Below are positions 1 to 64,000 of a DNA stretch of 64,000 nucleotides, one piece after another. The DNA lies in contig CAJWAR010000005.1 in the NCBI GenBank assembly GCA_913020445.1, positions 1 to 64,000 on the forward strand, written 5' to 3'. Source of the DNA: an uncultured Rhodospirillaceae bacterium. Lineage in GTDB: Bacteria > Pseudomonadota > Alphaproteobacteria > Rhodospirillales > UBA2165. Made by a program: the position numbers and the translations under genes. The notes below the pieces were generated by a model. That model was not told the DNA's origin. It saw nothing but the letters and a program-made list of their open reading frames with translations, and searched no databases. Position 1 is the stretch's first letter, and every line of letters begins with the position of its first letter.

Positions 1-327
1 GTCATTAGCAGACTCTTTTGCATTATCCGGATAATGTCCGCTTTCGGAGGTAGAGCAGACATCGAAAGTCAGAATTTAACGACCATCTTTGGTGAGTTAT
101 GAAAAAGACAAATCCACCACCTGCCGTTTACAAAATCCCATATAGTGGGATTTATGCTTGCCCCCTAAATCAGCATCCTATACACCTAATTCAAAATTCA
201 GGAACTTTTGCTAAAGGACTTGGATTAACTTGAGTAGTGGGTCATGGTATCCACTAAGAAACTTAATCAATGAGGGTGCCGTGCAAACTGAGCACCAAAA
301 CAATTGGGTAACAGGGAGGAATGATAC
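1..327. other. non-coding region upstream of the cupin gene
   Basis: No credible gene is seen in these 327 bases. They are fairly AT-rich and hold one clear inverted repeat at 133-153 (listed separately). A purine-rich GGGAGGA at 314-320 sits 7 nt before the ATG at 328 and acts as ribosome binding site for the cupin gene. The left part may be the tail of a promoter region or the 3' flank of a gene that lies outside the window. Confidence 0.6.
133..153. promoter_or_regulatory. palindromic operator candidate, AAATCCCAT-N3-GTGGGATTT
   Basis: Two 9-bp arms (133-141 and 145-153) are inverted repeats with one mismatch around a 3-bp spacer. The site lies 175 bp upstream of the cupin gene. A near-identical site is present at 36980-37000, upstream of the transhydroxylase-like gene, so the same regulator may bind both. 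The size and symmetry fit a dimeric repressor or activator site, for example IclR or GntR type; the regulator is not identified. Confidence 0.5.
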
Positions 328-1188
328 ATGCCAACGATAGACGACGTTTCAATTATCAACTCGAATACTGCCGAAGCCGAAACAGTCGACTCCGGATTGG
401 CACGGGTAATTTGCAGCGACGATCTGTGCGGCTCCAAGACCCTAACTGTCTACCGGCGGACCGTGTCAGATGGCCGCACCTTCGCACCCGAAGCAGGCGG
501 CGACTACCACCTGGTTTATACTATGGCAGCCTCGGCTGATGGCAGCATCACTTACAACGGCGAGAGCCACGCCTCCGAAGACGGCGCCGGCGTGTTGCTG
601 GCACCAGGGGAGTCGGCGGCATTTGAAGCTGCCGGGTCGGATTTGGAACTGCTGCACATGGTCACGCCCAAACCTCCTGCCGCCATCGAAGAAGGCATGC
701 CCGGGGGACCGGGATACTATTTCAATCGCGAGACTCTCCGCCCGCTTAGTGATGCCAGCGGTGGCCGCGTGCGCCGTTTTTGCGCCGAATCCACGGTTAA
801 ATTGCTCGATGGCAGCCGGCTCACCTCGACCAACGCCATTCAGGCGGGAGAGATGCACTATCGCGAGGGCGGCTCGTCCCCCTACCATCAGCACGTCGGC
901 ACCGACGCCAACCCGGATGGCCCGGCGCATTGCTACATGACTTTCAAGGGCCGCGGTTTGGTCGAAGTCGGCGAAACGTCCCAGGAACTTGAACCCGGCA
1001 CACTGGTGTTTTTTCCGTCCGGCGTGCCCCATCGGCTGCATGCCCATGGTGGCTCGCTCGACTACTTCGAAATTCAGGCCTGGCGAAGCTTCAAGACCAA
1101 CATATTCAGCGAGGAAGAGTTGGGGCTAAGGTGGTACTACGACCCCGAAACGCCGGGTGCAGAACGGGTGGAGTGGGATCAAAGCTAA
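328..1188 (+). CDS. double-cupin domain protein
   Basis: A 286-residue soluble protein with two cupin-like halves. The first (about residues 55-115) has an 'LLAPGESAAFEA' turn but no metal-binding histidines. The second (about 175-255) carries the usual metal motif, 'PYHQH' followed by the strand 'GRGLVEVGE' and then 'FPSGVPHRLHA'. Bicupins include gentisate-type dioxygenases, isomerases and sugar or aromatic acid binding proteins, so the reaction is open. The start at 328 is chosen because GGGAGGA precedes it at good spacing. It is transcribed alone, convergent with the hemerythrin gene, and has a palindromic operator candidate upstream that is shared with the aromatic locus at 37 kb. This suggests a related substrate or inducer, which is inference. 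Confidence 0.8.
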   Translation: MPTIDDVSIINSNTAEAETVDSGLARVICSDDLCGSKTLTVYRRTVSDGRTFAPEAGGDYHLVYTMAASADGSITYNGESHASEDGAGVLLAPGESAAFEAAGSDLELLHMVTPKPPAAIEEGMPGGPGYYFNRETLRPLSDASGGRVRRFCAESTVKLLDGSRLTSTNAIQAGEMHYREGGSSPYHQHVGTDANPDGPAHCYMTFKGRGLVEVGETSQELEPGTLVFFPSGVPHRLHAHGGSLDYFEIQAWRSFKTNIFSEEELGLRWYYDPETPGAERVEWDQS

Positions 1189-1210
1189 CGCGACGGCATT
1201 CTAGAGCACT

Positions 1211-1603
1211 TTATAGATTGTTTTCGGCGTAGATTTTGTAATCCATATCGGCTTCAAGAATGTGATTTTCCCACCATTCGGTTATAAAAGGCGTAAGCTC
1301 GTCAAAATTGGCTTTGCCGTCTTTTAAGAATTCACTGCGCTGACGAAGCAGCTCAGCTTTCATTTCAACGTGGCGGTCATGATGCTCGGCCAGACCGGGA
1401 AACCCGATCTTGGCCATATATTCTTCTTCTCTGGCAAAATGGCCATCGACATATTCAACCAACTGATTAAGCAAAATGCCGATAAAATCATCTTCCAAAT
1501 TATTTTTCTGGGCTTTTTTAACACGATCGACGGCATTGAGTATGGACATGTGATCGCGATCTAAATCTTCGTCACCGACGCTGTATTCGAGTTTCCATTC
1601 CAT
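1211..1603 (-). CDS. bacteriohemerythrin
   Basis: A 130-residue single-domain hemerythrin, which binds O2 reversibly at a non-haem di-iron site. The ligand pattern is visible in order: 'DRDH' near the N-terminus, 'HFAREEEYM', 'HHDRH' and C-terminal 'NHILEADMDY', supplying the five His and two carboxylates expected of the family. The ATG at 1603 ('MEWKLEYS') is preferred over a longer TTG-initiated frame reaching 1687, because the family starts just before the 'W..yxVGD..lD..H' segment and a GGGAA ribosome site lies upstream. Likely roles in this family are oxygen storage, delivery or sensing. The gene stands alone. Confidence 0.9.
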   Translation of the reverse strand: MEWKLEYSVGDEDLDRDHMSILNAVDRVKKAQKNNLEDDFIGILLNQLVEYVDGHFAREEEYMAKIGFPGLAEHHDRHVEMKAELLRQRSEFLKDGKANFDELTPFITEWWENHILEADMDYKIYAENNL

Positions 1604-1735
1604 TTTAAGTTCCCATTTAATTATTTTGGCTATTTTTATTACTCCAATGTAGCCAGGAGAAAATTTAACCTCCTTGATTAAGCTCAAATTACCAATATCG
1701 CTCTAATCCTCATCAATAATGGTTTTTCCGATTTG

Positions 1736-2677
1736 TCACTTCTGTGCTTTTGTTTTGGTAATGGCAAACACACCGATCATGATGATGGCAAAGGCGACCA
1801 AATGAAATATCTCCAGGCTTTCGCCCAATATGACAATAGCCATGACCGTAATGGCCACGAGGCGCAAATGAACCGATCCGCTGGCAACATTCGGGCCCAA
1901 CTTTCGATTGGTGTAGTTCCAAAGTCCAACCGCCGCGACGGCGATAATGGTCCCCGCCCACAGCACCGCTATGATGGTAACCTGATTGAGCTCCATCGGC
2001 CGAATATAAATCGTTTCAAAGGCATAGAACGGCAACAACAGGATGATGCCAAGGAGTTGGATTACATTAAGGGTTAGGACAGCGGGTACGGCCGATGGCA
2101 GTTTTTGCAACAAGACCGCATACAGGGAAAAACCGATAACCGATACGATCATCCAAAGATCGCCTGGGTTGGGCCGTAATCCGGTTAATATCGCCAGATC
2201 ACCCTGGCTGATAATCACCAGCACCCCGATAATGGTGATAAAAGCGCCGGCTATTTGGCCTTTTGTCACCAATTCCCGGAGGACAAGCCAGGACAATGCA
2301 AAGGTTACCGCCGGCTGAATTGAGGAGACGATCGCGCCATTAATTGCGGTGGTGTAATTAAGCGCAATATAAATGGTCGTGTTGCCTAATACGATCAGGC
2401 AAAACGCACAGCCGACATAAATCCGCCATTCCTTTAAAACCAGCAACGCAAAAGGACGAATGTGTTTCAAAGTGAATGGCAGGACAACGAGGGTTGCGAC
2501 AATCCAGCGCCAGAAAGAAAGCCCAATCGGCGGCACGGCCCCATCAATCAGCCGCGCTAATATCTGGTTGCTGCCAAAAAGAATTTGGGAAAAAACCAGT
2601 AGCGAATAGGTCCACAGAAATACACCGCCCCGCGTTTCAATGCGCATACTCGGATTGGTATCATTTGAACTGTTCAT
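1736..2677 (-). CDS. EamA-family (DMT) membrane transporter
   Basis: A 313-residue integral membrane protein with about ten hydrophobic segments arranged as two five-helix EamA repeats (about residues 20-150 and 165-305). The start of repeat one has the family-typical 'LSFWRWIVATLVVLPF' helix; the C-terminus ends in a basic tail. These drug/metabolite transporters usually export amino acids, metabolites or toxic compounds across the inner membrane; the substrate cannot be told. It is the first of three EamA paralogues in this window (others at 4058 and 21916). The ATG at 2677 has only a weak ribosome site. Confidence 0.88.
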   Translation of the reverse strand: MNSSNDTNPSMRIETRGGVFLWTYSLLVFSQILFGSNQILARLIDGAVPPIGLSFWRWIVATLVVLPFTLKHIRPFALLVLKEWRIYVGCAFCLIVLGNTTIYIALNYTTAINGAIVSSIQPAVTFALSWLVLRELVTKGQIAGAFITIIGVLVIISQGDLAILTGLRPNPGDLWMIVSVIGFSLYAVLLQKLPSAVPAVLTLNVIQLLGIILLLPFYAFETIYIRPMELNQVTIIAVLWAGTIIAVAAVGLWNYTNRKLGPNVASGSVHLRLVAITVMAIVILGESLEIFHLVAFAIIMIGVFAITKTKAQK

Positions 2678-2759
2678 TTTTGGCAGGCACTGAAATTACT
2701 GTGTTTGATATTTGCCGGGACATCCCGTAATTTATCGCTCGATTTTGGGGGATTTATTT

Positions 2760-2969
2760 ATGTCACAAATTTTACCACAACAAAAATTACTTTTAGAACT
2801 ATTAATAATGTCCGGCGATATTGGGGTTTCTGATAGCGGCACCCACGAGATATTGGATCGGACGTTAAACGAATGTGTCGACGCCGGATGGGTGACGCTT
2901 TCGACATTTGGCGCCGGGTTTAATAAGGCCAGCATCACCGATCAAGGTCGTGCGGCAGCGGCAAATTAA
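2760..2969 (+). CDS. small hypothetical protein, possibly winged-helix-like
   Basis: A 69-residue protein of unknown function starting at the ATG at 2760 behind a GGGG-rich ribosome site (2747-2751). The sequence alternates helices with a short segment 'GWVTLSTFGAGFNKASITDQGRAAA'-like at the end, a layout common in small winged-helix folds where 'ITDQGR' marks the last helix and wing. It lies divergent from the EamA gene and convergent with egtD. No membrane segment or signal peptide is seen. Confidence 0.6.
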   Translation: MSQILPQQKLLLELLIMSGDIGVSDSGTHEILDRTLNECVDAGWVTLSTFGAGFNKASITDQGRAAAAN

Positions 2970-2982
2970 TTCGGTCCACTTT

Positions 2983-3963
2983 CTATATAGCCGCCATGTA
3001 ATGGATTGAGAAATAATCATCCGCGTCAGTCCATGCTTTTACCGATCCAAAACCAGAACCACCTGCAAGTTCAATAAACTCGTCAATCGAGTATTTATAC
3101 GAATTTTCCGTATGAATGCTTTCGCCTTTTTGAAAATTAAATTGTTGGCCACCGATCTCAATTGATTGATCCAGCCGGCTGGTTAAATGCATTTCAATGC
3201 GCCCAAGGTCTTCATTGTAAAAAGCATCATGCTCAAAGGCCGAAATGTCGAGCAGACCACCCAGTTCGTGCTTAATTCGATGCAACAGATTTAAGTTGAA
3301 TTCTGCCGTGTGCCCGGCGGCATCGTTGTAAGCGTTATTAAGAACATCGGTATCTTTTTTCAGATCGACGCCAATCAACAGATTGCCACTGTCGCCGACC
3401 AAATGGCGGACCCGCTCCAGAAACTGCCGTGCTTCCTCAGGCGTTTGATTGCCGATGGTGGAGCCGGGGAAAAAGGCCAATCGCTGATCGCGATCAGCAG
3501 CGGCCTCTTTGGGCCAGTTTAAGGCATCCGAAAAATCAGCACAGATTGCACCCACGCGTAAATTTGGATAATCGGCGGCAATCTCCTGCACCGTCGCAAT
3601 GAGGTGGGATCTGGATATATCTATCGCCAAATACTCGGCCGGATCAGGCAGGGCTGAAAGCAAGGCCCGGATCTTTAAACTTGATCCACAACCATATTCG
3701 ACAACGATCGAGCCCAGTTCAACCAACGCGTTGATTTCCGCGGCGATCTCATTCATGAGCGCTATTTCGGTGCGGGTGACATAATATTCCGGAGCTACAC
3801 AAATCTGATCAAAGATTTTCGATCCGTTGGCGTCATAAAAAAATTTCGGCGGAATTGTTTTCTGCTGCTGCGACAAGCCAGCCAACACCGTTGCCAGAAA
3901 ATCCTCAGTCTCGGGCTGCAGATCAACAAAATAATCGATGCCTTCGATTTGATCATCACGCAT
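2983..3963 (-). CDS. egtD: L-histidine N-alpha-methyltransferase (EgtD)
   Basis: A 326-residue SAM-dependent methyltransferase that converts histidine to hercynine, the first step of ergothioneine synthesis. Family marks are clear: 'PPKFFYDANGSKIFDQI' near the N-terminus, the SAM-binding 'VVEYGCGSSLKIR', the 'FPGSTIGN' histidine-pocket motif and 'HTENSYKY', which holds the Glu and Ser that contact the imidazole in characterised EgtD. Length matches the family. The expected partner egtB (sulfoxide synthase) is not next to it: the upstream gene is an EamA transporter 94 bp away. So either egtB lies elsewhere or the cell makes only hercynine. The EamA neighbour might move a related small molecule (inference). 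Confidence 0.93.
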   Translation of the reverse strand: MRDDQIEGIDYFVDLQPETEDFLATVLAGLSQQQKTIPPKFFYDANGSKIFDQICVAPEYYVTRTEIALMNEIAAEINALVELGSIVVEYGCGSSLKIRALLSALPDPAEYLAIDISRSHLIATVQEIAADYPNLRVGAICADFSDALNWPKEAAADRDQRLAFFPGSTIGNQTPEEARQFLERVRHLVGDSGNLLIGVDLKKDTDVLNNAYNDAAGHTAEFNLNLLHRIKHELGGLLDISAFEHDAFYNEDLGRIEMHLTSRLDQSIEIGGQQFNFQKGESIHTENSYKYSIDEFIELAGGSGFGSVKAWTDADDYFSIHYMAAI

Positions 3964-4057
3964 ATAAAAGTGGGTCCCCGGAAATGGTATTTTATCCTGG
4001 GTGCAGACTTCCCTGCCCGTTCTTTCCTGTCAAGCCTGGGGCCTATCACGAAACCGT

Positions 4058-4954
4058 CTACTTTGTACCTTTGCGGGCAAAATAAATACCGACAATCACA
4101 ACCAGGCCGCCGGACAATTGCAAAAGACTAAGACTTTCATCAAATAAATACCAGGCAATCATGGCCGCGAGGGCCGGCTGCAGCAAGAGGCCGACTGAAC
4201 CAAAAGCAGCCGGTAAATGGGCTAAGGCATAGGCGATCATACTTTGACCACCGGCATGAGATATCAGTGCCAAGCCGACGAGCATGGCCCAACCAAATAA
4301 AGTCGGGGCAATAAAGCTGTCCCCGGAAATCAACGTAACCGGCACCAGGGCGATACAAGTTACCAGACCCGACCACGTCATTACGGTGGCGGTTGAAAAT
4401 TCAGAGCGCAATCGTGCAACTGTCATCAAATAGGCGGCATAAAACATTGCCGCTACCAAACCATAGGCGTCGCCTAGAAGATGGTCGGGTTTAAACGCAA
4501 AACTGTCACCAAGCAAAAAGGCAACGCCTGCCATCGCACAAATCATACCGACGAGAAAAGTCTTGGTGAATCTTTCACCAAATAGAAAAAATCCGCCCAA
4601 GGTGACAAAGATCGGCGCAAAATTCGCCAGTAACGTGGAATTGGCAATCGACGTTAGCTTGATCGACCAATGCCAAAAAGAGAGATCACCGGTAAAAAAC
4701 AAACCGGCCAGGGCTAGCCGGCCAAAATCGCTCAGCGATTTTGGCTGACGATGAACGGTGTCAATTTTTTTATCCTGTTGCATCCAGAGCCAAAGCACGG
4801 GCACGGCAAAAAATACCCGATAAAATGCAGTTGCACTTGGCCCAAGCTCACTGAGGCGGACAAATATCGGCGCGAGGGAAATTGCGGCAGCGCCGAGCAG
4901 CAGAACAATAACCGCCCGCTGGCCAACTTTTTCGATTTGGTGCAGATCAGACAT
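4058..4954 (-). CDS. EamA-family (DMT) membrane transporter
   Basis: A 298-residue protein with ten predicted membrane helices in two EamA repeats (about residues 15-145 and 160-292). The repeat marker 'FYRVFFAVPVLWLWM' follows the first helix, and the protein ends in a short 'ARKGTK' basic tail. It probably exports a small metabolite. It is on the same strand as egtD and 94 bp upstream of it, so the two may be co-transcribed; that would suggest a link with histidine-derived metabolites, but nothing in the sequence shows the substrate. Confidence 0.88.
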   Translation of the reverse strand: MSDLHQIEKVGQRAVIVLLLGAAAISLAPIFVRLSELGPSATAFYRVFFAVPVLWLWMQQDKKIDTVHRQPKSLSDFGRLALAGLFFTGDLSFWHWSIKLTSIANSTLLANFAPIFVTLGGFFLFGERFTKTFLVGMICAMAGVAFLLGDSFAFKPDHLLGDAYGLVAAMFYAAYLMTVARLRSEFSTATVMTWSGLVTCIALVPVTLISGDSFIAPTLFGWAMLVGLALISHAGGQSMIAYALAHLPAAFGSVGLLLQPALAAMIAWYLFDESLSLLQLSGGLVVIVGIYFARKGTK

Positions 4955-5121
4955 AGGGCCGGGTTATACAGGCAGCGGGGTTGCACTGCTATACTCAAAT
5001 TGTCGGGATACAATATTGAGAACTGGCAAATGCGATCTTGCAGGGGGTTGCCTGGCCCGCTACATACTCGTCAGAAACATTCATCACAGACTTAAGCATC
5101 ATAGGTATCAGGGGAAATTAA

Positions 5122-5367
5122 ATGGTAGATGTTGGCGGCATAGCCAGTGAACGGCTCAGAACAATAATCGAGCGTATTGAGCGCCTCGAAGAAGAAAAAG
5201 CTGCCCTCGCCGAAGATATCCGCGAAGTTTATTCAGAGGCCAAAGCTGCCGGATTTGATGCAAAAATTCTCCGCCAGCTCATTCGTTTGCGTAAACTGGA
5301 TGGCGCTGATCGCCGCGAGCAGGAAGAATTACTGGATCTCTATAAACGCGCTTTGGATATGGATTAG
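5122..5367 (+). CDS. gapR: GapR-family DNA-binding protein (DUF2312)
   Basis: An 81-residue, highly charged, coiled-coil protein. The segment 'ERIERLEEEKAALAEDIREVY' followed by 'KAAGFDAKILRQLIRLRKLD' is characteristic of DUF2312/GapR, the alphaproteobacterial nucleoid-associated protein that, in Caulobacter, encircles overtwisted AT-rich DNA and helps replication. A GGGGAAA ribosome site precedes the ATG. The stop codon is immediately followed by the end of the convergent SDR gene, with no gap. Full length for the family; strong marker for an alphaproteobacterium. Confidence 0.93.
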   Translation: MVDVGGIASERLRTIIERIERLEEEKAALAEDIREVYSEAKAAGFDAKILRQLIRLRKLDGADRREQEELLDLYKRALDMD

Positions 5368-6066
5368 CTAGAAACCTTCCACCCAGGGCCTAACTTCAAT
5401 TTCCCACGACCACGCAGAGCGATGCTGGGTGTGGAGATGGTAATAAGTTTCAGCGATCGCCTCCGGCAACAGCCAGCCATCATCGCCACGACCATCGACA
5501 CGATCTCTTTCAGCGGAGCGGATACCACCATCGACGACGACGTGAACGACATGGATATTTTGCGGCTGGAGCTCTCGCGCCATACTTTGGGCCAGACCAC
5601 GCAGGCCAAATTTTCCCATCGCAAATGTGGCTGATTTCGCAAAGCCTTTTACCCCGGCTGAGGCCCCGGTAAACATAATGGTCCCCTGGCCTGCCGGCAG
5701 CATCAATTTAGCCGCCTCCTGGCCAACTAAAAAACCGCCATAACAAGTTGTCAGCACGGCTTGGCGCACCTCTTCAGGATCAATTTCGGTGATCTCGCCG
5801 CGCACCCGTTGGCTGGCATTAAAGATAACGACCTCCGGGACACCCAAATCCGTGGCAATGGAATTGAAAAGCGACTGAACACTTGCTGGATCAGCGGTTT
5901 CACAAGTATAGGCGACTCCATCAACTTCTTCGACCAAAGCCGCCAATTTATCGATATTTCGCGCCGCCAGCGCCACCTTCATCCCGGCACCGGAAAATTT
6001 TCTCGCCAGCGAGGCGCTTAATCCCGCCCCAGCACCAACAATAACGGCTACCTGCTGATCGCCCAT
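5368..6066 (-). CDS. short-chain dehydrogenase/reductase-like protein, catalytic Tyr replaced
   Basis: A 232-residue Rossmann-fold protein of the SDR superfamily. The nucleotide-binding loop 'VGAGAGLSASLA' is present near the N-terminus, 'NAS' replaces the usual NNAG, and the active-site Ser lies in 'TGASAG'. The usual YxxxK is read here as 'FAMGK': the Lys is kept but the catalytic Tyr is Phe, so normal dehydrogenase chemistry is doubtful. The start at 6066 is chosen over a longer frame to 6084 because an AAGGAGGAA ribosome site lies 5 nt upstream. It could be a reductase with altered mechanism or a non-catalytic NAD(P)-binding protein. Confidence 0.82.
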   Translation of the reverse strand: MGDQQVAVIVGAGAGLSASLARKFSGAGMKVALAARNIDKLAALVEEVDGVAYTCETADPASVQSLFNSIATDLGVPEVVIFNASQRVRGEITEIDPEEVRQAVLTTCYGGFLVGQEAAKLMLPAGQGTIMFTGASAGVKGFAKSATFAMGKFGLRGLAQSMARELQPQNIHVVHVVVDGGIRSAERDRVDGRGDDGWLLPEAIAETYYHLHTQHRSAWSWEIEVRPWVEGF

Positions 6067-6186
6067 TTTATTCCTCCTTATCATTCCTCACACGGTCAAA
6101 AATCAAAACTAAATCAATAACATATGGCCTTAAACCAAGATTCAAGCCTTTGTGACAACAATCACTGCCAATTTTTCGTGATATCT

Positions 6187-6261
6187 GATATAAATATACC
6201 CACATAAAAGATATCACGCCTTTACGAGGTGGTAATATCTGATCTGGTAGAATATCAGATC
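6187..6261. promoter_or_regulatory. cluster of ATATC-type repeats upstream of the flagellin-like gene
   Basis: The spacer before the gene at 6315 carries several related short motifs: ATATCTGATAT near 6181, GATATCAC near 6210, ATATCTGAT at 6235-6243 and ATATCAGAT at 6252-6260. The last two contain the inverted pair ATCTGAT / ATCAGAT separated by 10 bp. Repeated dyads of this kind often form multi-site operators. The region is also shared with the divergent SDR gene at 6066, so either gene could be controlled. Confidence 0.35.
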
Positions 6262-6314
6262 GCCACAAATGATTTTGCTTGGGATGTCACATCCCTTCGA
6301 ATTTGGAGACCAGA

Positions 6315-7442
6315 ATGGCCATCGGGCTCGGCAGTATTGCTGAAATCATAAACACTCAGTTAGCTAAAAACCAAGTCGCCGGTATGAGCTCGTTGGTGAC
6401 AATCACTGAGCGCCTGGTTGAGCGGCTAAATGATCAAAAAGCCGATCAAGCCGTCGATTTTGAAAGCAATGCCGACTATCGGCGTGCCCGCCGGAGATCA
6501 CTTCGGTTGCAAGCCTTCAAAGATAAAATATCGGATAATGTCTCAGCTGCGACAAAGGCAAAAAATGCTGCAAGCTTTATCGAAGTTCATCTAGATAGCA
6601 TGAAATCTGATCTCGAAGCCCTGCTTGGCTCGACATCCGATGAAGATCGGGCCGCGGCGGCGACAGATTTTGATGAGCTTTATAACAATATTAATTCCCG
6701 CGCCAATGGCGCCAATCAATTGGTAAATTATCAAAACGTCAATCTGATTGGCAACACCCATGGCCCGGATTGGAATACCGATACGATCTACACACCAACC
6801 AATAAAACCGGCGGCTTTACCACGATCGAAGGTGCCTATCTTGGCACTGAGCATGAAATCATCGATGCCGATGGCTATGCGTGGCGCTATGACAAAGGCA
6901 ACAATATTTACAAGCAATTTTATAACGATGGCACGAATGTCGCCACCGGCCTAGAATATACCGCCACCGATATGACGGTGCAAAGCATCGACCATTCCGA
7001 TGATAGTGTCACCTTAAGCAATGGCACCGACACGATCACCGGCACCCTTAACCGCGGTGGCCTAGGCGTTCTGAACTCTGAATATTACTCAAGTTTTGCC
7101 GATGATACGGCCGTTCAGGAAGCGATCGACGACATTGACGCCGCAATCATCTACTTTGACACCAATTCCACCCGCCTGACCGCCAACACCTCTCTGTTGC
7201 AGGGCAATGTATATATGATCAGAGAGGAAATATCCCTTCTTGAAAAGGAAATCGCTGATATCGTAACCGTAGAAATTCAGGAAAATGGCGCCAGAAATCG
7301 CGCCGCCAATCTTAAATTTACACTGGCGATCAATAACATCAATCTGGTGTCTCAGAATAATATGGGTTTGATTCAAAATATGCTGGAACTGGCCTCGCCT
7401 CAGGAAAAAGCTCAGGGCCTGTTTGGCATGTTGGGTTATTAG
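6315..7442 (+). CDS. flagellin-like coiled-coil protein
   Basis: A 375-residue protein whose ends resemble flagellin: the N-terminal third is helical ('DKISDNVSAATKAKNAASFIEVHLDSM' region) and the C-terminal third again helical, with 'NINLVSQNNMGLIQNMLEL' just before the end. Between them lies a Gly/Thr/Asp/Asn-rich beta segment (about residues 140-260). Flagellins and hook-associated proteins pair N- and C-terminal helices in this way, while the middle is exposed. It lacks an N-terminal signal peptide, as flagellins do. No flagellar genes surround it. The start at 6315 follows GGAG at good spacing; an upstream in-frame ATG at 6279 is less likely. Confidence 0.65.
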   Translation: MAIGLGSIAEIINTQLAKNQVAGMSSLVTITERLVERLNDQKADQAVDFESNADYRRARRRSLRLQAFKDKISDNVSAATKAKNAASFIEVHLDSMKSDLEALLGSTSDEDRAAAATDFDELYNNINSRANGANQLVNYQNVNLIGNTHGPDWNTDTIYTPTNKTGGFTTIEGAYLGTEHEIIDADGYAWRYDKGNNIYKQFYNDGTNVATGLEYTATDMTVQSIDHSDDSVTLSNGTDTITGTLNRGGLGVLNSEYYSSFADDTAVQEAIDDIDAAIIYFDTNSTRLTANTSLLQGNVYMIREEISLLEKEIADIVTVEIQENGARNRAANLKFTLAINNINLVSQNNMGLIQNMLELASPQEKAQGLFGMLGY

Positions 7443-7993
7443 GTTTTTTCGCCTTTTAAATATTCTTTCAACAACTTGATATGCTGCTGCACGCCGCTCA
7501 TATGCGGGTGAATGGTACTGGCTTGTTCAAACGCCTTGAGCGCAGCACTGTGCCGTCCCAGCGCCGCATTGATGAGACCCAGCCCGGAAAGCGCACCAAA
7601 ATGCCTTGGTTCGAGACGCAGTGTTTGAGCAATGTCTTTAACCGAAGCTCGATAGTCCCGGAGTAAATAGTAAGTCGTTGCGCGTTTATTCCAGCCTTCG
7701 GCAAACTCCGGGTCCATTTCAACCACTTTATCAAAAGCCTTAAGAGCCGCTTTTAGCGCTCCGGCATCCATCGATTTGATGCCAAAATCCATGATACGTG
7801 ATACCGGCTGATTCTTGTTTTCGATCCAGATTTGCCAGATCGAATGTTCAATGGATTTAGCTTCGCCGACAGTGTTGGACTTCGCCAATCCAGCAAATAA
7901 TAAATTGAGCCGTTTATCCTCCTGCCCCGCCTCAAGCGGCAAGGAGATAAACACCATAATCGAAATTAAGATCAAAAAATATAACCGTGTCAT
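7439..7993 (-). CDS. secreted tetratricopeptide-repeat protein
   Basis: A 184-residue protein with a clear N-terminal signal peptide (hydrophobic 'LYFLILISIMVFISLPL' then 'EAGQ') and about three TPR units from residue 75 onward, recognisable by 'ALKAFDKVVEMDPEFAEGWNKRA', 'KDIAQTLRLEPRHFGAL' and 'ALKAFEQASTIHP' type spacing. It should act as a periplasmic protein-protein adaptor. It overlaps the end of the flagellin-like gene by 4 bp on the opposite strand. Similar small TPR proteins are common in alphaproteobacteria and their partners are mostly unknown. Confidence 0.85.
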   Translation of the reverse strand: MTRLYFLILISIMVFISLPLEAGQEDKRLNLLFAGLAKSNTVGEAKSIEHSIWQIWIENKNQPVSRIMDFGIKSMDAGALKAALKAFDKVVEMDPEFAEGWNKRATTYYLLRDYRASVKDIAQTLRLEPRHFGALSGLGLINAALGRHSAALKAFEQASTIHPHMSGVQQHIKLLKEYLKGEKT

Positions 7994-8040
7994 CCGGTTA
8001 TTATGACCGATCTGGCATAATTTCCGCCATCAAATTGATG

Positions 8041-9336
8041 TTACAGGTTATCGGGGCGGGGGCCGCCAGTGGCCCAATCCAGCAATTCCACCGTATGTAC
8101 GATGGGTATATCCGTACCACTCGCCAATTGAACAAGGCAGCCGATGTTGCCAGTCGCTAGTATTTGCGCGCCATTTTCAGACAATACATCATCAAGCCCG
8201 CCGATCCGCTGGTCTTTTAACTGCCCGGCCATTTCCGGCTGCAATAGATTGTAGCTACCAGCCGAACCGCAGCAATAATGACGGCCTGGAATCTCGGCGA
8301 CATCAAACCCGACAGACTGCAACTGTTGGCGCGGCGCTACGGTAATGCCCTGGCCATGCATCAATGAGCACGCATCATGATAGACCACAGCCGGCAAATG
8401 GATCACCGCTGCAGATGGTAATTCCAGATCGGCGACAATTTCCGAAATATCTTTGGTGAGATCGGAAATTTTTTGCGCCAGCTCGCGATAGGCCGGGTCT
8501 TCTTTAAACAAGTAGGCGTAGTCTTTAACTTCTGTGCCACATCCGGCCGCGTTGATAACAATGGCGTCGAGCCCTTCGCCATCAATCTCGCTTTGCCAAG
8601 CATCGATATTGGCTTGGGCAAAATCGCGCGCAGCATCGTCCTTACCGAGATGATGGGTTAAAGCGCCGCAGCAGCCAACATCATTGGAAACCACTACTTC
8701 ACAGCCGAGCCGTGTCAGCAGCCGAATGGTCGCTTCATTGATCGAGGGGCGCAAAACTTTCTGCGCGCAGCCCAATAATAGCGCTACGCGTTTTTTGCGC
8801 TGCCCCTCAGCCGGGTAGATCTGTGATCCATCCGGCAGGGTTGGCTTTTGAATATTGGCTGGCGCCATATTAATCATCGCCGCCAGTTGGCTGCCCAATA
8901 TGAAAGCCACGGGCTGAGCGAATTTGGCGAGCCTAAGCGCCAGTCGAAAGCGACCGGCGTAAGGTAAAACAATTGCCAAGGCGGCACGGAGCACGCTGTC
9001 GAACCAAGGCCGTTGATGGTGTTCTTCGACATAGGCCCGGGCGTGATCAATGTAGTGCTGATAATGCACTCCCGACGGACAAGCCGACATACAGGCCAGG
9101 CAGGACAAACAGCGATCGACATGAGTGACGATTTCCGGGTTAGGTGCCCCGCCCTGCTCCAGCATATCTTTAATCAGATATATGCGGCCCCTTGGACTAT
9201 CCCGTTCGTCGCCCAAAACGGAATAGGTCGGGCAGGCCGACAGGCAAAATCCGCAATGAACGCATTTGCGAAGATTTTCCTCGATCGCCTGAATGATCGG
9301 ATTGGTGCGCTGATCGGATGTAAATTCGGTTTTCAT
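8041..9336 (-). CDS. glcF: glycolate oxidase iron-sulfur subunit
   Basis: A 431-residue protein with two [4Fe-4S] ferredoxin motifs near the N-terminus ('CVHCGFCLSACP' and 'CLSCLACMSACP') followed by two cysteine-rich CCG domains (for example 'DVGCCGALTHH' and 'GRHYCCGSAGSY'), the architecture of GlcF. It receives electrons from the GlcD/GlcE flavin subunits oxidising glycolate to glyoxylate at the inner membrane. It is the last gene of the glcDEF operon, starting 6 bp after glcE stops. Full length for the family. Confidence 0.95.
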   Translation of the reverse strand: MKTEFTSDQRTNPIIQAIEENLRKCVHCGFCLSACPTYSVLGDERDSPRGRIYLIKDMLEQGGAPNPEIVTHVDRCLSCLACMSACPSGVHYQHYIDHARAYVEEHHQRPWFDSVLRAALAIVLPYAGRFRLALRLAKFAQPVAFILGSQLAAMINMAPANIQKPTLPDGSQIYPAEGQRKKRVALLLGCAQKVLRPSINEATIRLLTRLGCEVVVSNDVGCCGALTHHLGKDDAARDFAQANIDAWQSEIDGEGLDAIVINAAGCGTEVKDYAYLFKEDPAYRELAQKISDLTKDISEIVADLELPSAAVIHLPAVVYHDACSLMHGQGITVAPRQQLQSVGFDVAEIPGRHYCCGSAGSYNLLQPEMAGQLKDQRIGGLDDVLSENGAQILATGNIGCLVQLASGTDIPIVHTVELLDWATGGPRPDNL

Positions 9337-9342
9337 CAGCCG

Positions 9343-10566
9343 TCATCCATCCGCTTTGTACATCTTGCCGGGGTTAAGCACGCCGGCGGGATCAAAACTT
9401 GATTTTATATTACGGCTCAAACGGGCAAGTTCGGCCGGTTGCGGGTGAAACACATCGACGTTGCTGCGAAGCTCTGCACTGGCCCGCACTAAAGTTGCAT
9501 GACCACTGGAATTGTCTACTGCCTGACGAATGATTGTTGCCGAATTCCCGGCATTTGCCGCAACCGCCAACCAAATGAGCCCACCGCCCCAATCATAATA
9601 AAACTCACCGTCAAGCTGGCTTGCAATTGCCGCGACAACGCCGGCACCCGCCGACGGCGGCACCGAAAGCCGCCAAATTTGATCTTCCGCATTGCTCAAA
9701 AAGTTCGCAATATCCCGCACTTCCTGCCACAGGATATCAGAGTTGTGGCCATGCAATTCGTCAACATCACCGCTGGCCTGCCACAAGGCGCGTATCGCCC
9801 GGCACCGCACTTCGACAGAGGGGCCCGGCCCTTGAACGCGAACCGCCGCAACCGAGCCACCAGATGACGCGACATATGAGAGGCTTGATCTAACCGCAAT
9901 ATTGGCCGGCAAATGCGCCGCGCTATTAATCTCGAAAGGTCCCTGCAGGGCCTTACTGAGAGCTTTTATCGCCGCATCATCTTCAAGCCCATAGAGCAAC
10001 ACCGTTCGAGTTTTGTCTGGTTTCGGCAGAACTTTTACGGTCACCGACGTCATCGCGGCCAATGTCCCAAAGGATCCCGCCAGTAGTTTCGATAAATCAA
10101 AGCCGGTTACATTTTTGACCACCCGGCCGCCGGATTTAAATTGTTCACCGCGTCCACTGACAGCCTCAAAGCCTAAGAAATGATCCCTCGCCGCGCCCGC
10201 CTGCAAGCGCTTCGAGCCGGACAAATTAGCAGCGATTGTACCGCCCAAGGTGCCACTGTTATTACCGCCATAGAGCAACGAGAAATCCGGCGGCTCAAAA
10301 GCGAGCTGCTGGTTTTCTTCTGCCAATGCTTGCTGAATTTCCATCATCGAAGTCCCGGCAGCGGCTGATAGAACCAGCTCTGCCGGTTCATACAGCATAA
10401 TACCGGTTAGTTTTGTCAGATCGAGAAGCGCCGCGGAATTGACCGGCCTTCCCCAATCACATTTCGATCCAGCACCAATAATTTCCAGCGTTTGCTTGTC
10501 CTCAATGGCGGCCCGAATGATATCCAACACGTCTTTTTTGGTTTGCGGTAATAGGCGATCAGTCAC
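9343..10566 (-). CDS. glcE: glycolate oxidase FAD-binding subunit
   Basis: A 407-residue FAD-linked oxidase subunit. The PP-loop region 'LEIIGAGSKCDWGR' and 'ELVLSAAAGTSMMEIQQALAE' identify the FAD-binding domain, and the C-terminus 'FDPAGVLNPGKMYK' is typical of GlcE. The GTG at 10566 ('VTDRLLPQT') is chosen as start: AAGGA lies about 8 nt upstream and it leaves a 10-bp gap after glcD, whereas in-frame starts as far as 10644 would overlap glcD by up to 68 bp. Works with GlcD and GlcF in glycolate oxidation. Confidence 0.92.
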   Translation of the reverse strand: MTDRLLPQTKKDVLDIIRAAIEDKQTLEIIGAGSKCDWGRPVNSAALLDLTKLTGIMLYEPAELVLSAAAGTSMMEIQQALAEENQQLAFEPPDFSLLYGGNNSGTLGGTIAANLSGSKRLQAGAARDHFLGFEAVSGRGEQFKSGGRVVKNVTGFDLSKLLAGSFGTLAAMTSVTVKVLPKPDKTRTVLLYGLEDDAAIKALSKALQGPFEINSAAHLPANIAVRSSLSYVASSGGSVAAVRVQGPGPSVEVRCRAIRALWQASGDVDELHGHNSDILWQEVRDIANFLSNAEDQIWRLSVPPSAGAGVVAAIASQLDGEFYYDWGGGLIWLAVAANAGNSATIIRQAVDNSSGHATLVRASAELRSNVDVFHPQPAELARLSRNIKSSFDPAGVLNPGKMYKADG

Positions 10567-10576
10567 AGTCAATCCT

Positions 10577-12076
10577 TTAAAACCTGGGGATGTCAGGGAA
10601 GCGGGTTTGACCATCGTGGACGTGAACGCGGCCCAGTTCGGCACAATTATGCAGCGTCGGAAAAACTTTTCCTGGGTTCAACAGACTGTCCGGATCGAAC
10701 GCACATTTGACGCGTTGTTGTTGGTTGAGGTCTTCTTCGGTAAACATCGTGCCCATGAGATCGCGTTTTTCAACACCAACGCCATGCTCGCCGGATAATA
10801 CGCCACCAACTTCAACGCAGAGCTTCAAGATATCGGCGCCAAAGTCTTCCGCCCGTTCAAGCTCACCTGGAACATTGGCATCATACATAATCAAAGGATG
10901 GAGATTGCCGTCACCAGCATGAAACACATTAGCGACACGAAGCTCGTATTTCTTCGACATCTCGTCCATGCGTTTTAGAACTTCCGGCAGCCGTGCCCTC
11001 GGAATAGTGCCATCCATGCAATAATAATCGGGGGTAATACGCCCTACTGCCGGGAAGGCATTTTTTCGACCAGCCCAGAATTTTTCCCGTTCAGCTTCAT
11101 TTTCGCTGACCCGGAAATAACCGGCGCCCAAATCCGCGGCAATCCCCTGCACCCGGTCGATCAAATGATCCACTTCGGCTTTCGGCCCATCGAGCTCGAC
11201 GATCAGCAACGCCTCGGCATCAAGCGGGTAACCAGCCTGAACAAACTCCTCGGTCGCGTGGATGGCGGGTTTATCCATCATTTCCATACCGCCCGGGATA
11301 ATGCCCGCTCCGATGATTGCCGCCACACAATCACCGGCAAGCACAGCACTATCAAAACCGATGAGCATCGCCCGCGCGGTATCGGGTTGGCGCAAAATAC
11401 GGACGGTGACTTCGGTAATAATACCGAGCAATCCTTCTGACCCGGTCACCAGACCGAGCAAATCATAACCTTCTGATTCCAAATGCTTGCCGCCGAGCCG
11501 AATGACATCGCCATTGATCAGCACCATTTCAACGCCCAGCACATTGTTCGTGGTGAGACCATATTTTAAGCAATGCACGCCGCCGGAATTCTCGGCAATA
11601 TTGCCGCCGATCGAGCACGCGATTTGGCTTGAAGGGTCGGGCGCATAATAGAACCCGTGATCGGCAACGGCTTCGCTAATGGCCAGATTGGTCACGCCGG
11701 GCTGGGTAACAACCGCCCGATTGGCGTAATCGATATCGAGGACTTTATTAAACTTGCCGAGTCCGAGCATGACCCCATCGGCCAACGGTAAAGCGCCGCC
11801 CGATAACGATGTCCCGGCCCCCCGCGCAACCACTTTTACGCCCGCGTCATCACAATATTTGAGAATTTCTGACACTTGCGCCGTGGTTTCAGGCAGCACG
11901 ACGACCATCGGCAGCTGGCGATAAGCCGACAAGCCATCACATTCGTATGCCCTCAAGCCATCAGGATCGGTTATAACATTCGCCCCAAACGGGCCGCCCG
12001 GCACAATTCGGTTGAGTTGATCTATTATTTCAGGACGCTTGGCTATGATTGCGGCATCAGGCTCAGGCATTTGCAT
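10577..12076 (-). CDS. glcD: glycolate oxidase subunit GlcD, FAD-linked
   Basis: A 499-residue member of the FAD-binding oxidase/vanillyl-alcohol oxidase fold. Marks include 'VVARGAGTSLSGGALP' in the FAD domain, 'CSIGGNIAENSGGVHCLKYG', and the C-terminal 'HAGDGNLHPLI' and 'GEHGVGVEKRD' that carry the metal and substrate residues. It oxidises glycolate (or lactate-like 2-hydroxyacids) and is the first gene of glcDEF. The upstream spacer to rpmJ holds the rpmJ terminator and should also hold the glc promoter; no regulator gene is adjacent. Confidence 0.95.
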   Translation of the reverse strand: MQMPEPDAAIIAKRPEIIDQLNRIVPGGPFGANVITDPDGLRAYECDGLSAYRQLPMVVVLPETTAQVSEILKYCDDAGVKVVARGAGTSLSGGALPLADGVMLGLGKFNKVLDIDYANRAVVTQPGVTNLAISEAVADHGFYYAPDPSSQIACSIGGNIAENSGGVHCLKYGLTTNNVLGVEMVLINGDVIRLGGKHLESEGYDLLGLVTGSEGLLGIITEVTVRILRQPDTARAMLIGFDSAVLAGDCVAAIIGAGIIPGGMEMMDKPAIHATEEFVQAGYPLDAEALLIVELDGPKAEVDHLIDRVQGIAADLGAGYFRVSENEAEREKFWAGRKNAFPAVGRITPDYYCMDGTIPRARLPEVLKRMDEMSKKYELRVANVFHAGDGNLHPLIMYDANVPGELERAEDFGADILKLCVEVGGVLSGEHGVGVEKRDLMGTMFTEEDLNQQQRVKCAFDPDSLLNPGKVFPTLHNCAELGRVHVHDGQTRFPDIPRF

Positions 12077-12135
12077 AGCGACTATCCTCCCTCAACAAAT
12101 TTCGAAGAGGTAGAATAGAGAATTGTTTGGATCAG

Positions 12136-12180
12136 AAAAAGCAAAACCGCGCTCTGGAGCAAATAACTGCCGGCGCGGTT
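12136..12180 (-). terminator. rho-independent terminator after rpmJ
   Basis: Inverted repeat AACCGCGC (12145-12152) / GCGCGGTT (12173-12180), followed on the minus strand by a T-rich tract (TTTTGCTTTTTC). A second small hairpin, AAGGGTAA / TTACCCTT, overlaps the rpmJ stop codon at about 12202-12220. Both fit the end of the minus-strand rpmJ transcript. Confidence 0.7.
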
Positions 12181-12212
12181 AGATAAATTTTAATTGCCGA
12201 AAAGGGTAAGTT

Positions 12213-12338
12213 TTACCCTTGGCGTGCTTTAAAGCGGGGATTCTGTTTGTTAATCACATACAGACGACCACGCCGCCGCACGACGCGACAGTTCTTATCT
12301 CTTGCTTTCGCAGATTTAAGCGAACTACGAACTTTCAT
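12213..12338 (-). CDS. rpmJ: 50S ribosomal protein L36, zinc-free form
   Basis: A 41-residue, very basic protein starting '[17 protein letters not shown]' and ending 'NPRFKARQG'. This is the longer alphaproteobacterial L36 type, which lacks the CxxC...CxxxxH zinc ribbon; only one Cys remains. It is a structural protein of the large ribosomal subunit. The ATG at 12338 has a GAGG ribosome site 8 nt upstream. It is transcribed alone with its own terminator, typical of L36 in alphaproteobacteria, away from the main ribosomal operons. Confidence 0.95.
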
Positions 12339-12510
12339 TTTGCCGTCCTCATAACAGTACAATGCCGCCTCAACTGGCGGCGAAAGATGCGGGAAAATAG
12401 GGTGCAAACCATCATCTGTCAACGCCTGCAGCCATTTTTTTACACATTTTATCAAAAAAACCTAAGTATTATCCTTAAAAGCAAGTTAGAGGCTTGGGTC
12501 GGTTTAAACA

Positions 12511-12546
12511 TATAAAAAAAGGGCGGCTACATGGTGGCCGCCCTTT
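12511..12546 (-). terminator. rho-independent terminator after the sulfide dehydrogenase pair
   Basis: Perfect 10-bp arms AAAGGGCGGC (12518-12527) and GCCGCCCTTT (12537-12546) with a 9-nt loop, followed on the minus strand by a run of seven T. It sits 21 bp after the stop of the flavoprotein gene and separates it from rpmJ. Confidence 0.9.
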
Positions 12547-12566
12547 CTTCATTAGACGCGGGCGAA

Positions 12567-13850
12567 TTACCCCCAAATGTCTTGGCTTATACTGGCGTAC
12601 CAACCACGTGAATAGTCAGCTTCTTTTGACCGGTATTCGGCATTTGCACCAGATGGGCTCAAGCCTCCAGAACCCTTCATTTTGATAATTTTACCGTTAG
12701 CAAAACCGTAAACCATCGCCACCGAAATGCCATAGTTCTCGGCAACCAAACTATAACAGGTATTAACAAATTTCGGTGTTCCAGGACTTTGACCTTGCAG
12801 TAAATTACTTACTGCGGCGGCACACACCTTTGCCTGAGCCGATGCCGAAAAACCGGATTTTGGCATTGGCGAGGCAACACTTGCATCACCAATAACATGA
12901 ACACCCGGCATGAGCTTGGACTCAAAGGTCAATTGATTAACCGGGCACCAGCCAGATTTATTGGTTAAACCAGAAGTCTGGGCAATTTTTCCCGCTTTTT
13001 GGGCTGGAATAAAATTAATTACATCTCCTTTGTATTCACCGAACTCGGTGAACAGCTTTTTAGCCTTGGCGTCGGCCCGGACAACAATTCCATCATCAGA
13101 CGTGTGATGATATTCAATCATCCCCGGATAAAGTTTTGCCCAGCCTTCTTTGAACAATCCCTGCTTTGAAAACTTCGGTTTCGGGTCAAGCACGAGTATT
13201 TTAGATTTGGGTTTGTGCTTCTTGAAATAATTCGCGACCAAGCTGACCCGCTCACCCGGTCCAGGTGGGCAACGGAACGGATTTAGTGGTGGTGACATAA
13301 GGAAGGTACCGCCATCCGGCATAGCTGCTAATTGATTGCGAAGTAAGATTGTCTGAGGTCCCGCTTTCCATGCGTGCGGAATAATATTCGCTGTACTTGC
13401 ATCAAGACCGCTAATTTTGTCCCAACGAAAATCGATACCCGGCGACACGATGCAGCGCTCAAACGAAATATCACCGCCTTTTGCAAGTTTCACTGATTTC
13501 TTCGCGCCGTCAATATGGGTGACCAGATCGTGCACCACCGTGACACCCATTTTTTTTAAGGCATCATAATTATGGGTGATGTAATCCATTTTATTGATGC
13601 CGCCAATTACCGTATTTGAGAATGGGCAGGTGGCGTACTGAGAAGATGGTTCAACTAGAACGACAGATATTTTAGGATTAAAACGTTTGAGATATTTGGC
13701 TGCCGTTGCACCACCAAATCCACCCCCAACAACCACGACCTGTGCCTTACCTGTGGCAGCAAAAGGAGCTTTACCATTGAGTGTGAGCGAGCCAAGCGCC
13801 GCAGAAACTCCGAGTCCGGCTGTAAAATGTCTTCTTGATATTTTAGCCAT
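12567..13850 (-). CDS. fccB: flavocytochrome c sulfide dehydrogenase, flavoprotein subunit
   Basis: A 427-residue Tat-exported FAD protein (signal 'SRRHFTAGLG') of the FccB/SoxF family. The FAD-binding 'VVVVGGGFGGATAAKYL' starts at about residue 38; redox Cys residues occur in 'CPFSNTVIGG' and 'NPFRCPPGPGERVS', and a C-terminal FCSD-type domain ends the protein ('GISVAMVYGFANGKI', 'WYASISQDIWG'). It would oxidise sulfide in the periplasm and hand electrons to the small cytochrome encoded 15 bp upstream. The absence of other sox genes nearby suggests a stand-alone sulfide detoxification or oxidation unit. Confidence 0.92.
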   Translation of the reverse strand: MAKISRRHFTAGLGVSAALGSLTLNGKAPFAATGKAQVVVVGGGFGGATAAKYLKRFNPKISVVLVEPSSQYATCPFSNTVIGGINKMDYITHNYDALKKMGVTVVHDLVTHIDGAKKSVKLAKGGDISFERCIVSPGIDFRWDKISGLDASTANIIPHAWKAGPQTILLRNQLAAMPDGGTFLMSPPLNPFRCPPGPGERVSLVANYFKKHKPKSKILVLDPKPKFSKQGLFKEGWAKLYPGMIEYHHTSDDGIVVRADAKAKKLFTEFGEYKGDVINFIPAQKAGKIAQTSGLTNKSGWCPVNQLTFESKLMPGVHVIGDASVASPMPKSGFSASAQAKVCAAAVSNLLQGQSPGTPKFVNTCYSLVAENYGISVAMVYGFANGKIIKMKGSGGLSPSGANAEYRSKEADYSRGWYASISQDIWG

Positions 13851-13865
13851 TGTTTTCTCCTCCCC

Positions 13866-14174
13866 CTACTTATTAGCAATAATGCCGGAAATGGCATCAA
13901 GTTCGCTGTCACTAAAGCCTTTGGTGATACGCATCATCACAGTCGATGATTTTGCACCAGATTTAAAAGCTTTGAGTTTGTCCACGATAAAATTCTTAGT
14001 TTTACCGGCGATGGTCGGCATGTCGCCGACACTTTTGCCGTTCGTGCCGTGGCACGAATAACATGTATTAGCCAACACAGCAGCTGACGCCGTTTCGGCA
14101 TTAGCAGGTTGATAAACGTAGGCTATTCCGACGATTACCATCCCGGCTAACAGTATTTTATTTTGTGTAATCAT
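13866..14174 (-). CDS. fccA: c-type cytochrome subunit of flavocytochrome c sulfide dehydrogenase
   Basis: A 102-residue periplasmic class I cytochrome c. An N-terminal signal peptide ends at 'ANA', followed by one haem motif 'CYSCH' and a 'GDMPTIAG' loop; the distal Met is likely in the 'TVMMRITKGFSD' segment. It carries one haem, unlike the two-haem FccA of some sulfur bacteria, and resembles SoxE-like single-haem partners. It is the first gene of a two-gene operon with the flavoprotein; GGGAGG lies 7 nt before the start. Confidence 0.88.
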   Translation of the reverse strand: MITQNKILLAGMVIVGIAYVYQPANAETASAAVLANTCYSCHGTNGKSVGDMPTIAGKTKNFIVDKLKAFKSGAKSSTVMMRITKGFSDSELDAISGIIANK

Positions 14175-14389
14175 TTGGGGCCTCCCTTTATTAAGGTCTT
14201 TGAGTTGAAATAAAAAAATTAAGCAGAAAAATATCCTCCCCCATCAATTTATGATCATATTATTACAGTATAATAATGTGAATTTAATTCAACATTTTTT
14301 TTATGGGTATTAGATAAGAATTGGCTGGGTAGATTGCACCCAACACGATTTCGGCATGATTAAATTGGAAATGTTTTTTTGAAAAAAGA

Positions 14390-14464
14390 TGGTGGGCGCG
14401 GTAGGGTTTGAACCTACGACCCCCTCGATGTCACCGAGGTGCTCTCCCGCTGAGCTACGCGCCC
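14390..14464 (-). tRNA. tRNA-Val (anticodon GAC)
   Basis: On the minus strand the sequence folds as a full cloverleaf: acceptor GGGCGCG / CGCGCCC, D-arm with GCTCAGC, anticodon stem CCTCG / CGAGG with loop GTGACAT (anticodon GAC, U33 kept), T-arm with GTTCGAA, and an encoded 3' CCA. It stands alone; a T-rich stretch follows the 3' end and may terminate transcription. Confidence 0.96.
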
Positions 14465-14589
14465 ATTTAAAAAGCTGCTGTATATGACCGCCCTTTAATG
14501 GAGTGGGTTTTATATTGATTTTTGAAGATTGTGCAAGCATCGGATGGGTATCGTTGAGACCGCTCGATCACTATTTCATGTACTGACAA

Positions 14590-15570
14590 GTGATGCCCGA
14601 TCAACTAATGTCAATTAATCAAAGATTTATGCTTTTCGGAGGAAAATTGGATAAACAAACCCATATTGTTGAGACCTGTGAAGCGCTGGAAAATCGCGCT
14701 GATGAAAGTTCGGGCGATGATTTAAATGTCGCGTTCGAGATTGCTCGCCCGTCGGTACAATCTATACCTTTTGTTTTTGCCTCCCCCCACAGCGGCACAA
14801 ATTACCTCGACTCATTTGTCGGCGCATCTAAGCTTGATCCAATTTCACTGAGAGGTTCGGAAGATAGTTTTGTTGATGATCTCTACAGCCATGTGCCGCA
14901 ATGTGGCGCCCCTCTGCTTAAAGCTCTGTTTCCACGCGCCTATGTCGACCCCAACCGGGAGGCTTACGAGCTTGATCCGCGGATGTTTGAAGATCATCTG
15001 CCAAGATATGTTAATACTTCCAGTCCGCGGGTATTTGCGGGGCTCGGCACGATCCCGCGCGTCGTTACCAATGGCGATGAGATTTACCAAAATAAGATTA
15101 CCTTCACGGAAGGCAAGCAACGCATAGAGGATTTCTATTTTCCCTATCATGCCGCGCTGCAGAGATTGATTGATGAAACCAAACTATTGTTTGGCAGGTG
15201 CATTTTAATTGACTGTCATTCCATGCCGTCGATCGGCGGTCCGATGGACAATGATAAGGGAGATCAACGCGTCGATGTTGTACTTGGTAATAAATTCGGC
15301 GAAGCTTGTTCGCCCGAACTGATAAAATTTGTCGAAGATTATTTCAAAATTAATGGCATGATTGTCCAGCGTAATCAGCCTTACGCGGGCGGCTACACGA
15401 CCCGTCACTACGGATCGCCCGAAACCGGCGTCCATGCTTTACAAATTGAGATCAACCGCGCGCTTTACATGAACGAAGCTTCGATCACCCGCAATGCCGG
15501 TTATGGTGACCTTAAAGCCAAAATCTCAAACCTGTTAATCGCCCTCGCTGAAGCCAAATTAGCCCTTTAA
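14590..15570 (+). CDS. N-formylglutamate amidohydrolase family protein
   Basis: A zinc-dependent hydrolase of the HutG/FGase family, about 307-326 residues. Marks are 'ASPHSGTNY' (metal His), 'RGSEDSFVDDLY', 'PRAYVDPNREAYELDP', 'IDCHSMPS' (metal His) and 'NQPYAGGYTTRHYG', all expected of the family. It probably removes the formyl group from N-formylglutamate or a related N-formyl amino acid. Start is uncertain: GTG at 14590 gives the longest form, but CGGAGG lies just before a TTG at 14647, which is the best ribosome site. No hut genes are adjacent, so a role outside histidine breakdown is possible. Confidence 0.88.
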   Translation: MMPDQLMSINQRFMLFGGKLDKQTHIVETCEALENRADESSGDDLNVAFEIARPSVQSIPFVFASPHSGTNYLDSFVGASKLDPISLRGSEDSFVDDLYSHVPQCGAPLLKALFPRAYVDPNREAYELDPRMFEDHLPRYVNTSSPRVFAGLGTIPRVVTNGDEIYQNKITFTEGKQRIEDFYFPYHAALQRLIDETKLLFGRCILIDCHSMPSIGGPMDNDKGDQRVDVVLGNKFGEACSPELIKFVEDYFKINGMIVQRNQPYAGGYTTRHYGSPETGVHALQIEINRALYMNEASITRNAGYGDLKAKISNLLIALAEAKLAL

Positions 15571-15654
15571 ATAGGCGTTTTTACCCGAAATTGGCACATT
15601 TGTTGCTCATATACTTAATAAGACCAAAAAATGGTCAAAATATAGGTGTGAAAA

Positions 15655-16596
15655 ATGGTGTGTGTGAAGATACCGAATATAGTCGTCGTCATTGCCGTAT
15701 TGGTCCTGGTGTTAGCCAGCGCGCCGGTACGGGCTGTTGAGAATCCAAAAGAAAAACTCAGCGAAAACAACGAGTTAAACCCATCAAATACCTATCTCTG
15801 TCAATCACAGACACGCGGTTTTGAAACCGCTCTCGGTATCCCGCCGCATCTCCTAACCGCCATTTCCTTGGCCGAATCCGGCAAATGGGACGACACCAAC
15901 AGGGCACTATTTGCCTGGCCGTGGACGGTAATGGCTAAGGGTAAGGGGCACTATTTACCGTCAAAAGCAGCGGCGATCGCCAAAGTTCGAATTTTACAGG
16001 CCCAAGGGGTTAAAAACATCGATGTCGGCTGCATGCAAATAAATCTCTATTATCACCCCAAAGCCTTCGAAGATTTAAATGCCGCCTTCGACCCCGAACG
16101 CAATGTCGGATATGCCGCTAATTTTCTCGCGGCCATCAATCAAAGCACGCTTTCCTGGCCACAAGCCGCCGCCAATTACCATTCGACAACACCTTCGAAG
16201 AACGAAATTTATCTCAATAAAGTGCTGGGGCTGTGGCAGAAAGTAAGTAATAAATCTATTCGAAGTTCAGGTTTCCGGCGCTCGCCTGATCCAGCCTATT
16301 ATGACCCGATCGGCCGAACGGCTCAGGCCGCTTTGCTAAAATCCAGATTTCGTGCCCGGCTGGCAGCTGAGCGCAACGCTAAGAAACCGGAGAAAAAGAC
16401 CCATAATCTGGAAGCCTGGCGGCGTGGCCGATTTAATCATAATAGTCTTCAGGTGCAAGCCGCCCTGCAGAAAGCTGACCGTGCCCGCAAACGTAAAAAC
16501 TATTTGAACACAGGCAAAAGAAGTTTTTCTACCAAACGTCAACACCAATTGACCCAGTGGCGCAAAAACCGGAGCCCGGCGGCGTTTAGAAAATAA
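15655..16596 (+). CDS. periplasmic lytic transglycosylase (SLT family)
   Basis: A 313-residue exported protein with a signal peptide ('IVVVIAVLVLVLASAPVRA') and a soluble lytic transglycosylase domain at about residues 50-205. The catalytic Glu is in 'AISLAESGKW', followed by 'DVGCMQINLYYHP' and 'NYHSTTPSKNEIYLNKV', the usual SLT motifs. The C-terminal 100 residues are basic and low in complexity ('KPEKKTHNLEAWRRGRFNH'), possibly binding peptidoglycan or DNA. It should cleave the glycan strands of murein, often to make room for envelope machines. Confidence 0.9.
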   Translation: MVCVKIPNIVVVIAVLVLVLASAPVRAVENPKEKLSENNELNPSNTYLCQSQTRGFETALGIPPHLLTAISLAESGKWDDTNRALFAWPWTVMAKGKGHYLPSKAAAIAKVRILQAQGVKNIDVGCMQINLYYHPKAFEDLNAAFDPERNVGYAANFLAAINQSTLSWPQAAANYHSTTPSKNEIYLNKVLGLWQKVSNKSIRSSGFRRSPDPAYYDPIGRTAQAALLKSRFRARLAAERNAKKPEKKTHNLEAWRRGRFNHNSLQVQAALQKADRARKRKNYLNTGKRSFSTKRQHQLTQWRKNRSPAAFRK

Positions 16597-16663
16597 GAGG
16601 TGCAGCCAGTTCTGAATGCAGATAGATTCCTGAAGTAAACTTGTGAGCATCAGGAACTAAACC

Positions 16664-17071
16664 GTGACTTTAAAATCGCGCTATTTGCTTAATATGTTGG
16701 GTGTCTCCATCCTGCACTTTTTTGCCTTTATTTCCTTTATGCTGATCACCGGAAAGATGGATCGCATACTCGTTGCCATACCAATAAATTTAATTCTGCT
16801 GGTGGGGGTAAACTTGGTTGGTGCATGGATTTTTTTTATGCCCATCCAGAAATACCTAAATGGCGAACTCGAACTTAGTCGCGTGGTTAAGCGCATTCAC
16901 CAATTGCCATGGATGTCTTCTGCTTGGGCCTGTGTGCTGGTCTCAGCCGAAACAAAGAATCTCGCGGAATCAAAGTTGATGGCTGGTGTTGAATTTATTG
17001 CCAAAGGTGAATTGCCCATTCGAGGTAAGACCGAAGCGGTTAAAGTTTACGAAGTTTTACCCAAAAGGTAG
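16664..17071 (+). pseudogene. internally deleted membrane adenylate/guanylate cyclase
   Basis: A 135-residue frame made of two parts that do not belong side by side. Residues 1-90 are two membrane helices plus a linker ('LELSRVVKRIHQLPWMSSAW'), as at the N-terminus of membrane class III cyclases. Residues 95-135 ('VEFIAKGELPIRGKTEAVKVYEV') match the last strands of the cyclase catalytic domain. The HAMP-like region and the whole catalytic core with its metal-binding Asp residues are missing, so the deletion seems in frame and the product cannot make cyclic nucleotide. GTG start at 16664 behind AGGAA. It may be expressed as a stub, or be decaying. Confidence 0.65.
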
Positions 17072-17085
17072 AGGATAATCATTTA

Positions 17086-17799
17086 ATGACCCAACAAAGT
17101 TCCCCTAATTGGCACGGCAGCGACAGACGATCTCATGCTGATATTATCGAAGAATTGCTGGAGCCAAATGGCGCTAAAATAGTCGATGTTGGATGCGGCA
17201 CCGGCAAGATTACCCGGCTGCTGACCGAAATGGGCGCCGTAGTTACCGGTATTGACCCGGGAGAGCGTCAATTAGAGCGCGCGCGTGCGGCAAAATCTGT
17301 CGGCAATGAAACATTTATCGAAGGCGTCGCGGAGAATTTACCGTTTAATGATCAATCGGTGGATACTGTTTTATATTTCAATAGCTTTCATCATATCCCG
17401 AAAAATGACCTTGCCGCGGCGATCAAAGAGGCCCATCGGGTGCTCCGGACGGGCGGCAAGCTTTATTTCGCCGAGCCGGTTGCCGATGGACCGCAATTTG
17501 AAATGAGCAGATTGATCAACGATGAAACCGAGATTCGCGCATTTGCCTATGAGGTTATCAAAACAGTTCCCGAAGTGGGTTTTAAAGCAGTGACGGAAAT
17601 TACGTATGTCACGGAAAACCGCCACGAAAGTTTCGAATCGTTTAGAACCAACTCAACGTCGATCAATCCCGTACGAGACGCCATATTCGAACGACACGAT
17701 CAGGAAATACGCGAACGATTTGAAAGGTTTAGCCGCAAAGCAAACGGCCAATATATTTTTGATCTGCCGATACGTGGAAATTTGTTTGAACGCCTTTAA
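17086..17799 (+). CDS. class I SAM-dependent methyltransferase
   Basis: A 237-residue methyltransferase. Motif I is 'VDVGCGTGKITRLL' at about residue 28, with the acidic 'TGIDP' end of strand 2, 'LPFNDQSVDTVLYFNSFHHI' as motif II region and 'HRVLRTGGKLYFAEP' as motif III; this is the Methyltransf_11 pattern used for small molecules such as quinones or lipids. The gene begins 14 bp after the truncated cyclase and may share its transcript. Substrate not identifiable from sequence. Confidence 0.87.
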   Translation: MTQQSSPNWHGSDRRSHADIIEELLEPNGAKIVDVGCGTGKITRLLTEMGAVVTGIDPGERQLERARAAKSVGNETFIEGVAENLPFNDQSVDTVLYFNSFHHIPKNDLAAAIKEAHRVLRTGGKLYFAEPVADGPQFEMSRLINDETEIRAFAYEVIKTVPEVGFKAVTEITYVTENRHESFESFRTNSTSINPVRDAIFERHDQEIRERFERFSRKANGQYIFDLPIRGNLFERL

Positions 17800-17920
17800 C
17801 TGGGCACGCCCTGACCTATATCGCATTATTCTAATAGATAGCGGTATTCCACAATTAAACTAGGTCCTTAATTCACATACATAAAGCCCTCAAGAACGGC
17901 AGAATTCTGCCTAAAATAGT

Positions 17921-18670
17921 ATGCGAGAAATTGAATTGAGAAAAATAATTTTAGTAACACTGTTGGGCCTAATCGGCGCTACTTTTTTAGTCATTTCACC
18001 AAAAACTGCAGAAGCGGCTCAATGCGATAGATTACCTGATGTCGCATGGTGGAGTAAATCCCACGCCAAAGTTATCGCGACGGTCGACAAAAACTATCAA
18101 GGAAATTGGCAGAAATATATTGGCCGTTGGCAATCCTATCGTGACCGCATGCAAAAACTGCTCGCCAGCGATTCCATTGCGGTGGTCAAATCACGCGGCC
18201 TGAAAATGCAGGGCAAACAGCTTGAAAACCATATCAAGGATATCAATTCCCGGCTAAGCGTTCTGCGCTGCCTTGAACAAGAAAGTGAAGCCTCAGCGGG
18301 AATTGATCTTGCGAATTTCAGTACGGCAGCCGGGGGAAATTCACCCGCCCGCTCGAAAGGCACACAAGTCGCCGCTGTTACCGGCAAGCAGCTTGATATC
18401 GAAGTCACGGCCAAATGCGTCAAAGACACAGCCGTCTTCCAAATCACCAATCTCGGTAATAAATGGCCACGCTTGGGCGAAATCAACATTTACAAAGTTG
18501 ACGGCAAATCGCTGCTGTCCAAACGCCGCGTGCGGATGGCCAATTCCCAACAAGCCACGTTCAAAATTCGTAAACGCGGTGGCGGCTCATATGGTGCAGT
18601 TGGCCTCTGGGTTTCCCCAAGCTGGGACACGCGCGCCTTTAAGTACGACGCAGTGGTCGTCTGCGGTTAG
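17921..18670 (+). CDS. secreted protein of unknown function
   Basis: A 249-residue protein with an N-terminal signal peptide (hydrophobic 'IILVTLLGLIGATFLVI', cleavage near 'AEAAQC'). Residues 30-120 are helical and charged ('WQKYIGRWQSYRDRMQKLL'), followed by a Ser/Gly-rich linker and a C-terminal beta-rich domain (about residues 155-249) that reads like a small beta-sandwich ('TAVFQITNLGNKWPRLGEINIYKV'). Cysteines at both ends of each part could form disulfides. I do not recognise the family. It is convergent with the beta-oxidation gene. Confidence 0.75.
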   Translation: MREIELRKIILVTLLGLIGATFLVISPKTAEAAQCDRLPDVAWWSKSHAKVIATVDKNYQGNWQKYIGRWQSYRDRMQKLLASDSIAVVKSRGLKMQGKQLENHIKDINSRLSVLRCLEQESEASAGIDLANFSTAAGGNSPARSKGTQVAAVTGKQLDIEVTAKCVKDTAVFQITNLGNKWPRLGEINIYKVDGKSLLSKRRVRMANSQQATFKIRKRGGGSYGAVGLWVSPSWDTRAFKYDAVVVCG

Positions 18671-18676
18671 TAAGAG

Positions 18677-18697
18677 CACCCTCGGTTTATGAGGGTG
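18677..18697. terminator. possible shared hairpin terminator
   Basis: Inverted repeat CACCCTC (18677-18683) / GAGGGTG (18691-18697) with a 7-nt loop, between the convergent secreted-protein gene and the beta-oxidation gene and overlapping the end of the latter. The T-tract is weak on both sides, so the call is tentative. Confidence 0.4.
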
Positions 18698-20789
18698 TGT
18701 AATCCTTAAATCCCTTACCTTCTTCGGCTAAAGATTTCAGCAATGCGGATGGCGCGGCCCATTCGCCATAGCGCTCGCTAAGCTCGCAGACTTTTTCATA
18801 GATCTTCGGCAAACCAATCAAATCAGCATAAAACATCGGCCCGCCCCAATAGCGTGGAAAACCGTAGCCGTAATGCCAGACCACATCAATATCGCCGGAG
18901 CGAATTGCCAGACCTTCCTCCAGCACTTTGGCGCCGGTATTGATCATTGAATAGAGATAAGTCTCGAGAATTTCTTCATCGGAAAAATCGCGTCGCTCAA
19001 AGCCAAGCTCGGCAGATGTTTTAACAATGAGATCTTCGGTAAACGGATCCGGCTCGCCTTTGCGGCTGCCATCCTCGTATTTGTACCAACCCGCATTGGT
19101 TTTCTGACCATAGCGTCCGGTCTCATAAAGCCGGTCAATAATGACCGATTGGCGACGGTCGCCATAAAGTTTTTTCTGTTCCTCGCGAATGAGAAAACGA
19201 ACATCAACACCGGCCAAATCATTCATTGCAAACGGCCCCATCGGGAAACCGAAATCATAAATAACTTTATCGACCTGCCAGGGCAGTGCGCCCTCCTCGA
19301 CCATAAACTCGGCGATACGAGCCGAGATGTGGAGCATGCGGTTGCCGACAAAGCCGTCACCAACACCGACCAGCACACCGGTTTTCCGCAATGTTTTTGC
19401 CAGCCCCATGATCGTCGCCACGGTTTCTTTGGAGCTGTCTTTGGTTCTGACATTCTCCATCAGCTTCATGATATTGGCCGGGCTAAAGAAATGGGTGCCG
19501 CAGACTTTGTCAGGACGGTTCGTTGCCGTCGCAATCTCATTGATGTCGAGCGATGACGTATTACTCGCCAATATAGTTTCCGGCTTACAAACTTTATCAA
19601 GCTCGGCAAAAATTTTCTTTTTTAGCTCCATCTCTTCAAAGACGGCTTCGATAACAATATCAACATCCGCCAAATCAGCATACTCGGTCGTGCCCGAAAT
19701 CAGGCCCATGCATTGATCCATTTTATCCTGGGTGATGCGGCCACGTGAAACCGAACCGGCATAGTTGCTGTTAACTTTTTCAAGCCCGGCATCAAGCGCT
19801 TCCTGAGCAATATCAACAACAACGACCGAAATGCCGGCATTGGCGAAGTTCATCGCAATGCCGCCACCCATCGTGCCGCTGCCAATGATTGCGGCTTTTT
19901 TAATCTCTTGGACCGGCGTGTCTTTTGGCACATCCGGAATTTTTGCAACCTCACGTTCGGCAAAGAACATATGCCGCATCGATTTTGCTTCCGCCGTCAT
20001 CATCAAGCGCACGAATGTTTCGCGCTCGAATGCGAGGCCTTCAACAATGTCCATTTTAGTCGAGGCTTCGACCGTATTGATGCATTCAAACGGCGATTCC
20101 ATATTGCGCGATTTTGGCGCAATTTTTTTCCGCCAGTCCTCGAAAATCTGCGGATCAACGTCGCTGATTTTATCGGTTTGCGCGCCGGTTTGGCGCGGCG
20201 CTTCGCCACTATCGGCTAATTGTTCGGCGAGCTCGATGGCGCGGGCAACAAGATCACCCTCAACTATTTCATCAAGGGCGCCATATTCCACCGCTGTCGC
20301 TGCATCAATCGGATTGCCGCCGACAATCATCTCCAGGGCGCGTTCGATACCGACCAACCGCGGTAGGCGCTGCGTACCGCCACCACCCGGGATAAAGCCG
20401 AGATGAACTTCCGGTTGACCAACACTAACCGCCGGCATCGCAATTCGATAATGGCAGCCCATGGCAAGCTCCATCCCGCCGCCGAGCGCCAACCCATTTA
20501 AGGCGGCGACGACCGGCTTAGGCGACAACTCAATATCGCGAATATTGTTTTCAAGTTCGGGGTAACCCTCAGGTGTCGGTTTGCCAAATTCACTAATATC
20601 GGCACCGGCGACAAACATACGGCCCGCACCGGTAATGACGACACCTTTACAAGTGTCATCCTTCAGACAGGCCTGAAAATTATCTGAAATACCTTTTTTT
20701 GCGGCAAAACTCAGCGCATTTGCCGGCGGGTTGTCAATGGTGATGACGCCAATTGCGCCGTGTTTTTCGAATTTGATAACGTCAGTCAT
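18687..20789 (-). CDS. 3-hydroxyacyl-CoA dehydrogenase / enoyl-CoA hydratase fusion
   Basis: A 700-residue bifunctional beta-oxidation enzyme of the FadB/FadJ type. Residues 1-190 are a crotonase domain (oxyanion loop 'VAGADISEFG', catalytic Glu in 'QPEVHLGFIPGGGG'). The 3-hydroxyacyl-CoA dehydrogenase NAD domain starts at about residue 295 with 'IGSGTMGGGIAMNFA', and the catalytic His is in 'CGTHFFSPANIM'. Two C-terminal helical domains complete it. It hydrates 2-enoyl-CoA and oxidises the 3-hydroxyacyl-CoA. The thiolase partner is not adjacent, so it may serve either fatty acids or aromatic-derived CoA esters. Confidence 0.95.
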   Translation of the reverse strand: MTDVIKFEKHGAIGVITIDNPPANALSFAAKKGISDNFQACLKDDTCKGVVITGAGRMFVAGADISEFGKPTPEGYPELENNIRDIELSPKPVVAALNGLALGGGMELAMGCHYRIAMPAVSVGQPEVHLGFIPGGGGTQRLPRLVGIERALEMIVGGNPIDAATAVEYGALDEIVEGDLVARAIELAEQLADSGEAPRQTGAQTDKISDVDPQIFEDWRKKIAPKSRNMESPFECINTVEASTKMDIVEGLAFERETFVRLMMTAEAKSMRHMFFAEREVAKIPDVPKDTPVQEIKKAAIIGSGTMGGGIAMNFANAGISVVVVDIAQEALDAGLEKVNSNYAGSVSRGRITQDKMDQCMGLISGTTEYADLADVDIVIEAVFEEMELKKKIFAELDKVCKPETILASNTSSLDINEIATATNRPDKVCGTHFFSPANIMKLMENVRTKDSSKETVATIMGLAKTLRKTGVLVGVGDGFVGNRMLHISARIAEFMVEEGALPWQVDKVIYDFGFPMGPFAMNDLAGVDVRFLIREEQKKLYGDRRQSVIIDRLYETGRYGQKTNAGWYKYEDGSRKGEPDPFTEDLIVKTSAELGFERRDFSDEEILETYLYSMINTGAKVLEEGLAIRSGDIDVVWHYGYGFPRYWGGPMFYADLIGLPKIYEKVCELSERYGEWAAPSALLKSLAEEGKGFKDYTPS

Positions 20790-20825
20790 TTATTGAGGTC
20801 TCTCTTTGCAGGTTTTTAGTTTTGT

Positions 20826-21809
20826 TTAGACTTTTACAAACTTATTCCGGTCATGGGGTTGATTAAAATCAAGTGCCGGCCCTTTAGCGACAATGCCAAG
20901 CGGATTTACTTGCGGCATCAGGTGGTAGTAGCCGCGTTTTATATGGTCAAAATTGGTGACTTCAGCGACACCCGGATACTGGTAAAGCTCAAGGGTAAAG
21001 TTCCATAAATTGGGATATTCGTAGATATGCTTTTTGTTGCATTTGAAATGGCCGTAATAAACGATATCAAAGCGCAGCAGCGTCGAAAATAAGCGCCAAT
21101 CAGCTTCAGTCAATCGGTCTCCAACCAGGTAGCGCTGCGAATTCAGGCGCTGTTCCAATTCATCAAGCGTATTAAAAAGATTATCAAAAGCTTCTTCGTA
21201 CGCTTCTTGAGTGGCGGCGAAGCCGGTGCGGTAAACGCCATTGTTCACATTGGCATAGACGGTTTCATTGATTGCATCGATTTCTGATCTGAGCTCTGCC
21301 GGATAAAAATCGCTGTTGTTACCGGTCAGCCCGTCAAAGGCCGAATTGAACATTCTAATAATCTCGGAGGATTCGTTACTGACAATGGTCTGCTCTTTTT
21401 TATCCCACAGCGTCGGCACGGTAACGCGGCCGGTATAAGCCGGTTCAGCCTTGGTATAAAGCTCATGAAGATGAAAAATATTGTTGACGCTGTCCGGTTG
21501 GGCGCCGGGCTCATCGTTAAACGTCCAGCCTTCATCCTTATATGTCGATCCACCAACGGCAATACTGATGATATCTTCAAGCCCTTTAAGTTTGCGGAAC
21601 ACGACCGAACGATACGCCCATGGGCAATTATGGGTTATATAGAGATGATAGCGGTCCGGCTCAGCCTTGAAACCTTTCTGACCATCCGGTCCAGCAGAAC
21701 CATCCGGCGTGATCCAATGCCTGAAAATGCTGTCGGGGCGGACAAACCTGCCATCTTTATTGCGGAATTTGTCGTCGTCTGCCCAACTTCCGTCAATGAG
21801 CATTCCCAT
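20826..21809 (-). CDS. glutathionyl-hydroquinone reductase (Xi-class GST)
   Basis: A 327-residue protein of the YqjG/PcpF family, which reduces glutathionyl-(hydro)quinones to hydroquinones using glutathione. The active-site motif 'NCPWAYR' with its catalytic Cys is present at about residue 61, together with 'GKAEPDRYHLYI'-like N-terminal strand and the C-terminal all-helical GST domain ('QRYLVGDRLTEADWRLFSTLLRFD'). It lies just upstream (minus strand) of the beta-oxidation gene. Hydroquinone repair fits a cell that degrades polyhydroxylated aromatics, as other genes here suggest. Confidence 0.93.
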   Translation of the reverse strand: MGMLIDGSWADDDKFRNKDGRFVRPDSIFRHWITPDGSAGPDGQKGFKAEPDRYHLYITHNCPWAYRSVVFRKLKGLEDIISIAVGGSTYKDEGWTFNDEPGAQPDSVNNIFHLHELYTKAEPAYTGRVTVPTLWDKKEQTIVSNESSEIIRMFNSAFDGLTGNNSDFYPAELRSEIDAINETVYANVNNGVYRTGFAATQEAYEEAFDNLFNTLDELEQRLNSQRYLVGDRLTEADWRLFSTLLRFDIVYYGHFKCNKKHIYEYPNLWNFTLELYQYPGVAEVTNFDHIKRGYYHLMPQVNPLGIVAKGPALDFNQPHDRNKFVKV

Positions 21810-21915
21810 TAATGCTTCTCCAAATAATACTTTAGGAATTAATTCGTGTACCGAACAATCAAGGGGCCGTTGATAACCTATGACCCCGGGAGAGTCACGT
21901 ACATTTGCCGTTCAA

Positions 21916-22788
21916 CTATTGCCGCTCGCGACGCGCAATATAGACGACCGAACCCAATACGACGGCGCCGCCAATTATGGTAAACACATTTGGCACATCA
22001 CCAAAAACTAAATAACCGACAATTGCGGCCCAAACCAAGCGGGTAAAAGAAATCGGTTCAATGATACCGATATCCGCAAGTTTAACTGACCAGGTCATGC
22101 AAAAATGATTCATGATAGTGACAATGGATAGAGCGACAATCCAGGCTGTTTGTTCCCAATTTGGCAGCTGCCAAAAGAATAACGCGACCGGAAAAGCGAC
22201 CACAGCGGTCCAGAATGCTTGCCAGAAAACAATCGACTCGGGCACTTCGGTACGCGTGATAACTTTGACAATTAATCTACTGACGGCAAAGCAGATAGCA
22301 GAAATCAGAATCGCAAGAACACCGGGAGACATTTCTGCAATGCCTGGCCGGACAATGATCAAAGCACCGATAATACCGACCAATAATGCGCCCCAGCGCC
22401 AAGGTTCGGATTTTTCCCCTAAAAACAGGATGGCCCCGAGCACGGCAAATGTTTGCGCCGTAAAACCGACAGCGGTTATTAGATCAAGTGGAATTCTCGG
22501 CAATGCCCAAAACCAAGCCGACAAGGCAAGTGCGAAAAAGAATCCATTTATAAACTGCAGGCCGGGCCGCGAAGTTCTGATGCCGCGAATACCCCGCCGC
22601 AATATCCAAGGCAGCAGCATCATCACCATAATGAAAGCGCGAATAAAATTTAGAAAAAACGGATGCAGTTCCTGGCCGAGTTGTTTGCCGATGGCGCTAT
22701 TGAACGCCAATAATAGCGCTGATAGTAGCGCCAGAGAAATTCCGACCATACTATTCGATTGGCCGCCAAATAATTTATTGCTTTCCAT
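21916..22788 (-). CDS. EamA-family (DMT) membrane transporter
   Basis: A 290-residue protein with ten predicted helices in two EamA repeats (about residues 12-140 and 155-285). It begins 8 bp after the FAH-family gene ends, so it is most likely the last gene of the meta-cleavage operon (26001 down to 21916). An exporter of pathway intermediates or a carboxylate carrier would make sense, but the substrate is not visible. Confidence 0.88.
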   Translation of the reverse strand: MESNKLFGGQSNSMVGISLALLSALLLAFNSAIGKQLGQELHPFFLNFIRAFIMVMMLLPWILRRGIRGIRTSRPGLQFINGFFFALALSAWFWALPRIPLDLITAVGFTAQTFAVLGAILFLGEKSEPWRWGALLVGIIGALIIVRPGIAEMSPGVLAILISAICFAVSRLIVKVITRTEVPESIVFWQAFWTAVVAFPVALFFWQLPNWEQTAWIVALSIVTIMNHFCMTWSVKLADIGIIEPISFTRLVWAAIVGYLVFGDVPNVFTIIGGAVVLGSVVYIARRERQ

Positions 22789-22796
22789 ATCCTAGA

Positions 22797-23645
22797 TTAT
22801 TCGGCTGCAACGGTATTTGACAAAATGCCGATATTGGGAATTTCAACCTCAACGACATCGCCGGGTTTAAGCCAGTCTTTTTCTTCGGTGCCGATGATCG
22901 AGCCCGCCGGACTGCCGGTGGCAATCATGTCGCCGGGCTCCAGCTGAGTAAATTTTGACGCGTGGGCAATCAGATATTTGGTGTCGAAGATCATCAAATC
23001 TGTGCCCGCATCCTGCATCACAGTGCCGTTGCGCCGCGTGTAGATATGCTGCGCTGCCGGATCACCAACTTCATCGGCTGTGACGATCCAGGGGCCAATA
23101 CCGCCCGAGCGATAAAAGTTTTTAGCCGGCGTATTTTGCGTGCCCATTGCCATCCAATCCCGCACACTGCCTTCGTTCATAATCGTGTAGCCGACAATAT
23201 GATCAAGCGCGTCGTCCTCAGAAATGTGACGTCCAACCTTGCCGATGACAGCCACCAACTCGCCTTCATAGTCAAATTGCTCACCAGCTTTGGGATCAAG
23301 TATATCTTGATTATGGGCGGAAAATCCACTGACAAAGCGGCCGAAGATACTCGGGTATTGTAGCGGCCCGCCTTCTTCTACAACCTCATGATACGCCCGG
23401 TAATTCCGCCCGGCACACATGATCTTTTGCACATTGGGAATGGGGAGATCGTATTCGATTGCGTCCAGGGCGTGATCGGCGGCTTCGCTTTCAAGCGCTT
23501 TTAATTGATCCAAGGCATCAGCTGCAATGGCGTCTCTCAAGGTTGGGAATTGCGCCCCCAGCCGAGCCGAGGCATCAACCACGCCGTCATCCGTAACCAC
23601 GCCATAGCAATCTTTACCGTCAGCTTTATAGCTTATGAGCTTCAT
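22797..23645 (-). CDS. fumarylacetoacetate hydrolase (FAH) family enzyme
   Basis: A 282-residue FAH-fold enzyme. The catalytic core starts at about residue 70 ('KIMCAGRNYRAYHEVVEEGG'); the metal site is formed by 'FDYEGELVAVIG' and 'GYTIMNEGSVRD', and the end has 'LEPGDMIATGSPAGSI' as in the family. Members cleave C-C bonds of acylpyruvates or decarboxylate ring-cleavage products (HpaG type). The neighbours, two hydratase/decarboxylase paralogues and a ring-cleaving dioxygenase, place it in a meta-cleavage route. The exact substrate is not determined. Confidence 0.92.
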   Translation of the reverse strand: MKLISYKADGKDCYGVVTDDGVVDASARLGAQFPTLRDAIAADALDQLKALESEAADHALDAIEYDLPIPNVQKIMCAGRNYRAYHEVVEEGGPLQYPSIFGRFVSGFSAHNQDILDPKAGEQFDYEGELVAVIGKVGRHISEDDALDHIVGYTIMNEGSVRDWMAMGTQNTPAKNFYRSGGIGPWIVTADEVGDPAAQHIYTRRNGTVMQDAGTDLMIFDTKYLIAHASKFTQLEPGDMIATGSPAGSIIGTEEKDWLKPGDVVEVEIPNIGILSNTVAAE

Positions 23646-23654
23646 AATATTCCC

Positions 23655-24419
23655 CTAGTAAGTAGAGCGACCACCCGACAGGTCAAATACGCCGCCGGTG
23701 GAGAACGAGCAATCTTCTGAGCACAGCCACGCCACCATAGCCGCTATTTCCTCGGCTTTACCAAAGCGGCCCATTGGAATTTTTGACCGCATGAAATCAA
23801 TGTGGTCCTGGGTCATTTGATCAAAGATTGCGGTCCTGACAGCGGCCGGGGTGACGCAATTGACCATGACATTGGTTGTCGCCAATTCCTTGCCGAGGCT
23901 TTTAGTGAGGCCAATGATGCCGGCTTTACTGGCGGTATAAGCAGGCGCTTTGGGATTGCCGTCTTTACCGGCGACCGAAGCAATATTAACGATGCGGCCA
24001 TAATCATTTTCGAGCATTACCGGAATTACTGCCGAGCAAACGAGGAACGTACCGGTCAGATTAACGTCGATAACTTTCTGCCATTCTTCCGGCGGATATT
24101 CCCAGCTCGTCGTGTTGGGACCCGAGATGCCAGCATTGTTGACGGTGATATCAATGGTACCCAATTTATCTTGCGTCGCTTTGACCGCATCAGCAACCGA
24201 CGCAACATCGGCGACATTGCCGACGACACCCGAGGCCGTGCCATCACCTTGGCCATTCAGCTTGGTGACCGCCTCATCAATGGCGTCTTGGTTAATATCC
24301 CAAACGCACACATTGGCGCCGGATTGTGCCAGACGTTCAGCGATGGCATAGCCCAAACCTGCACCACCGCCGGTGACGATGGCGTTGCGACCGGCGAGAT
24401 CGATAGAATTACTGCCCAT
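23655..24419 (-). CDS. SDR-family oxidoreductase
   Basis: A 254-residue classical short-chain dehydrogenase. Cofactor loop 'TGGGAGLGYAIA' near the N-terminus with an Asp after strand 2 ('VWDI'), favouring NAD; 'NNAGISGP' structural motif; catalytic Ser in 'NIASVAGK' and 'YTASK' as the Tyr/Lys pair; a C-terminal 'STGGVFDLSGG' end. It overlaps the stop of the hydratase gene upstream by one base (stop/start at 24419), indicating translation coupling. It may oxidise an alcohol intermediate of the aromatic pathway or a cis-diol. Confidence 0.92.
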   Translation of the reverse strand: MGSNSIDLAGRNAIVTGGGAGLGYAIAERLAQSGANVCVWDINQDAIDEAVTKLNGQGDGTASGVVGNVADVASVADAVKATQDKLGTIDITVNNAGISGPNTTSWEYPPEEWQKVIDVNLTGTFLVCSAVIPVMLENDYGRIVNIASVAGKDGNPKAPAYTASKAGIIGLTKSLGKELATTNVMVNCVTPAAVRTAIFDQMTQDHIDFMRSKIPMGRFGKAEEIAAMVAWLCSEDCSFSTGGVFDLSGGRSTY

Positions 24420-25189
24420 TATTTAGCCACTCCAAAACTGCAAGAGCCCAAGCCCTCAACGGTATTTCTGACACTGACACCTTCATAGAGCGCTTCAGCG
24501 GCGGTCGCCCCACCGGCCAAGACAATCCAGCCGGCTTCAAGCGTCTCACCGTCTTCAGACGTCATACGCGAAGCGGCGGCTAGCGAGCGGGCAGGATGGC
24601 CAAGAATGGCAGCACTTGAGCCGATTTGCACGGCGCGGCCATCAAACTCCATGACCATACCGAGATTGGCGATATCACTATCGGGTTTGCACCATGGACC
24701 AATGATAAAGCCGGACGAAGACGAATTATCGGCAACCACGTCCTCGACAGTGAATTTGAAATTTTCATAGCGGGAATCGATAATTTCCATGGCCGGCGCA
24801 ACCGCTTCTACGGCATTCCAGGCTTCTGCCGTGGAAAATGGACCGGTTAGCGGTGCTTTCAGTAAATAGGCAATCTCCGGCTCGACCCGCGGGTGAACGT
24901 AGTTGGAGATATCGATCTCGCCACCGTCTTCAACCAACATGGAATTGGTGAGACGGCCCCAAATCATATCGTCGACGCCCATTTGCACCATTTTAGCCCG
25001 GCTGGTAAAACCCATCTTCATACCAACGCGATGCTCACCGGCAGCCAAGCGCATATCTATACTTTTGGCTTGAACGCGGTAGGCTTCTTCCAGCGTAAAG
25101 CTTTCGGTTTCGGATAATTGCGAAATCGCTGTCGCATTAATTTGCGCATCGAAAACAATCTTGGCCAGTTTATCTATATTTTTACTCAC
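24419..25189 (-). CDS. 2-keto-4-pentenoate hydratase / 2-oxohepta-3-enedioate hydratase family protein
   Basis: A 256-residue enzyme of the MhpD/DmpE/DmpH/HpaH family. 'RVGMKMGFTSRAKMVQMGVDDMIWGRL' and 'HPRVEPEIAYLL' (metal-binding Glu residues) and 'ILGHPARSLA' are family marks. The GTG at 25189 is chosen as start: GGGAGAA lies 7 nt upstream, whereas the longer TTG frame to 25204 has none. It is one of two paralogues in tandem; in catechol meta pathways one is the vinylpyruvate hydratase and one the oxalocrotonate decarboxylase, so this pair may do those two steps. Confidence 0.92.
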   Translation of the reverse strand: MSKNIDKLAKIVFDAQINATAISQLSETESFTLEEAYRVQAKSIDMRLAAGEHRVGMKMGFTSRAKMVQMGVDDMIWGRLTNSMLVEDGGEIDISNYVHPRVEPEIAYLLKAPLTGPFSTAEAWNAVEAVAPAMEIIDSRYENFKFTVEDVVADNSSSSGFIIGPWCKPDSDIANLGMVMEFDGRAVQIGSSAAILGHPARSLAAASRMTSEDGETLEAGWIVLAGGATAAEALYEGVSVRNTVEGLGSCSFGVAK

Positions 25190-25215
25190 CTGAACTTCTC
25201 CCAAATTTTTTCGGA

Positions 25216-26001
25216 TCAGGCTGCAAAAGCAGCGCGAACGGAGCCAAGGCCATTGATGCGGACTTCGTAGACCTGACCGGCTTCAACGCCAACCATCGGC
25301 CCTAAGGCGCCCGACATGACAACATCACCAGCCGATAACGGACGGCCACGCTTGACCATTTCTTCAGCCAGCCAGCGTACGGCATTCACCGGATGACCCA
25401 AACAGGCTGCGCCGGCGCCAACCGAGACCGGCTCACCTTTGCATTCCATCACCATGCCGCACATGCGACCGTCGAAATCTTCGATTTTGACTTTTTGATT
25501 GCCGAGGACGTACAGCACCGCCGACGCGTTATCGGCGACGGTATCCTGTATTTTGATATTCCAATCCTTGATGCGGCTATCGACAATTTCAATGCTTGGC
25601 GTTGCATAGGCGATGGCATTGATCACTTCTGAATTTGTCGGCTTTTCAAAGTTGATGTCTTTTTCCAGCACATAAGTAATCTCAGCTTCAACGCGAGGCG
25701 CCAAGAGAGAGCTCGTTTGAACTTCTTCGCCGTCCGGCACCGACATATCGGCGAACAGGATACCGAAATCAGGCCGGTCGACGCCGAGTTGCTTTTGCAC
25801 CAGTTTCGATGTCAGACCAATTTTACGGCCGACCATGCGGGCGCCACTGGCGAGCCGGCGTTCGGTATTGATCTCCTGCACCGCATAGGCCGCATCAACA
25901 TCGCCTTCCGGCAATAGATCACGTACCGGCTCGCAGGCTTTTCCTGTTTGGTATGCTTCATGCAGCCAGTCGGCCGCTTTTTGAATAGCGTCGTCGCTCA
26001 T
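25216..26001 (-). CDS. 2-keto-4-pentenoate hydratase / 4-oxalocrotonate decarboxylase family protein
   Basis: A 261-residue paralogue of the next gene, first in the minus-strand operon. Marks are 'MVGRKIGLTSKLVQKQLGVDRPDFGIL', 'APRVEAEITYVLEKD' with the metal-binding Glu pair, 'GAACLGHPVNAVRWLAEEM' and 'LSAGDVVMSGALGPM'. Lengths and motifs suit DmpE/DmpH-type metal-dependent hydratase or decarboxylase. It has a RBS GGAGAAC 6 nt before the ATG. The divergent dioxygenase gene starts 200 bp away, so a control region lies between. Confidence 0.92.
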   Translation of the reverse strand: MSDDAIQKAADWLHEAYQTGKACEPVRDLLPEGDVDAAYAVQEINTERRLASGARMVGRKIGLTSKLVQKQLGVDRPDFGILFADMSVPDGEEVQTSSLLAPRVEAEITYVLEKDINFEKPTNSEVINAIAYATPSIEIVDSRIKDWNIKIQDTVADNASAVLYVLGNQKVKIEDFDGRMCGMVMECKGEPVSVGAGAACLGHPVNAVRWLAEEMVKRGRPLSAGDVVMSGALGPMVGVEAGQVYEVRINGLGSVRAAFAA

Positions 26002-26029
26002 GATGTTCTCCTGATATTTTTCTTTTCGT

Positions 26030-26040
26030 GCTCTAAGAGC
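26030..26040. promoter_or_regulatory. perfect palindrome GCTCTAAGAGC in the divergent control region
   Basis: An 11-bp perfect palindrome 29 bp upstream of the first gene of the minus-strand meta-cleavage operon, within the 199-bp spacer that also serves the plus-strand dioxygenase. It could be part of an operator; no regulator is encoded next to it. Short palindromes arise by chance, so confidence is low. Confidence 0.25.
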
Positions 26041-26200
26041 TTGATGCAGATATTACTGGTCTCAAGGTAGAATTCCAGCGAATATTCACCACCAATGATG
26101 ATGGTTGCACCTTCTTAGATAGCGACGGCATAATAAGCCAGCATTTTATCCCGGCGACCCCATAACTTAAATTAATAAAAAAATTAATCAGGAGAACATA

Positions 26201-27040
26201 ATGAACGACCAAAAAACCGGAGTAATTGCCGCGGTTATCGCCTCGCACACACCGCGCATGGCGTATGAAGACAAAGCCTGGGATTTTACGCTTGGGTTGA
26301 TTGACGGCTTGAAAGAATTGGGAACAAGTTTACGCGAATTAAATCCCGATCTCATTGTCGTCAATACAACCCACTGGATCACCACTTTTGACTGGGTTAT
26401 TACCTCGCATGACCACCACAATGGCATTTGTATTGCTGAAGAGGCGCCCCATCTGATCCCGGAACTGCCGTATGACCGGCCGGGTGATCGGGCTTACGCA
26501 GAAGCGCTCAACGACGATCTCAATGGCGCAGAAATTCCGAGCTACGCCACCGATGCCAAGCATTTCCACTGGGATTATGGCACCGCTGTGCCGCTGCAGT
26601 ATCTCGATCCGGAAAGTAAAATTCCGGCTGTGCTGACACCAACCTGCTATGCCTCCACCTTGGATGAAAATATCCAAGTTGGCCGCCAAATTAATGCCAC
26701 CGCCAAACGCTTGGGCAAACGGGCGATCGTCGTCGTCAGCAATGCGCTCACTCATTTGGTGGTCCGCGGACCGGCCACATGGCCATTGCCTGAACATATG
26801 GAGATGGATCACAAATTCATCGATATGGTCAAGGCGGCTGACGTTGATGGCGCAACCAACTATTTGCCGGACTATGCCCGGGATGCTAAATGCGAAATGG
26901 GTGGACGTGGGCTCGGCGTATTCTTGGGTGCTGCCAAAGCTCTGGAAGAAAGCTTCGGTAATCTTTCAGGGGCGCAATATGGTCCCTATGCGCAGAGCTC
27001 GGCCAGCGGCAACGCCAATTTATCTTTGGTTGCTGCTTAG
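26201..27040 (+). CDS. class III extradiol ring-cleavage dioxygenase (LigB family)
   Basis: A 279-residue LigB-superfamily non-haem Fe(II) dioxygenase, which opens catecholic rings next to the diol. Likely iron and acid-base residues are His in 'IASHTPRM', His in 'NTTHW' and the 'APHLIPELPYDRPGD' stretch, with 'SNALTHLV' later. The closest named relatives by eye are homoprotocatechuate and 2,3-dihydroxyphenylpropionate types. RBS AGGAGAA precedes the ATG. The last codon is TAG, formed where a MITE-like element begins, so the C-terminus may be shortened or altered relative to the ancestor. It starts a divergent operon with the hydratase genes. Confidence 0.9.
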   Translation: MNDQKTGVIAAVIASHTPRMAYEDKAWDFTLGLIDGLKELGTSLRELNPDLIVVNTTHWITTFDWVITSHDHHNGICIAEEAPHLIPELPYDRPGDRAYAEALNDDLNGAEIPSYATDAKHFHWDYGTAVPLQYLDPESKIPAVLTPTCYASTLDENIQVGRQINATAKRLGKRAIVVVSNALTHLVVRGPATWPLPEHMEMDHKFIDMVKAADVDGATNYLPDYARDAKCEMGGRGLGVFLGAAKALEESFGNLSGAQYGPYAQSSASGNANLSLVAA

Positions 27041-27306
27041 GGTCAGGACTCATTAATCTCATACAATTCTGTTTAGCCAGGAGGTTTCAAATGCAAGAAA
27101 AAAAGCGCAAGAACATGCCAAAGCATATTCGAGCATTTTTGACGCTGCAGTTGGGGCCTCCCGGCCAAACCCGAAGGGCGGGGCTCTTTTTCCGCCGGGC
27201 TATCGTTGTGAACGACTTGTGATGATTGGCATCACCGCGCCATCCACGCCTCATCCGGCGAAAAAATAGCTCCCGCAGAATGGATGACATTAATGAATCC
27301 TGACCC
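27040..27306. mobile_element. MITE-like element with 18-bp terminal inverted repeats
   Basis: The ends GGGTCAGGACTCATTAAT (27040-27057) and, inverted, 27289-27306 match at 17 of 18 bases; similarity continues imperfectly for about 14 more bases. The element (267 bp) is flanked by TA on both sides, as if TA were duplicated on insertion, and has an internal stem (GGGCTCTTTTTCCGCCGG near 27181 versus the inverse near 27256). It encodes no transposase, so it would be moved in trans. Its first base completes the TAG stop of the dioxygenase gene and its last base completes the TAG stop of the convergent permease gene. Confidence 0.75.
27091..27222 (+). CDS. 43-residue ORF inside the MITE-like element
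   Basis: An ATG at 27091 follows a strong AGGAGG (27079-27084) with 6-nt spacing and opens a basic 43-residue frame ('MQEKKRKNMPKHIRAFLTL' start). There is no known family. The strong ribosome site argues for translation, but the frame sits entirely within a repeat element whose complementary strand is also open, so it could be a chance frame. Confidence 0.25.
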   Translation: MQEKKRKNMPKHIRAFLTLQLGPPGQTRRAGLFFRRAIVVNDL

Positions 27307-28082
27307 TAGATGAGACCGGTAATTCCGTCGTAACAAAGCTTTACGCCGGTTAGAAACAGCAGCGTAATAATAATTCGGTAAAACAGCACGTCATCCACTT
27401 TGCGGTGGATCAAAAGCCCCAGCCAAATACCGATTGGCACGATTGGTAACAGCACCAGCGAGGTCGAGAGATTGGTCAGATGAAATTGGCCGAGCCACCA
27501 ATAGGGACCGATCTTAGCATAATTCACATAAGTATAAAAAATCGCCAGCGTGCCCATATACATCGTCTTGTCGAGGCGCTGCGGAATCATATAGACATTC
27601 AACGGCGGCGCGCCCGAATGGGCGACAAAACTCGTAAAGCCGCACATCGCACACCAAAAGCCGCCCTTCACAATCGCCGGCTGGGTCGGTGGCCCCAATT
27701 CTTTTTTGCGCACGTAGTCAAGAAATCGAGCGAGAGCGAAAGCGACGGCGATGACACCAATGATGAGTTTAATGGCCGCTGGATCAAGATATTTAAAACC
27801 AAGTGTGCCAACAATAATACCGATTGTCGCCGCCGGAATCATGATCATCAGGTTTTTCTTGTGCCAGGTTTTGCGGTAGGCCCAGATAGCAAAAAAATCA
27901 GCGATGCAGAGGATCGGCAGCAATATGGCAGCGGCTTGCGGCACGGAAACAGCAAGTGCCATCAGCGGCGTCGCCAAACCACCAGTGCCACCAATGCCAG
28001 CCTTAGCGATACCGATAGATATCACCGCCGGAATGGCGACAAGGTAAAACAGCGGGTCGGCTATGAGAGGTAATTGGTCCAT
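27306..28082 (-). CDS. TauE/SafE-family sulfite/anion exporter
   Basis: A 258-residue membrane protein with about eight hydrophobic helices and the family's duplicated pattern ('GIAKAGIGGTGGLATPLMAL' near the N-terminus, 'GGFWCAMCGFTSFVAHSGAPPLNVYMIP' in the second half). TauE/SafE proteins export sulfite or organosulfur anions, or carry other organic anions. Its stop codon is created by the end of the adjacent MITE-like element. It is convergent with the dioxygenase gene and divergent from the TetR gene. Confidence 0.88.
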   Translation of the reverse strand: MDQLPLIADPLFYLVAIPAVISIGIAKAGIGGTGGLATPLMALAVSVPQAAAILLPILCIADFFAIWAYRKTWHKKNLMIMIPAATIGIIVGTLGFKYLDPAAIKLIIGVIAVAFALARFLDYVRKKELGPPTQPAIVKGGFWCAMCGFTSFVAHSGAPPLNVYMIPQRLDKTMYMGTLAIFYTYVNYAKIGPYWWLGQFHLTNLSTSLVLLPIVPIGIWLGLLIHRKVDDVLFYRIIITLLFLTGVKLCYDGITGLI

Positions 28083-28203
28083 AAATATTTTTATACTTAA
28101 ATTTAATAATATTTCTGCGGGCGGAGTTTAGGGGGCCACCCCGGTGAAAGCCAGAATAATTGTCTCTTCACAAAATCTTGTCAGCCAATTTGACGAAAGA
28201 TAC

Positions 28204-28220
28204 TTGAATTATCGTTCCAA
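28204..28220. promoter_or_regulatory. TetR operator candidate TTGAATTATCGTTCCAA
   Basis: A 17-bp dyad-like site 45 bp upstream of the TetR gene. It matches TTGAACAATCGTTCTAA at 28915-28931 at 14 of 17 positions. The GAAC/GTTC halves agree with the GTTC-type operators common for TetR repressors. Likely autoregulation (inference). Confidence 0.5.
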
Positions 28221-28264
28221 TATGCGCATCTTAGGGGAGCTCAAAAGGAGGGTAGGAGAAAAAC

Positions 28265-28846
28265 GTGGCCCGTCCCAAAGAATTTGACCGCGAATTGGTT
28301 CTCGACAAAGCCATGCATGTGTTCTGGGTCAAAGGCTATGAATGCGCATCGATGCAGGAACTCGTCGATGCCATGGGTATCAATCGCGGCAGTCTCTACG
28401 CGACCTTTGGCGATAAAAAACAGCTTCACCTGGAAGCACTTGATCATTTCTACAAAACCGAAATCCTACAAATGATGGCGCCGCTTGAGCGTCCCGGCTC
28501 CAAACTCGCCGCCATTCGTGAGATATTTGAGACCACCGCAGACTGCGCGTGTCAAAATGGCGACCGCAAGGGCTGCATGATGTATAACTCGGCGGTCGAG
28601 CTCTGCCCCAATGATACGGATGTAAACGCCAAGGTCTCCCAAGGCCTCAAACGGGTCGAAGAATGCTTTTATGAAGCTCTGGTTGAAGCCAGAAATAAGG
28701 GCGAAATCACCGATAATAAGGATATCCGCGCTCTCTCCCGCTTCCTCACCAACAGCATAAATGGCCTCCGCGTTATGTGTATGGTCTTCGAAGACCGCTC
28801 TACATTGGACGATATCGTCAATATTTCCCTCGCTGCCCTAGAGTAA
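28265..28846 (+). CDS. TetR-family transcriptional regulator
   Basis: A 193-residue repressor with an N-terminal helix-turn-helix ('DKAMHVFWVKGYECASMQELVDAMGINRGSLYATFGDKKQLH', about residues 13-55) and a C-terminal ligand-binding domain. The segment 'GDRKGCMMYNSAVEL' with neighbouring Cys residues ('CACQNGDRKGC') is typical of a subfamily sometimes thiol-responsive. GTG start at 28265 with AGGAG upstream. Matching operator candidates lie before this gene and before the secreted-protein gene at 29024, so it probably represses both. Confidence 0.92.
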   Translation: MARPKEFDRELVLDKAMHVFWVKGYECASMQELVDAMGINRGSLYATFGDKKQLHLEALDHFYKTEILQMMAPLERPGSKLAAIREIFETTADCACQNGDRKGCMMYNSAVELCPNDTDVNAKVSQGLKRVEECFYEALVEARNKGEITDNKDIRALSRFLTNSINGLRVMCMVFEDRSTLDDIVNISLAALE

Positions 28847-28914
28847 ATTACCTTTTAGATTCAACGCGTTATTTGTGATCAATTTAAGTTGATGGCCAAA
28901 TACTTGCCGGGAAC

Positions 28915-28931
28915 TTGAACAATCGTTCTAA
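28915..28931. promoter_or_regulatory. TetR operator candidate TTGAACAATCGTTCTAA
   Basis: Perfect inner dyad GAAC-AATC-GTTC, 93 bp upstream of the secreted-protein start at 29024. Same motif as at 28204-28220. The pairing points to control of the downstream gene by the adjacent TetR regulator. Confidence 0.55.
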
Positions 28932-29023
28932 AATACTACATGTAATAGTACGGGCCTAAATTGGGAATGATTGAAAAGGAGGCGAAACAACCAGCAAAGG
29001 TGAAATTGAATAGGAGAAAGACG

Positions 29024-29431
29024 ATGACCAAGATGACAACGAAAATTTACAATACGCTGACAGATACAACGAACCCGACCCGCGTTCGTCGCTGCCTCGC
29101 GATTGTAGCGTTCGTTGTTCTCATGCTTGGCTCATTCGCTTTCAATACGCCGGTTATGGCGCAGAGCATCGGTGTTCCAAATTTTTCGGGCGCAGCCGAG
29201 ATCATCGGCGTCGATAGAACCGAAATCGCCAAAGAACTCAGCGATAAACATGCTGAAAGTCCTGTTGGTATGGGTCTCGCCAAAAACGGCGGCATCATCG
29301 AATTGTTCAGCTCACCTGACGGCGACACCTGGACGCTGATCCTGACCATGCCGAACGGTAAAAGCTTCCTGCTCGGCGCCGGTGAAAGCTGGGCTGGTGC
29401 GCCGCTCAAATTCAAAGGCCAAAAGATATAA
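29024..29431 (+). CDS. small secreted protein of unknown function
   Basis: A 135-residue exported protein with a signal peptide (basic start, hydrophobic 'CLAIVAFVVLMLGSFAF', cleavage after 'VMA'). The mature part (about 90 residues) is compact, with 'DGDTWTLILTMPNGKSFLLGAGESW', a pattern seen in small periplasmic proteins of alphaproteobacteria. The ATG at 29024 behind TAGGAGAAAG is preferred over an upstream in-frame start at 28961. Probably regulated by the adjacent TetR protein; a strong terminator follows. Confidence 0.78.
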   Translation: MTKMTTKIYNTLTDTTNPTRVRRCLAIVAFVVLMLGSFAFNTPVMAQSIGVPNFSGAAEIIGVDRTEIAKELSDKHAESPVGMGLAKNGGIIELFSSPDGDTWTLILTMPNGKSFLLGAGESWAGAPLKFKGQKI

Positions 29432-29481
29432 AGAGAAGATTTAAGGAATTACCTACCAACAAACCTCCCTGTTAAACTCAA

Positions 29482-29516
29482 AAGCCCGATGAGTATTCTC
29501 ACCGGGCTTCTTTTTT
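29482..29516 (+). terminator. rho-independent terminator
   Basis: Stem AAGCCCG (29482-29488) / CGGGCTT (29503-29509), with a second inner stem TGAG/CTCA, then a T-run (CTTTTTT). It ends the plus-strand transcript from 29024 and lies just before the stop of the convergent gene. Confidence 0.9.
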
Positions 29517-29519
29517 GGT

Positions 29520-29987
29520 TCAATCGAAAAGATTCTTCAAATTTATGATTATTTTAGCGATAGATACAACACATAGACCAAGCGCCATCAGTGAAACAAT
29601 AAATCCAAGAATTGCATTTAGTGAACTTTCAAATGATGTCGCGGTGTCCCGCAAAATAAATAACATGCAGGTGGCGAGTATGAGACTCCACATCGCATGT
29701 GTGAGTAACATTATTGGGAGTTTAAATAGCGCTTTATAAGCCTTACGATACTCCGACCAATTTTCCTGGTTCCCAATAAAACTTTTTAAGTATATCGGTA
29801 TAAAGGACGAAAAGTATGTGGCCGAGGAAAGGCACATAATAATTAGAATTGGATCTTTTCCGAATTCATGTAAAAAAGAATGTTCGAGATAAGGATCGAT
29901 CGGAATATATAAACTGCCCATAATTGCAGCAGCTAGAAAAGCAAAATTAATTGAGAATCTTGCTGTGTTGAAAATTCGATTTTTCAT
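29520..29987 (-). CDS. hypothetical four-helix membrane protein
   Basis: A 155-residue protein with four hydrophobic segments (about residues 12-30, 45-65, 92-112, 125-148) and charged loops. The codon use is more AT-rich than the neighbours. I recognise no family. It stands alone between the terminator and the palindromic repeat at 30096, which is compatible with recent acquisition but not proof of it. Confidence 0.6.
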   Translation of the reverse strand: MKNRIFNTARFSINFAFLAAAIMGSLYIPIDPYLEHSFLHEFGKDPILIIMCLSSATYFSSFIPIYLKSFIGNQENWSEYRKAYKALFKLPIMLLTHAMWSLILATCMLFILRDTATSFESSLNAILGFIVSLMALGLCVVSIAKIIINLKNLFD

Positions 29988-30095
29988 TCTAAAAATACGG
30001 TTTAAAAATCATATAAAATTAAATTTGCAGCCTACACGCAATATTAGATTATCCACTAAGACCTAGTCCAGATAAAAGCCCAGCAGGTAAAAAAC

Positions 30096-30210
30096 ACCCC
30101 CCACCCTAACCCTCCCCCGCAAGGAGGGAGGGGATTAGATTGAATACATTGCAACAATAGCTCCTTCCCTCCCCAATTTATTGGGCGGGGGAAGGTTGGG
30201 ATGGGGAGGG
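30096..30210. repeat. palindromic CCCTAACCCTCCCCC-type intergenic repeat
   Basis: A C-rich left arm (CCACCCTAACCCTCCCCC near 30101-30118) and a G-rich right arm (GGGGGAAGGTTGGGATGGGG near 30186-30206) are inverted copies, with inner CAAGGAGGGAGGGG / CTCCTTCCCTCCCC pairing. Such REP-like palindromes recur in many proteobacterial intergenic spaces. Here it sits downstream of the TRAP operon (30236) and of the convergent AT-rich gene. Confidence 0.7.
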
Positions 30211-30235
30211 TCTTAGAAAGCACCAGAAATCTTCT

Positions 30236-31588
30236 CTAACTCGGGAACAGCTTCTTCGGCAGCCAGGTCGCAATCTCCGGGAAGTTGATGATCAGCACCA
30301 TGCCGATCAGCATGATCATCCAATAGGGCGTTGAGCTCTTGAAGATCGTCATCACGTTCATATCCGGCTCGAATTGCTGGATCGCCGATTTCACCGTATA
30401 GACCAATAGCCCAAATGGCGGCGTATAGAGCCCGGCTTCGATGGCGATGATACCGATAACGGCAAAAGCGATGGGATCAAAACCCAATTTTACGGCGATC
30501 GGCGCAAAGATGGCAGCCGTCAACAGCATGATCGAGATCGAATCGATAATCATGCCAAGGGCGAACCAGATCAGCACCATCACGGTGATGATCATCCAGG
30601 GCTCCATACCGGAGCCGAGAAACACGCCTTCAATGGCGTTGGCCATGCCGGTCATGGCGAGGGTGCGAGAATAAAGCGCAGCCGTCACCAGCAATAACAA
30701 GATTGGCGCCGAGGTTTTACCCACTGATAAAATAGATTCGACAATATCTTTAAAGCGCATACCCTTAATGATGCCCAGCATCAGGCCGATGAAAGCACCA
30801 GCACCGGCGCCTTCGGTCGGCGTGAAAAAGCCGAACCAAATACCGCCCAGGACCGCAACAATCACCAGTACTATACCGGCCAAGCTGACCATAAACTGTC
30901 CGGTCGAAACTTCTTCGACTTCCTCGACTTCGATATCCGCTGCCGCGCCACCGCCCACAAGGCTTGGATTCATGATCGCCCGCATGAAAACATAAATAAT
31001 GAACAGCGATGCCAGCAGCAAACCCGGGAACACACCTGCGGCAAAGATTTGACCAATCGATTGTTCGGTCAAAATACCCCAGACAATCATCAGCACACTT
31101 GGCGGAATGAGCATACCGAGGCAGCTCGAACCGGCGATGGCGCCCAAGGCAAAGCCTTTGTGGTAGCCGAAGCGCTTCATTTCCGGATAGGCAATGCGAG
31201 AGAACGCTGCGGCCGAGGCAATGCTGACACCCGTCACAAAGGAGAACAGCGCGTTACCCATCACCGTCGCAATTGCCAAGCGTCCCGGAATGCGTTTCAG
31301 GAGCCGGTTTATCCCCCGGTAAACATCGGTCACCGTGCCCGATTTGCCAATAAACTCCCCCATCAGCATAAACAGCGGGATAACGGCGAAAACATAGGCA
31401 CGGATGGCTTCATAAGCGGTCGCGGCCAGCATTCTTTGCACGGTTTGAAACGCGTTCATATCGGCGCCGGTGACCAGCCAGATACCGAGCGCAGAGGTCA
31501 TGCCGAGCGCAATAGCAATATGAACACCGATGGCCACCAGCCCGATCAGAGAAACAACCAGCAAAATGGCAGTATTAACTTCAAACAC
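30236..31588 (-). CDS. TRAP transporter large permease (DctM)
   Basis: A 450-residue membrane protein with about twelve helices and TRAP-DctM marks such as 'GNALFSFVTGVSIASAAAFSRIAYPEM' and 'GSSCLGMLIPPSVLMIVWGILTEQSIGQIF'. It forms the ion-driven channel that takes a carboxylate or similar anion from the binding protein. The small permease lies upstream on the same strand and the binding protein before that, in the classic P-Q-M order. Substrate not identified; a cytoplasmic loop rich in Glu ('DIEVEEVEEVS') is unusual. Confidence 0.95.
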   Translation of the reverse strand: MFEVNTAILLVVSLIGLVAIGVHIAIALGMTSALGIWLVTGADMNAFQTVQRMLAATAYEAIRAYVFAVIPLFMLMGEFIGKSGTVTDVYRGINRLLKRIPGRLAIATVMGNALFSFVTGVSIASAAAFSRIAYPEMKRFGYHKGFALGAIAGSSCLGMLIPPSVLMIVWGILTEQSIGQIFAAGVFPGLLLASLFIIYVFMRAIMNPSLVGGGAAADIEVEEVEEVSTGQFMVSLAGIVLVIVAVLGGIWFGFFTPTEGAGAGAFIGLMLGIIKGMRFKDIVESILSVGKTSAPILLLLVTAALYSRTLAMTGMANAIEGVFLGSGMEPWMIITVMVLIWFALGMIIDSISIMLLTAAIFAPIAVKLGFDPIAFAVIGIIAIEAGLYTPPFGLLVYTVKSAIQQFEPDMNVMTIFKSSTPYWMIMLIGMVLIINFPEIATWLPKKLFPS

Positions 31589-31618
31589 GATCTTTATCCT
31601 TATTTTTTGCTGATTGCA

Positions 31619-32143
31619 TTAATGTTGGGCCGCGTCGGGATCGGCCTCTGAATCCAACATTTCTGGCTTGAAAATGTCGATGTAGGCCATAACGCAATAG
31701 TTAATCACTGCCAGCGCACTGCCGAGAAGCACGGTCCAGCGTGCGGGCCAGGATGGCACCCGCAGTGCGCCCTCCCCTTCAAATTCGTTTTCAACGTAAG
31801 ATAAGATGCTTTCTTCCCAACCGCCGGTGATAATCATCACGAAAAAGGCTGCACCCAGCAGATAACCAAAGGCCAGCAAAGTACGCTGCACGCCTTCCGG
31901 CAGATGAGTGACCAAAAAATCGGCTTTTAGCATGGAGCGGCTACGGATCGCGTAACCCACTTGCAAAAATACAATAATAACAATAGAAGCCGCGACCATT
32001 TCAGCAGTACCGTAAATCGGCGTATCAAAGACGCCTCGACCGACGATGTTGCCCAACACCAAAAATGACAGTCCGAAAGCCCAGGCGGCGGCGGCAACCA
32101 TAAGAAACTTTGATAATTTGTCACTAAAAGTAATGAGCGACAT
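31619..32143 (-). CDS. TRAP transporter small permease (DctQ)
   Basis: A 174-residue protein with four transmembrane helices ('AWAFGLSFLVLGNIVGRGVF', 'GTAEMVAASIVIIVFLQVGYAI', 'LLAFGYLLGAAFFVMII' and a last helix), as expected for DctQ. It couples the binding protein to the large permease. RBS GGGGAAA precedes the start. The spacer to the binding-protein gene holds a strong hairpin. Confidence 0.93.
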   Translation of the reverse strand: MSLITFSDKLSKFLMVAAAAWAFGLSFLVLGNIVGRGVFDTPIYGTAEMVAASIVIIVFLQVGYAIRSRSMLKADFLVTHLPEGVQRTLLAFGYLLGAAFFVMIITGGWEESILSYVENEFEGEGALRVPSWPARWTVLLGSALAVINYCVMAYIDIFKPEMLDSEADPDAAQH

Positions 32144-32210
32144 CTATTTCCCCTCAATCCCCACAATCAAAAACCTGGGCATTAAATTATTATTTTGCAG
32201 TCTACATAAA

Positions 32211-32249
32211 ATTACCGGCTGAAAGCAATTTCTGTTTCCAGCCGGTAAT
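32211..32249 (-). terminator. intergenic hairpin between dctP and dctQ
   Basis: Perfect 11-bp arms ATTACCGGCTG (32211-32221) and CAGCCGGTAAT (32239-32249), extended inside by GAAA/TTTC. On the minus strand it follows the stop of the binding-protein gene by about 35 nt. It is T-rich but without a long T-run afterwards, so it may act as a partial terminator or mRNA-stabilising element that keeps binding protein more abundant than the permeases. Confidence 0.6.
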
Positions 32250-32283
32250 TAATATTACATGACGAAATTAAATAACTTTGGCG

Positions 32284-33369
32284 TTATTTAACCACGTAGC
32301 GTACAGGCCATTTATAACCGACTTTCTCGGCCGCATCTAAAGTTGCGTTCAAGATAGCTTTTGCCGGAAATCCTGCTTTTTCCAAGGAATTGGCATGCTG
32401 TTGTGGCCAAGCTGCCAATTTTTTAGCCCAGGTCAAACGAGGGTTTGGACCAAGATCATTAACCGTGATGTTTTTGCGCAACCAAGCCATGTCTTTTTCA
32501 TAGCCTTTTTTGTTGAAAGAACCGGTTAGAACCCGGTAGCGGTCGGCAACTTCAAGGAAAATTGGCCGAACTTCAGCCGGCAAACCTTTCCAGTAGCGGT
32601 TATTAACCGTCAGGCCGTGCCAAGTAATGGAACCGAAGCCGATGGTGGTGTAAAATTTACCAACTTCGTGAAGCTTAAAGACCGGACCCCAGGCACTTGG
32701 GAACATGATGCCGCCTTCAGCCACACCGGTTTTAATTTTCTGATACCAGCCGGGCAGACCATCGGTTACCGGGATGATACCGATACCAGCTTGCTTCATC
32801 CAATTGAGGTTGAGGCCGGCGCCCAGAATCTTATGTCCTTTAAGATCGGACACTTTTTTCCAGTTAAAATTGGTACCGAGGTTGTAGCCACCATCACCGA
32901 TGATTGCCATAAGTGTCTGATCGAACTTCTGGAACCGTTTTGTAAGACTTGGGAACTGCTTATAAACGGAAGTTGCAATCGCCACAGACTGAACTGGATC
33001 CATAGTGCCAAAAGGCAGCATGATTTGGAACGCATGCATTTTCAATTTAGAAGCTTCAAAGCAGTAGCAGAAACCACCGACGTCAATAACGCCGTTTTGA
33101 ACGCCTTCAAACACTTCAAACACTTTAACAATCGAGCCGCTATAGCCTTCAATAAAATTAATCTTGTGGCTGGTTTTAGCTTCAACCGCTTTTTTCAGTT
33201 CCGGTTGGAAAAAGTTTTTCATCAAGCCGGCATAGACAACGGTCGGTGGATGACCGGAAGCGATACGGACATTGATGGTTTTAGCATCTGCGCTCGGCGC
33301 AGTTGCCAATGATCCAGCCACAAACCCCACTGCAGCCAAACCTAATAGAGATTTTTTAAACAATTTCAT
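32284..33369 (-). CDS. TRAP transporter solute-binding protein (DctP)
   Basis: A 361-residue periplasmic binding protein with a signal peptide ('LLGLAAVGFVAGSLATAPSADA'). The DctP fold is recognisable from 'INVRIASGHPP', 'GVIDVGGFCYCFEASKLKMHAF' and the late 'IGFGSITWHGLTVNNRYWKGLP'. It captures the ligand for the 31619/30236 permease. Tyr/Trp-rich positions ('GLPGWYQKIKTGVAEGG') may line the pocket. It is the first gene of the minus operon and has a leader hairpin at 33403-33421. Confidence 0.93.
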   Translation of the reverse strand: MKLFKKSLLGLAAVGFVAGSLATAPSADAKTINVRIASGHPPTVVYAGLMKNFFQPELKKAVEAKTSHKINFIEGYSGSIVKVFEVFEGVQNGVIDVGGFCYCFEASKLKMHAFQIMLPFGTMDPVQSVAIATSVYKQFPSLTKRFQKFDQTLMAIIGDGGYNLGTNFNWKKVSDLKGHKILGAGLNLNWMKQAGIGIIPVTDGLPGWYQKIKTGVAEGGIMFPSAWGPVFKLHEVGKFYTTIGFGSITWHGLTVNNRYWKGLPAEVRPIFLEVADRYRVLTGSFNKKGYEKDMAWLRKNITVNDLGPNPRLTWAKKLAAWPQQHANSLEKAGFPAKAILNATLDAAEKVGYKWPVRYVVK

Positions 33370-33402
33370 GAAATACCTCCCTAGGGCATTTAAATTATTA
33401 GA

Positions 33403-33421
33403 CCGAAGACCTGTTCTTCGG
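33403..33421 (-). promoter_or_regulatory. leader hairpin of the TRAP operon
   Basis: Inverted repeat CCGAAGA (33403-33409) / TCTTCGG (33415-33421), loop 5 nt, about 35 nt upstream of the binding-protein start on the minus strand. It may stabilise the 5' end of the transcript or be an operator half pair. Confidence 0.4.
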
Positions 33422-33617
33422 CCTTAAGGTATAGATTTTTAACACAATTTTTGAGTCTTATAAAAGACCTAATTAAAAAAATAACACACATTCGGTTCAA
33501 AAATTAAATAACGTTTTTGCGAGTTGGTCCGGTCTTAAGCTTTTCAGGCTCCGTTAAATGCGCTAATGCCATGGTAGTAATTAGAAAAAAAATATTCTTT
33601 GGGGGATAATTGAAGAC

Positions 33618-34127
33618 ATGATTGAAACAGCCGGAATATCAGAAGACGCCTTCAAAAAGGGCATGCGGGAACTCGCCGCCGCGGTAAACGTTATCACCGT
33701 CGCTCATAATGGCGATCAGGATGGTTTAACAGCAACAGCGGCCTGCTCGGTATCCGCCGAACCACCACAATTGTTGATCTGCGTTAATCGCGATTCCGGA
33801 GGTCACGACCTTATCCAAGAGAGTGGCAAATTTGTACTCAATGTTCTCGCTCGCGATCAGGAAGATGTCGCCATGCGCTTTGCCGGCATGGATGGGGCAG
33901 ACCGCGCCGAGCGTTTTGGTCTTGGCAATTGGTCGGAACTTGTCACCGGTACGCCGGCGCTTGATGGCGCACTGGTGAATTTCGATTGTGAAGTTGCAGA
34001 ACAGATAAGCGCCGGCACTCACTCGATCTTCATCGGCCACATTGTCGGTAGTAGAACCGGTGACAATGACGGCGCCCCTCTCCTTTTCGGTGATGGCCAA
34101 TTTACCGGGCTGGCGACGCGGGAATAA
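33618..34127 (+). CDS. flavin reductase family protein
   Basis: A 169-residue FMN/FAD-binding reductase of the HpaC/DIM6 split-barrel family. Marks are 'MRELAAAVNVITVAHNGDQDGLTATAACSVSAEPPQLLICVN' and 'HSIFIGHIVGSR' near the end. Such proteins supply reduced flavin to two-component monooxygenases (HpaB type), but no monooxygenase is next door. RBS GGGGGATAA upstream. It stands alone between the TRAP operon and the toxin-antitoxin pair. Confidence 0.9.
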   Translation: MIETAGISEDAFKKGMRELAAAVNVITVAHNGDQDGLTATAACSVSAEPPQLLICVNRDSGGHDLIQESGKFVLNVLARDQEDVAMRFAGMDGADRAERFGLGNWSELVTGTPALDGALVNFDCEVAEQISAGTHSIFIGHIVGSRTGDNDGAPLLFGDGQFTGLATRE

Positions 34128-34288
34128 AAGTTAATTCACGACTGTCGTGAAATTTACACATATTCACAACTTCGTTAATTTTTTCATTGGTGCCTATAAA
34201 AAATTAACACTTTCGAAAAACCTCCTCTGACACCGCCATACCCTCTCTATGGCAGACCGAAAGCTGAAAATAGCGTCCTATCTCAATT

Positions 34289-34306
34289 TGTTGACATTTG
34301 TCAACA
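34289..34306. promoter_or_regulatory. palindromic operator TGTTGACA-TT-TGTCAACA over a -35 box
   Basis: Perfect 8-bp arms around 2 bp, containing the -35 hexamer TTGACA (34291-34296). It lies within the promoter of the toxin-antitoxin pair. A bound repressor would block the RNA polymerase directly. The HTH-containing second protein of the pair is the natural candidate. Confidence 0.8.
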
Positions 34307-34319
34307 TACCTCCTATATT
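34291..34319 (+). promoter_or_regulatory. sigma-70 promoter of the toxin-antitoxin pair
   Basis: Consensus -35 TTGACA (34291-34296) and -10 TATATT (34314-34319) with a 17-bp spacer. The first ATG is at 34335, so the predicted transcript would have only about 8-10 nt before the start codon and no Shine-Dalgarno sequence, suggesting leaderless or near-leaderless translation of the first gene. Confidence 0.75.
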
Positions 34320-34334
34320 TCGGCGGCGTGTGTG

Positions 34335-34562
34335 ATGGCGCGTAAACGTCATCCTAATAAAGAGATTGAAGCTGCTATCACCTATGCAGAGACAGCGGAA
34401 TGGCGCACCATCTCTGCCGGTAAATCAGCGCATTGTTGGGGAAAACTTTATTGCAAGGAAGCGAGTCGCGAAGGCTGCAAATTGTCGATCTGGTCAACGC
34501 CCAGAAATGCCTCCGATCACGCCAAGCAAATTAGACAGCGAGTTTTAAAATGCCCTCATTGA
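34335..34562 (+). CDS. HicA-like small basic protein, putative toxin
   Basis: A 75-residue protein rich in Lys, Arg, Trp and His. The layout 'HPNKEIEAAITYAETAEWRTI', then 'SAHCWGKLYC', then 'SIWSTPRNASDHAKQIRQRV' resembles a family of HicA-like double-stranded-RNA-binding-fold toxins, with His and Cys as possible catalytic or metal residues. It overlaps the following HTH gene by 13 bp, as typical toxin-antitoxin pairs do. Start chosen at ATG 34335 (a GTG precedes it at 34332). Function is inferred from family and context only. Confidence 0.6.
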   Translation: MARKRHPNKEIEAAITYAETAEWRTISAGKSAHCWGKLYCKEASREGCKLSIWSTPRNASDHAKQIRQRVLKCPH

Positions 34563-35110
34563 GACAAGATTATCCCAATTCTCATTCATTTAGTTTGGTG
34601 TTGGACGGTGTCGATATAGAAGCCGATGATTTCGAAGACTGCTTTTTTGAAGCTGGCTGCGACGATGCTTTAATAGCCGTTATCAAAGAAACGGTGATTT
34701 TGGATTTTGATCGCGCGGCAAAAAATCTCATTCATGCCATCGCATCTGCGGTAAAAGATGTTCAATCCACGGGCGCTCGGGTCATTCGAGTGGAGCCAGA
34801 CCCTTTGGTCAGTGTGTCAGATATTGCCGAACGCATTGATGCTTCGCGCCAAGCCGTCTCACTCTGGACACTCGGCAAACGCGGTCCCGGGAAATTTCCA
34901 GCGCCTGTCGTCAGGGTCAATTCAGATACACCTTTGTGGGATTGGACCGGCGTCGCAAGATGGCTTTATATAAATGATAAACTTGACGACCCGGGAATGA
35001 TCGTCAAGGCCGCGATTGTCAGCTACGCCAATAACGCTATCGCTTATGCTGGCAGCACGAAACCCAACCAATTTGCACCGCTTGCTGAATTTGCAAATCT
35101 TCAGCAATAA
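34550..35110 (+). CDS. HTH-domain protein, putative antitoxin of the HicA-like pair
   Basis: A 186-residue protein. The N-terminal half ('SFSLVLDGVDIEADDFEDCFFEAGCDDALIAV') resembles a small alpha/beta domain. Residues about 85-125 ('VSVSDIAERIDASRQAVSLWTLGKRGPGKFP') read as a helix-turn-helix that would bind the palindrome at 34289-34306. The C-terminal 60 residues are helical. It starts within the last codons of the toxin-like gene. Autorepression of the pair is the simplest reading. No signal peptide. Confidence 0.65.
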   Translation: MPSLRQDYPNSHSFSLVLDGVDIEADDFEDCFFEAGCDDALIAVIKETVILDFDRAAKNLIHAIASAVKDVQSTGARVIRVEPDPLVSVSDIAERIDASRQAVSLWTLGKRGPGKFPAPVVRVNSDTPLWDWTGVARWLYINDKLDDPGMIVKAAIVSYANNAIAYAGSTKPNQFAPLAEFANLQQ

Positions 35111-35145
35111 AAAAAGCCGGTCCCCATCGAGACCGGCTTTTATTT
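35111..35145. terminator. bidirectional rho-independent terminator
   Basis: Arms AAAAGCCGGTC (35112-35122) and GACCGGCTTTT (35131-35141) with an 8-nt loop, A-run on the left and T-run on the right. It ends both the plus-strand toxin-antitoxin transcript and the minus-strand binding-protein transcript. Confidence 0.92.
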
Positions 35146-35160
35146 CGTCACGACCGAACG

Positions 35161-36465
35161 TTAAGAGATCGGCTTGAAGCTTCCTTGGGTCGGAATATTT
35201 GTCGCACCCTTATTATTAACGACATGCATATCGTATTTATGTTTAGCGCCTTTAACCCATTGGCCACCGACCAATTGCGTTTTGGAAACATTTTTGACCG
35301 GCTTGCCGGACCAATTCACATTACCAACGACCGAGTTGTAATTGGTCGAGGTAATCGCACTGAGAATTGATTTCGGACTGTTGACATCTTTGGTCCGCTT
35401 CAACACGTCCAGCGCCACTTCAAACAAGGCATGGCGGAAACCGAGCGGCTGGGTCCATTGCTTGCCGGTCGACTTTTCGTAATTAGCCGCCAGTTGCTGC
35501 GATGAGACACCGGTCAGGCTGGATTTAAACGGATGATTGGGCGTCCACCAAACTTCGGAAGACAAGCCAACGCCACGATCACCGAGAGCTTCAACTGAAG
35601 CCGGGAACAGCAATGCTTTACCAATGGTGACGATTTTCGGCTTAAAGCCTTGTTGCGCCGCCTGGGTCCAGAACGTCGTGAAATCCGGCGGAATCATATT
35701 ACCGCTGACAATCTCGACATTGGCCTTTTTAAAGGCCGAAATTTGCGCCGAGAAATCATCCGTCGGCGCCTGATAGCGGCCTGGATCAATCAGTTTATAG
35801 CCATTGGCTTTGAGCGCCGGCGGGAAACCAAATTTTTTGTCCGACCAGGCGTTACCGTCGGCGTCGTTGGGCCACAAGGCACCCAGCACTTTATTGGTCG
35901 GCATCGAGTTCCACATATTAAAGAACACGCCGATGACGTCTTCGAGACCCCAGAAGAAGTGATAGGTCCAGTCAAAGCCTTTGGCGGGATTACCGCCGCG
36001 ACCAAAGAAATACGGCTGCCATGGACAGTCGGTCGTCACACACGGCACTTCGTTAACTTCCGCCTGATCGGCAGCTGGGTTGGTGGTGTCGGGCGTACCG
36101 GCGGCCAGCAACAGATCCACTTTATCTTTTAAAATAAGCTGAGCCGACACATCAGCGCAGCGGTTCGGGTTGGATTGCGTATCTTTGACAATGATCTCGA
36201 CCGGATGAACCGCGCCGCCAATTTTGACACCGTTTTTGACGGTGCGCCGAATATCGGCAACAACATAGTCATCGGCTTCAGCGAAAGATGCCAATGGCCC
36301 CGATTTTGGGCTGACATAGCCGAGCTTGATCGGACGTCCCGCCGCATAGGCCAGGCCCGAGCGTAATATAGCCGGCGCCGCAACAGCAGTCGCGCCAACG
36401 GCACTCATCGTTTGGACGAATCGACGGCGTGTTATATTTGTTTTTTTGATTTTGTTATCTGACAT
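35161..36465 (-). CDS. Tat-exported ABC-type substrate-binding protein (Peripla_BP_6)
   Basis: A 434-residue periplasmic binding protein of the branched-chain amino acid/amide family. The twin-arginine signal 'TRRRFVQTMSAVGATAVAAPAILR' is clear; the mature protein starts near 'AAGRPIKLGYVSPKSGPLASFAEADDYVV'. Related proteins bind amino acids, urea, amides or aromatic acids. No permease or ATPase genes are adjacent, so it must work with subunits encoded elsewhere. It follows the small cupin gene on the same strand with a 54-bp gap, so they are probably co-transcribed and next to the aromatic locus; an aromatic acid ligand is possible but unproven. Confidence 0.9.
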   Translation of the reverse strand: MSDNKIKKTNITRRRFVQTMSAVGATAVAAPAILRSGLAYAAGRPIKLGYVSPKSGPLASFAEADDYVVADIRRTVKNGVKIGGAVHPVEIIVKDTQSNPNRCADVSAQLILKDKVDLLLAAGTPDTTNPAADQAEVNEVPCVTTDCPWQPYFFGRGGNPAKGFDWTYHFFWGLEDVIGVFFNMWNSMPTNKVLGALWPNDADGNAWSDKKFGFPPALKANGYKLIDPGRYQAPTDDFSAQISAFKKANVEIVSGNMIPPDFTTFWTQAAQQGFKPKIVTIGKALLFPASVEALGDRGVGLSSEVWWTPNHPFKSSLTGVSSQQLAANYEKSTGKQWTQPLGFRHALFEVALDVLKRTKDVNSPKSILSAITSTNYNSVVGNVNWSGKPVKNVSKTQLVGGQWVKGAKHKYDMHVVNNKGATNIPTQGSFKPIS

Positions 36466-36519
36466 AATTATTCTCCCTTGAGTGATTTTATTAAGTAAAA
36501 AAAATTTAATTTTTTATTT

Positions 36520-36861
36520 TTATTTCGGTGGATACGGCATGATCACTAGGATCGTGGCAATTTTATTGGTATTGTTGATAATCGAGCGGCCTTCACCCGG
36601 TTCCAAATAAATTGAATCCAGATTTTCTAATGTCGCCTCACCATCATCGGTTTTGATCGTTATCGCGCCACCAACGCAGACATAGACTTTTTCCAATGGC
36701 GTTGCGGTGTGAGTGGTGCCACCTCCCGGCAGAAAATAAGAAAGCCCAACCCAAAAGTTTTCAGCATCGCTGGCGTCATGGCCTTGCAAGCGGAATCCTT
36801 TCATATCGAAATGACCGCCGGCCTCATAGGCCTCAACATCGCTTAAGCGATTAACTTTCAT
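36520..36861 (-). CDS. small single-cupin protein
   Basis: A 113-residue one-domain cupin. 'GLSYFLPGGGTTHTATPLEKVYVCVGGAITIKTDD' and 'DSIYLEPGEGRSIINNT' give the two cupin motifs, with a metal-binding His in 'THTATPLEKVY'. Small cupins often act as isomerases, lyases or ligand-binding proteins in sugar and aromatic pathways. It is divergent from the transhydroxylase-like gene; a 252-bp control region with several palindromes separates them. Its co-localisation with the aromatic genes suggests a role in the same pathway. Confidence 0.85.
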   Translation of the reverse strand: MKVNRLSDVEAYEAGGHFDMKGFRLQGHDASDAENFWVGLSYFLPGGGTTHTATPLEKVYVCVGGAITIKTDDGEATLENLDSIYLEPGEGRSIINNTNKIATILVIMPYPPK

Positions 36862-36884
36862 GGTGCTCCTCCCTAAATATTTTA

Positions 36885-36905
36885 GTGTATCATTAGACGA
36901 TACAC
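36885..36905. promoter_or_regulatory. palindromic site GTGTATC-N7-GATACAC
   Basis: Perfect 7-bp arms (36885-36891, 36899-36905) around ATTAGAC, just upstream of the cupin start and in the shared divergent control region. Shape fits a GntR-type or similar dimeric operator. Regulator unknown. Confidence 0.5.
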
Positions 36906-36943
36906 ATACTTCGTTAGATGGTTAAGACTACCGAGATTCCATT

Positions 36944-36964
36944 TTGACGTCAACTGTGATCACA
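36944..36964. promoter_or_regulatory. two adjacent perfect 10-bp palindromes
   Basis: TTGACGTCAA (36944-36953) and TGTGATCACA (36955-36964) lie back to back. The second resembles CRP half-sites but has no 6-bp spacer, so it is not a standard CRP box. They add to the dense dyads of this control region. Confidence 0.45.
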
Positions 36965-36979
36965 TTCTGGTTACCAACA

Positions 36980-37000
36980 AAATCCCATAATATGAGATTT
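36980..37000. promoter_or_regulatory. palindromic operator candidate AAATCCCAT-N3-ATGAGATTT
   Basis: Arms of 9 bp with one mismatch around AAT, 114 bp upstream of the transhydroxylase-like start. Same pattern as at 133-153 (AAATCCCAT-N3-RTGRGATTT). Two occurrences in the window suggest a real regulator site. Confidence 0.55.
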
Positions 37001-37113
37001 GTGTTTACATCTGGAAATAGCCGGATACAATCAATTTAAATCAAATAATAGCTTGAAAACACCGTCTTGGTGGGCGAGGGTTTTCATCGCTTTGTTCATC
37101 GGAGAAAATAATT

Positions 37114-40100
37114 ATGGGCTCTTTAATGTTCTCACTCATGCTGTTTGGCTTGAGGCTGCTAATTTGGATGCAAACTATGCGCTACCAAGCGTTTCGCGAC
37201 CGGCTGAAGGAGAAAAATTTTACTGCCCAAATGAAAACCAAAGACAATTCCGTAGGCCGCTGGTTTAAGTTTCAAGATGGCAAAGTCACGTCCGGCAGCG
37301 GTATCAAATCCGACGCCGACATTACCTTGACCTTTAAAACCTCCGAGATTGCCGTCCGGCTCCTGATGCCGCCGATTGATCAGCTTGAGCAAATCAATGC
37401 GATGAAGGACTTTTTGCTCAGCTTGGAAGGCCCGGATGAGCTGACCTCCTGGTTTACCCAAACTGTAATGATGACCCAAACAGTCGGCTGGAAATACGGC
37501 GTCGATATGGGCGGTGGCGTGACCCGCTTTGCCAATATGACCAATGGCGGCCCGGTCTTTTTGTATGTCAAAGACAACAAGCTTATCCGCATTACGCCAA
37601 TCGACTTTGATGAAAACGATCCCGAACCTTGGACGATTGAGGCGCGCGGCAAAACCTTTAAGCCACCGCGCAAAACCACGCTGGCGCCGCACGGCATGAA
37701 CTGGAAAAGCATGCTCAATTCACCGGACCGGTTGCTTTATCCAATGAAGCGGGTCGACTTTGATCCCAATGGTGAGCGTAACCCGCAAAATCGCGGCATT
37801 TCAGGCTATGAGCGGATCAGCTGGGATGAAGCACTCGATATGGTCGCCGGAGAGATTAAGCGCATCAAAAAAGAACACGGGCCTGGCGCCATCGCCAATT
37901 CACACGGCTCGCATCATACCTGGGGCAATGTCGGCTACTATTTGAGTGCTGATTTTAAATTCATCAATGCGGTCGGCATGACCCGCGTCTTGCATAATCC
38001 AGATAGTTGGGAAGGCTGGTATTGGGGCGCCTCCCATCATTGGGGCGGCTCGTTGCGCGTCGGCCAGACGGAGACCTACGGCACCGTTGAAGATTTGCTC
38101 AAAGAAGCTGAAATGGTCGTTTTCTGGTCGAGTAACCCAGAAGGTACCAGCGGCGCTTATGGCTCGCTTGAAGGCACGGTGCGGCGCAAATGGCTGAAAG
38201 AGCTCGACATCGATATTGTCCATATCGATCCTTATTACAATGATTCAGCCCAGTTCCTCGGCGGCAAATGGCTGGCCCCCAAACCGGCCTCATCGCCCGC
38301 GCTGGCGATGGCGATCGCCAATGTCTGGATCGAGGAAGACCTCTACGACAAAGACTATGTCAGAGACCGCACGACCGGTTTCGACAAGTGGCACGACTAT
38401 ATTATGGGTAAAGAAGACGGCATCGCCAAAACCCCCGAATGGGCCGAACCGGAAACCGATCTTAAAGCCAAAGAAATCCGGGCGCTTGCCCGCAAATGGG
38501 GCAACCGCAAAGTTTATCTTGCTGCCGGCGGCTGGGGTAACGGTCACGGCGGGGCCTGCCGCAATCAAACCGGCATTCAGTGGTCGCGCTCATTGGTTTG
38601 CCTGATGGCCATGCAGGGTCTCGGTAAGCCTGGTGTTAATATGGGCAATCTGCAATGGGGCACACCGGTTGACACCAATTTCTATTTCCCCGGCTATGCC
38701 GAAGGCGGCATGTCCGGCGATCTTCATCATACCGCAATGTCGGTTGAGCTTTACCAGCGGATGCCGCAACTGCCGAGCATGAATACTGTCGAGCAAGCGA
38801 TCCCCCGGCTCTGGCTGCCGGAAGCCATTATTGACGGCAAGGCCGAAGGCTACGCCTGGGATGGCAAAAGCATCGAAGCCCAGTTCAATAAAATATCCTA
38901 TCCAAAACCCGGCTACTCGCCGGTTAAGATGCTCTATAAAATCGGCGGCTCTTTGATCAGCACGATGGCGGATTCCAATCGCCATGTGAAAATGTATCAA
39001 TCGGAGAATCTGGAGTTCTGCGTCAGCCAGGCGATCTGGCATGAGGGCGAATCAAAGTTTGCAGATATAATTCTGCCGGCCTGCACCAATTTTGAGCGCC
39101 CTGACATCAGCGAGTGGGCGGCCCTCGGCGGCTATGCCTTCCATGGTCAGACCCAACTCAACAGCCGGGTAGCGATCTTCCAGCATCAAGCTATTCAGCC
39201 GATGGGTGAATCCAAATCCGATTATGTGATATTCTCGGAAATCTGTGAGCGCTTGGGATTAAGCGCGTACTTCACCGAAGGCATCTCCGAGCTTGATTGG
39301 GCAAAACGCATGTTTGATGGCTCTGACCTGCCGCAGATTATTTCGTGGAAAGATTTTATCCGCAAAGGCTATGTTGTCATCCCGCCAGAACAACCAGAGC
39401 TGCGCGATCCGGTATCCTGGAACTGGTACTATGAAGACCGCAAAAAAGACGTGCCGGAACCGATGCCACTGCCATCCGACTACAAGGATGAATACCTCAA
39501 GGGTATCCAGACCCAATCTGGCAAGATCGAGTTCGAGGCTTCAAGTCTGAAGCGCTTCGATGCCAATGACCCCGAACGGCCACCCGTCGTTAAATACAAT
39601 AATCCGTACGGTGGTGCCGAAGCAGAGAAATATCCGTTGCGTATGATAACCCCGCATCCGCGCTTCTCCTTCCATACCCAAGGCGACGCTAAAGATTCGT
39701 TTGTCAACAACATCAAAGACCACCGGGTCGAAGTCGACGGTTATTATTATTGGATCATCCGGATCAATGCAGAGGATGCGGCGGAACGCGGCATTAAGAT
39801 GCATGATTTGGTCAAAGTCCATAATGATCAGGGTGCCGTCGTTTGCGCTGCTCTGGTCACCCAGCGATTACCTCGCGGCGCGACGCATGGCTATGAATCC
39901 TGCGCCATCTATGAGCCGCTCGGCGAGCCGGGCAACTCGGTTGATCGCGGCGGTATCTTAAATTTGTTGACGCCAAAGAAATCTCAAATTAAGAAAGGCC
40001 ACTCGATGGGCAATTCAACCGCCCTGGTCGAGATTGAATTGTGGGATGGCAAAGCTGAACACGACGTCACCTCCAGCATAGCTGCACCGGAAAAAGAACC

Positions 40101-40116
40101 GGTTCCGGCGGAATAA
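37114..40116 (+). CDS. molybdopterin enzyme related to transhydroxylase/resorcinol hydroxylase large subunit, with SCP2-like N-terminal fusion
   Basis: A 1000-residue DMSO-reductase-family enzyme. From about residue 135 it follows the Pelobacter acidigallici pyrogallol-phloroglucinol transhydroxylase alpha subunit closely: '[18 protein letters not shown]', '[10 protein letters not shown]', 'NPDSWEGW', '[10 protein letters not shown]', '[12 protein letters not shown]' and 'GNSVDRGG'. The Mo-ligand Ser (Ser298, equivalent to Ser175) and the pocket residues His267, Tyr275, Asp297 and Trp299 are kept (His144, Tyr152, Asp174, Trp176 there), but the Cys near 557 is Leu671. This suggests a related ring hydroxylation with a different substrate, like resorcinol hydroxylase. 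Residues 1-22 form a hydrophobic, helix-like stretch, and about 25-125 resemble an SCP2/sterol-carrier domain, absent from the known enzymes. No Tat signal is visible. The beta subunit gene follows 18 bp later. Confidence 0.88.
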
Positions 40117-40134
40117 GAAAAGGAGAATACAAAA

Positions 40135-40974
40135 ATGTCTAAATGGAACCTGATCATCGATCTTGAGAACTGCACCAATTGCAACATGTGTGTGCTCGCC
40201 TGTCAGGATGAGCATGTCGATAACACTTTCCCGGGCTACGCTGAAGAAATGCCGAAACATGGCTCACGCTGGATTGAAATAATGCGCAAAGAACGCGGCC
40301 AGGCGCCGATGATCGACGTCGCTTATTTGCCCGTGATGTGCCAGCATTGTGACGACGCTCCCTGCATTAAAGCAGCTGAAAATGATGCTATTTCTAAACG
40401 CGACGACGGCATTGTCATCATTGACCCCGTTAAAGCCAAAGGGCAAAAACAGCTCGTCGAAAGCTGTCCATATGGCGCCATCTGGTGGAACGATGATCTG
40501 CAATTGCCGCAGCATTGGATATTTGATGCCCATCTGCTGGATGACGGCTGGAAACAACCGCGTGCCGCTTCAGTCTGCGCCACCGAAGCTATTTTCGCCA
40601 AGAAAGTCGATGATGCTGAAATGGCCAAGATTGCCGAGGCGGAAGGCCTCGAAGTATTGAGCCCAGAGCACGGCACCAAACCGCGGGTCTATTACAAAAA
40701 TCTCTATCGCTACAATAAATGCTTCATTGGCGGCAGTGTGGCGGCAGAGAATAACGGCACGGCTGATTGCGTCAAAGATGCCAGCGTCAAACTGCTTAAG
40801 GGCTCTGACGTCATCGCCGAAGCAACCACCGATGTCTTTGGTGATTTTAAGTTTGATAGACTGGACGAAAACAGCGGCGGCTACAAAGTCGAAATCACCG
40901 CCGATGGCTTTGGACCAAAATCCGTCGATGTCGAACTTGGCGAGAGTGTGACGTTGGGTGATATATATCTGTAG
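40135..40974 (+). CDS. iron-sulfur beta subunit of the transhydroxylase-like enzyme
   Basis: A 279-residue electron-transfer subunit. The N-terminal ferredoxin-like region has 'CTNCNMCVLACQ', 'CQHCDDAPCIKAAE' and further Cys in 'VESCPYGAIW' and 'ASVCATEAIF', arranged for several [4Fe-4S] clusters; the fourth ligand expected after 'DDAPC' is missing (Ala-Glu instead of Cys-Pro), as is known for some subunits with fewer clusters. Residues about 205-279 form a beta-sandwich like the Cna-B/carboxypeptidase-regulatory domain ('VKLLKGSDVIAEATTDVFGDFKFDRL'), also found in the transhydroxylase beta subunit. RBS AAGGAGA. With the large subunit it makes a complete alpha-beta enzyme. Confidence 0.9.
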   Translation: MSKWNLIIDLENCTNCNMCVLACQDEHVDNTFPGYAEEMPKHGSRWIEIMRKERGQAPMIDVAYLPVMCQHCDDAPCIKAAENDAISKRDDGIVIIDPVKAKGQKQLVESCPYGAIWWNDDLQLPQHWIFDAHLLDDGWKQPRAASVCATEAIFAKKVDDAEMAKIAEAEGLEVLSPEHGTKPRVYYKNLYRYNKCFIGGSVAAENNGTADCVKDASVKLLKGSDVIAEATTDVFGDFKFDRLDENSGGYKVEITADGFGPKSVDVELGESVTLGDIYL

Positions 40975-41042
40975 CAAAACTACCGTTTTATTTGGTTAGT
41001 CCGCTCAACATTCAATCGATATCTGCCTAACCACCTGGAAAA

Positions 41043-41056
41043 TTGACCAGGATCAA
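41043..41056. promoter_or_regulatory. FNR/FixK-like box TTGACCAGGATCAA
   Basis: Matches the TTGAT-N4-ATCAA anaerobox at 9 of 10 defined positions (C for T at position 5). It lies 94 bp before the OYE-type gene start and 69-82 bp after the beta subunit stop, a suitable position for activation at low oxygen. A Crp/Fnr-type protein without an obvious Fe-S motif is encoded at 55635 in this window, but FNR itself is not seen. Confidence 0.6.
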
Positions 41057-41149
41057 TGTGCGCTAAATGCTGCTGCATAGAATTAATCTGCAGCGAATTA
41101 AGCGGAGCATATCTGCGCTCGCCCATAGGTCTTGCGAAGGATGGTTGAT

Positions 41150-42592
41150 ATGAAATTATTTGAGCCCCTGGATATAAATGGCATGATTATTCCCAATCGG
41201 GTTCTCGTGCCAGCCATGGTGACGCGCTTATCCGGTGAGGACGGTCTCGTAAATGATGACATCATGGATCGTTATGTCCGCTACGCTGAAGGGAACGTTG
41301 GGCTAATCGTCGTCGAAGCCATGGCTATCCACGGCGCGAATGCCGGGCCCCTGCTGCGTATTTCGGATGATAAATTTATTCCCGGCCACACCGAACTCGC
41401 GAAACGGGTTCATGACACGTCAGATTCGAAAGTGGTGCCGCAAATTATTCATTTTATGAAAATCGCGCGTTCCGGTTGGCGCCAAACACCCGATATGCTG
41501 TCGCCCGGGGATATTGACCAGATCATCGATGAGTTTGGCGACGCCGCCTACCGAGCTCGGCAATCGGGTTACGATGGCATCGAACTGCATGCTGCTCACG
41601 CCTATACTCTGGCCCAGTTTCTGTCCGCTCTCAACCCCCGGCGTGACGATTACAATGGCCGCACCCTTGAGGGACGGTTACACATCATTGGCAGAGTGAT
41701 GGCCAATGTGCGGCGCAAGGTGGGTAACGACTATCCGGTCGGCATCCGTATCCTGGCGGACGAATACGTGCGCGATGGCCATACGATCACTGATTCAAAG
41801 CTGATCTCCCTGCGGCTGGCGCAATTGGGTTGCGACTACATTTCCTTATCGGTTGGCGGTAAATTTGACGATGCCGTACACACACCTGGCGAAATTCTGC
41901 ACGGTTACTCGGGCTATTCCGGCGATCGCTGCATGCCAGGCGCAAATTATCCGGACTTACTGCACGTTCATTTGGCCGATGAGATCAAATCCTTTATCAA
42001 TTCAAAAGGCTATAGTACACCGATCGTCACCGCCGGTAAGATATCCAAACCGGAACACGCCAAAATGGTCATCGCGGAAGGCAAGGCGGATATCGTCGGC
42101 ATTGCCCGGGGCCTTCTAGCCGACGCAGATTGGGTAACCAAAGTGCGCGATGGCCGGGAAGACCGAATTGTCCATTGCACCTATTGTAATGTCTGCAAGG
42201 AATTGGACGGCGCCCATAAAGAAGTCCATTGCTTCCTTTGGCCCAAACACGCCCGCCAAGCTCCACCCGATAAAATGGCAAGCGACGTTCCGACCTGGGG
42301 TAATGATGCTGGTGACTTGAATGCCGAATGGCAGGATAGCGTTGTCACATTGAAATGGTCAAAAGCGGAAGGAAATGTTTCCGGCTATGACGTATATCGC
42401 GCTGACGATAACGGCGAAGTCAGAATTATCGACGCGGTTAAAGGCACCCGTGTTGTAGACCGCGCAGTTTTGGCCGGTATGTCCTATCGATATTATGTCC
42501 GTGCCTATGATAGTGCCGGCGGCGCGAGCGTACCGTCCGGGAGCGTTCAGATCGATCCAGCGATACCAGATTATGCCAATGAGGTAGCCTGA
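41150..42592 (+). CDS. Old Yellow Enzyme-family NADH:flavin oxidoreductase with C-terminal fibronectin-III-like domain
   Basis: A 480-residue protein. Residues 1-365 form an FMN-binding OYE/2,4-dienoyl-CoA reductase-like barrel ('HAAHAYTLAQFLSALNPRRDDYNG', 'VTAGKISKPEHAKMVIAEGKADIVGIARGLLAD') with a [4Fe-4S] motif 'CTYCNVCKELDG' plus a later Cys near residue 343-360. Residues about 383-475 are a fibronectin-III-like beta-sandwich ('VTLKWSKAEGNVSGYDVYRADD', 'GMSYRYYVRAYDSAGGAS'). This fusion is unusual for the family. Start ATG 41150 behind GAAGG (two upstream starts at 41132 and 41141 are possible). It probably reduces a double bond in an aromatic-derived intermediate. Confidence 0.85.
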   Translation: MKLFEPLDINGMIIPNRVLVPAMVTRLSGEDGLVNDDIMDRYVRYAEGNVGLIVVEAMAIHGANAGPLLRISDDKFIPGHTELAKRVHDTSDSKVVPQIIHFMKIARSGWRQTPDMLSPGDIDQIIDEFGDAAYRARQSGYDGIELHAAHAYTLAQFLSALNPRRDDYNGRTLEGRLHIIGRVMANVRRKVGNDYPVGIRILADEYVRDGHTITDSKLISLRLAQLGCDYISLSVGGKFDDAVHTPGEILHGYSGYSGDRCMPGANYPDLLHVHLADEIKSFINSKGYSTPIVTAGKISKPEHAKMVIAEGKADIVGIARGLLADADWVTKVRDGREDRIVHCTYCNVCKELDGAHKEVHCFLWPKHARQAPPDKMASDVPTWGNDAGDLNAEWQDSVVTLKWSKAEGNVSGYDVYRADDNGEVRIIDAVKGTRVVDRAVLAGMSYRYYVRAYDSAGGASVPSGSVQIDPAIPDYANEVA

Positions 42593-42649
42593 AAAAACTC
42601 CTATAGATCTGGCACAAAATCAATTTAGATGGCTAATTTAGGCTCAGAA

Positions 42650-43621
42650 CTAATCCAGGCCGAACATTTTTTGCGCGTTGGTGCGGCCGATGGTGACCTT
42701 GTCGGCAGAGCTCAGCTCACAATTATCAAACCAAACGGCAGCATCTTCGGTGGTCTCGAACGGATAATCGACGGAAAACATGATGCGTTCCAAACCCATT
42801 TCGGTAATCGAAAGATTGAGAGTGGGATCGTGAAAATTGCCGCTGGTCGTTAAATGCACATTGTTCTGCATGTAATACCGCATGGGCTCTTTGGCAGGGA
42901 TCCCCTGGGGCGATTTTTTCAGCCGGTGATCCAACCGCCATAAATCAAAGGGGATGCGCTCTCCCAAATGCCCGAGAATAATTTGTAACTTGGGAAAATC
43001 GTCAAACAGGCCGCTCCCCATCAGGCGAAGCGCATGCATGGCGGTTTCCATGGCGAAGGCCCAGGCCGAATTGGTAAACCAGGGATGGCCTTCAAAATAC
43101 TGCGATCGGCTGGGCAAAGGGTTGCGCGGATGCAGATAGAAGGGAACGTTGAGCGCTTCCACCGCGGCCCAGAATGGCCGGTATTCTGGCCCATCGAAAT
43201 AGATCACCGTTTCCGGTGTATCTTTCTGGGTAAAGCCATTAACCAGCGCACCTTTAAATCCCAGATCCCGAATACATCTGGTCAGCTCTTCGACGGCTGC
43301 TTCTGGGTCCTGCATGGGAAGAGCGGCGAAACCGGCAAAGCGATCCGGACGCCGGGCACATTGTTCCGCTAAATAGTCATTAGACCGCTGTGCTAGATCA
43401 ATTGCCTCAGGTGTTTCCAGCACCGCCTGCACCCCGGGGGCGTTTAAGGACTGAATAGCAAGTTCGATATCAAATTCATCCATTTCCTTTAAACGTATAT
43501 TTTCAAAATCCGTTAGCCGCGCCTGCAAATCTTCAGCCATGCCCGGCACTGAAAATCTGGACGTATTAGCGAAAGTCCCCTCTAGGGCAAAATGTTCTTC
43601 CAGAGTGATTTTTCCCTGCAT
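42650..43621 (-). CDS. gamma-resorcylate decarboxylase-like amidohydrolase
   Basis: A 323-residue metal-dependent decarboxylase of the amidohydrolase-2 family, nearly collinear with characterised gamma-resorcylate (2,6-dihydroxybenzoate) decarboxylase: Glu8 and His10 in 'LEEHFA', His164 in 'FYLHPRNPLP', His218 in 'LGHLGE' and Asp285 in 'SVDYPFE' correspond to that enzyme's metal and catalytic residues. It should convert 2,6-dihydroxybenzoate (or a close analogue) to resorcinol plus CO2, reversibly. Start ATG 43621 behind GAGGAA; a longer frame to 43723 is less likely. It is convergent with the OYE-type gene. Confidence 0.9.
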   Translation of the reverse strand: MQGKITLEEHFALEGTFANTSRFSVPGMAEDLQARLTDFENIRLKEMDEFDIELAIQSLNAPGVQAVLETPEAIDLAQRSNDYLAEQCARRPDRFAGFAALPMQDPEAAVEELTRCIRDLGFKGALVNGFTQKDTPETVIYFDGPEYRPFWAAVEALNVPFYLHPRNPLPSRSQYFEGHPWFTNSAWAFAMETAMHALRLMGSGLFDDFPKLQIILGHLGERIPFDLWRLDHRLKKSPQGIPAKEPMRYYMQNNVHLTTSGNFHDPTLNLSITEMGLERIMFSVDYPFETTEDAAVWFDNCELSSADKVTIGRTNAQKMFGLD

Positions 43622-43800
43622 GGTAAATTTCCTCATCCTTCCTGTTTGATCAACCATAGCATCGGCACCAGGGACATCAACACCATCCACCAGCAAAATT
43701 CTCAAGATGTGGTGTATAGGCAAGTTTTTATCCTCAATATATTGATTTTTTTAGGGATAATTTAACCTATACGCGCCATCTTGATAGCCAAATAGGTGGA

Positions 43801-45528
43801 GTGCGTGACATCGAAATCAAACTTGGATTTCGCTCCTTTGGAAACTCAGCATCCCTGCTCGTGCTAGCGGCGCTGACGTTTGCTGCCAACGCTCTGCCGG
43901 TCATGGCTCAAACCGTTCAAATTAATGCCTCGCTGAACAAGGGCATGCCGCCATCGACTACTGTCGCCGTGAATGTCAAAAGAGTGCGTATTGGCGAGCA
44001 TCCCGGCAAAACCCGGATGGTCATCGATCTCGACCGCCGGCCCAGCCGTCATACAGATTTGTCCCATTTTATTTTTAGTGATCAAAAAACAATCCTGATT
44101 GAAATAGCCAATCTCTCCTGGCCAAACAGATTTTCGGCCGATCAGCGGGGCACAGGTAAGCTTTCACATTACAGCTTCCAAAGAACTGAAACCGGCAGAG
44201 GGTATCTTCAATTGAAAGCCAATCGGACAGTCAAAATCGATCGGCTATTTTACCTCGAACCTAAAGCCATGCGGAGCCATCGAGTTGTCATTGATTTGGT
44301 TAATGCCAAGGTTACCAAAGCCGCCGATACGGAGGTCGCCAAGACTAAAATTTCGAAGGACGCCAGCGGCCCTTCGCGTTTAACCAACGTAAATGCATCT
44401 TCCGAACCGCAAAATTTCCGCCAATATGCAAGTCTGGAACAAATTTCCCAAGCTGGTCCGGTGCCAGAACGCAGCCGTGTGACGCTGTCGAAAATGTTCG
44501 GCGAGATCATGAGAAACCCCGGTAATATTGAGCTCAACGTCCGCTATGCCAAATTAGCTGAACAATCCGGCGAGCCACGGCGCGCACTTGCAGCCTATGA
44601 GCGGATTTTGGGCAGCCATCCCGGCAATAAAATGGCCCTCGGCGAAATTGAACGCTTGCGCAAAGCTCTTGGATTGGAAACCGAAGCAGGACCTGAGACC
44701 AATTACTCAATTGTCCTGGGCGCCAAATATGAGCATAACGCCGCCCACCGTGATTCCTCATTTTTGCCATTTGATTCCGCTGCCTCTTCGGTTTCGCTCG
44801 GCGCTCAGGATGAGCGGGAACTCATTGGTGAGCGGTTTCGCTCGAACGCCCGGATGTATGGAGATTTTCATAGCCGTTATGAAAAAGGTGACCTTTTGTT
44901 TATCGGTGCCGATACGGGCCCGGTCTTCAAATTTAGTGACGACATCTCGGTGCGACCGGCAATCAGCGTATCGCACGCGCGGGTCAAATTTCGTCATCTT
45001 TTTAATTCCACCTCAATTTTGGCAAACATCGACAATGGTGCGGAGGAAGCGCTTTTCAAATCGCTTGATCTGAGTATCGGCTATGATGATTTTGCCACCC
45101 GATATCCCGGCCAAGACGGCGCTTTTTTTACCACCGGTGCAAATTTTGCGCTCGCAGATACCAATACCAATGAAGCACTACATCTATCTCCCCATTACCG
45201 CTATAGCCACACGACGGGACAAAACTATGCCAAGCGCAATCATGCCTATGGGCTAAAAACAAACTACACCTATCCGTTAACCGACAGCTTGTCCTTGGCG
45301 CCAAATTTGGGGCTTACTTATAAAAATTATGTCGGCAATGAAATAGATGAAAAAAACGAACGATGGGATTTCCTGACGGAACCAGGAATCAAATTAATCC
45401 TGAGCGATTTTTTGATTGAAGATAGTTCTATTTCGATCGGCTACGGATTTGAACGTAACTGGTCAAATGATGGTGACAAAACTTACAAAAATCACATTGT
45501 CGGAGGTAAGATAGGGTGGCTGTTTTGA
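43801..45528 (+). CDS. AMIN/TPR/beta-barrel outer membrane protein
   Basis: A 575-residue exported protein: signal peptide ending 'PVMA', an AMIN-like domain (about residues 55-160, with 'GKTRMVIDLDRRPSRHTDL'), one or two TPR units ('LAAYERILGSHPGNKMALGEIERLRKALG', about 255-290), and a C-terminal beta-barrel-like region of about 280 residues with alternating hydrophobic residues and Phe at the very end ('HIVGGKIGWLF'). Such a tripartite outer-membrane protein may secrete or anchor a surface factor; related Slam-like or TPR-porin systems exist. The GTG start lies directly after AGGTGGA, so the exact start is uncertain. The FecR-domain gene overlaps its end. Confidence 0.75.
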   Translation: MRDIEIKLGFRSFGNSASLLVLAALTFAANALPVMAQTVQINASLNKGMPPSTTVAVNVKRVRIGEHPGKTRMVIDLDRRPSRHTDLSHFIFSDQKTILIEIANLSWPNRFSADQRGTGKLSHYSFQRTETGRGYLQLKANRTVKIDRLFYLEPKAMRSHRVVIDLVNAKVTKAADTEVAKTKISKDASGPSRLTNVNASSEPQNFRQYASLEQISQAGPVPERSRVTLSKMFGEIMRNPGNIELNVRYAKLAEQSGEPRRALAAYERILGSHPGNKMALGEIERLRKALGLETEAGPETNYSIVLGAKYEHNAAHRDSSFLPFDSAASSVSLGAQDERELIGERFRSNARMYGDFHSRYEKGDLLFIGADTGPVFKFSDDISVRPAISVSHARVKFRHLFNSTSILANIDNGAEEALFKSLDLSIGYDDFATRYPGQDGAFFTTGANFALADTNTNEALHLSPHYRYSHTTGQNYAKRNHAYGLKTNYTYPLTDSLSLAPNLGLTYKNYVGNEIDEKNERWDFLTEPGIKLILSDFLIEDSSISIGYGFERNWSNDGDKTYKNHIVGGKIGWLF

Positions 45529-46289
45529 TAAAATTTTCCGGCAGAAAAGTCAGTTATTTTCTAAGCGCTTTGATCGTGCTGTCAATCGCCTGGTCGCCAG
45601 TGAATGGCCAACAACGCATCGGTGCTACGGCTATCGTAACGAACAGCGTCACCGGAACTTTGGGGACCGATTTTCGTCGTTTGGTTGTCGGCTCACCGGT
45701 CAGAAAAAACGAAGTCATTGAAACCGGCCCCAAAGGCACCTCGCAGATCATCTTCGCCGACGAAACTGTATTGACCGTCGCACCCCTTTCCAAAGTTGTA
45801 TTGGATGAAATCGTTTTCGATCCGGACGCTCGGGATGGCGAATTCGTCATCAGTGTGGCGATCGGCGTTATGCGGTTTATTTCAGGTTCAATCGCGGCCC
45901 AGAAATACCGCGTCAATACGCCAACCGGTATCATCGGTATTCGCGGCACAATTTTTGACCTAGTGGTTGATCAATCCGGAGCAACGACAGTGGTACTGCG
46001 GTCCGGTATTGTGACGATCTCTAATCTGGCAAATGTATCGCAGGTTATCAGCCAGCCGGGGCAAGCTTCGACGGTATCCAGTTCAGGCGCGGCGCCCACA
46101 CCACCGGCGCCCGCCTCATCCAGCGTTACTCAAAAACTCAAAGCTGTTGCCGGGCCGACGACAACCGCCAGTTCATCAGCGCCAACATTGGATATTCTTA
46201 ACGCCGCCGGTACACCACCCGTTAGTTCTCAAGTGGTTACGGAATCAACTGACCAAATTGGTATGCCTGGGTCAGCCGGTTTGCATTAA
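45516..46289 (+). CDS. FecR-domain periplasmic protein
   Basis: A 257-residue protein with an N-terminal signal or anchor helix ('SYFLSALIVLSIAWSPVNG') and a FecR beta-jellyroll domain (about residues 50-170, 'GPKGTSQIIFADETVLTVAPLSKVVLDEIVFDPD', 'YRVNTPTGIIGIRGTIFDLVV'). The last 80 residues are Pro/Ser/Thr-rich and probably flexible. It starts within the end of the outer-membrane protein gene (13-bp overlap), with GGAGGT 8 nt upstream. The coupling suggests the two proteins function together across the periplasm; some FecR-domain proteins partner with beta-barrels in peptidoglycan-linked secretion. Confidence 0.85.
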   Translation: MAVLIKFSGRKVSYFLSALIVLSIAWSPVNGQQRIGATAIVTNSVTGTLGTDFRRLVVGSPVRKNEVIETGPKGTSQIIFADETVLTVAPLSKVVLDEIVFDPDARDGEFVISVAIGVMRFISGSIAAQKYRVNTPTGIIGIRGTIFDLVVDQSGATTVVLRSGIVTISNLANVSQVISQPGQASTVSSSGAAPTPPAPASSSVTQKLKAVAGPTTTASSSAPTLDILNAAGTPPVSSQVVTESTDQIGMPGSAGLH

Positions 46290-46317
46290 GCCAAGCAGAT
46301 AGTCCTGATCTTTACCG

Positions 46318-47949
46318 CTACCCTGCGGTCCGTACACACCTCACATAGTTAAAGACCCGGACGACGTCGCCTTGGGGGCCTTGGCCCGATTTCGGGTAGT
46401 CGTTCGGATTGCCCGCCTTGGGGTCGGAGCGCTGGGCGCCGGCGCCATGGACGTCGATGATGTTCGACGAACCCCGCTGATTGCCGCCGCGAGGTCCACC
46501 CGGTCCGCCGCCTGGCGGCCCGAAAGAAGGGGCACCGAGAGCCTCACCGAAGAAAACAACGACGGCGTGGTCCCCGGGGTCGCGTCCATCCAAGTGAGAG
46601 GTGGAGGACCAGTAGCCGGGGAAATTTGACTTGCCTGCCTCGTCCGTGAACCGGGTCGCGTGGAACAGCGGGTTGATCGCCGCCGTTCCGGTGGTTTGGG
46701 GAGACCGTGAATAATCGAGCAGACTCTGCAGTTCCTTGGCGTTGGGAAGCCGCCAGTTGCCGGAACCGGCGTGGGTCAGGTTTTCGCAATAGGCGAGCGC
46801 TTCGGACCAATCCATCCGCCCGTCCGCAAAATGGCCTTTTTTCAAGCGGCTGCGTAGGCCTGAATGGCCGCTGTCCGCCTGCATCCAGGCAAGTCCGGTG
46901 GCCTGGTCTGTGACAGCACCGTTGCCGTTGTCCCGGAACTTGTTCCTGCCGTAATTCGGATTACCGCGAACAAATCGGACGTACCAGCCCCGGCCGTTCC
47001 TGCGGCCGCGCTGGGGGTAACCTTTAATTCGTCCGTCGGCGAAATTCACCCCGAAAAAAGCGGCATTGCCCATCGCGTATCCCCGATAGGCGGTGCTCGT
47101 AATATACTGCGCGTCAATAAAGCGTCCGCCAGAAGAGGAAGGGTACTCGAATGAGAAATACTTGGTGTTGATGTACGGCACCGCATCGGATGGCGGCGAA
47201 CTTTGTGTGGGCGGCGCTCTTCCCGTCGCGCCATCAAAATTCATCAGCGAATAGAGCTCCTTGATGGTCGGTACGCGCCAGTCAGTATGGCCGCCGGTGT
47301 TCGCCTGTACAGCGAGCGCCGGGGCGTCGGACCAAGCGACATTGCGCTGGAACGTCTTTTGCCACATCAGGCCGGTGACATGGTCGCTAACGGTGTCGTT
47401 CCCGTTATCCGTATAGCGCGGAGGATTGCCGGAATACTGGGCGTCTTGGCCGTAGAACTCGCGGCCGGACGAGGGGCAATTCCACATCTTGGGATTGGAA
47501 CTTGCGTCATAGCAGGCGCTCTGCCCGGTATCGACCACCTGGTAGGCTCCATCCATAGCTTTACCTTGGGAGGTGACTGCATCATTGCCAACCGGCAGAG
47601 CGCTGGTCCGCTGTGATCGCTGATTTGGAGGTTGGTTACCGGGCTGATCACCGCCAATATTGTTACCAGGAAAATTGCCCGAATTTCGGTTCTGCCTATT
47701 TCCGCCACCGGCCTGGCGATCTGAGCGTTGGCCAGGCCCTTGGGCGGGTGCGCAGACCAGCGCTTGCTGTATGCTAAGGCAAGCGCCCCGAACCGTACCA
47801 TGTGGTGCTTGAAACGAGCATGAATTATTTGCCGCTTTGCCTTTGCAGGCATTAAAAGCTTCAGGAGGTGGTCCGCCTGGCCGCTGAGCTTGAGCGGGCG
47901 ATGAATGGATGAACAATATACTTACAATGAGCAGAATCAAAAAACGCAT
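46318..47949 (-). CDS. secreted DUF1566-domain protein
   Basis: A 543-residue exported protein with a signal peptide ('RFLILLIVSILFIHSSPAQA'). The first 150 residues are low-complexity and rich in Gln, Gly, Asn and Pro ('QRSDRQAGGGNRQNRNSGNF'). Two DUF1566/Lcl-like repeats follow, each with 'TVSDHVTGLMWQK' or 'AVTDQATGLAWMQ', 'DWRVPTIKELYSLM' or 'NWRLPNAKELQSLLD' and a later 'WSST' segment. These domains occur in surface and fimbrial adhesin-like proteins. Base composition is clearly richer in G+C than in the neighbours, hinting at transfer. Start at ATG 47949 is favoured over a TTG at 47988. Confidence 0.85.
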   Translation of the reverse strand: MRFLILLIVSILFIHSSPAQAQRPGGPPPEAFNACKGKAANNSCSFQAPHGTVRGACLSIQQALVCAPAQGPGQRSDRQAGGGNRQNRNSGNFPGNNIGGDQPGNQPPNQRSQRTSALPVGNDAVTSQGKAMDGAYQVVDTGQSACYDASSNPKMWNCPSSGREFYGQDAQYSGNPPRYTDNGNDTVSDHVTGLMWQKTFQRNVAWSDAPALAVQANTGGHTDWRVPTIKELYSLMNFDGATGRAPPTQSSPPSDAVPYINTKYFSFEYPSSSGGRFIDAQYITSTAYRGYAMGNAAFFGVNFADGRIKGYPQRGRRNGRGWYVRFVRGNPNYGRNKFRDNGNGAVTDQATGLAWMQADSGHSGLRSRLKKGHFADGRMDWSEALAYCENLTHAGSGNWRLPNAKELQSLLDYSRSPQTTGTAAINPLFHATRFTDEAGKSNFPGYWSSTSHLDGRDPGDHAVVVFFGEALGAPSFGPPGGGPGGPRGGNQRGSSNIIDVHGAGAQRSDPKAGNPNDYPKSGQGPQGDVVRVFNYVRCVRTAG

Positions 47950-48307
47950 GATCAAAAACTTTCTAAAAATAAATAAATGAAAGGCCAAAGAATGCGAGTT
48001 TGCTCAGCATTGTGCCTTAATCCATATCAATTTTGATTAACTTAAATTATCGCAGCATCAAAGCTTTTTATCTAATTCAGTATTTCGGTACCATTTAACT
48101 TGATTTATTTAAATATTACTGTTAGGTTACCAAACAATAAAAAAATGGGATCAATATTGTCCTTGAAAAAGGTGTCAGCCAGGGTAATTTTGGCTCTAAA
48201 CGCCTTCATTTGTGATCAAAATCAGTACCTCGGGGAAGAGGATTGCGCTCCGGCACCATAGTGCCGGGTGGCGTGTGTTGAATTGTGATCTGCGAATGAG
48301 GTGTGTC
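47950..48307. other. non-coding spacer upstream of the Nfn-like gene
   Basis: A 358-bp AT-rich region with no credible gene. It holds ATCAATTTTGAT near 48028-48039, a run of A/T-rich sequence, and the hairpin CCGGCAC-CATA-GTGCCGG (48250-48267) in the leader of the next gene. The ribosome site GAGGT lies just before ATG 48308. Confidence 0.5.
48250..48267 (+). promoter_or_regulatory. leader hairpin CCGGCAC-CATA-GTGCCGG
   Basis: Perfect 7-bp arms with a 4-nt loop, 40 nt before the start codon of the Nfn-like gene. It may stabilise the mRNA or be a protein-binding element. There is no T-run, so it is not a terminator. Confidence 0.45.
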
Positions 48308-51300
48308 ATGTCTGAATTAAATATGGAATCAAACCCTGAACTGAAATTGGGTTTCAACCTGAAATTCAATGAATTATATGAATTGTCTGGGCTCACTAAA
48401 GTCGATGATGCCTTTCTCGGCTATCTGAAGGATAAGGATGCTGACCTCGCTGACCAATTAGTAGCGGGCCGTCAGGAAAAACCCGACGCCAAATCAGAAG
48501 CGAAATTCCTTATCGATATTGGCCCTCACCTCGAGAATTTTTTGGCCGAATTGTTCGGTATTGAAACCGAACTCAGCGGCCTCAATGACTGCCACCATGC
48601 GCTCAAACCATTTTTTGATTTCAAGCGTACTTTCATCCAACGCAAAGCTTTTAAAGCTGTCAACGCCGAGGCGGCGGCTCAATTCGATGGTGACGAACTG
48701 GCGGAAAAATTACGTACGTTGTTCGGCCACACCTATCATGAACCAAAAGATGAGATGGTCTTTGTTGAAAAGGTGACCGAATGGCTCGAAGCTCCCGAAG
48801 CCAACGCTGAGGCGATTGAATTGGCAACGAATTATGCTGGTTGGGCTTTGCGGACGCCGGAGGGACGCGAGAAACACGCTGACGGGCATTTATTTAAATT
48901 GCCGGGTAAGCTGGATTTCGAACGCCTGGTACCGGCTGAGATGGATACGACCTCCGATTACGCGGTGCATAAATTACCGGAAAAACGGCTGCATCGCCGC
49001 GAAGGATTTAAACTGACCGATCATGGCATGGATTTGAAAGGGGCGCTCTCCGAGGCCCATTACTGCATTTACTGCCACAATCAGGGCAAAGATTCCTGTG
49101 CCAATGGCCTCAAGGCAAAAAGCAAAAACGGTGAAAAGGTGCCGTTTAATGAAAGCCCGTTCGGCGTCGCCCTTACCGGTTGCCCGCTCGGCGTCCGTAT
49201 TTCAGAAATGAATATTTTAAAAGCTGCCGGCAGTGCCATTGGCTCGCTGGCAGTTTTAATTGTCGAAAATCCCATGACCGCTGGTACCGGCCACCGGATT
49301 TGCAACGAGTGTATGAAAGCCTGTGTCTACCAAAAACAAGATCCAGTGGATATTCCCCAGATTGAAACCCGCATTCTTAAAGATGTGCTGGCGCTGCCTT
49401 ATGGTTTCGAAATCTATAGTCTTTTGACCCGTTGGAATCCCTTGAATTTAGCGCGGCCCTTACCGCTTCCCCGCACCGGCCACCGCGTCTTGGTCGCCGG
49501 CATGGGCCCCTCCGGTTACACATTGGCACATCATTTGATGAATGACGGCCATACCGTGATCGGCATTGATGGGCTTAAAATGGAACCCTTGCCGGGCAAC
49601 CTTTCTGGCGTAGACGCCTTGGGCGAACGTGTGCCATTTAAGCCAATTAAAGATGTCCAAGAACTGGAAGAGTCGCTCGACGACCGCATCATGGCAGGCT
49701 TTGGCGGCGTCGCTGAATATGGCATCACGGTCCGTTGGGATAAGAATTTTCTTAAAATTATCCGGCTACTGGTTGAGCGCCGGCGCCAATTTGCCATGTA
49801 TGGTGCGGTGCGCTTTGGCGGCACGCTGACCGTCGACAACGCCTTTGAGCGCGGCTTCGACCATATCGCCCTCGCCTTAGGTGCGGGGCGTCCGACCATT
49901 GTCCCAATCCCGCGTGGTTTGGTGCGCGGTATCAGGGCAGCCTCAGACTTCCTCATGGCATTGCAATTAACCGGCGCTGCCAAAACGGAATCAATCGCCA
50001 ATATGCAGCTGCGCCTGCCGGCGGTCGTCATTGGTGGTGGTTTAACGGCCATCGATACAGCAACCGAGGCCCTTGCCTATTACCCCGTGCAAGTGGAGAA
50101 ATTCCTCACCCGCTATGAAACTTTGGTTGAAGAACGTGGCGAAGCACAAGTGCGCGATGCCTGGGATGAAGAAGAAGGCCTGATCGCCGACGAATTTATT
50201 GGCCACGCCAAAGCAATCCGGGCCGAGCGCGCGGTCGCCGAAATGGAAGAGCGCGCGCCGCGTATCCTTGAACTCCTGAAAGAATGGGGTGGTGTCACCG
50301 TCGCCTACCGTAAACGCCTGATCGATAGCCCGAGCTACACGCTCAATCATGAAGAAGTTGATAAAGCGCTGGAGGAAGGCATCTCCATCGCCGAATGCCT
50401 ATCGCCGATTACTGCCTTGGTCGATAAATTTGGCCATGTCAACCACCTCACACTCAACAAACAACGGCTGACCCGGGACGGCACCTGGTTGACGCTGGAT
50501 AATGTTGAAAAGCTTCCTGCCAGGGCCGTCCTGATCGCTGCCGGTACCCAGCCAAATACTGTGTTGGCTCGAGAAGATGAAAACCGCTTTGAGCTCGATG
50601 GCCGCTATTTCCAAGCCTATGATATGGACGGCAATGAAGTCATACCGGAACGGGTTAAAAAACCGGAAGAAATTCATGTCATGGCGCATCTCGAAGAAGA
50701 TGGCCGCGCTGTCAGTTTCTTCGGTGATCTGCATCCCTCTTTTGCCGGCAATGTGGTTAGTGCCATGGCCAGCGCACTGCAAGGCTATCCTGCCATCAGC
50801 CAACTGCTCGCCGGCAAAGCACCGGCCAGCAGCGAAGACGATGATACCTTTATCGCCGCGCTCAACAACGAGTTAAGAGCTACCGTCCACAAGGTTGAGC
50901 GGCTGACCGATAATATTATCGAAATTATCGTGCGCGCCCCGCAAGCCGCCCGCCAATTCCAGCCCGGTCAATTTTACCGCCTACAAAATTTTGAAACCCT
51001 AGCCCCGATGGTCGACGGCACCCGCCTCGCCATGGAAGGTCTCGCGCTTACCGGTGCCTGGGTCGACCGCGTCGAAGGCCTGGTCTCAATGATTGTGTTG
51101 GAAATGGGCGGTTCATCTGATCTCTGCGCCGAACTTCTACCGGGCGAGCCCATTGTATTGATGGGGCCAACCGGCACGCCAACTGAGATTCCAGGCGACG
51201 AAACTGTCTTACTCGCAGGCGGCGGCCTCGGCAATGCCGTCCTGTTCTCGATCGGCCAAGCCTTGCGGGCGGCTGGCTCCAAAGTACTTTATTTCGCCGG

Positions 51301-51904
51301 CTACAAAACAGCCACCGACCGCTACAAGGTCGCCGAGATCGAAGCTGCGGCAGATACAATCATCTGGTGTTGCGATGAAGCGCCCGGATTTGTGCCCGAC
51401 CGGCCCCAGGATAAAACCTACGTCGGCACCATTATCGACGCCATGGTCAATTACGCTGAGGGTAATCTGGGAGAAACCCCGATCCCGATGAAAGATGTCG
51501 ACCGGGCGGTGGTCATCGGCTCACACGGCATGATGGGGGCGGTCGCGGATGCGCTTCGCGGTAAATTACTTGATCACATTAAAGACCGGTTTCAGGCTAT
51601 CGCCAGCATCAACTCACCGATGCAATGCATGATGAAGGAAATTTGCGGCCAATGTGTGCAAACCCACGTCAATCAGGAAACCGGTGAGCAGACTTTGGTG
51701 TTCTCGTGCAACAACCAGGACCAACCGCTTGAGCAGGTAAATTTCAGCCTGCTCGGTGCGCGGTTGCGGCAAAATTCGGTGCAAGAGAAACTGACATCGC
51801 AATGGATCGACCGCTGCCTTGAATTTAGCGGCAAACGGCCAAGCCGAGCCATACCGGTCGAGGTGACTGAACCAGATCCGGATGGTGAGGATCAGGCGGC
51901 TTAA
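48308..51904 (+). CDS. Nfn-like fused FAD/iron-sulfur oxidoreductase
   Basis: A 1198-residue flavoprotein that joins modules normally split between NfnB/GltD and NfnA/DHODB. Residues 1-235 are a helical region of unknown fold. Cysteine motifs 'CIYCHNQGKDSC' (about 250) and 'CNECMKACVYQ' (about 331) should bind [4Fe-4S] clusters, followed by a GltD-like FAD domain ('VLVAGMGPSGYTLAHHL', about 394) with an NAD(P) site ('VVIGGGLTAIDTATEAL', about 574). The C-terminal third is a DHODB/FNR-like FAD and NAD domain ('LAGGGLGNAVLF', about 967) with [2Fe-2S]-like cysteines ('CMMKEICGQCVQ', about 1106, and 'FSCNNQ'). Electron bifurcation between NADH, NADPH and ferredoxin is possible. Start ATG 48308 behind GAGGT. 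Confidence 0.85.
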   Translation: MSELNMESNPELKLGFNLKFNELYELSGLTKVDDAFLGYLKDKDADLADQLVAGRQEKPDAKSEAKFLIDIGPHLENFLAELFGIETELSGLNDCHHALKPFFDFKRTFIQRKAFKAVNAEAAAQFDGDELAEKLRTLFGHTYHEPKDEMVFVEKVTEWLEAPEANAEAIELATNYAGWALRTPEGREKHADGHLFKLPGKLDFERLVPAEMDTTSDYAVHKLPEKRLHRREGFKLTDHGMDLKGALSEAHYCIYCHNQGKDSCANGLKAKSKNGEKVPFNESPFGVALTGCPLGVRISEMNILKAAGSAIGSLAVLIVENPMTAGTGHRICNECMKACVYQKQDPVDIPQIETRILKDVLALPYGFEIYSLLTRWNPLNLARPLPLPRTGHRVLVAGMGPSGYTLAHHLMNDGHTVIGIDGLKMEPLPGNLSGVDALGERVPFKPIKDVQELEESLDDRIMAGFGGVAEYGITVRWDKNFLKIIRLLVERRRQFAMYGAVRFGGTLTVDNAFERGFDHIALALGAGRPTIVPIPRGLVRGIRAASDFLMALQLTGAAKTESIANMQLRLPAVVIGGGLTAIDTATEALAYYPVQVEKFLTRYETLVEERGEAQVRDAWDEEEGLIADEFIGHAKAIRAERAVAEMEERAPRILELLKEWGGVTVAYRKRLIDSPSYTLNHEEVDKALEEGISIAECLSPITALVDKFGHVNHLTLNKQRLTRDGTWLTLDNVEKLPARAVLIAAGTQPNTVLAREDENRFELDGRYFQAYDMDGNEVIPERVKKPEEIHVMAHLEEDGRAVSFFGDLHPSFAGNVVSAMASALQGYPAISQLLAGKAPASSEDDDTFIAALNNELRATVHKVERLTDNIIEIIVRAPQAARQFQPGQFYRLQNFETLAPMVDGTRLAMEGLALTGAWVDRVEGLVSMIVLEMGGSSDLCAELLPGEPIVLMGPTGTPTEIPGDETVLLAGGGLGNAVLFSIGQALRAAGSKVLYFAGYKTATDRYKVAEIEAAADTIIWCCDEAPGFVPDRPQDKTYVGTIIDAMVNYAEGNLGETPIPMKDVDRAVVIGSHGMMGAVADALRGKLLDHIKDRFQAIASINSPMQCMMKEICGQCVQTHVNQETGEQTLVFSCNNQDQPLEQVNFSLLGARLRQNSVQEKLTSQWIDRCLEFSGKRPSRAIPVEVTEPDPDGEDQAA

Positions 51905-51992
51905 ATAAGCATAATCGCAAACTGCCCGCTCTCAGAAAAGGCGGAGGTATTTTTCTTTGTGACCTAAGTGCCGTCTGTGTTTGAATGGCGAA

Positions 51993-52742
51993 ATGTCACA
52001 AAATCATACCGACCAACTTTCAAGTTTGCTGGCTCAGTCTCAAAACACGGTCATCTTTACCGGGGCTGGCATAAGTACGGAATCGGGCATCCCTGATTTC
52101 CGCTCACCGGGCACCGGTATATGGACTCAAAACCAGCCGATAGATTTTAGCGAATTTCTAGCTTCTGAAGAGGCTCGCAAAGAAACCTGGCGGCGCAAAC
52201 TGCAAATTGACCCGGTGATGTCGGCAGCCGAGCCCAATACCGGCCATTTTGCCATCGCCCAATTGGTTCAAACTGGGCAGGTAAGCTCAATTATCACCCA
52301 GAATATTGACGGCCTGCATCAAAAATCTGGTGTTCCCGATACGCAGATGATTGAACTGCACGGCAATACGACCTATTGCGTTTGCTTGGACTGTGGCACC
52401 CGTCACGAATTGCAGCCGATCATGATGGCGTTTGAGGCGGATGAAAGCCTGCCGCTCTGCCAGGAATGCAACGGTATTGTAAAAACGGCGACGATTTCCT
52501 TTGGCCAACCGATGCCGGAAGCCGAAATGGCGCGCGCCAAGGAAGCGACGCTGCAAAGCGATCTATTTATTTCGATTGGCTCAAGTCTGGTGGTGTATCC
52601 GGCAGCAGGTTTTCCTCTGCTCGCCAAACAAAATGGCGCCAAGCTGGTTATTCTCAACCGCGAACCAACCCAGTTGGATGTCGAGGCCGACCTCGTCATT
52701 CATGACGAGATTGGCCCGACACTCAATAAATTAAATTTCTGA
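51993..52742 (+). CDS. Sir2-family NAD-dependent protein deacylase
   Basis: A 249-residue sirtuin. 'VIFTGAGISTESGIPDFRSPGTGIW' is the NAD-binding GAGxS and IPDFR block; 'TQNIDGLHQKSG' gives the Asn/Asp/His catalytic set, with His in 'IELHGNT'; zinc Cys lie in 'CVCLDCG' and 'CQECNG'; 'SIGSSLVVYPAAGFP' is the NAD ribose segment. It removes acyl groups from protein lysines using NAD. It follows the Nfn-like gene by 88 bp on the same strand and is convergent with the GYD gene; an acyl-CoA or tungsten-enzyme link is possible but not shown. Start ATG 51993 chosen over TTG 51981. Confidence 0.92.
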   Translation: MSQNHTDQLSSLLAQSQNTVIFTGAGISTESGIPDFRSPGTGIWTQNQPIDFSEFLASEEARKETWRRKLQIDPVMSAAEPNTGHFAIAQLVQTGQVSSIITQNIDGLHQKSGVPDTQMIELHGNTTYCVCLDCGTRHELQPIMMAFEADESLPLCQECNGIVKTATISFGQPMPEAEMARAKEATLQSDLFISIGSSLVVYPAAGFPLLAKQNGAKLVILNREPTQLDVEADLVIHDEIGPTLNKLNF

Positions 52743-52747
52743 GACCA

Positions 52748-53038
52748 TTAGAAATTGGCAATGATATCCATCGCTTCATCGCCACTATAGCCGCGCATGG
52801 TTGTGGTGCGGACATTACCAGTCGTACCCATGTTAAGGGCTAATTTTGCCGCCGCATCACCATCGGGCAAATCAACAATCATCAGACGATCATAGGCACC
52901 CATGGTCAAATAACTGCCAACGATGGAACCACCAAGATCTGCTACCCTTTTTTCAGATTCGGCCCGCCGATTTGGCGCGTCTTTGATACCTTTAATACCC
53001 TGATCAGTTAGGCTCATGAGATAAATGAATGTAGGCAT
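52748..53038 (-). CDS. GYD-domain protein
   Basis: A 96-residue small ferredoxin-like-fold protein of the GYD family, recognised from 'TDQGIKGIKDAPNRRAESEKRVADLGGSIVGSYLTMGAYDRLMIVDLPDGDAAAKLAL' and 'TTTMRGYSGDEA'. Members often occur with dehydrogenases and aldehyde oxidoreductases, and are proposed to be regulatory or metal-related; the function is unknown. It lies downstream of the tungsten oxidoreductase gene, with a strong terminator between, so it has its own promoter. Confidence 0.88.
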   Translation of the reverse strand: MPTFIYLMSLTDQGIKGIKDAPNRRAESEKRVADLGGSIVGSYLTMGAYDRLMIVDLPDGDAAAKLALNMGTTGNVRTTTMRGYSGDEAMDIIANF

Positions 53039-53206
53039 ATTTTCCTCCCAAGACAGTTTTAGTACTTGTTCCAGCTCTACTCCGAGGCCCGTTATTTGTA
53101 ATTATTTTCGGCCGCGAAGCCGCCTCCGTCTTTATACTGACATAACGGGATATGCATCTTAAACGATAATTGAGGTATTTTGGAAATATTCTAATGCCAG
53201 GTGCAA

Positions 53207-53243
53207 TAAAAAAACGCTGGATCATTTATTTACGACCCAGCGC
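53207..53243 (-). terminator. rho-independent terminator after the aldehyde oxidoreductase gene
   Basis: Minus-strand stem CGCTGG / CCAGCG (arms 53215-53220 and 53237-53242, extended by neighbouring pairs) followed by a run of seven T. It lies 28 bp after the stop at 53271. Confidence 0.85.
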
Positions 53244-53270
53244 TCTTTTAAGACTTAATGTTCAGGCGAT

Positions 53271-54983
53271 TTATTTGTCAATTAAATCGCGGAAAGCCGT
53301 ATTCACTTCTGTTGTGTGATGGCGCGCGGCAACGTCTTTACCAGACAATATTTCATCATAGAAGAACTGCGGCAACTCATCATCATCTTCGGTGAAGCCG
53401 GCGTCTTTATTGAACTGCCACTCCATGGACAGCGTTTCCCGGCCTAAATCCTTCATGAAAGTCGCCGGCAAATCCGTACCATGGGCATCGTTTAAGGCGC
53501 TGACGATGAATTCCTGGTTAACATTAGTAACCGAGCGGCCAAAGAGGCAGAGACCGAGCGAATCGGCGGCGGCGCAATCTTCCTGAATATCCAGGCTGGC
53601 GGCAACAAGTTCTTCGGTCGTCTTGTCTTTGCATTGGAAGGTCGGGATATTTCCGGCTGTGTGATCAGCGCCTTGCGCGGTTACCATCATGGAAATACCG
53701 GTGACTTCAATTTCGCGTGGATCATAGGCACTGATACCCTGTTTTTTGATCGCCGGGATACGCGCAACATTAAAATGTTCGCCGACTCTTGTGGTGCCTT
53801 GAGCAAAAATTTTGCCCCGCTCATTACCATCACGGATATCTTCCAGCACGCCGGCCATAAACTCGTGATCGCCAAACTCACCTTCGCCGGCTTCCATAAG
53901 CACACCGATAGTCGCGCCCAATTCAATGGTATCAATACCGAGATCATTGCAGACATCGTTCAATCTCGCGACATGATCCGGATCGGTCAGGCCACAGTTA
54001 CTGCCAACCAGACCCAGCGTTTCATATTCCAATGGCGAGCAGATTTCTTCACCATTTTCATCGGCATAAATATTACTGCATTGGATCATGCAGCCTGGCA
54101 TACAGGCATGTGACGTGTCGCCACCGCGCTCAAGATTTAACTCGCGGATATATTGGCCACCCAGTTTCAGTGGACCTTCATCAGGTTCAACAATCGTGCC
54201 GGCGCTGAAGTTGCGGGTCGGTAGGCCACCTACCTTATTGGTGAAATCACAGACCATGGCAGTGCCAAGTTTACGGAAGGCATCAATAGCCGGGTCTTCA
54301 TCCAGCATTTGGCTATATTGCTTGACCGAGCCCATATATTTTTTGCGGTCATGAAATTCCGGCATCTTATGGCGATCAACAATAATCGCTTTAACTTTTT
54401 TCGAGCCCATAACGGCACCGACGCCACCGCGCGCGGCTATTCGAACCGGACGTTTTTCCGGATCGGTAAAGGATATGCCGGCCATCAGACCGCCATATTC
54501 TCCGACCGGGCTGCAAATACCGAGGGCGACCTTATCACCATATTTTTCATGCAGCATATCGGCCACTTCAAAGTTTCCCTTGCCGATATAAGGGCTGGCA
54601 TCTTCAAAAACGATGTCGCCTTCCTTGGGAATATAAATAGTTACCCAATTATCTGACTGACCATTTAAAGTGAAACCTGAAATCTCCAACTGACCCAGCG
54701 CAAAGGCAAATGTACCGCCGGAATTCGCTTCTTTGACACCGCCAGTGAGCGGGCTTTTGCAGCCGACACTGATACGATTGGCATTGGAAAAGTTAGAACC
54801 GGCAAAGGGCCCGGCAGAGAAAATCAACGGATTCTCAGGACCCAGCGGATCAGTTTTCGCAACACCTCTTTCGAGCAGTGTCTTGGCAATATAGTGACGG
54901 CCAACTCTAATCGCAGCCACGCCTTCGAGCTCTTCCGTTTCGATGGATTGGTCGTTCAGGTTAATTTGCAGGTACTTGCGCAT
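53271..54983 (-). CDS. tungsten-dependent aldehyde:ferredoxin oxidoreductase family protein
   Basis: A 570-residue AOR-family enzyme with the N-terminal tungstopterin domain ('SVGCKSPLTGGVKEANSGGTFAFALGQ', about residue 70) and the Fe-S loop 'CMPGCMIQCSN' (spacing C-x3-C-x3-C, near residue 294) plus a further Cys in 'SLGLCLFG'. The domain ends 'PQFFYDE'. AOR enzymes oxidise aldehydes or reduce acids with ferredoxin; the benzoyl-CoA reductase subunit BamB is also a member, so the ligand may be aromatic. RBS appears weak. Together with the Nfn-like electron-transfer protein 3 kb away it could form a low-potential redox set. No maturation genes are seen nearby. Confidence 0.9.
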   Translation of the reverse strand: MRKYLQINLNDQSIETEELEGVAAIRVGRHYIAKTLLERGVAKTDPLGPENPLIFSAGPFAGSNFSNANRISVGCKSPLTGGVKEANSGGTFAFALGQLEISGFTLNGQSDNWVTIYIPKEGDIVFEDASPYIGKGNFEVADMLHEKYGDKVALGICSPVGEYGGLMAGISFTDPEKRPVRIAARGGVGAVMGSKKVKAIIVDRHKMPEFHDRKKYMGSVKQYSQMLDEDPAIDAFRKLGTAMVCDFTNKVGGLPTRNFSAGTIVEPDEGPLKLGGQYIRELNLERGGDTSHACMPGCMIQCSNIYADENGEEICSPLEYETLGLVGSNCGLTDPDHVARLNDVCNDLGIDTIELGATIGVLMEAGEGEFGDHEFMAGVLEDIRDGNERGKIFAQGTTRVGEHFNVARIPAIKKQGISAYDPREIEVTGISMMVTAQGADHTAGNIPTFQCKDKTTEELVAASLDIQEDCAAADSLGLCLFGRSVTNVNQEFIVSALNDAHGTDLPATFMKDLGRETLSMEWQFNKDAGFTEDDDELPQFFYDEILSGKDVAARHHTTEVNTAFRDLIDK

Positions 54984-55142
54984 GTCGTATCATCCTAAGA
55001 TCAAAAAGATTTTCACCAAGGCCTCATATTATATTCGGCGGCCCCTAATTTGTATGACTTAATTGATTTATATGGTCCCCCAACAGTCCGGCTTAATCAA
55101 GCCCGATTTTAGGTTACTGCATTTGCAGAGAGAGTATATTTT

Positions 55143-55547
55143 TTATTGAATGGTTTCGGGCTGATCCAGCTCATCAGATACCGGTGGGGGCGGTGAGGCA
55201 CTGGCCTGATGGTGCATGATGCGCCATTCACCATCTTCACGGACAAAAACATTCGTTGCCACCATTGTCGCTTCGGCAAAGGCTTCGTAACAGATCACCA
55301 CAGCAGTATCTTCAAATATACTAGCGGTTGAGCATTTAACTTTAAATTCGGGGCCTTCCTGATTGGCGAGAATGCCATCCCAGCTTTCCATCACGACATC
55401 CCGCCCGGCCAGATGATTCCAGCCCGGATGGACGCAGCTCACCGTCGGCCCCAAAGCCCACAATGCATCCATCGCTTGAATGTCATGGTTTTGAAAGGCG
55501 GCATAAAACGCATCATTGGCAAATAAAACGGCGGCACGATCAGACAT
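55143..55547 (-). CDS. SnoaL/NTF2-like nuclear-transport-factor fold protein
   Basis: A 134-residue protein of the DUF4440/SnoaL-like fold, seen from 'FYAAFQNHDIQAMDALWALGPTVSCVHPGWNHLAGRDVVMESWDGIL' and the later beta-strands ending 'GEWRIMHHQASASPP'. Many members bind small hydrophobic ligands or act as isomerases or dehydratases; others are non-catalytic. It is transcribed toward the AOR gene but separated by 160 bp. Role unknown. Confidence 0.9.
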   Translation of the reverse strand: MSDRAAVLFANDAFYAAFQNHDIQAMDALWALGPTVSCVHPGWNHLAGRDVVMESWDGILANQEGPEFKVKCSTASIFEDTAVVICYEAFAEATMVATNVFVREDGEWRIMHHQASASPPPPVSDELDQPETIQ

Positions 55548-55634
55548 GGCTAAATTACAACTCTTGGCTCTCCGGTCCCATACCTGAACTTATCCAAGAA
55601 AGGAGGGCGCGGCAATGCTTCGATGGCAAGAGAC

Positions 55635-57518
55635 TTATTGAATGACGTGATTTTCAATCTCATCGCGGAATATTTTATCCCGGCGACGTTTAACCGACTC
55701 TTCCTGTGATTCCGCCGGCTCTTCTTCCCAATAGACTTTGGCGACCCGGCGGGCCAAGCGGGCGCGTAACAAATTCTCTGCCTTGGTCATATTGCCCTCG
55801 GTCACGCGACTTAACCGGGCGGCGCCATAGGCCTGATAAATTTCTAGCGCTTTGCCAAAAGCTTCGGCCGCACCTTCCAGATGCTCTGAATCTTCGGTTA
55901 GGCGGCCTAACAAAAAGAGAGCGGACCCAACATTGTTTTGGGTTGCCGCCCACAACATCGGCGTTTCCAGCCGGTTACGAACTTGCAGTGCTTCCTGGCA
56001 GGCCATTACCGCACGTTCGAGTATTTCCGTATTGCGGGCCAGATCACCCCAAACCTGAAGCGCCTGGCCAAGATTATTTTTCACCTCACTCCATTTGAGC
56101 GGCGCATCCACTTTGGTGAAAACCTGGAGAGCCGATTGATAGGCAGCAATGGCGTCTTTGAGTAAAGCCGTTTCGCCATTGAGCGCATCCAGACGATAGA
56201 GCGCGCTGCCAATGCGGCTTTGGATGGTCGCCCATTCGCGGGGAAACTCACCATAGGTGAATATTTCAAGAATTGCTTTATATTCAATCGTCGCGTTTTC
56301 AAGGATTTCAGCATCGCCACCGCGCTCACCAAGATTTTGCCGAATACGACAGAGATGGAATTGCACATTCGCCCAACCGAGCGGGTCTTCGTCGCGGGAA
56401 ATCGTTTCCAATGCTGATTGATAGGCCTGTGCCGCTTTTCTGAGCCAATTTGGATCACCCATATAATAACCAATCAGCGCCGTCACATTGCCGTAACACA
56501 CCTGGATGGTAATTTGATCGGTTGGCATCAGTTCATGCGGCGGCTGTTGCTCGGCCTGTTGAGCAGCTTCCAGTGCCGGCAATAAAAGTGGTTTAGTCAA
56601 ATGACGTTGCGCTTCAGTGCGCGGCACAATGGCCGCTATCGCCACCGCGTAGAACAGCTTACCGAAATCCGGATCAAAATTGGTCGGCAGGGCGAGCCGG
56701 TCAGATATCAAGAACCCGCCGGGGTGATCCGCCTCACCACCGAGCGATATGAAGCGCAAATGAATAACCGTACTGACTTCGTTGACGTCTCCCCAGATCA
56801 AAAGATCGGCTTTGTTTTTGGCGAGCCAGCGGCGCCCCGTCAACATCGCGGTTTGAAAAAATGCACCGGTTAATTCATCGTTATTGTCGACCGGCAGAGG
56901 TTCGTCATAGGCTTTGACCCGCAGTTCCGGCTGGTTGGACAGCGCCTGCACCAACAGGTTGGTTTGACTACCATCCTCGTCACCGGCGAGGCGGGCAACT
57001 CGGATATCCAGGAGCCGGCGTTTGGTGGGCGATTTTTTAAACAGACTTAGAATGGCATCCCACAGCGACATTTGCCCCGCTGCGCCCGGTAAATTTCCCG
57101 ACAATTTTCCCGCTGTCGAAAGGGTAGCAAGCTTGGCGGATGGCACGCTGTTAACGTTGGCGACTTTGGGCCGGATCGCCATTTCGTTGGAATTACGCAG
57201 ACGCTCGGCTAAATTACCGATGACGGCCAGCGCGACATCGGGCTGTTCTTTGAGCGAAGCCAGGAAACCTTCGCGTTCGATGATATCCAAAGTTACCGGA
57301 CCAACCGCGCGGGCTGTCGCGGAACGGGCGGATTTATCGACAATCCCCATCTCACCGATAATTTCGCCGGCTGATAACATCGCCAAGCGGATCCTGCCAT
57401 TCGGCGCATTTTTGAGCAGCTCAACCTGGCCGGAAATTATCACAAAAGCCGACGAGCTCGGATCACCTTCACGGAAGATAATCTCATTATCGGCGTATAT
57501 TTTTTCCATGCCTTGCAT
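55635..57518 (-). CDS. cyclic-nucleotide-binding domain protein with C-terminal TPR array
   Basis: A 627-residue protein. The first 120 residues form a Crp-type cyclic-nucleotide-binding domain ('DNEIIFREGDPSSSAFVIISGQVELL', 'GEIIGEMGIVDKSARSATARAVGPVTLDII'). There is no HTH, so it is not a transcription factor by itself. The middle region (about 190-340) is alpha/beta and unclassified. The C-terminal part (about 370-600) contains tetratricopeptide-like helical units ('QAYQSALETISRDEDPLGWANVQFHLCRI', 'AIAAYQSALQVFTKVDAPLKWSEVKNNLG', 'ACQEALQVRNRLETPMLWAATQNNVG'). The start at ATG 57518 is chosen; a TTG at 57578 and an ATG at 57509 are alternatives. It may signal via cAMP or cGMP. Confidence 0.88.
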   Translation of the reverse strand: MQGMEKIYADNEIIFREGDPSSSAFVIISGQVELLKNAPNGRIRLAMLSAGEIIGEMGIVDKSARSATARAVGPVTLDIIEREGFLASLKEQPDVALAVIGNLAERLRNSNEMAIRPKVANVNSVPSAKLATLSTAGKLSGNLPGAAGQMSLWDAILSLFKKSPTKRRLLDIRVARLAGDEDGSQTNLLVQALSNQPELRVKAYDEPLPVDNNDELTGAFFQTAMLTGRRWLAKNKADLLIWGDVNEVSTVIHLRFISLGGEADHPGGFLISDRLALPTNFDPDFGKLFYAVAIAAIVPRTEAQRHLTKPLLLPALEAAQQAEQQPPHELMPTDQITIQVCYGNVTALIGYYMGDPNWLRKAAQAYQSALETISRDEDPLGWANVQFHLCRIRQNLGERGGDAEILENATIEYKAILEIFTYGEFPREWATIQSRIGSALYRLDALNGETALLKDAIAAYQSALQVFTKVDAPLKWSEVKNNLGQALQVWGDLARNTEILERAVMACQEALQVRNRLETPMLWAATQNNVGSALFLLGRLTEDSEHLEGAAEAFGKALEIYQAYGAARLSRVTEGNMTKAENLLRARLARRVAKVYWEEEPAESQEESVKRRRDKIFRDEIENHVIQ

Positions 57519-57623
57519 GATTAACGGCTCGCTAAATGGTCCAAATTGCGTTTCAAGTCGGTTTCTGGCTCTAAACAATGCAATTATGTTGCCAATTAAG
57601 CGTTATTTCCGTTAAAATAGTTA

Positions 57624-58082
57624 ATGTCACAACCCATTGATATTATTGAACAAATAACAGATCAAACCGGCGCCTACGGGTTCGTGGTGCGACTTTCGCA
57701 ACCGTTAACCCTAAAGATAGGTAAATTTGACCGGGTAAGCCTGCCAAAAGGCCTGTATTTCTATGGTGGCAGCGCTTTCGGCCCCGGGGGGTTAAAGGCC
57801 CGGCTGGGACGTCATATTCGGCCCAAGTCAAAGCTTCATTGGCATATTGATCATGTCACCAGCGTCGGGAAATTTGTTGCCGCGGCAGCAATCGCGAAGG
57901 GCTCGGAATGCCGCTTTGTTGAGCGGGCACTCTCGATGCCGGGGGCCGTTATCCCGGTGCCGGGTTTCGGCAGCTCAGATTGCCGCAGCTGCGCCTCTCA
58001 TATGGTTAAGCTCAAGCGCGTCAGTGATATCAGTAATATATTTGATGCCGCCCAGGTAACACAGCGATGGCGGTTTTCCTAA
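57624..58082 (+). CDS. DUF123/GIY-YIG-type nuclease-like protein
   Basis: A 152-residue protein of the Uri/DUF123 family, a relative of GIY-YIG endonucleases. 'GAYGFVVRLSQPLTLKIGKFDRVSLPKGLYFYGGSAFGPGGLKARLGRHI' carries the GIY-YIG-like strands, then 'KSKLHWHIDHVT' and a Cys-rich end 'FGSSDCRSCASHM'. Likely DNA-binding or DNA-repair associated. It is divergent from the cyclic-nucleotide-binding gene and ends against DUF6165 on the other strand with a 4-bp overlap. Confidence 0.9.
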   Translation: MSQPIDIIEQITDQTGAYGFVVRLSQPLTLKIGKFDRVSLPKGLYFYGGSAFGPGGLKARLGRHIRPKSKLHWHIDHVTSVGKFVAAAAIAKGSECRFVERALSMPGAVIPVPGFGSSDCRSCASHMVKLKRVSDISNIFDAAQVTQRWRFS

Positions 58083-58474
58083 TAAGGTTTATAGGATTTT
58101 TCTTCAATGATGTCCGAGCCCAGCAGCATGTTGATCTCGCGTTTCAAATTGGCGCGCTCGTCATTGGTGACATAAACCGCACGCGCCAAATCGACAAATT
58201 TCTGCGAGTAGTCCTTGGCTGCTTCGCACTCACGGATATCGTCTTCGATTTCCCACAAAATTTCATTGACGGCTTTCAGTTTGGCCGTCAGCTCTTCCAG
58301 CTCAGATGACGTAGCGATGTCCTTATCCCGGGTTGCTGTCAGTATAGCCAGCTCGTGACGCACATTGGCGAGCTTAGCCGCATCATCCATGCGCTCGGAC
58401 TTAATATCGAGAATGGTGATTTTATCGATCAACTCACCCGGCGCAATATCAACAGATACGGATTTTATCGCCAT
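58079..58474 (-). CDS. DUF6165 family protein
   Basis: A 131-residue helical, charged protein ('GELIDKITILDIKSERMDDAAKLANVRHELAIL' and 'INMLLGSDIIEEKSYKPY'), matching the conserved proteins annotated DUF6165, common in alphaproteobacteria near glycan or envelope genes. The function is unknown. It begins one base before the stop of the MscS gene, so the two are translationally coupled. Confidence 0.85.
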   Translation of the reverse strand: MAIKSVSVDIAPGELIDKITILDIKSERMDDAAKLANVRHELAILTATRDKDIATSSELEELTAKLKAVNEILWEIEDDIRECEAAKDYSQKFVDLARAVYVTNDERANLKREINMLLGSDIIEEKSYKPY

Positions 58475-59611
58475 CTATTTGACTTCCTGCGCATTTATGG
58501 CGTTCGGGGAATTTAGGGGATTGGTTTCGGACACGCCTTCGACATAGATCGACTGTGATGGGAAAGCAAATCCCGACCCTGCTTCTTCAACAATTTTCAT
58601 AAAGGCCAGCATGTGTTCCTCGACAATGTCCCGCCACGTCACCCAATCAGTGGTCTTGGTGAAATAATAGAGATTGATATCCACACTGGATGCATTGAAC
58701 GCGACCATATGAACCATCTCCGTGACACCATGATCAACCCGGTCATCAGTGGCAATAAATTGGCGGAACCTTTCAAGGATATTTTCAAACTGATCAGCGG
58801 TGGTCGAATAAACCAGCCCGATATCCATTTTGATACGCCTATTGCTCATGCGCGACCAATTGGTAATCGGGGCGTTGGCGATAACGCCGTTCGGCACGGT
58901 TTGGATGGCTTTCGAAAATTTGCGGATTTTAACCGTCGAGAGGGTGATCTCCTCAACCGTGCCATGACCGATGCTCGGCGCTTCAATCCAATCACCAACT
59001 TTAAAGACGCGGTCGATCAGGATCAGTTTAACGCCGCCAAATAAATTGGAGACGGTATCTTTGGCGGCAAAGGCAAAGGGCAGCGACAGCACGCCAATGC
59101 CGGCAAAATACGGCCACGGATTAATCCCCCATTGCGCCAGCACGGCAACAATGCCCGAGCCAAAAAGAAATATTTTAAGAAATTTAAGAAGATAGTTTTT
59201 AACTTCGTGGGCGACCGGGCCGGCCAGCCTGACCAACATCCGGTCAAAAAAGATCGAGATCGGATCAACCAGACGAAAGCCGGTCCAAAATATGGTAAAC
59301 GCAATCAGCGACTTAATGATGCGAACCAGAATCTCTTCAACATGCTCACCAAAGGAAATCCATTGCACGGCAAAGGAAAGCCCGAGAATGAAAAACAAAA
59401 ACATCAAAGGCTGTTGCAAAGCCTTGATAATCTTATCATCGACATCGGTCTCGGTAAGGTTCGACCAGCGTTTTAAGCGGGCGATCACGGTGCGGGCAAA
59501 AAATTTGCGCATCAAAATAAATATGAACAGGACAATGGCGGCGATCGCCATTTCACCAACGGTGACACCGAAAAAATCGCTGTTCCAAACTGTCTTAAAT
59601 TCGTTCATCAA
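58475..59611 (-). CDS. MscS-family mechanosensitive ion channel
   Basis: A 378-residue membrane channel. Five N-terminal helices (about residues 12-200) lead into the MscS beta domain ('FAAKDTVSNLFGGVKLILIDRVFKVGDWIEAPSIGHGTVEEITLSTVKIRKF', 'TVPNGVIANAPITNWS') and the C-terminal mixed domain. It releases solutes on osmotic downshock. It is directly followed by the DUF6165 gene. Length and motifs fit the small MscS-like (YbdG-like) subfamily. Confidence 0.93.
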   Translation of the reverse strand: MMNEFKTVWNSDFFGVTVGEMAIAAIVLFIFILMRKFFARTVIARLKRWSNLTETDVDDKIIKALQQPLMFLFFILGLSFAVQWISFGEHVEEILVRIIKSLIAFTIFWTGFRLVDPISIFFDRMLVRLAGPVAHEVKNYLLKFLKIFLFGSGIVAVLAQWGINPWPYFAGIGVLSLPFAFAAKDTVSNLFGGVKLILIDRVFKVGDWIEAPSIGHGTVEEITLSTVKIRKFSKAIQTVPNGVIANAPITNWSRMSNRRIKMDIGLVYSTTADQFENILERFRQFIATDDRVDHGVTEMVHMVAFNASSVDINLYYFTKTTDWVTWRDIVEEHMLAFMKIVEEAGSGFAFPSQSIYVEGVSETNPLNSPNAINAQEVK

Positions 59612-59671
59612 ATAATCCGTTAATTGCCCGCACGTTAATCAATCGAAATCCCAATAATTGCAAACTAATTC

Positions 59672-60265
59672 TTAACCATAAGTATTCTGTTCAATTTCAT
59701 CTTCAAGCTCTGCCGCCGTATCGGCGTCGATAACTTTTTGCGCCATATCGTAATTGAAGCCGGCGCGGGCCAGGGCAGCGAGATCTTTTTCCCGTAATTC
59801 CGATCGGTCATCGGCGCTCCGATACGGGCCAATGCGGCGTTTTCTGGCAAAGGTTACGGCGGCGGTTAACTCCGGGTTTTGATCCTCTTCCTTCAACTTT
59901 TCCAGGGTCGCGGAAATCAGATCGGCAGCGACCCCTTTTTCGGCGAGTTTGGCCCGGATGGCGCGCGCCGATGAGCCTCGGCGATTAAGACCTTCCGCCC
60001 GCACCTTGGCAAATTGAGCATCGTCCAACAAACCGACTTCATTGTAACGCTTGATCAGCTGGGCGATTACTTCCGCTCCCTCTTCGGGGTCTGTGTCATG
60101 ATGATAAGCCGAACGCTGGACCCGGCGCATTAAGACGCGGCGCAAATTCTCACTTGATGAAGAAAAGCGCTGCAAATAGTAAAGCGCTGCATTTTCCAGC
60201 GATTTTGGCGTCGCTTTGCGGGGCACTTTTTTCTTACGCTGCGGTCTTTTTAAGTCTTCGGTCAC
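59672..60265 (-). CDS. recX: RecX-family recombination regulator
   Basis: A 197-residue helical protein of the RecX family, three-helix-repeat units recognisable from 'LENAALYYLQRFSSSSENLRRVLMRRVQRSAYHH' and 'YNEVGLLDDAQFAKVRAEGLNRRGSSARAIRAKLAEKGV'. RecX inhibits or modulates RecA filaments during DNA repair. recA is not next to it. GTG start at 60265; the ribosome site is weak. Length and basic character fit. Confidence 0.93.
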   Translation of the reverse strand: MTEDLKRPQRKKKVPRKATPKSLENAALYYLQRFSSSSENLRRVLMRRVQRSAYHHDTDPEEGAEVIAQLIKRYNEVGLLDDAQFAKVRAEGLNRRGSSARAIRAKLAEKGVAADLISATLEKLKEEDQNPELTAAVTFARKRRIGPYRSADDRSELREKDLAALARAGFNYDMAQKVIDADTAAELEDEIEQNTYG

Positions 60266-60365
60266 CGAATTTTTCTTCTAATGTGTCACAAAAAGCTTGG
60301 ATTTCTGTATCACAGGGTTATATCAACTGCCCAGTAAAATCACATGGCACTAAACGAGATATATA

Positions 60366-61181
60366 ATGCCGGATCAATCCGCTAAGCCCAATCCACTCAA
60401 TATTAGGCCCGTACTCACCAGCGCCAATTGGCGTGGCTTGTGGACGCTCTATACCAAGGAGGTCCATCGCTATTTCAAAATATTCGGCCAGACGTTGCTG
60501 GCGCCGATTATCACCACATTGTTGTTTCTGACAGTTTTCGCTGTCGCCTTCGGCGGCGGGCGCACCATCAACGGACTGCCCTATGTCGAATTCCTGGCGC
60601 CGGGCCTTTTGATGATGACAATCTTGCAAAACGCCTTTGCCAACACGTCAACTTCGCTGATCCAGCAAAAACTCAATGAGAATATCGTCGATACGCTAAT
60701 GCCGCCCTTGAGCGCACTGGAATTAACAGTCGGTTTTGTAATGTCCGGCGCGACGCGGGGCCTGATGGTCGCCATTGGCGTTGGCGCCAGTCTTGCTTTT
60801 ATCGTACCCGTGCACATCCACAGTGTCGCCGCGATCGTGTTTTTTGCCGTCGGCGCAGCGCTGATGATGGGCGCGATGGGCATGATGACCGGCATCTGGG
60901 CGGAGAAATTCGATCAGGTATCGACGGTCACCAATTTTATTATTTTGCCCCTATCCTTCCTCAGCGGCACTTTTTTTCCAATCACCCGCTTTCCGGACAT
61001 ACTCCAGAGTGTCAGCCACTTTAATCCGTTCTTTTATCTCATTGATGGCCTGCGCTTTGGCTTTACCGGTCAGTCAACTGGCTCGGTTGAAATCGGCGTT
61101 GCCTTTGTCATCGTGATTAACGCCGTTCTGTTGGCGATTTGTTACGCCATGTTCAAGACCGGCTACAAGATAAAGGATTGA
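60366..61181 (+). CDS. ABC-2 type transporter permease
   Basis: A 271-residue membrane protein with six helices and the ABC-2 permease pattern ('YVEFLAPGLLMMTILQNAFANTSTSLIQQKLNENIVDTLMPPLSALELTVGFVMSGATRGLMV' and 'LSGTFFPITRFPDILQSVSHFNPFFYLIDGLRFG'). It pairs with the next gene, a paralogue of the same type, but no ATP-binding subunit is encoded beside them. Possible substrates are lipids, polysaccharides or drugs. Confidence 0.92.
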   Translation: MPDQSAKPNPLNIRPVLTSANWRGLWTLYTKEVHRYFKIFGQTLLAPIITTLLFLTVFAVAFGGGRTINGLPYVEFLAPGLLMMTILQNAFANTSTSLIQQKLNENIVDTLMPPLSALELTVGFVMSGATRGLMVAIGVGASLAFIVPVHIHSVAAIVFFAVGAALMMGAMGMMTGIWAEKFDQVSTVTNFIILPLSFLSGTFFPITRFPDILQSVSHFNPFFYLIDGLRFGFTGQSTGSVEIGVAFVIVINAVLLAICYAMFKTGYKIKD

Positions 61182-61185
61182 GCGG

Positions 61186-61983
61186 ATGCAGATAGGAGAT
61201 ACCCGTCCCCGCCGCGGCCAATGGAATATGCTGGGTACTTGGGCGCTTTATAAAAGAGAAGTGCTTCGCTTTTTTAAAATATCCGGCCAGACTTTTGTCG
61301 CCCCGGTTATTACCGCGTTGTTGTTCCTGGCGATTTTCAGCCTCGCTTTTGCCGGCCAAGGGCGCTCGATCGGCGATATACCGTTCGTCCGGTTTCTGGT
61401 GCCGGGCCTGACCCTCATGGCGGTGATGACGGCCAGCTTCGCCAATGCGTCATTCTCGCTAATGTTTGAAAAAGTCGTCGAAACTATTGTTGATACATTA
61501 ATGCCGCCGATGACCCCGGCAGAACTGACCGCAGGCTATGTCTTGTCGAGCACGACGCGCGGTTTTTTGGTCGGCCTCATGGTGATCATTGGTATGGCTG
61601 TTTTCACCGATATCCAAATCTATTCATTATTTTTTGTTTTGTTTCACGCCATTGCCGCCTCGATGTTGATGGCCTTGCTGGGCCTGATTGTGGCAATTTG
61701 GGCGGATAAAATTGACCATGTCGCCTCGGTCAATAATTTTGTCATTCTGCCGTTTACATTCCTGTCCGGTACCTTTTATTCGATCGAACACCTGCCCGAA
61801 ACCTTTCAAAAAATCGCCCATTTCAATCCGTTCTTTTATTTGATCGATGGATTTCGCTACGGCTTTTTGGGCTTGCATGACGGCTCACTGACCACCGGCA
61901 TCGTGTTATTGACCGTGCTGATCGCGATTTCCTGGGCAGCTTGCATAAAATTATTCGCCAGCGGCTATAAGCTGAAGTCCTAA
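61186..61983 (+). CDS. ABC-2 type transporter permease, paralogue
   Basis: A 265-residue protein homologous along its length to the preceding permease ('RFLVPGLTLMAVMTASFANASFSLMFEKVVETIVDTLMPPMTPAELTAGYVLSSTTRGFLV', 'LSGTFYSIEHLPETFQKIAHFNPFFYLIDGFRYG'). The start lies 4 bp after the first gene's stop. The tandem likely arose by duplication and gives a heterodimeric membrane part. The missing ATPase must come from elsewhere or be absent. A weak inverted repeat AAAAGG/CCTTTT follows. Confidence 0.92.
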   Translation: MQIGDTRPRRGQWNMLGTWALYKREVLRFFKISGQTFVAPVITALLFLAIFSLAFAGQGRSIGDIPFVRFLVPGLTLMAVMTASFANASFSLMFEKVVETIVDTLMPPMTPAELTAGYVLSSTTRGFLVGLMVIIGMAVFTDIQIYSLFFVLFHAIAASMLMALLGLIVAIWADKIDHVASVNNFVILPFTFLSGTFYSIEHLPETFQKIAHFNPFFYLIDGFRYGFLGLHDGSLTTGIVLLTVLIAISWAACIKLFASGYKLKS

Positions 61984-62026
61984 AGTAAACAAAAGGTTCC
62001 TTTTTGGTCACTTTAGGTCTATTATA

Positions 62027-62042
62027 CTCCTAAATTCAGGAG
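62027..62042 (+). promoter_or_regulatory. hairpin CTCCT-AAATTC-AGGAG covering the ribosome site
   Basis: A 5-bp stem with a 6-nt loop in which the right arm AGGAG (62038-62042) is the Shine-Dalgarno sequence of the antitoxin gene at 62051. Such pairing could limit translation. Short arms, so tentative. Confidence 0.35.
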
Positions 62043-62050
62043 AATATACT

Positions 62051-62260
62051 ATGGCTGTAAATGTTAAACTCGCAGATGATCTAGTGGCGGATGCAAAAAA
62101 ATATGCTGCCATTCACCATCGTTCGACACCAAAACAAATTGAATATTGGTCCCATATGGGCAAGGTCGCTGAAGAAAATCCGGACCTCCCTTTCTCGGTG
62201 ATCAAAGATATTCTGATTGCCCGCCAGGAAGATGCTGATGAAGAGTATAATTTCGGCTAA
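62051..62260 (+). CDS. ParD-like antitoxin
   Basis: A 69-residue protein of the ParD-like type II antitoxin family, with an N-terminal beta-strand and helical DNA-binding part ('VNVKLADDLVADAKKYAAIHHRSTPKQIEYWSHMGK') and an acidic C-terminus that should wrap the toxin ('IKDILIARQEDADEEYNF'). Its stop codon overlaps the toxin start (TAATG), so the two are translationally coupled. A Shine-Dalgarno AGGAG lies 8 nt before the ATG. Confidence 0.85.
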   Translation: MAVNVKLADDLVADAKKYAAIHHRSTPKQIEYWSHMGKVAEENPDLPFSVIKDILIARQEDADEEYNFG

Positions 62261-62535
62261 TGCCAAAAATTCTTCAAACGCCTACTTTTAAACGTATCGC
62301 TAAAAAACTGCACAAATCAGAAAAACAAGTTCTTGATGACGCCGTGAAGGAGATCGCTGCCGACCCCGCATGTGGTGAAGCTAAAGTTGGCGATTTGGCT
62401 GGGGTTAGAGTCTTTAAATTCAGAATAAACAACAATCTAAATCTATTAGCCTATGAATATTTCGAAAACGAGGACGAAATTAAACTTTTGGCACTTGGGT
62501 CACACGAAAATTTTTACCGCAATCTGAAGCGGTAA
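62260..62535 (+). CDS. RelE/ParE-family toxin
   Basis: A 91-residue basic protein with the RelE/ParE fold, 'TPTFKRIAKKLHKSEKQVLDDAVKEIAADPACGEAKVGDLAGVRVFKFRINNNLNLLAYEYFENEDEIKLLALGSHENFY' in order of helix-helix-strands. ParE toxins poison gyrase, RelE toxins cut mRNA; which applies here is not clear. The pair with the upstream ParD-like gene makes a complete type II toxin-antitoxin module. Confidence 0.85.
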   Translation: MPKILQTPTFKRIAKKLHKSEKQVLDDAVKEIAADPACGEAKVGDLAGVRVFKFRINNNLNLLAYEYFENEDEIKLLALGSHENFYRNLKR

Positions 62536-62572
62536 ACAATAAAAGAAAACCTCGGCTAAACACCCATTTTTG

Positions 62573-62601
62573 TTGACAAATAGGGCTGAGATTTAGATAC
62601 T
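62573..62601 (+). promoter_or_regulatory. sigma-70 promoter of argDF
   Basis: -35 TTGACA (62573-62578) and -10 GATACT (62596-62601) with 17-bp spacing. It lies 65 bp before the GTG start of argD, leaving a leader of about 57 nt that contains the hairpin below. Confidence 0.7.
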
Positions 62602-62614
62602 GCGCCGCTTTCCC

Positions 62615-62653
62615 GGACGGTATACCCAAAATGTGCCGTCCTTAATTTTTTTT
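62615..62653 (+). promoter_or_regulatory. terminator-like leader hairpin before argD
   Basis: GGACGG (62615-62620) / CCGTCC (62636-62641) with a 15-nt loop, followed by TTAATTTTTTTT (eight T at 62646-62653). This has the form of an intrinsic terminator between the promoter and argD, so it may attenuate transcription. A tiny frame ATG-TGC-CGT-CCT-TAA (62631-62645) overlaps the right arm and includes an Arg codon. Confidence 0.55.
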
Positions 62654-62665
62654 GAGGAGAGCGAC

Positions 62666-63841
62666 GTGACTTCCGCCATTATGCCCACCTATGCACCGGC
62701 AGATATTGCCTTCGAGCATGGTGAAGGCGTTTATCTATTTTCGACCGACGGCAAGAAATATGTGGACTTCGGTTCGGGTATCGCTGTCAGCTCGCTCGGC
62801 CATTCGCATCCGCATTTGGTCGCCGCCATCCAGGAACAAGCCGGTAAGGTATTGCATTATTCCAATCTATACCGCATCCCAGGCCAGGAAACTCTCGCCC
62901 AACGCCTTGTCGATAATAGTTTTGCCAGCTCGGTGTTCACCTGTAATTCAGGCGCCGAAGCGGTCGAGTGCGGCCTTAAAATTGTACGGCGCTATCATGA
63001 TGTAAATGGCAATCCCGATAAATTCCGGGTGATCACCTGTACCGGCAGCTTTCATGGCCGGACATTGGCGACCTTATCAGCTGCCAAAAACGAAAAGCAT
63101 ATGGACGGCTTTACGCCGATGCTGGACGGTTTTGATCAGGTTCCGTTTGGCAATTTAAATGAGCTGAGGGCTGCTATTACCGAAGAAACCGCCGCCATAT
63201 TGGTTGAACCGATCCAGGGCGAAGGCGGCATAACATATGCTGAGCCGGAGTATTTTAAACGGCTCAGAGATACCGCCGATGAATTTGGCATATTGCTGTT
63301 TATCGATGAAGTACAGACTGGTATCGGTCGAACCGGCAAATTATTTGCCCATGAATGGGCGGAGATTCAGCCGGATGTGGTTGCGACCGCTAAAGGACTT
63401 GGCGGCGGCTTCCCGGTCGGCGCGTGTTTGGCCAATGACAAAGCCACCGCTGCCATGGCGCCCGGCACTCATGGCTCCACCTTTGGCGGCAATCCAATGG
63501 CATCAGCAGCCGCTAACGCCGTGTTGGATATAGTTTTAGCCGATGGCTTCTTGGAAAATGTCCAAAAGATGGGCGCTTATCTCCGCTCCCAACTCGAAGA
63601 GCTTTCCAGCAAGCACGCTTTCTTAGGTGAAGTCCGCGGCCAGGGTCTGTTGGCCGGCGTCACCTGTGATGACAGTGTCACTAATCTCGATCTCGTTAAA
63701 GCCGCCGAAGACAAAGGCCTGCTGACCGTACCGGCAGGTGCTAACGTTGTCCGGGTATTGCCACCGCTGATCGTTAGCGAAACCGAAATCGATGAAGGTG
63801 TGGCAATCCTTGATCAAGCTTGCGGTGAGATGGGTGGCTGA
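62666..63841 (+). CDS. argD: acetylornithine/succinyldiaminopimelate aminotransferase
   Basis: A 391-residue class III PLP-dependent aminotransferase. The family marks are '[34 protein letters not shown]', '[21 protein letters not shown]', '[23 protein letters not shown]' and the PLP Lys in '[18 protein letters not shown]'. It makes N-acetylornithine in arginine synthesis. GTG start at 62666 with GAGGAG 8 nt upstream. argF follows at once, so argDF form an operon. Confidence 0.95.
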
Positions 63842-63842
63842 C

Positions 63843-64000
63843 ATGTCGACCCCCGAAACAACGCCAAGGCATTTTCTCGATATCGACCAGTTCGATAGCG
63901 CGACGTTGCGCGCCATCCTCGATCATGCCTCAAAACTAAAAAAAGCAGGGCGCGGTCACGCAAAACCTTTAGCCGACCATACGCTGGTGTTGATCTTCGA
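63843..64000 (+). CDS. argF: ornithine carbamoyltransferase (partial, runs off the window)
   Basis: The first 52 codons of a gene starting at ATG 63843, one base after the argD stop. The N-terminus '[21 protein letters not shown]' and then '[12 protein letters not shown]' match ornithine carbamoyltransferase, which carbamoylates ornithine to citrulline. The rest is beyond the end. Confidence 0.88.

Follow-up and report, generated by a model that had tools for sequence, protein, structure and literature searches.

A structured MITE lies between two convergent genes in the 64,000-nucleotide stretch of DNA analysed here (the window), and our reading, to which we give a probability of about 0.87, is that this element was mobilised in trans by an IS427-like transposase, hit the TA of two overlapping stop codons and rebuilt both of them, its fold probably being that of a single strand. 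As far as the letters of the locus and its flanks tell, the insertion split the TA common to both stops and left a copy on each side, so that each stop was rebuilt from TA plus the G that follows. That the element was mobilised in trans, and that its fold has a role, we infer from the observations set out below.

Structure of the Element

The element (Table 1) is 269-271 bp long, is non-coding and matches no protein family. The 18-bp inverted ends, coordinates and stop-codon junctions described in a first-pass annotation were confirmed from the sequence, and the inverted ends extend to 28-nt arms (27038-27065 and 27281-27308, 89% complementary), the chance expectation for two such end matches in 64 kb being 0.05. 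The left end begins, as had been stated, with the final base of the dioxygenase stop (TAG, 27038-27040). The right end does finish at 27306, but to call this the first stop base of the permease is true only in plus-strand coordinates, as it is the third of the TAG in the reading direction (27308-27306, minus strand). The postulated TA target duplicate was found on both sides, and the "MITE-like insertion" proves to be a real MITE: short, multicopy and without transposase, with a TA duplication and with empty sites in congeners. The left arm is matched at 27072-27168 by a covariance model of the arm (E 4.9e-17). The small frame preceded by AGGAGG to which the annotation had drawn attention also exists; as a gene it was rejected, because a sibling copy (L003) has an in-frame stop, another (L030) has lost the ATG, and L062 with its related copies has no start; in related families the Shine-Dalgarno sequence and the ATG are likewise not kept.

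The CcrM methylation site GANTC is present in both ends in the window, at 27047-27051 (GACTC) and 27295-27299 (GAATC), and in 25 of 84 family ends; the site is polymorphic (GACCC, GATCC) and might tune transposition to the methylation state. Elsewhere in the window, an open frame on the minus strand (30056-30223) with NPLPPCGGGLGWG resembles a translated palindromic intergenic repeat, not a gene.

Table 1. Coordinates in the window of the element, its parts and the flanking genes
Feature	Position	Strand	Remark
LigB-family ring-cleaving dioxygenase gene (PF02900)	26201..27040	+	Terminates in rebuilt TAG
MITE including both TA copies	27038..27308	.	Element proper 27039/27040 to 27306/27307
Left TA target duplication copy	27038..27039	.	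Bases 1-2 of dioxygenase stop TAG
Outer stem, 5' side	27039..27070	.	Pairs with 27277-27307
Left terminal inverted repeat GGGTCAGGACTCATTAAT	27040..27057	+	
Left arm, module M	27071..27170	+	Long hairpin, two conserved internal loops
Open frame of 43 codons	27091..27222	+	Largely within left arm; no gene
Central mini-hairpin	27171..27177	.	CCGAAGG type
Right arm	27178..27276	-	Inverted copy of left-arm module
Outer stem, 3' side	27277..27307	.	
Right terminal inverted repeat GGGTCAGGATTCATTAAT	27289..27306	-	1 mismatch to left repeat
TauE/SafE-family permease gene (PF01925)	27306..28082	-	Terminates in rebuilt TAG
Right TA target duplication copy	27307..27308	.	Bases 1-2 (minus strand) of permease stop TAG

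The Insertion Site

The dioxygenase was matched in six relatives besides the own genome (E <= 1e-30). Three genomes of the same genus (L171, L172, L173) carry the permease gene directly after the dioxygenase gene, in convergent orientation and with the element absent, the two coding sequences overlapping by 4 nt (TTAA, CTAG and TTAA) with one TA in both stops. The dioxygenase of these congeners ends in ...NANLSLVAA or ...NANLALVAA and the permease in ...KLCYDGITGLI, ...ITALI or ...ISGLI, in both proteins at the same last residue as in the window, and the target-site duplication (TA) is matched by an empty site in all three. When the window flanks are joined at one TA they give TTAG, the dioxygenase gene ending ...GCT TAG and the permease gene ...ATC TAA. 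The dioxygenase gene, on the plus strand, belongs to an aromatic-degradation gene cluster (22797-27040), beside fumarylacetoacetate-hydrolase-like, SDR and two 2-oxopent-4-enoate-hydratase-like genes on the minus strand, the roles of the other genes being judged from their sequence.

In the mechanism that we propose, a non-autonomous structured MITE would be moved in trans by a transposase of the IS5 family (IS427-like), which would insert at YTAR and duplicate the TA. The target TA was here the dinucleotide common to two convergent, overlapping stops (TTAG, that is, TAG for the dioxygenase and TAA on the opposite strand for the permease). As the element ends start with a G after the TA, each flank reads TAG and the protein ends are unchanged; an element that lands in any other TAA or TAG stop is silent in the same manner, and in YTAR overlaps two stops are rebuilt together.

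When copies were counted, as the annotation had suggested, the 4.2-Mb assembly proved to hold one remnant besides six full copies, which are 89-100% identical. Another of the own copies, on contig C67, directly abuts two stops, those of a thioesterase-like and a TPP-enzyme-like gene. This copy is missing from two congeners (G004 and G002), in which 3 and 14 nt separate the gene ends and the TPP-enzyme-like gene ends at an unchanged position. A remnant (L007, G000:C22:26216-26262) is that of one element end (CCTTAAATG), shortly past a gene stop and directly before the next ATG, and looks like a decayed half-element; another MITE copy (L054:6139-6426) has an internal run of N, an assembly gap in the palindrome.

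Target Sites and Stop Codons

An end-sequence scan for AGGGTCAGGAYYCATTAAT gave at least 120 stretches, mostly alphaproteobacterial; in about forty among the matches listed both ends are present, usually at a distance of 263-306 bp, and sixty more regions were fetched, from 15 genomes. The exact two-ended pattern was not used for sampling, because among 386 genomes of the class it was found in the own genome and one other only. The flanks of 43 copies have C or T before the TA and A or G after it in nearly all cases (YTAR, with CTAG as the favoured tetranucleotide) and TA on both sides in most, so that the YTAR target and the 2-bp TA duplication of IS5/IS427 are both found.

Site classes were assigned with a simple codon-usage gene caller, after removal of the element in silico, for 72 unique copies with intact TA: 41 are intergenic, 21 lie in a single stop, 6 in a pair of stops and 4 are intragenic, as against 750, 96, 2 and 1152, respectively, for the remaining YTAR sites in these stretches. 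Gene stops hold 27/72 of the copies, versus 98/848 of the non-genic YTAR sites (p=2e-8; odds ratio 5, or 4.5 after tetranucleotide stratification), a comparison to be read with crude gene calls, several copies from the same genomes and small numbers in mind; double stops are represented by 6 copies versus 2 background sites. The family is probably enriched in stops because insertion into TAA or TAG is silent and overlaps rebuild two stops at once, although the enrichment could stem from selection (tolerated sites) as much as from target choice.

Two other accounts bear on the stops. The first-pass annotation had proposed that the element and its TA generated both stops and that the genes had other C-termini before. 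The present TAG codons do include the element's first G, and to this extent the proposal stood; however, the comparison with element-free relatives that it had itself named as decisive returned the same stops and C-terminal residues in the three congeners, and both stops are already there in the joined flanks, so that the insertion rebuilt them without new C-termini; the proposal of other C-termini is refuted, the creation of stops de novo being highly improbable. Its suggestion that the genes had been close or overlapping agrees with the 4-nt overlap in the congeners. The other account, random insertion over YTAR with only the harmless sites being seen, has a chance only slightly short of even: nearly no copies are intragenic (4/72), and many repeats, such as the pneumococcal BOX, RUP and SPRITE, are over-represented in convergent regions (PMC3049150). 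Nevertheless, stops are over-used even inside convergent intervals (copies 22/32 versus sites 38/144, p=1.7e-5), in which insertion between the genes ought to do just as little harm.

A Conserved Fold

Diverged copies folded separately gave the same layout, composed of an outer stem of ~31 bp, a left arm of ~97 nt, a hairpin of 7-11 nt and an inverted right arm of ~97 nt. The left arms align with the reverse-complemented right arms, with internal-loop sequences in common, and the element is therefore two-fold symmetric. The covariance model of the arm (R1) matched only elements of the MITE kind among 40 loci. Double changes are found in 35/37 pairs of the arm, with a covariation score of 0.594 versus 0.197 for shuffled and at most 0.175 for slid alignments. 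Sequences outside model building scored 0.93 versus 0.23 and 1.005 versus 0.229 shuffled, with 94% of cells pairing and double changes in 25/25 pairs; these alignments were fitted to R1, which favours it, and independent minimum-energy folds agree. The two arms keep their register in 27/42 and 15/18 elements versus 2/150 with a shuffled core, and four elements (L299, L335, L346, L348) have both arms matched, on opposite strands. No element matches any family at E<=1 in a search with the Rfam 15 covariance models; an anti-hemB match in L126 was rejected, since it does not fall within the element and scores far under the threshold.

Strand and Possible Role of the Core

Whole-element folding energy has no strand preference (16/42), as expected from the two-fold symmetry; a DNA role predicts the same. 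A count of G.U pairs over the model columns was dropped because it was biased; in the Watson-Crick-only folds that replaced it, the isolated mismatches of the module strand are 54 G.U versus 17 A.C (copies within a genome being non-independent). One G.U pair is nearly invariant, being present in 42/45 sequences of the model set and in 14/23 and 13/18 outside model building. This excess and this pair favour, as far as base pairing can tell, a single-stranded, RNA-like form. In the inverted layout the module would be met first by transcription from either neighbouring gene, and since it comes first whichever neighbour is transcribed into the element, we infer that it acts as a single strand, probably in RNA, an RNA role being likelier than a DNA one. 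A 3'-UTR role cannot be an essential one, because 15 of the 67 non-genic copies of known context sit between divergent genes.

More speculatively, the core could be an undescribed, Pseudomonadota-wide structured lineage of its own, probably RNA, which swaps its terminal repeats to ride TA-targeting transposases and whose two inverted modules would bind a conserved host factor from either transcribed strand; we hold this extended reading as a tentative one. A fold at the DNA level, as a cruciform or as single-stranded hairpins in transposition or replication, is also conceivable, if not what we would expect. The two-fold symmetric layout, the folding energy without strand preference and the pairing of the ends within the outer stem all suit it, yet the 54:17 ratio and the near-invariant G.U pair fit RNA better, even if G.T is the best-tolerated mismatch in DNA too. 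Template switching during replication can correct long quasi-palindromes, and functionless arms could be kept by such repair; this is improbable, as repair would erase the internal loops (AGG..ACG; GCAGG..CAAG), yet these are the most conserved part of the arm, and the spacing is fixed across classes.

Distribution and Exchanged Ends

R1 has matches in 25 of 241 evenly drawn Alphaproteobacteria genomes and in 50 of 299 Pseudomonadota genomes, the core being found across alpha-, beta- and gammaproteobacteria. Most of the matches inspected lie within elements of 254-290 bp, usually TA-bounded and of the same geometry, and about 20 different terminal repeats are attached to homologous cores. Carriers identified by BLAST include Alteromonas, Pseudoalteromonas, Catenovulum, Variovorax, Phaeobacter, Pseudosulfitobacter and sphingomonad plasmids, with no annotation beneath the matches, including every plasmid record checked; one gammaproteobacterial element had no match in phages and E. 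coli genomes. We read these elements as a structured MITE superfamily that swaps ends among TA-targeting transposases. For the other terminal-repeat types, PF13340 elements (in 9 of 12 such genomes) do not match the ends of the MITEs in the same genome, and co-resident PF13340 elements were rejected as the source of the exchanged ends, no matching partner having been found. The element L316 (genome G241) is similar to the ends of L287/L313, which come from a different genome. No published copies of the end sequence were found in the part of the literature covered.

Partner Transposons

The parental transposase that the annotation had asked for is not present in the window's own assembly (95% complete; searched by PF13340 and by protein), and mobility in this genome is either past or its source is missing; the own-genome copies may be stranded. 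Transposons with the same ends were found, however, in other MITE-bearing genomes. In Aminobacter (L055), an 828-bp element bounded by the same ends encodes PF13340 and DDE_Tnp_1. Transposons of 823-853 bp with both domains, flanked by YTAR and with ends that are identical or closely related, were found in further genomes (L261, L264, L266, L267, L271), several of which carry the MITE. The MITE therefore has its ends in common with autonomous transposons (L055/L259, 828 bp; L261, 835 bp; L264, 846 bp; L272, 828 bp), and ends alone, the MITE core not being found in the three transposon loci searched by model (L055, L059, L076). In the further genomes, the IS427-like ends vary gradually around AGGGTCAGGACTCATT from one genome to another, a possible series for the co-evolution of ends and transposase.

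Comparison with Known Repeats

The partners resemble the IS427 group of IS5 in size, in having two overlapping frames and in the 2-bp duplication, the Paracoccus elements being of 832-865 bp (PMC3281130), and IS5 shares with the present family the YTAR target with CTAG commonest (PMC5493358); with the MITE the partners have the ends alone in common, in the loci searched for the core. RUP (Streptococcus pneumoniae, IS630-Spn1) and Correia/NEMIS are likewise short and non-coding, with terminal inverted repeats, a TA on either side and a stable fold, and RUP also has its ends in common with a transposon (PMC2229807). Unlike these, the present MITE has ~265 bp, two inverted hairpin arms with a central hairpin, a range of three Pseudomonadota classes and exchanged ends. 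QMITE1/QMITE2 of Coxiella burnetii are similar in their many copies at gene 3' ends and their very stable folds, but can alter C-termini and have other ends and duplications (PMC5896051).

The nearest precedent for the stops is the pneumococcal BOX, from which the upstream gene takes its stop codon in 36 cases, with no strong evidence that genes are truncated, and which is enriched between convergent genes, like the present MITE (PMC3049150). Pneumococcal repeats are known both to rebuild stops with no truncation and to prefer convergent genes; BOX is, however, of unrelated sequence and other modular layout, and no double stop from a common TA is described in the passages covered (PMC3049150). 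The CcrM-associated intergenic repeats of Caulobacter (CIR; Chen and Shapiro 2003), compared by their description (PMC2229807), are alphaproteobacterial, intergenic and of conserved fold, with two hairpin arms and a linker that recall the present arms, and their CcrM link is paralleled by the GANTC in the present ends. They are, however, of ~110 bp and described as only partly MITE-like (PMC2229807).

Significance

Within the part of the literature covered, no earlier description was found either of two stops rebuilt from one common TA or of a core conserved in three classes with exchanged ends. The case provides a clean rule for the harmless entry of a transposon into a stop codon, even into two overlapping stops, and shows a route by which tightly packed convergent genes acquire an insert between them. 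It also reveals a structured mobile element of three proteobacterial classes, absent from Rfam, whose core outlasts its ends; such a durable core, for which a function becomes directly testable, reverses the usual picture of MITEs as decaying transposon remnants.
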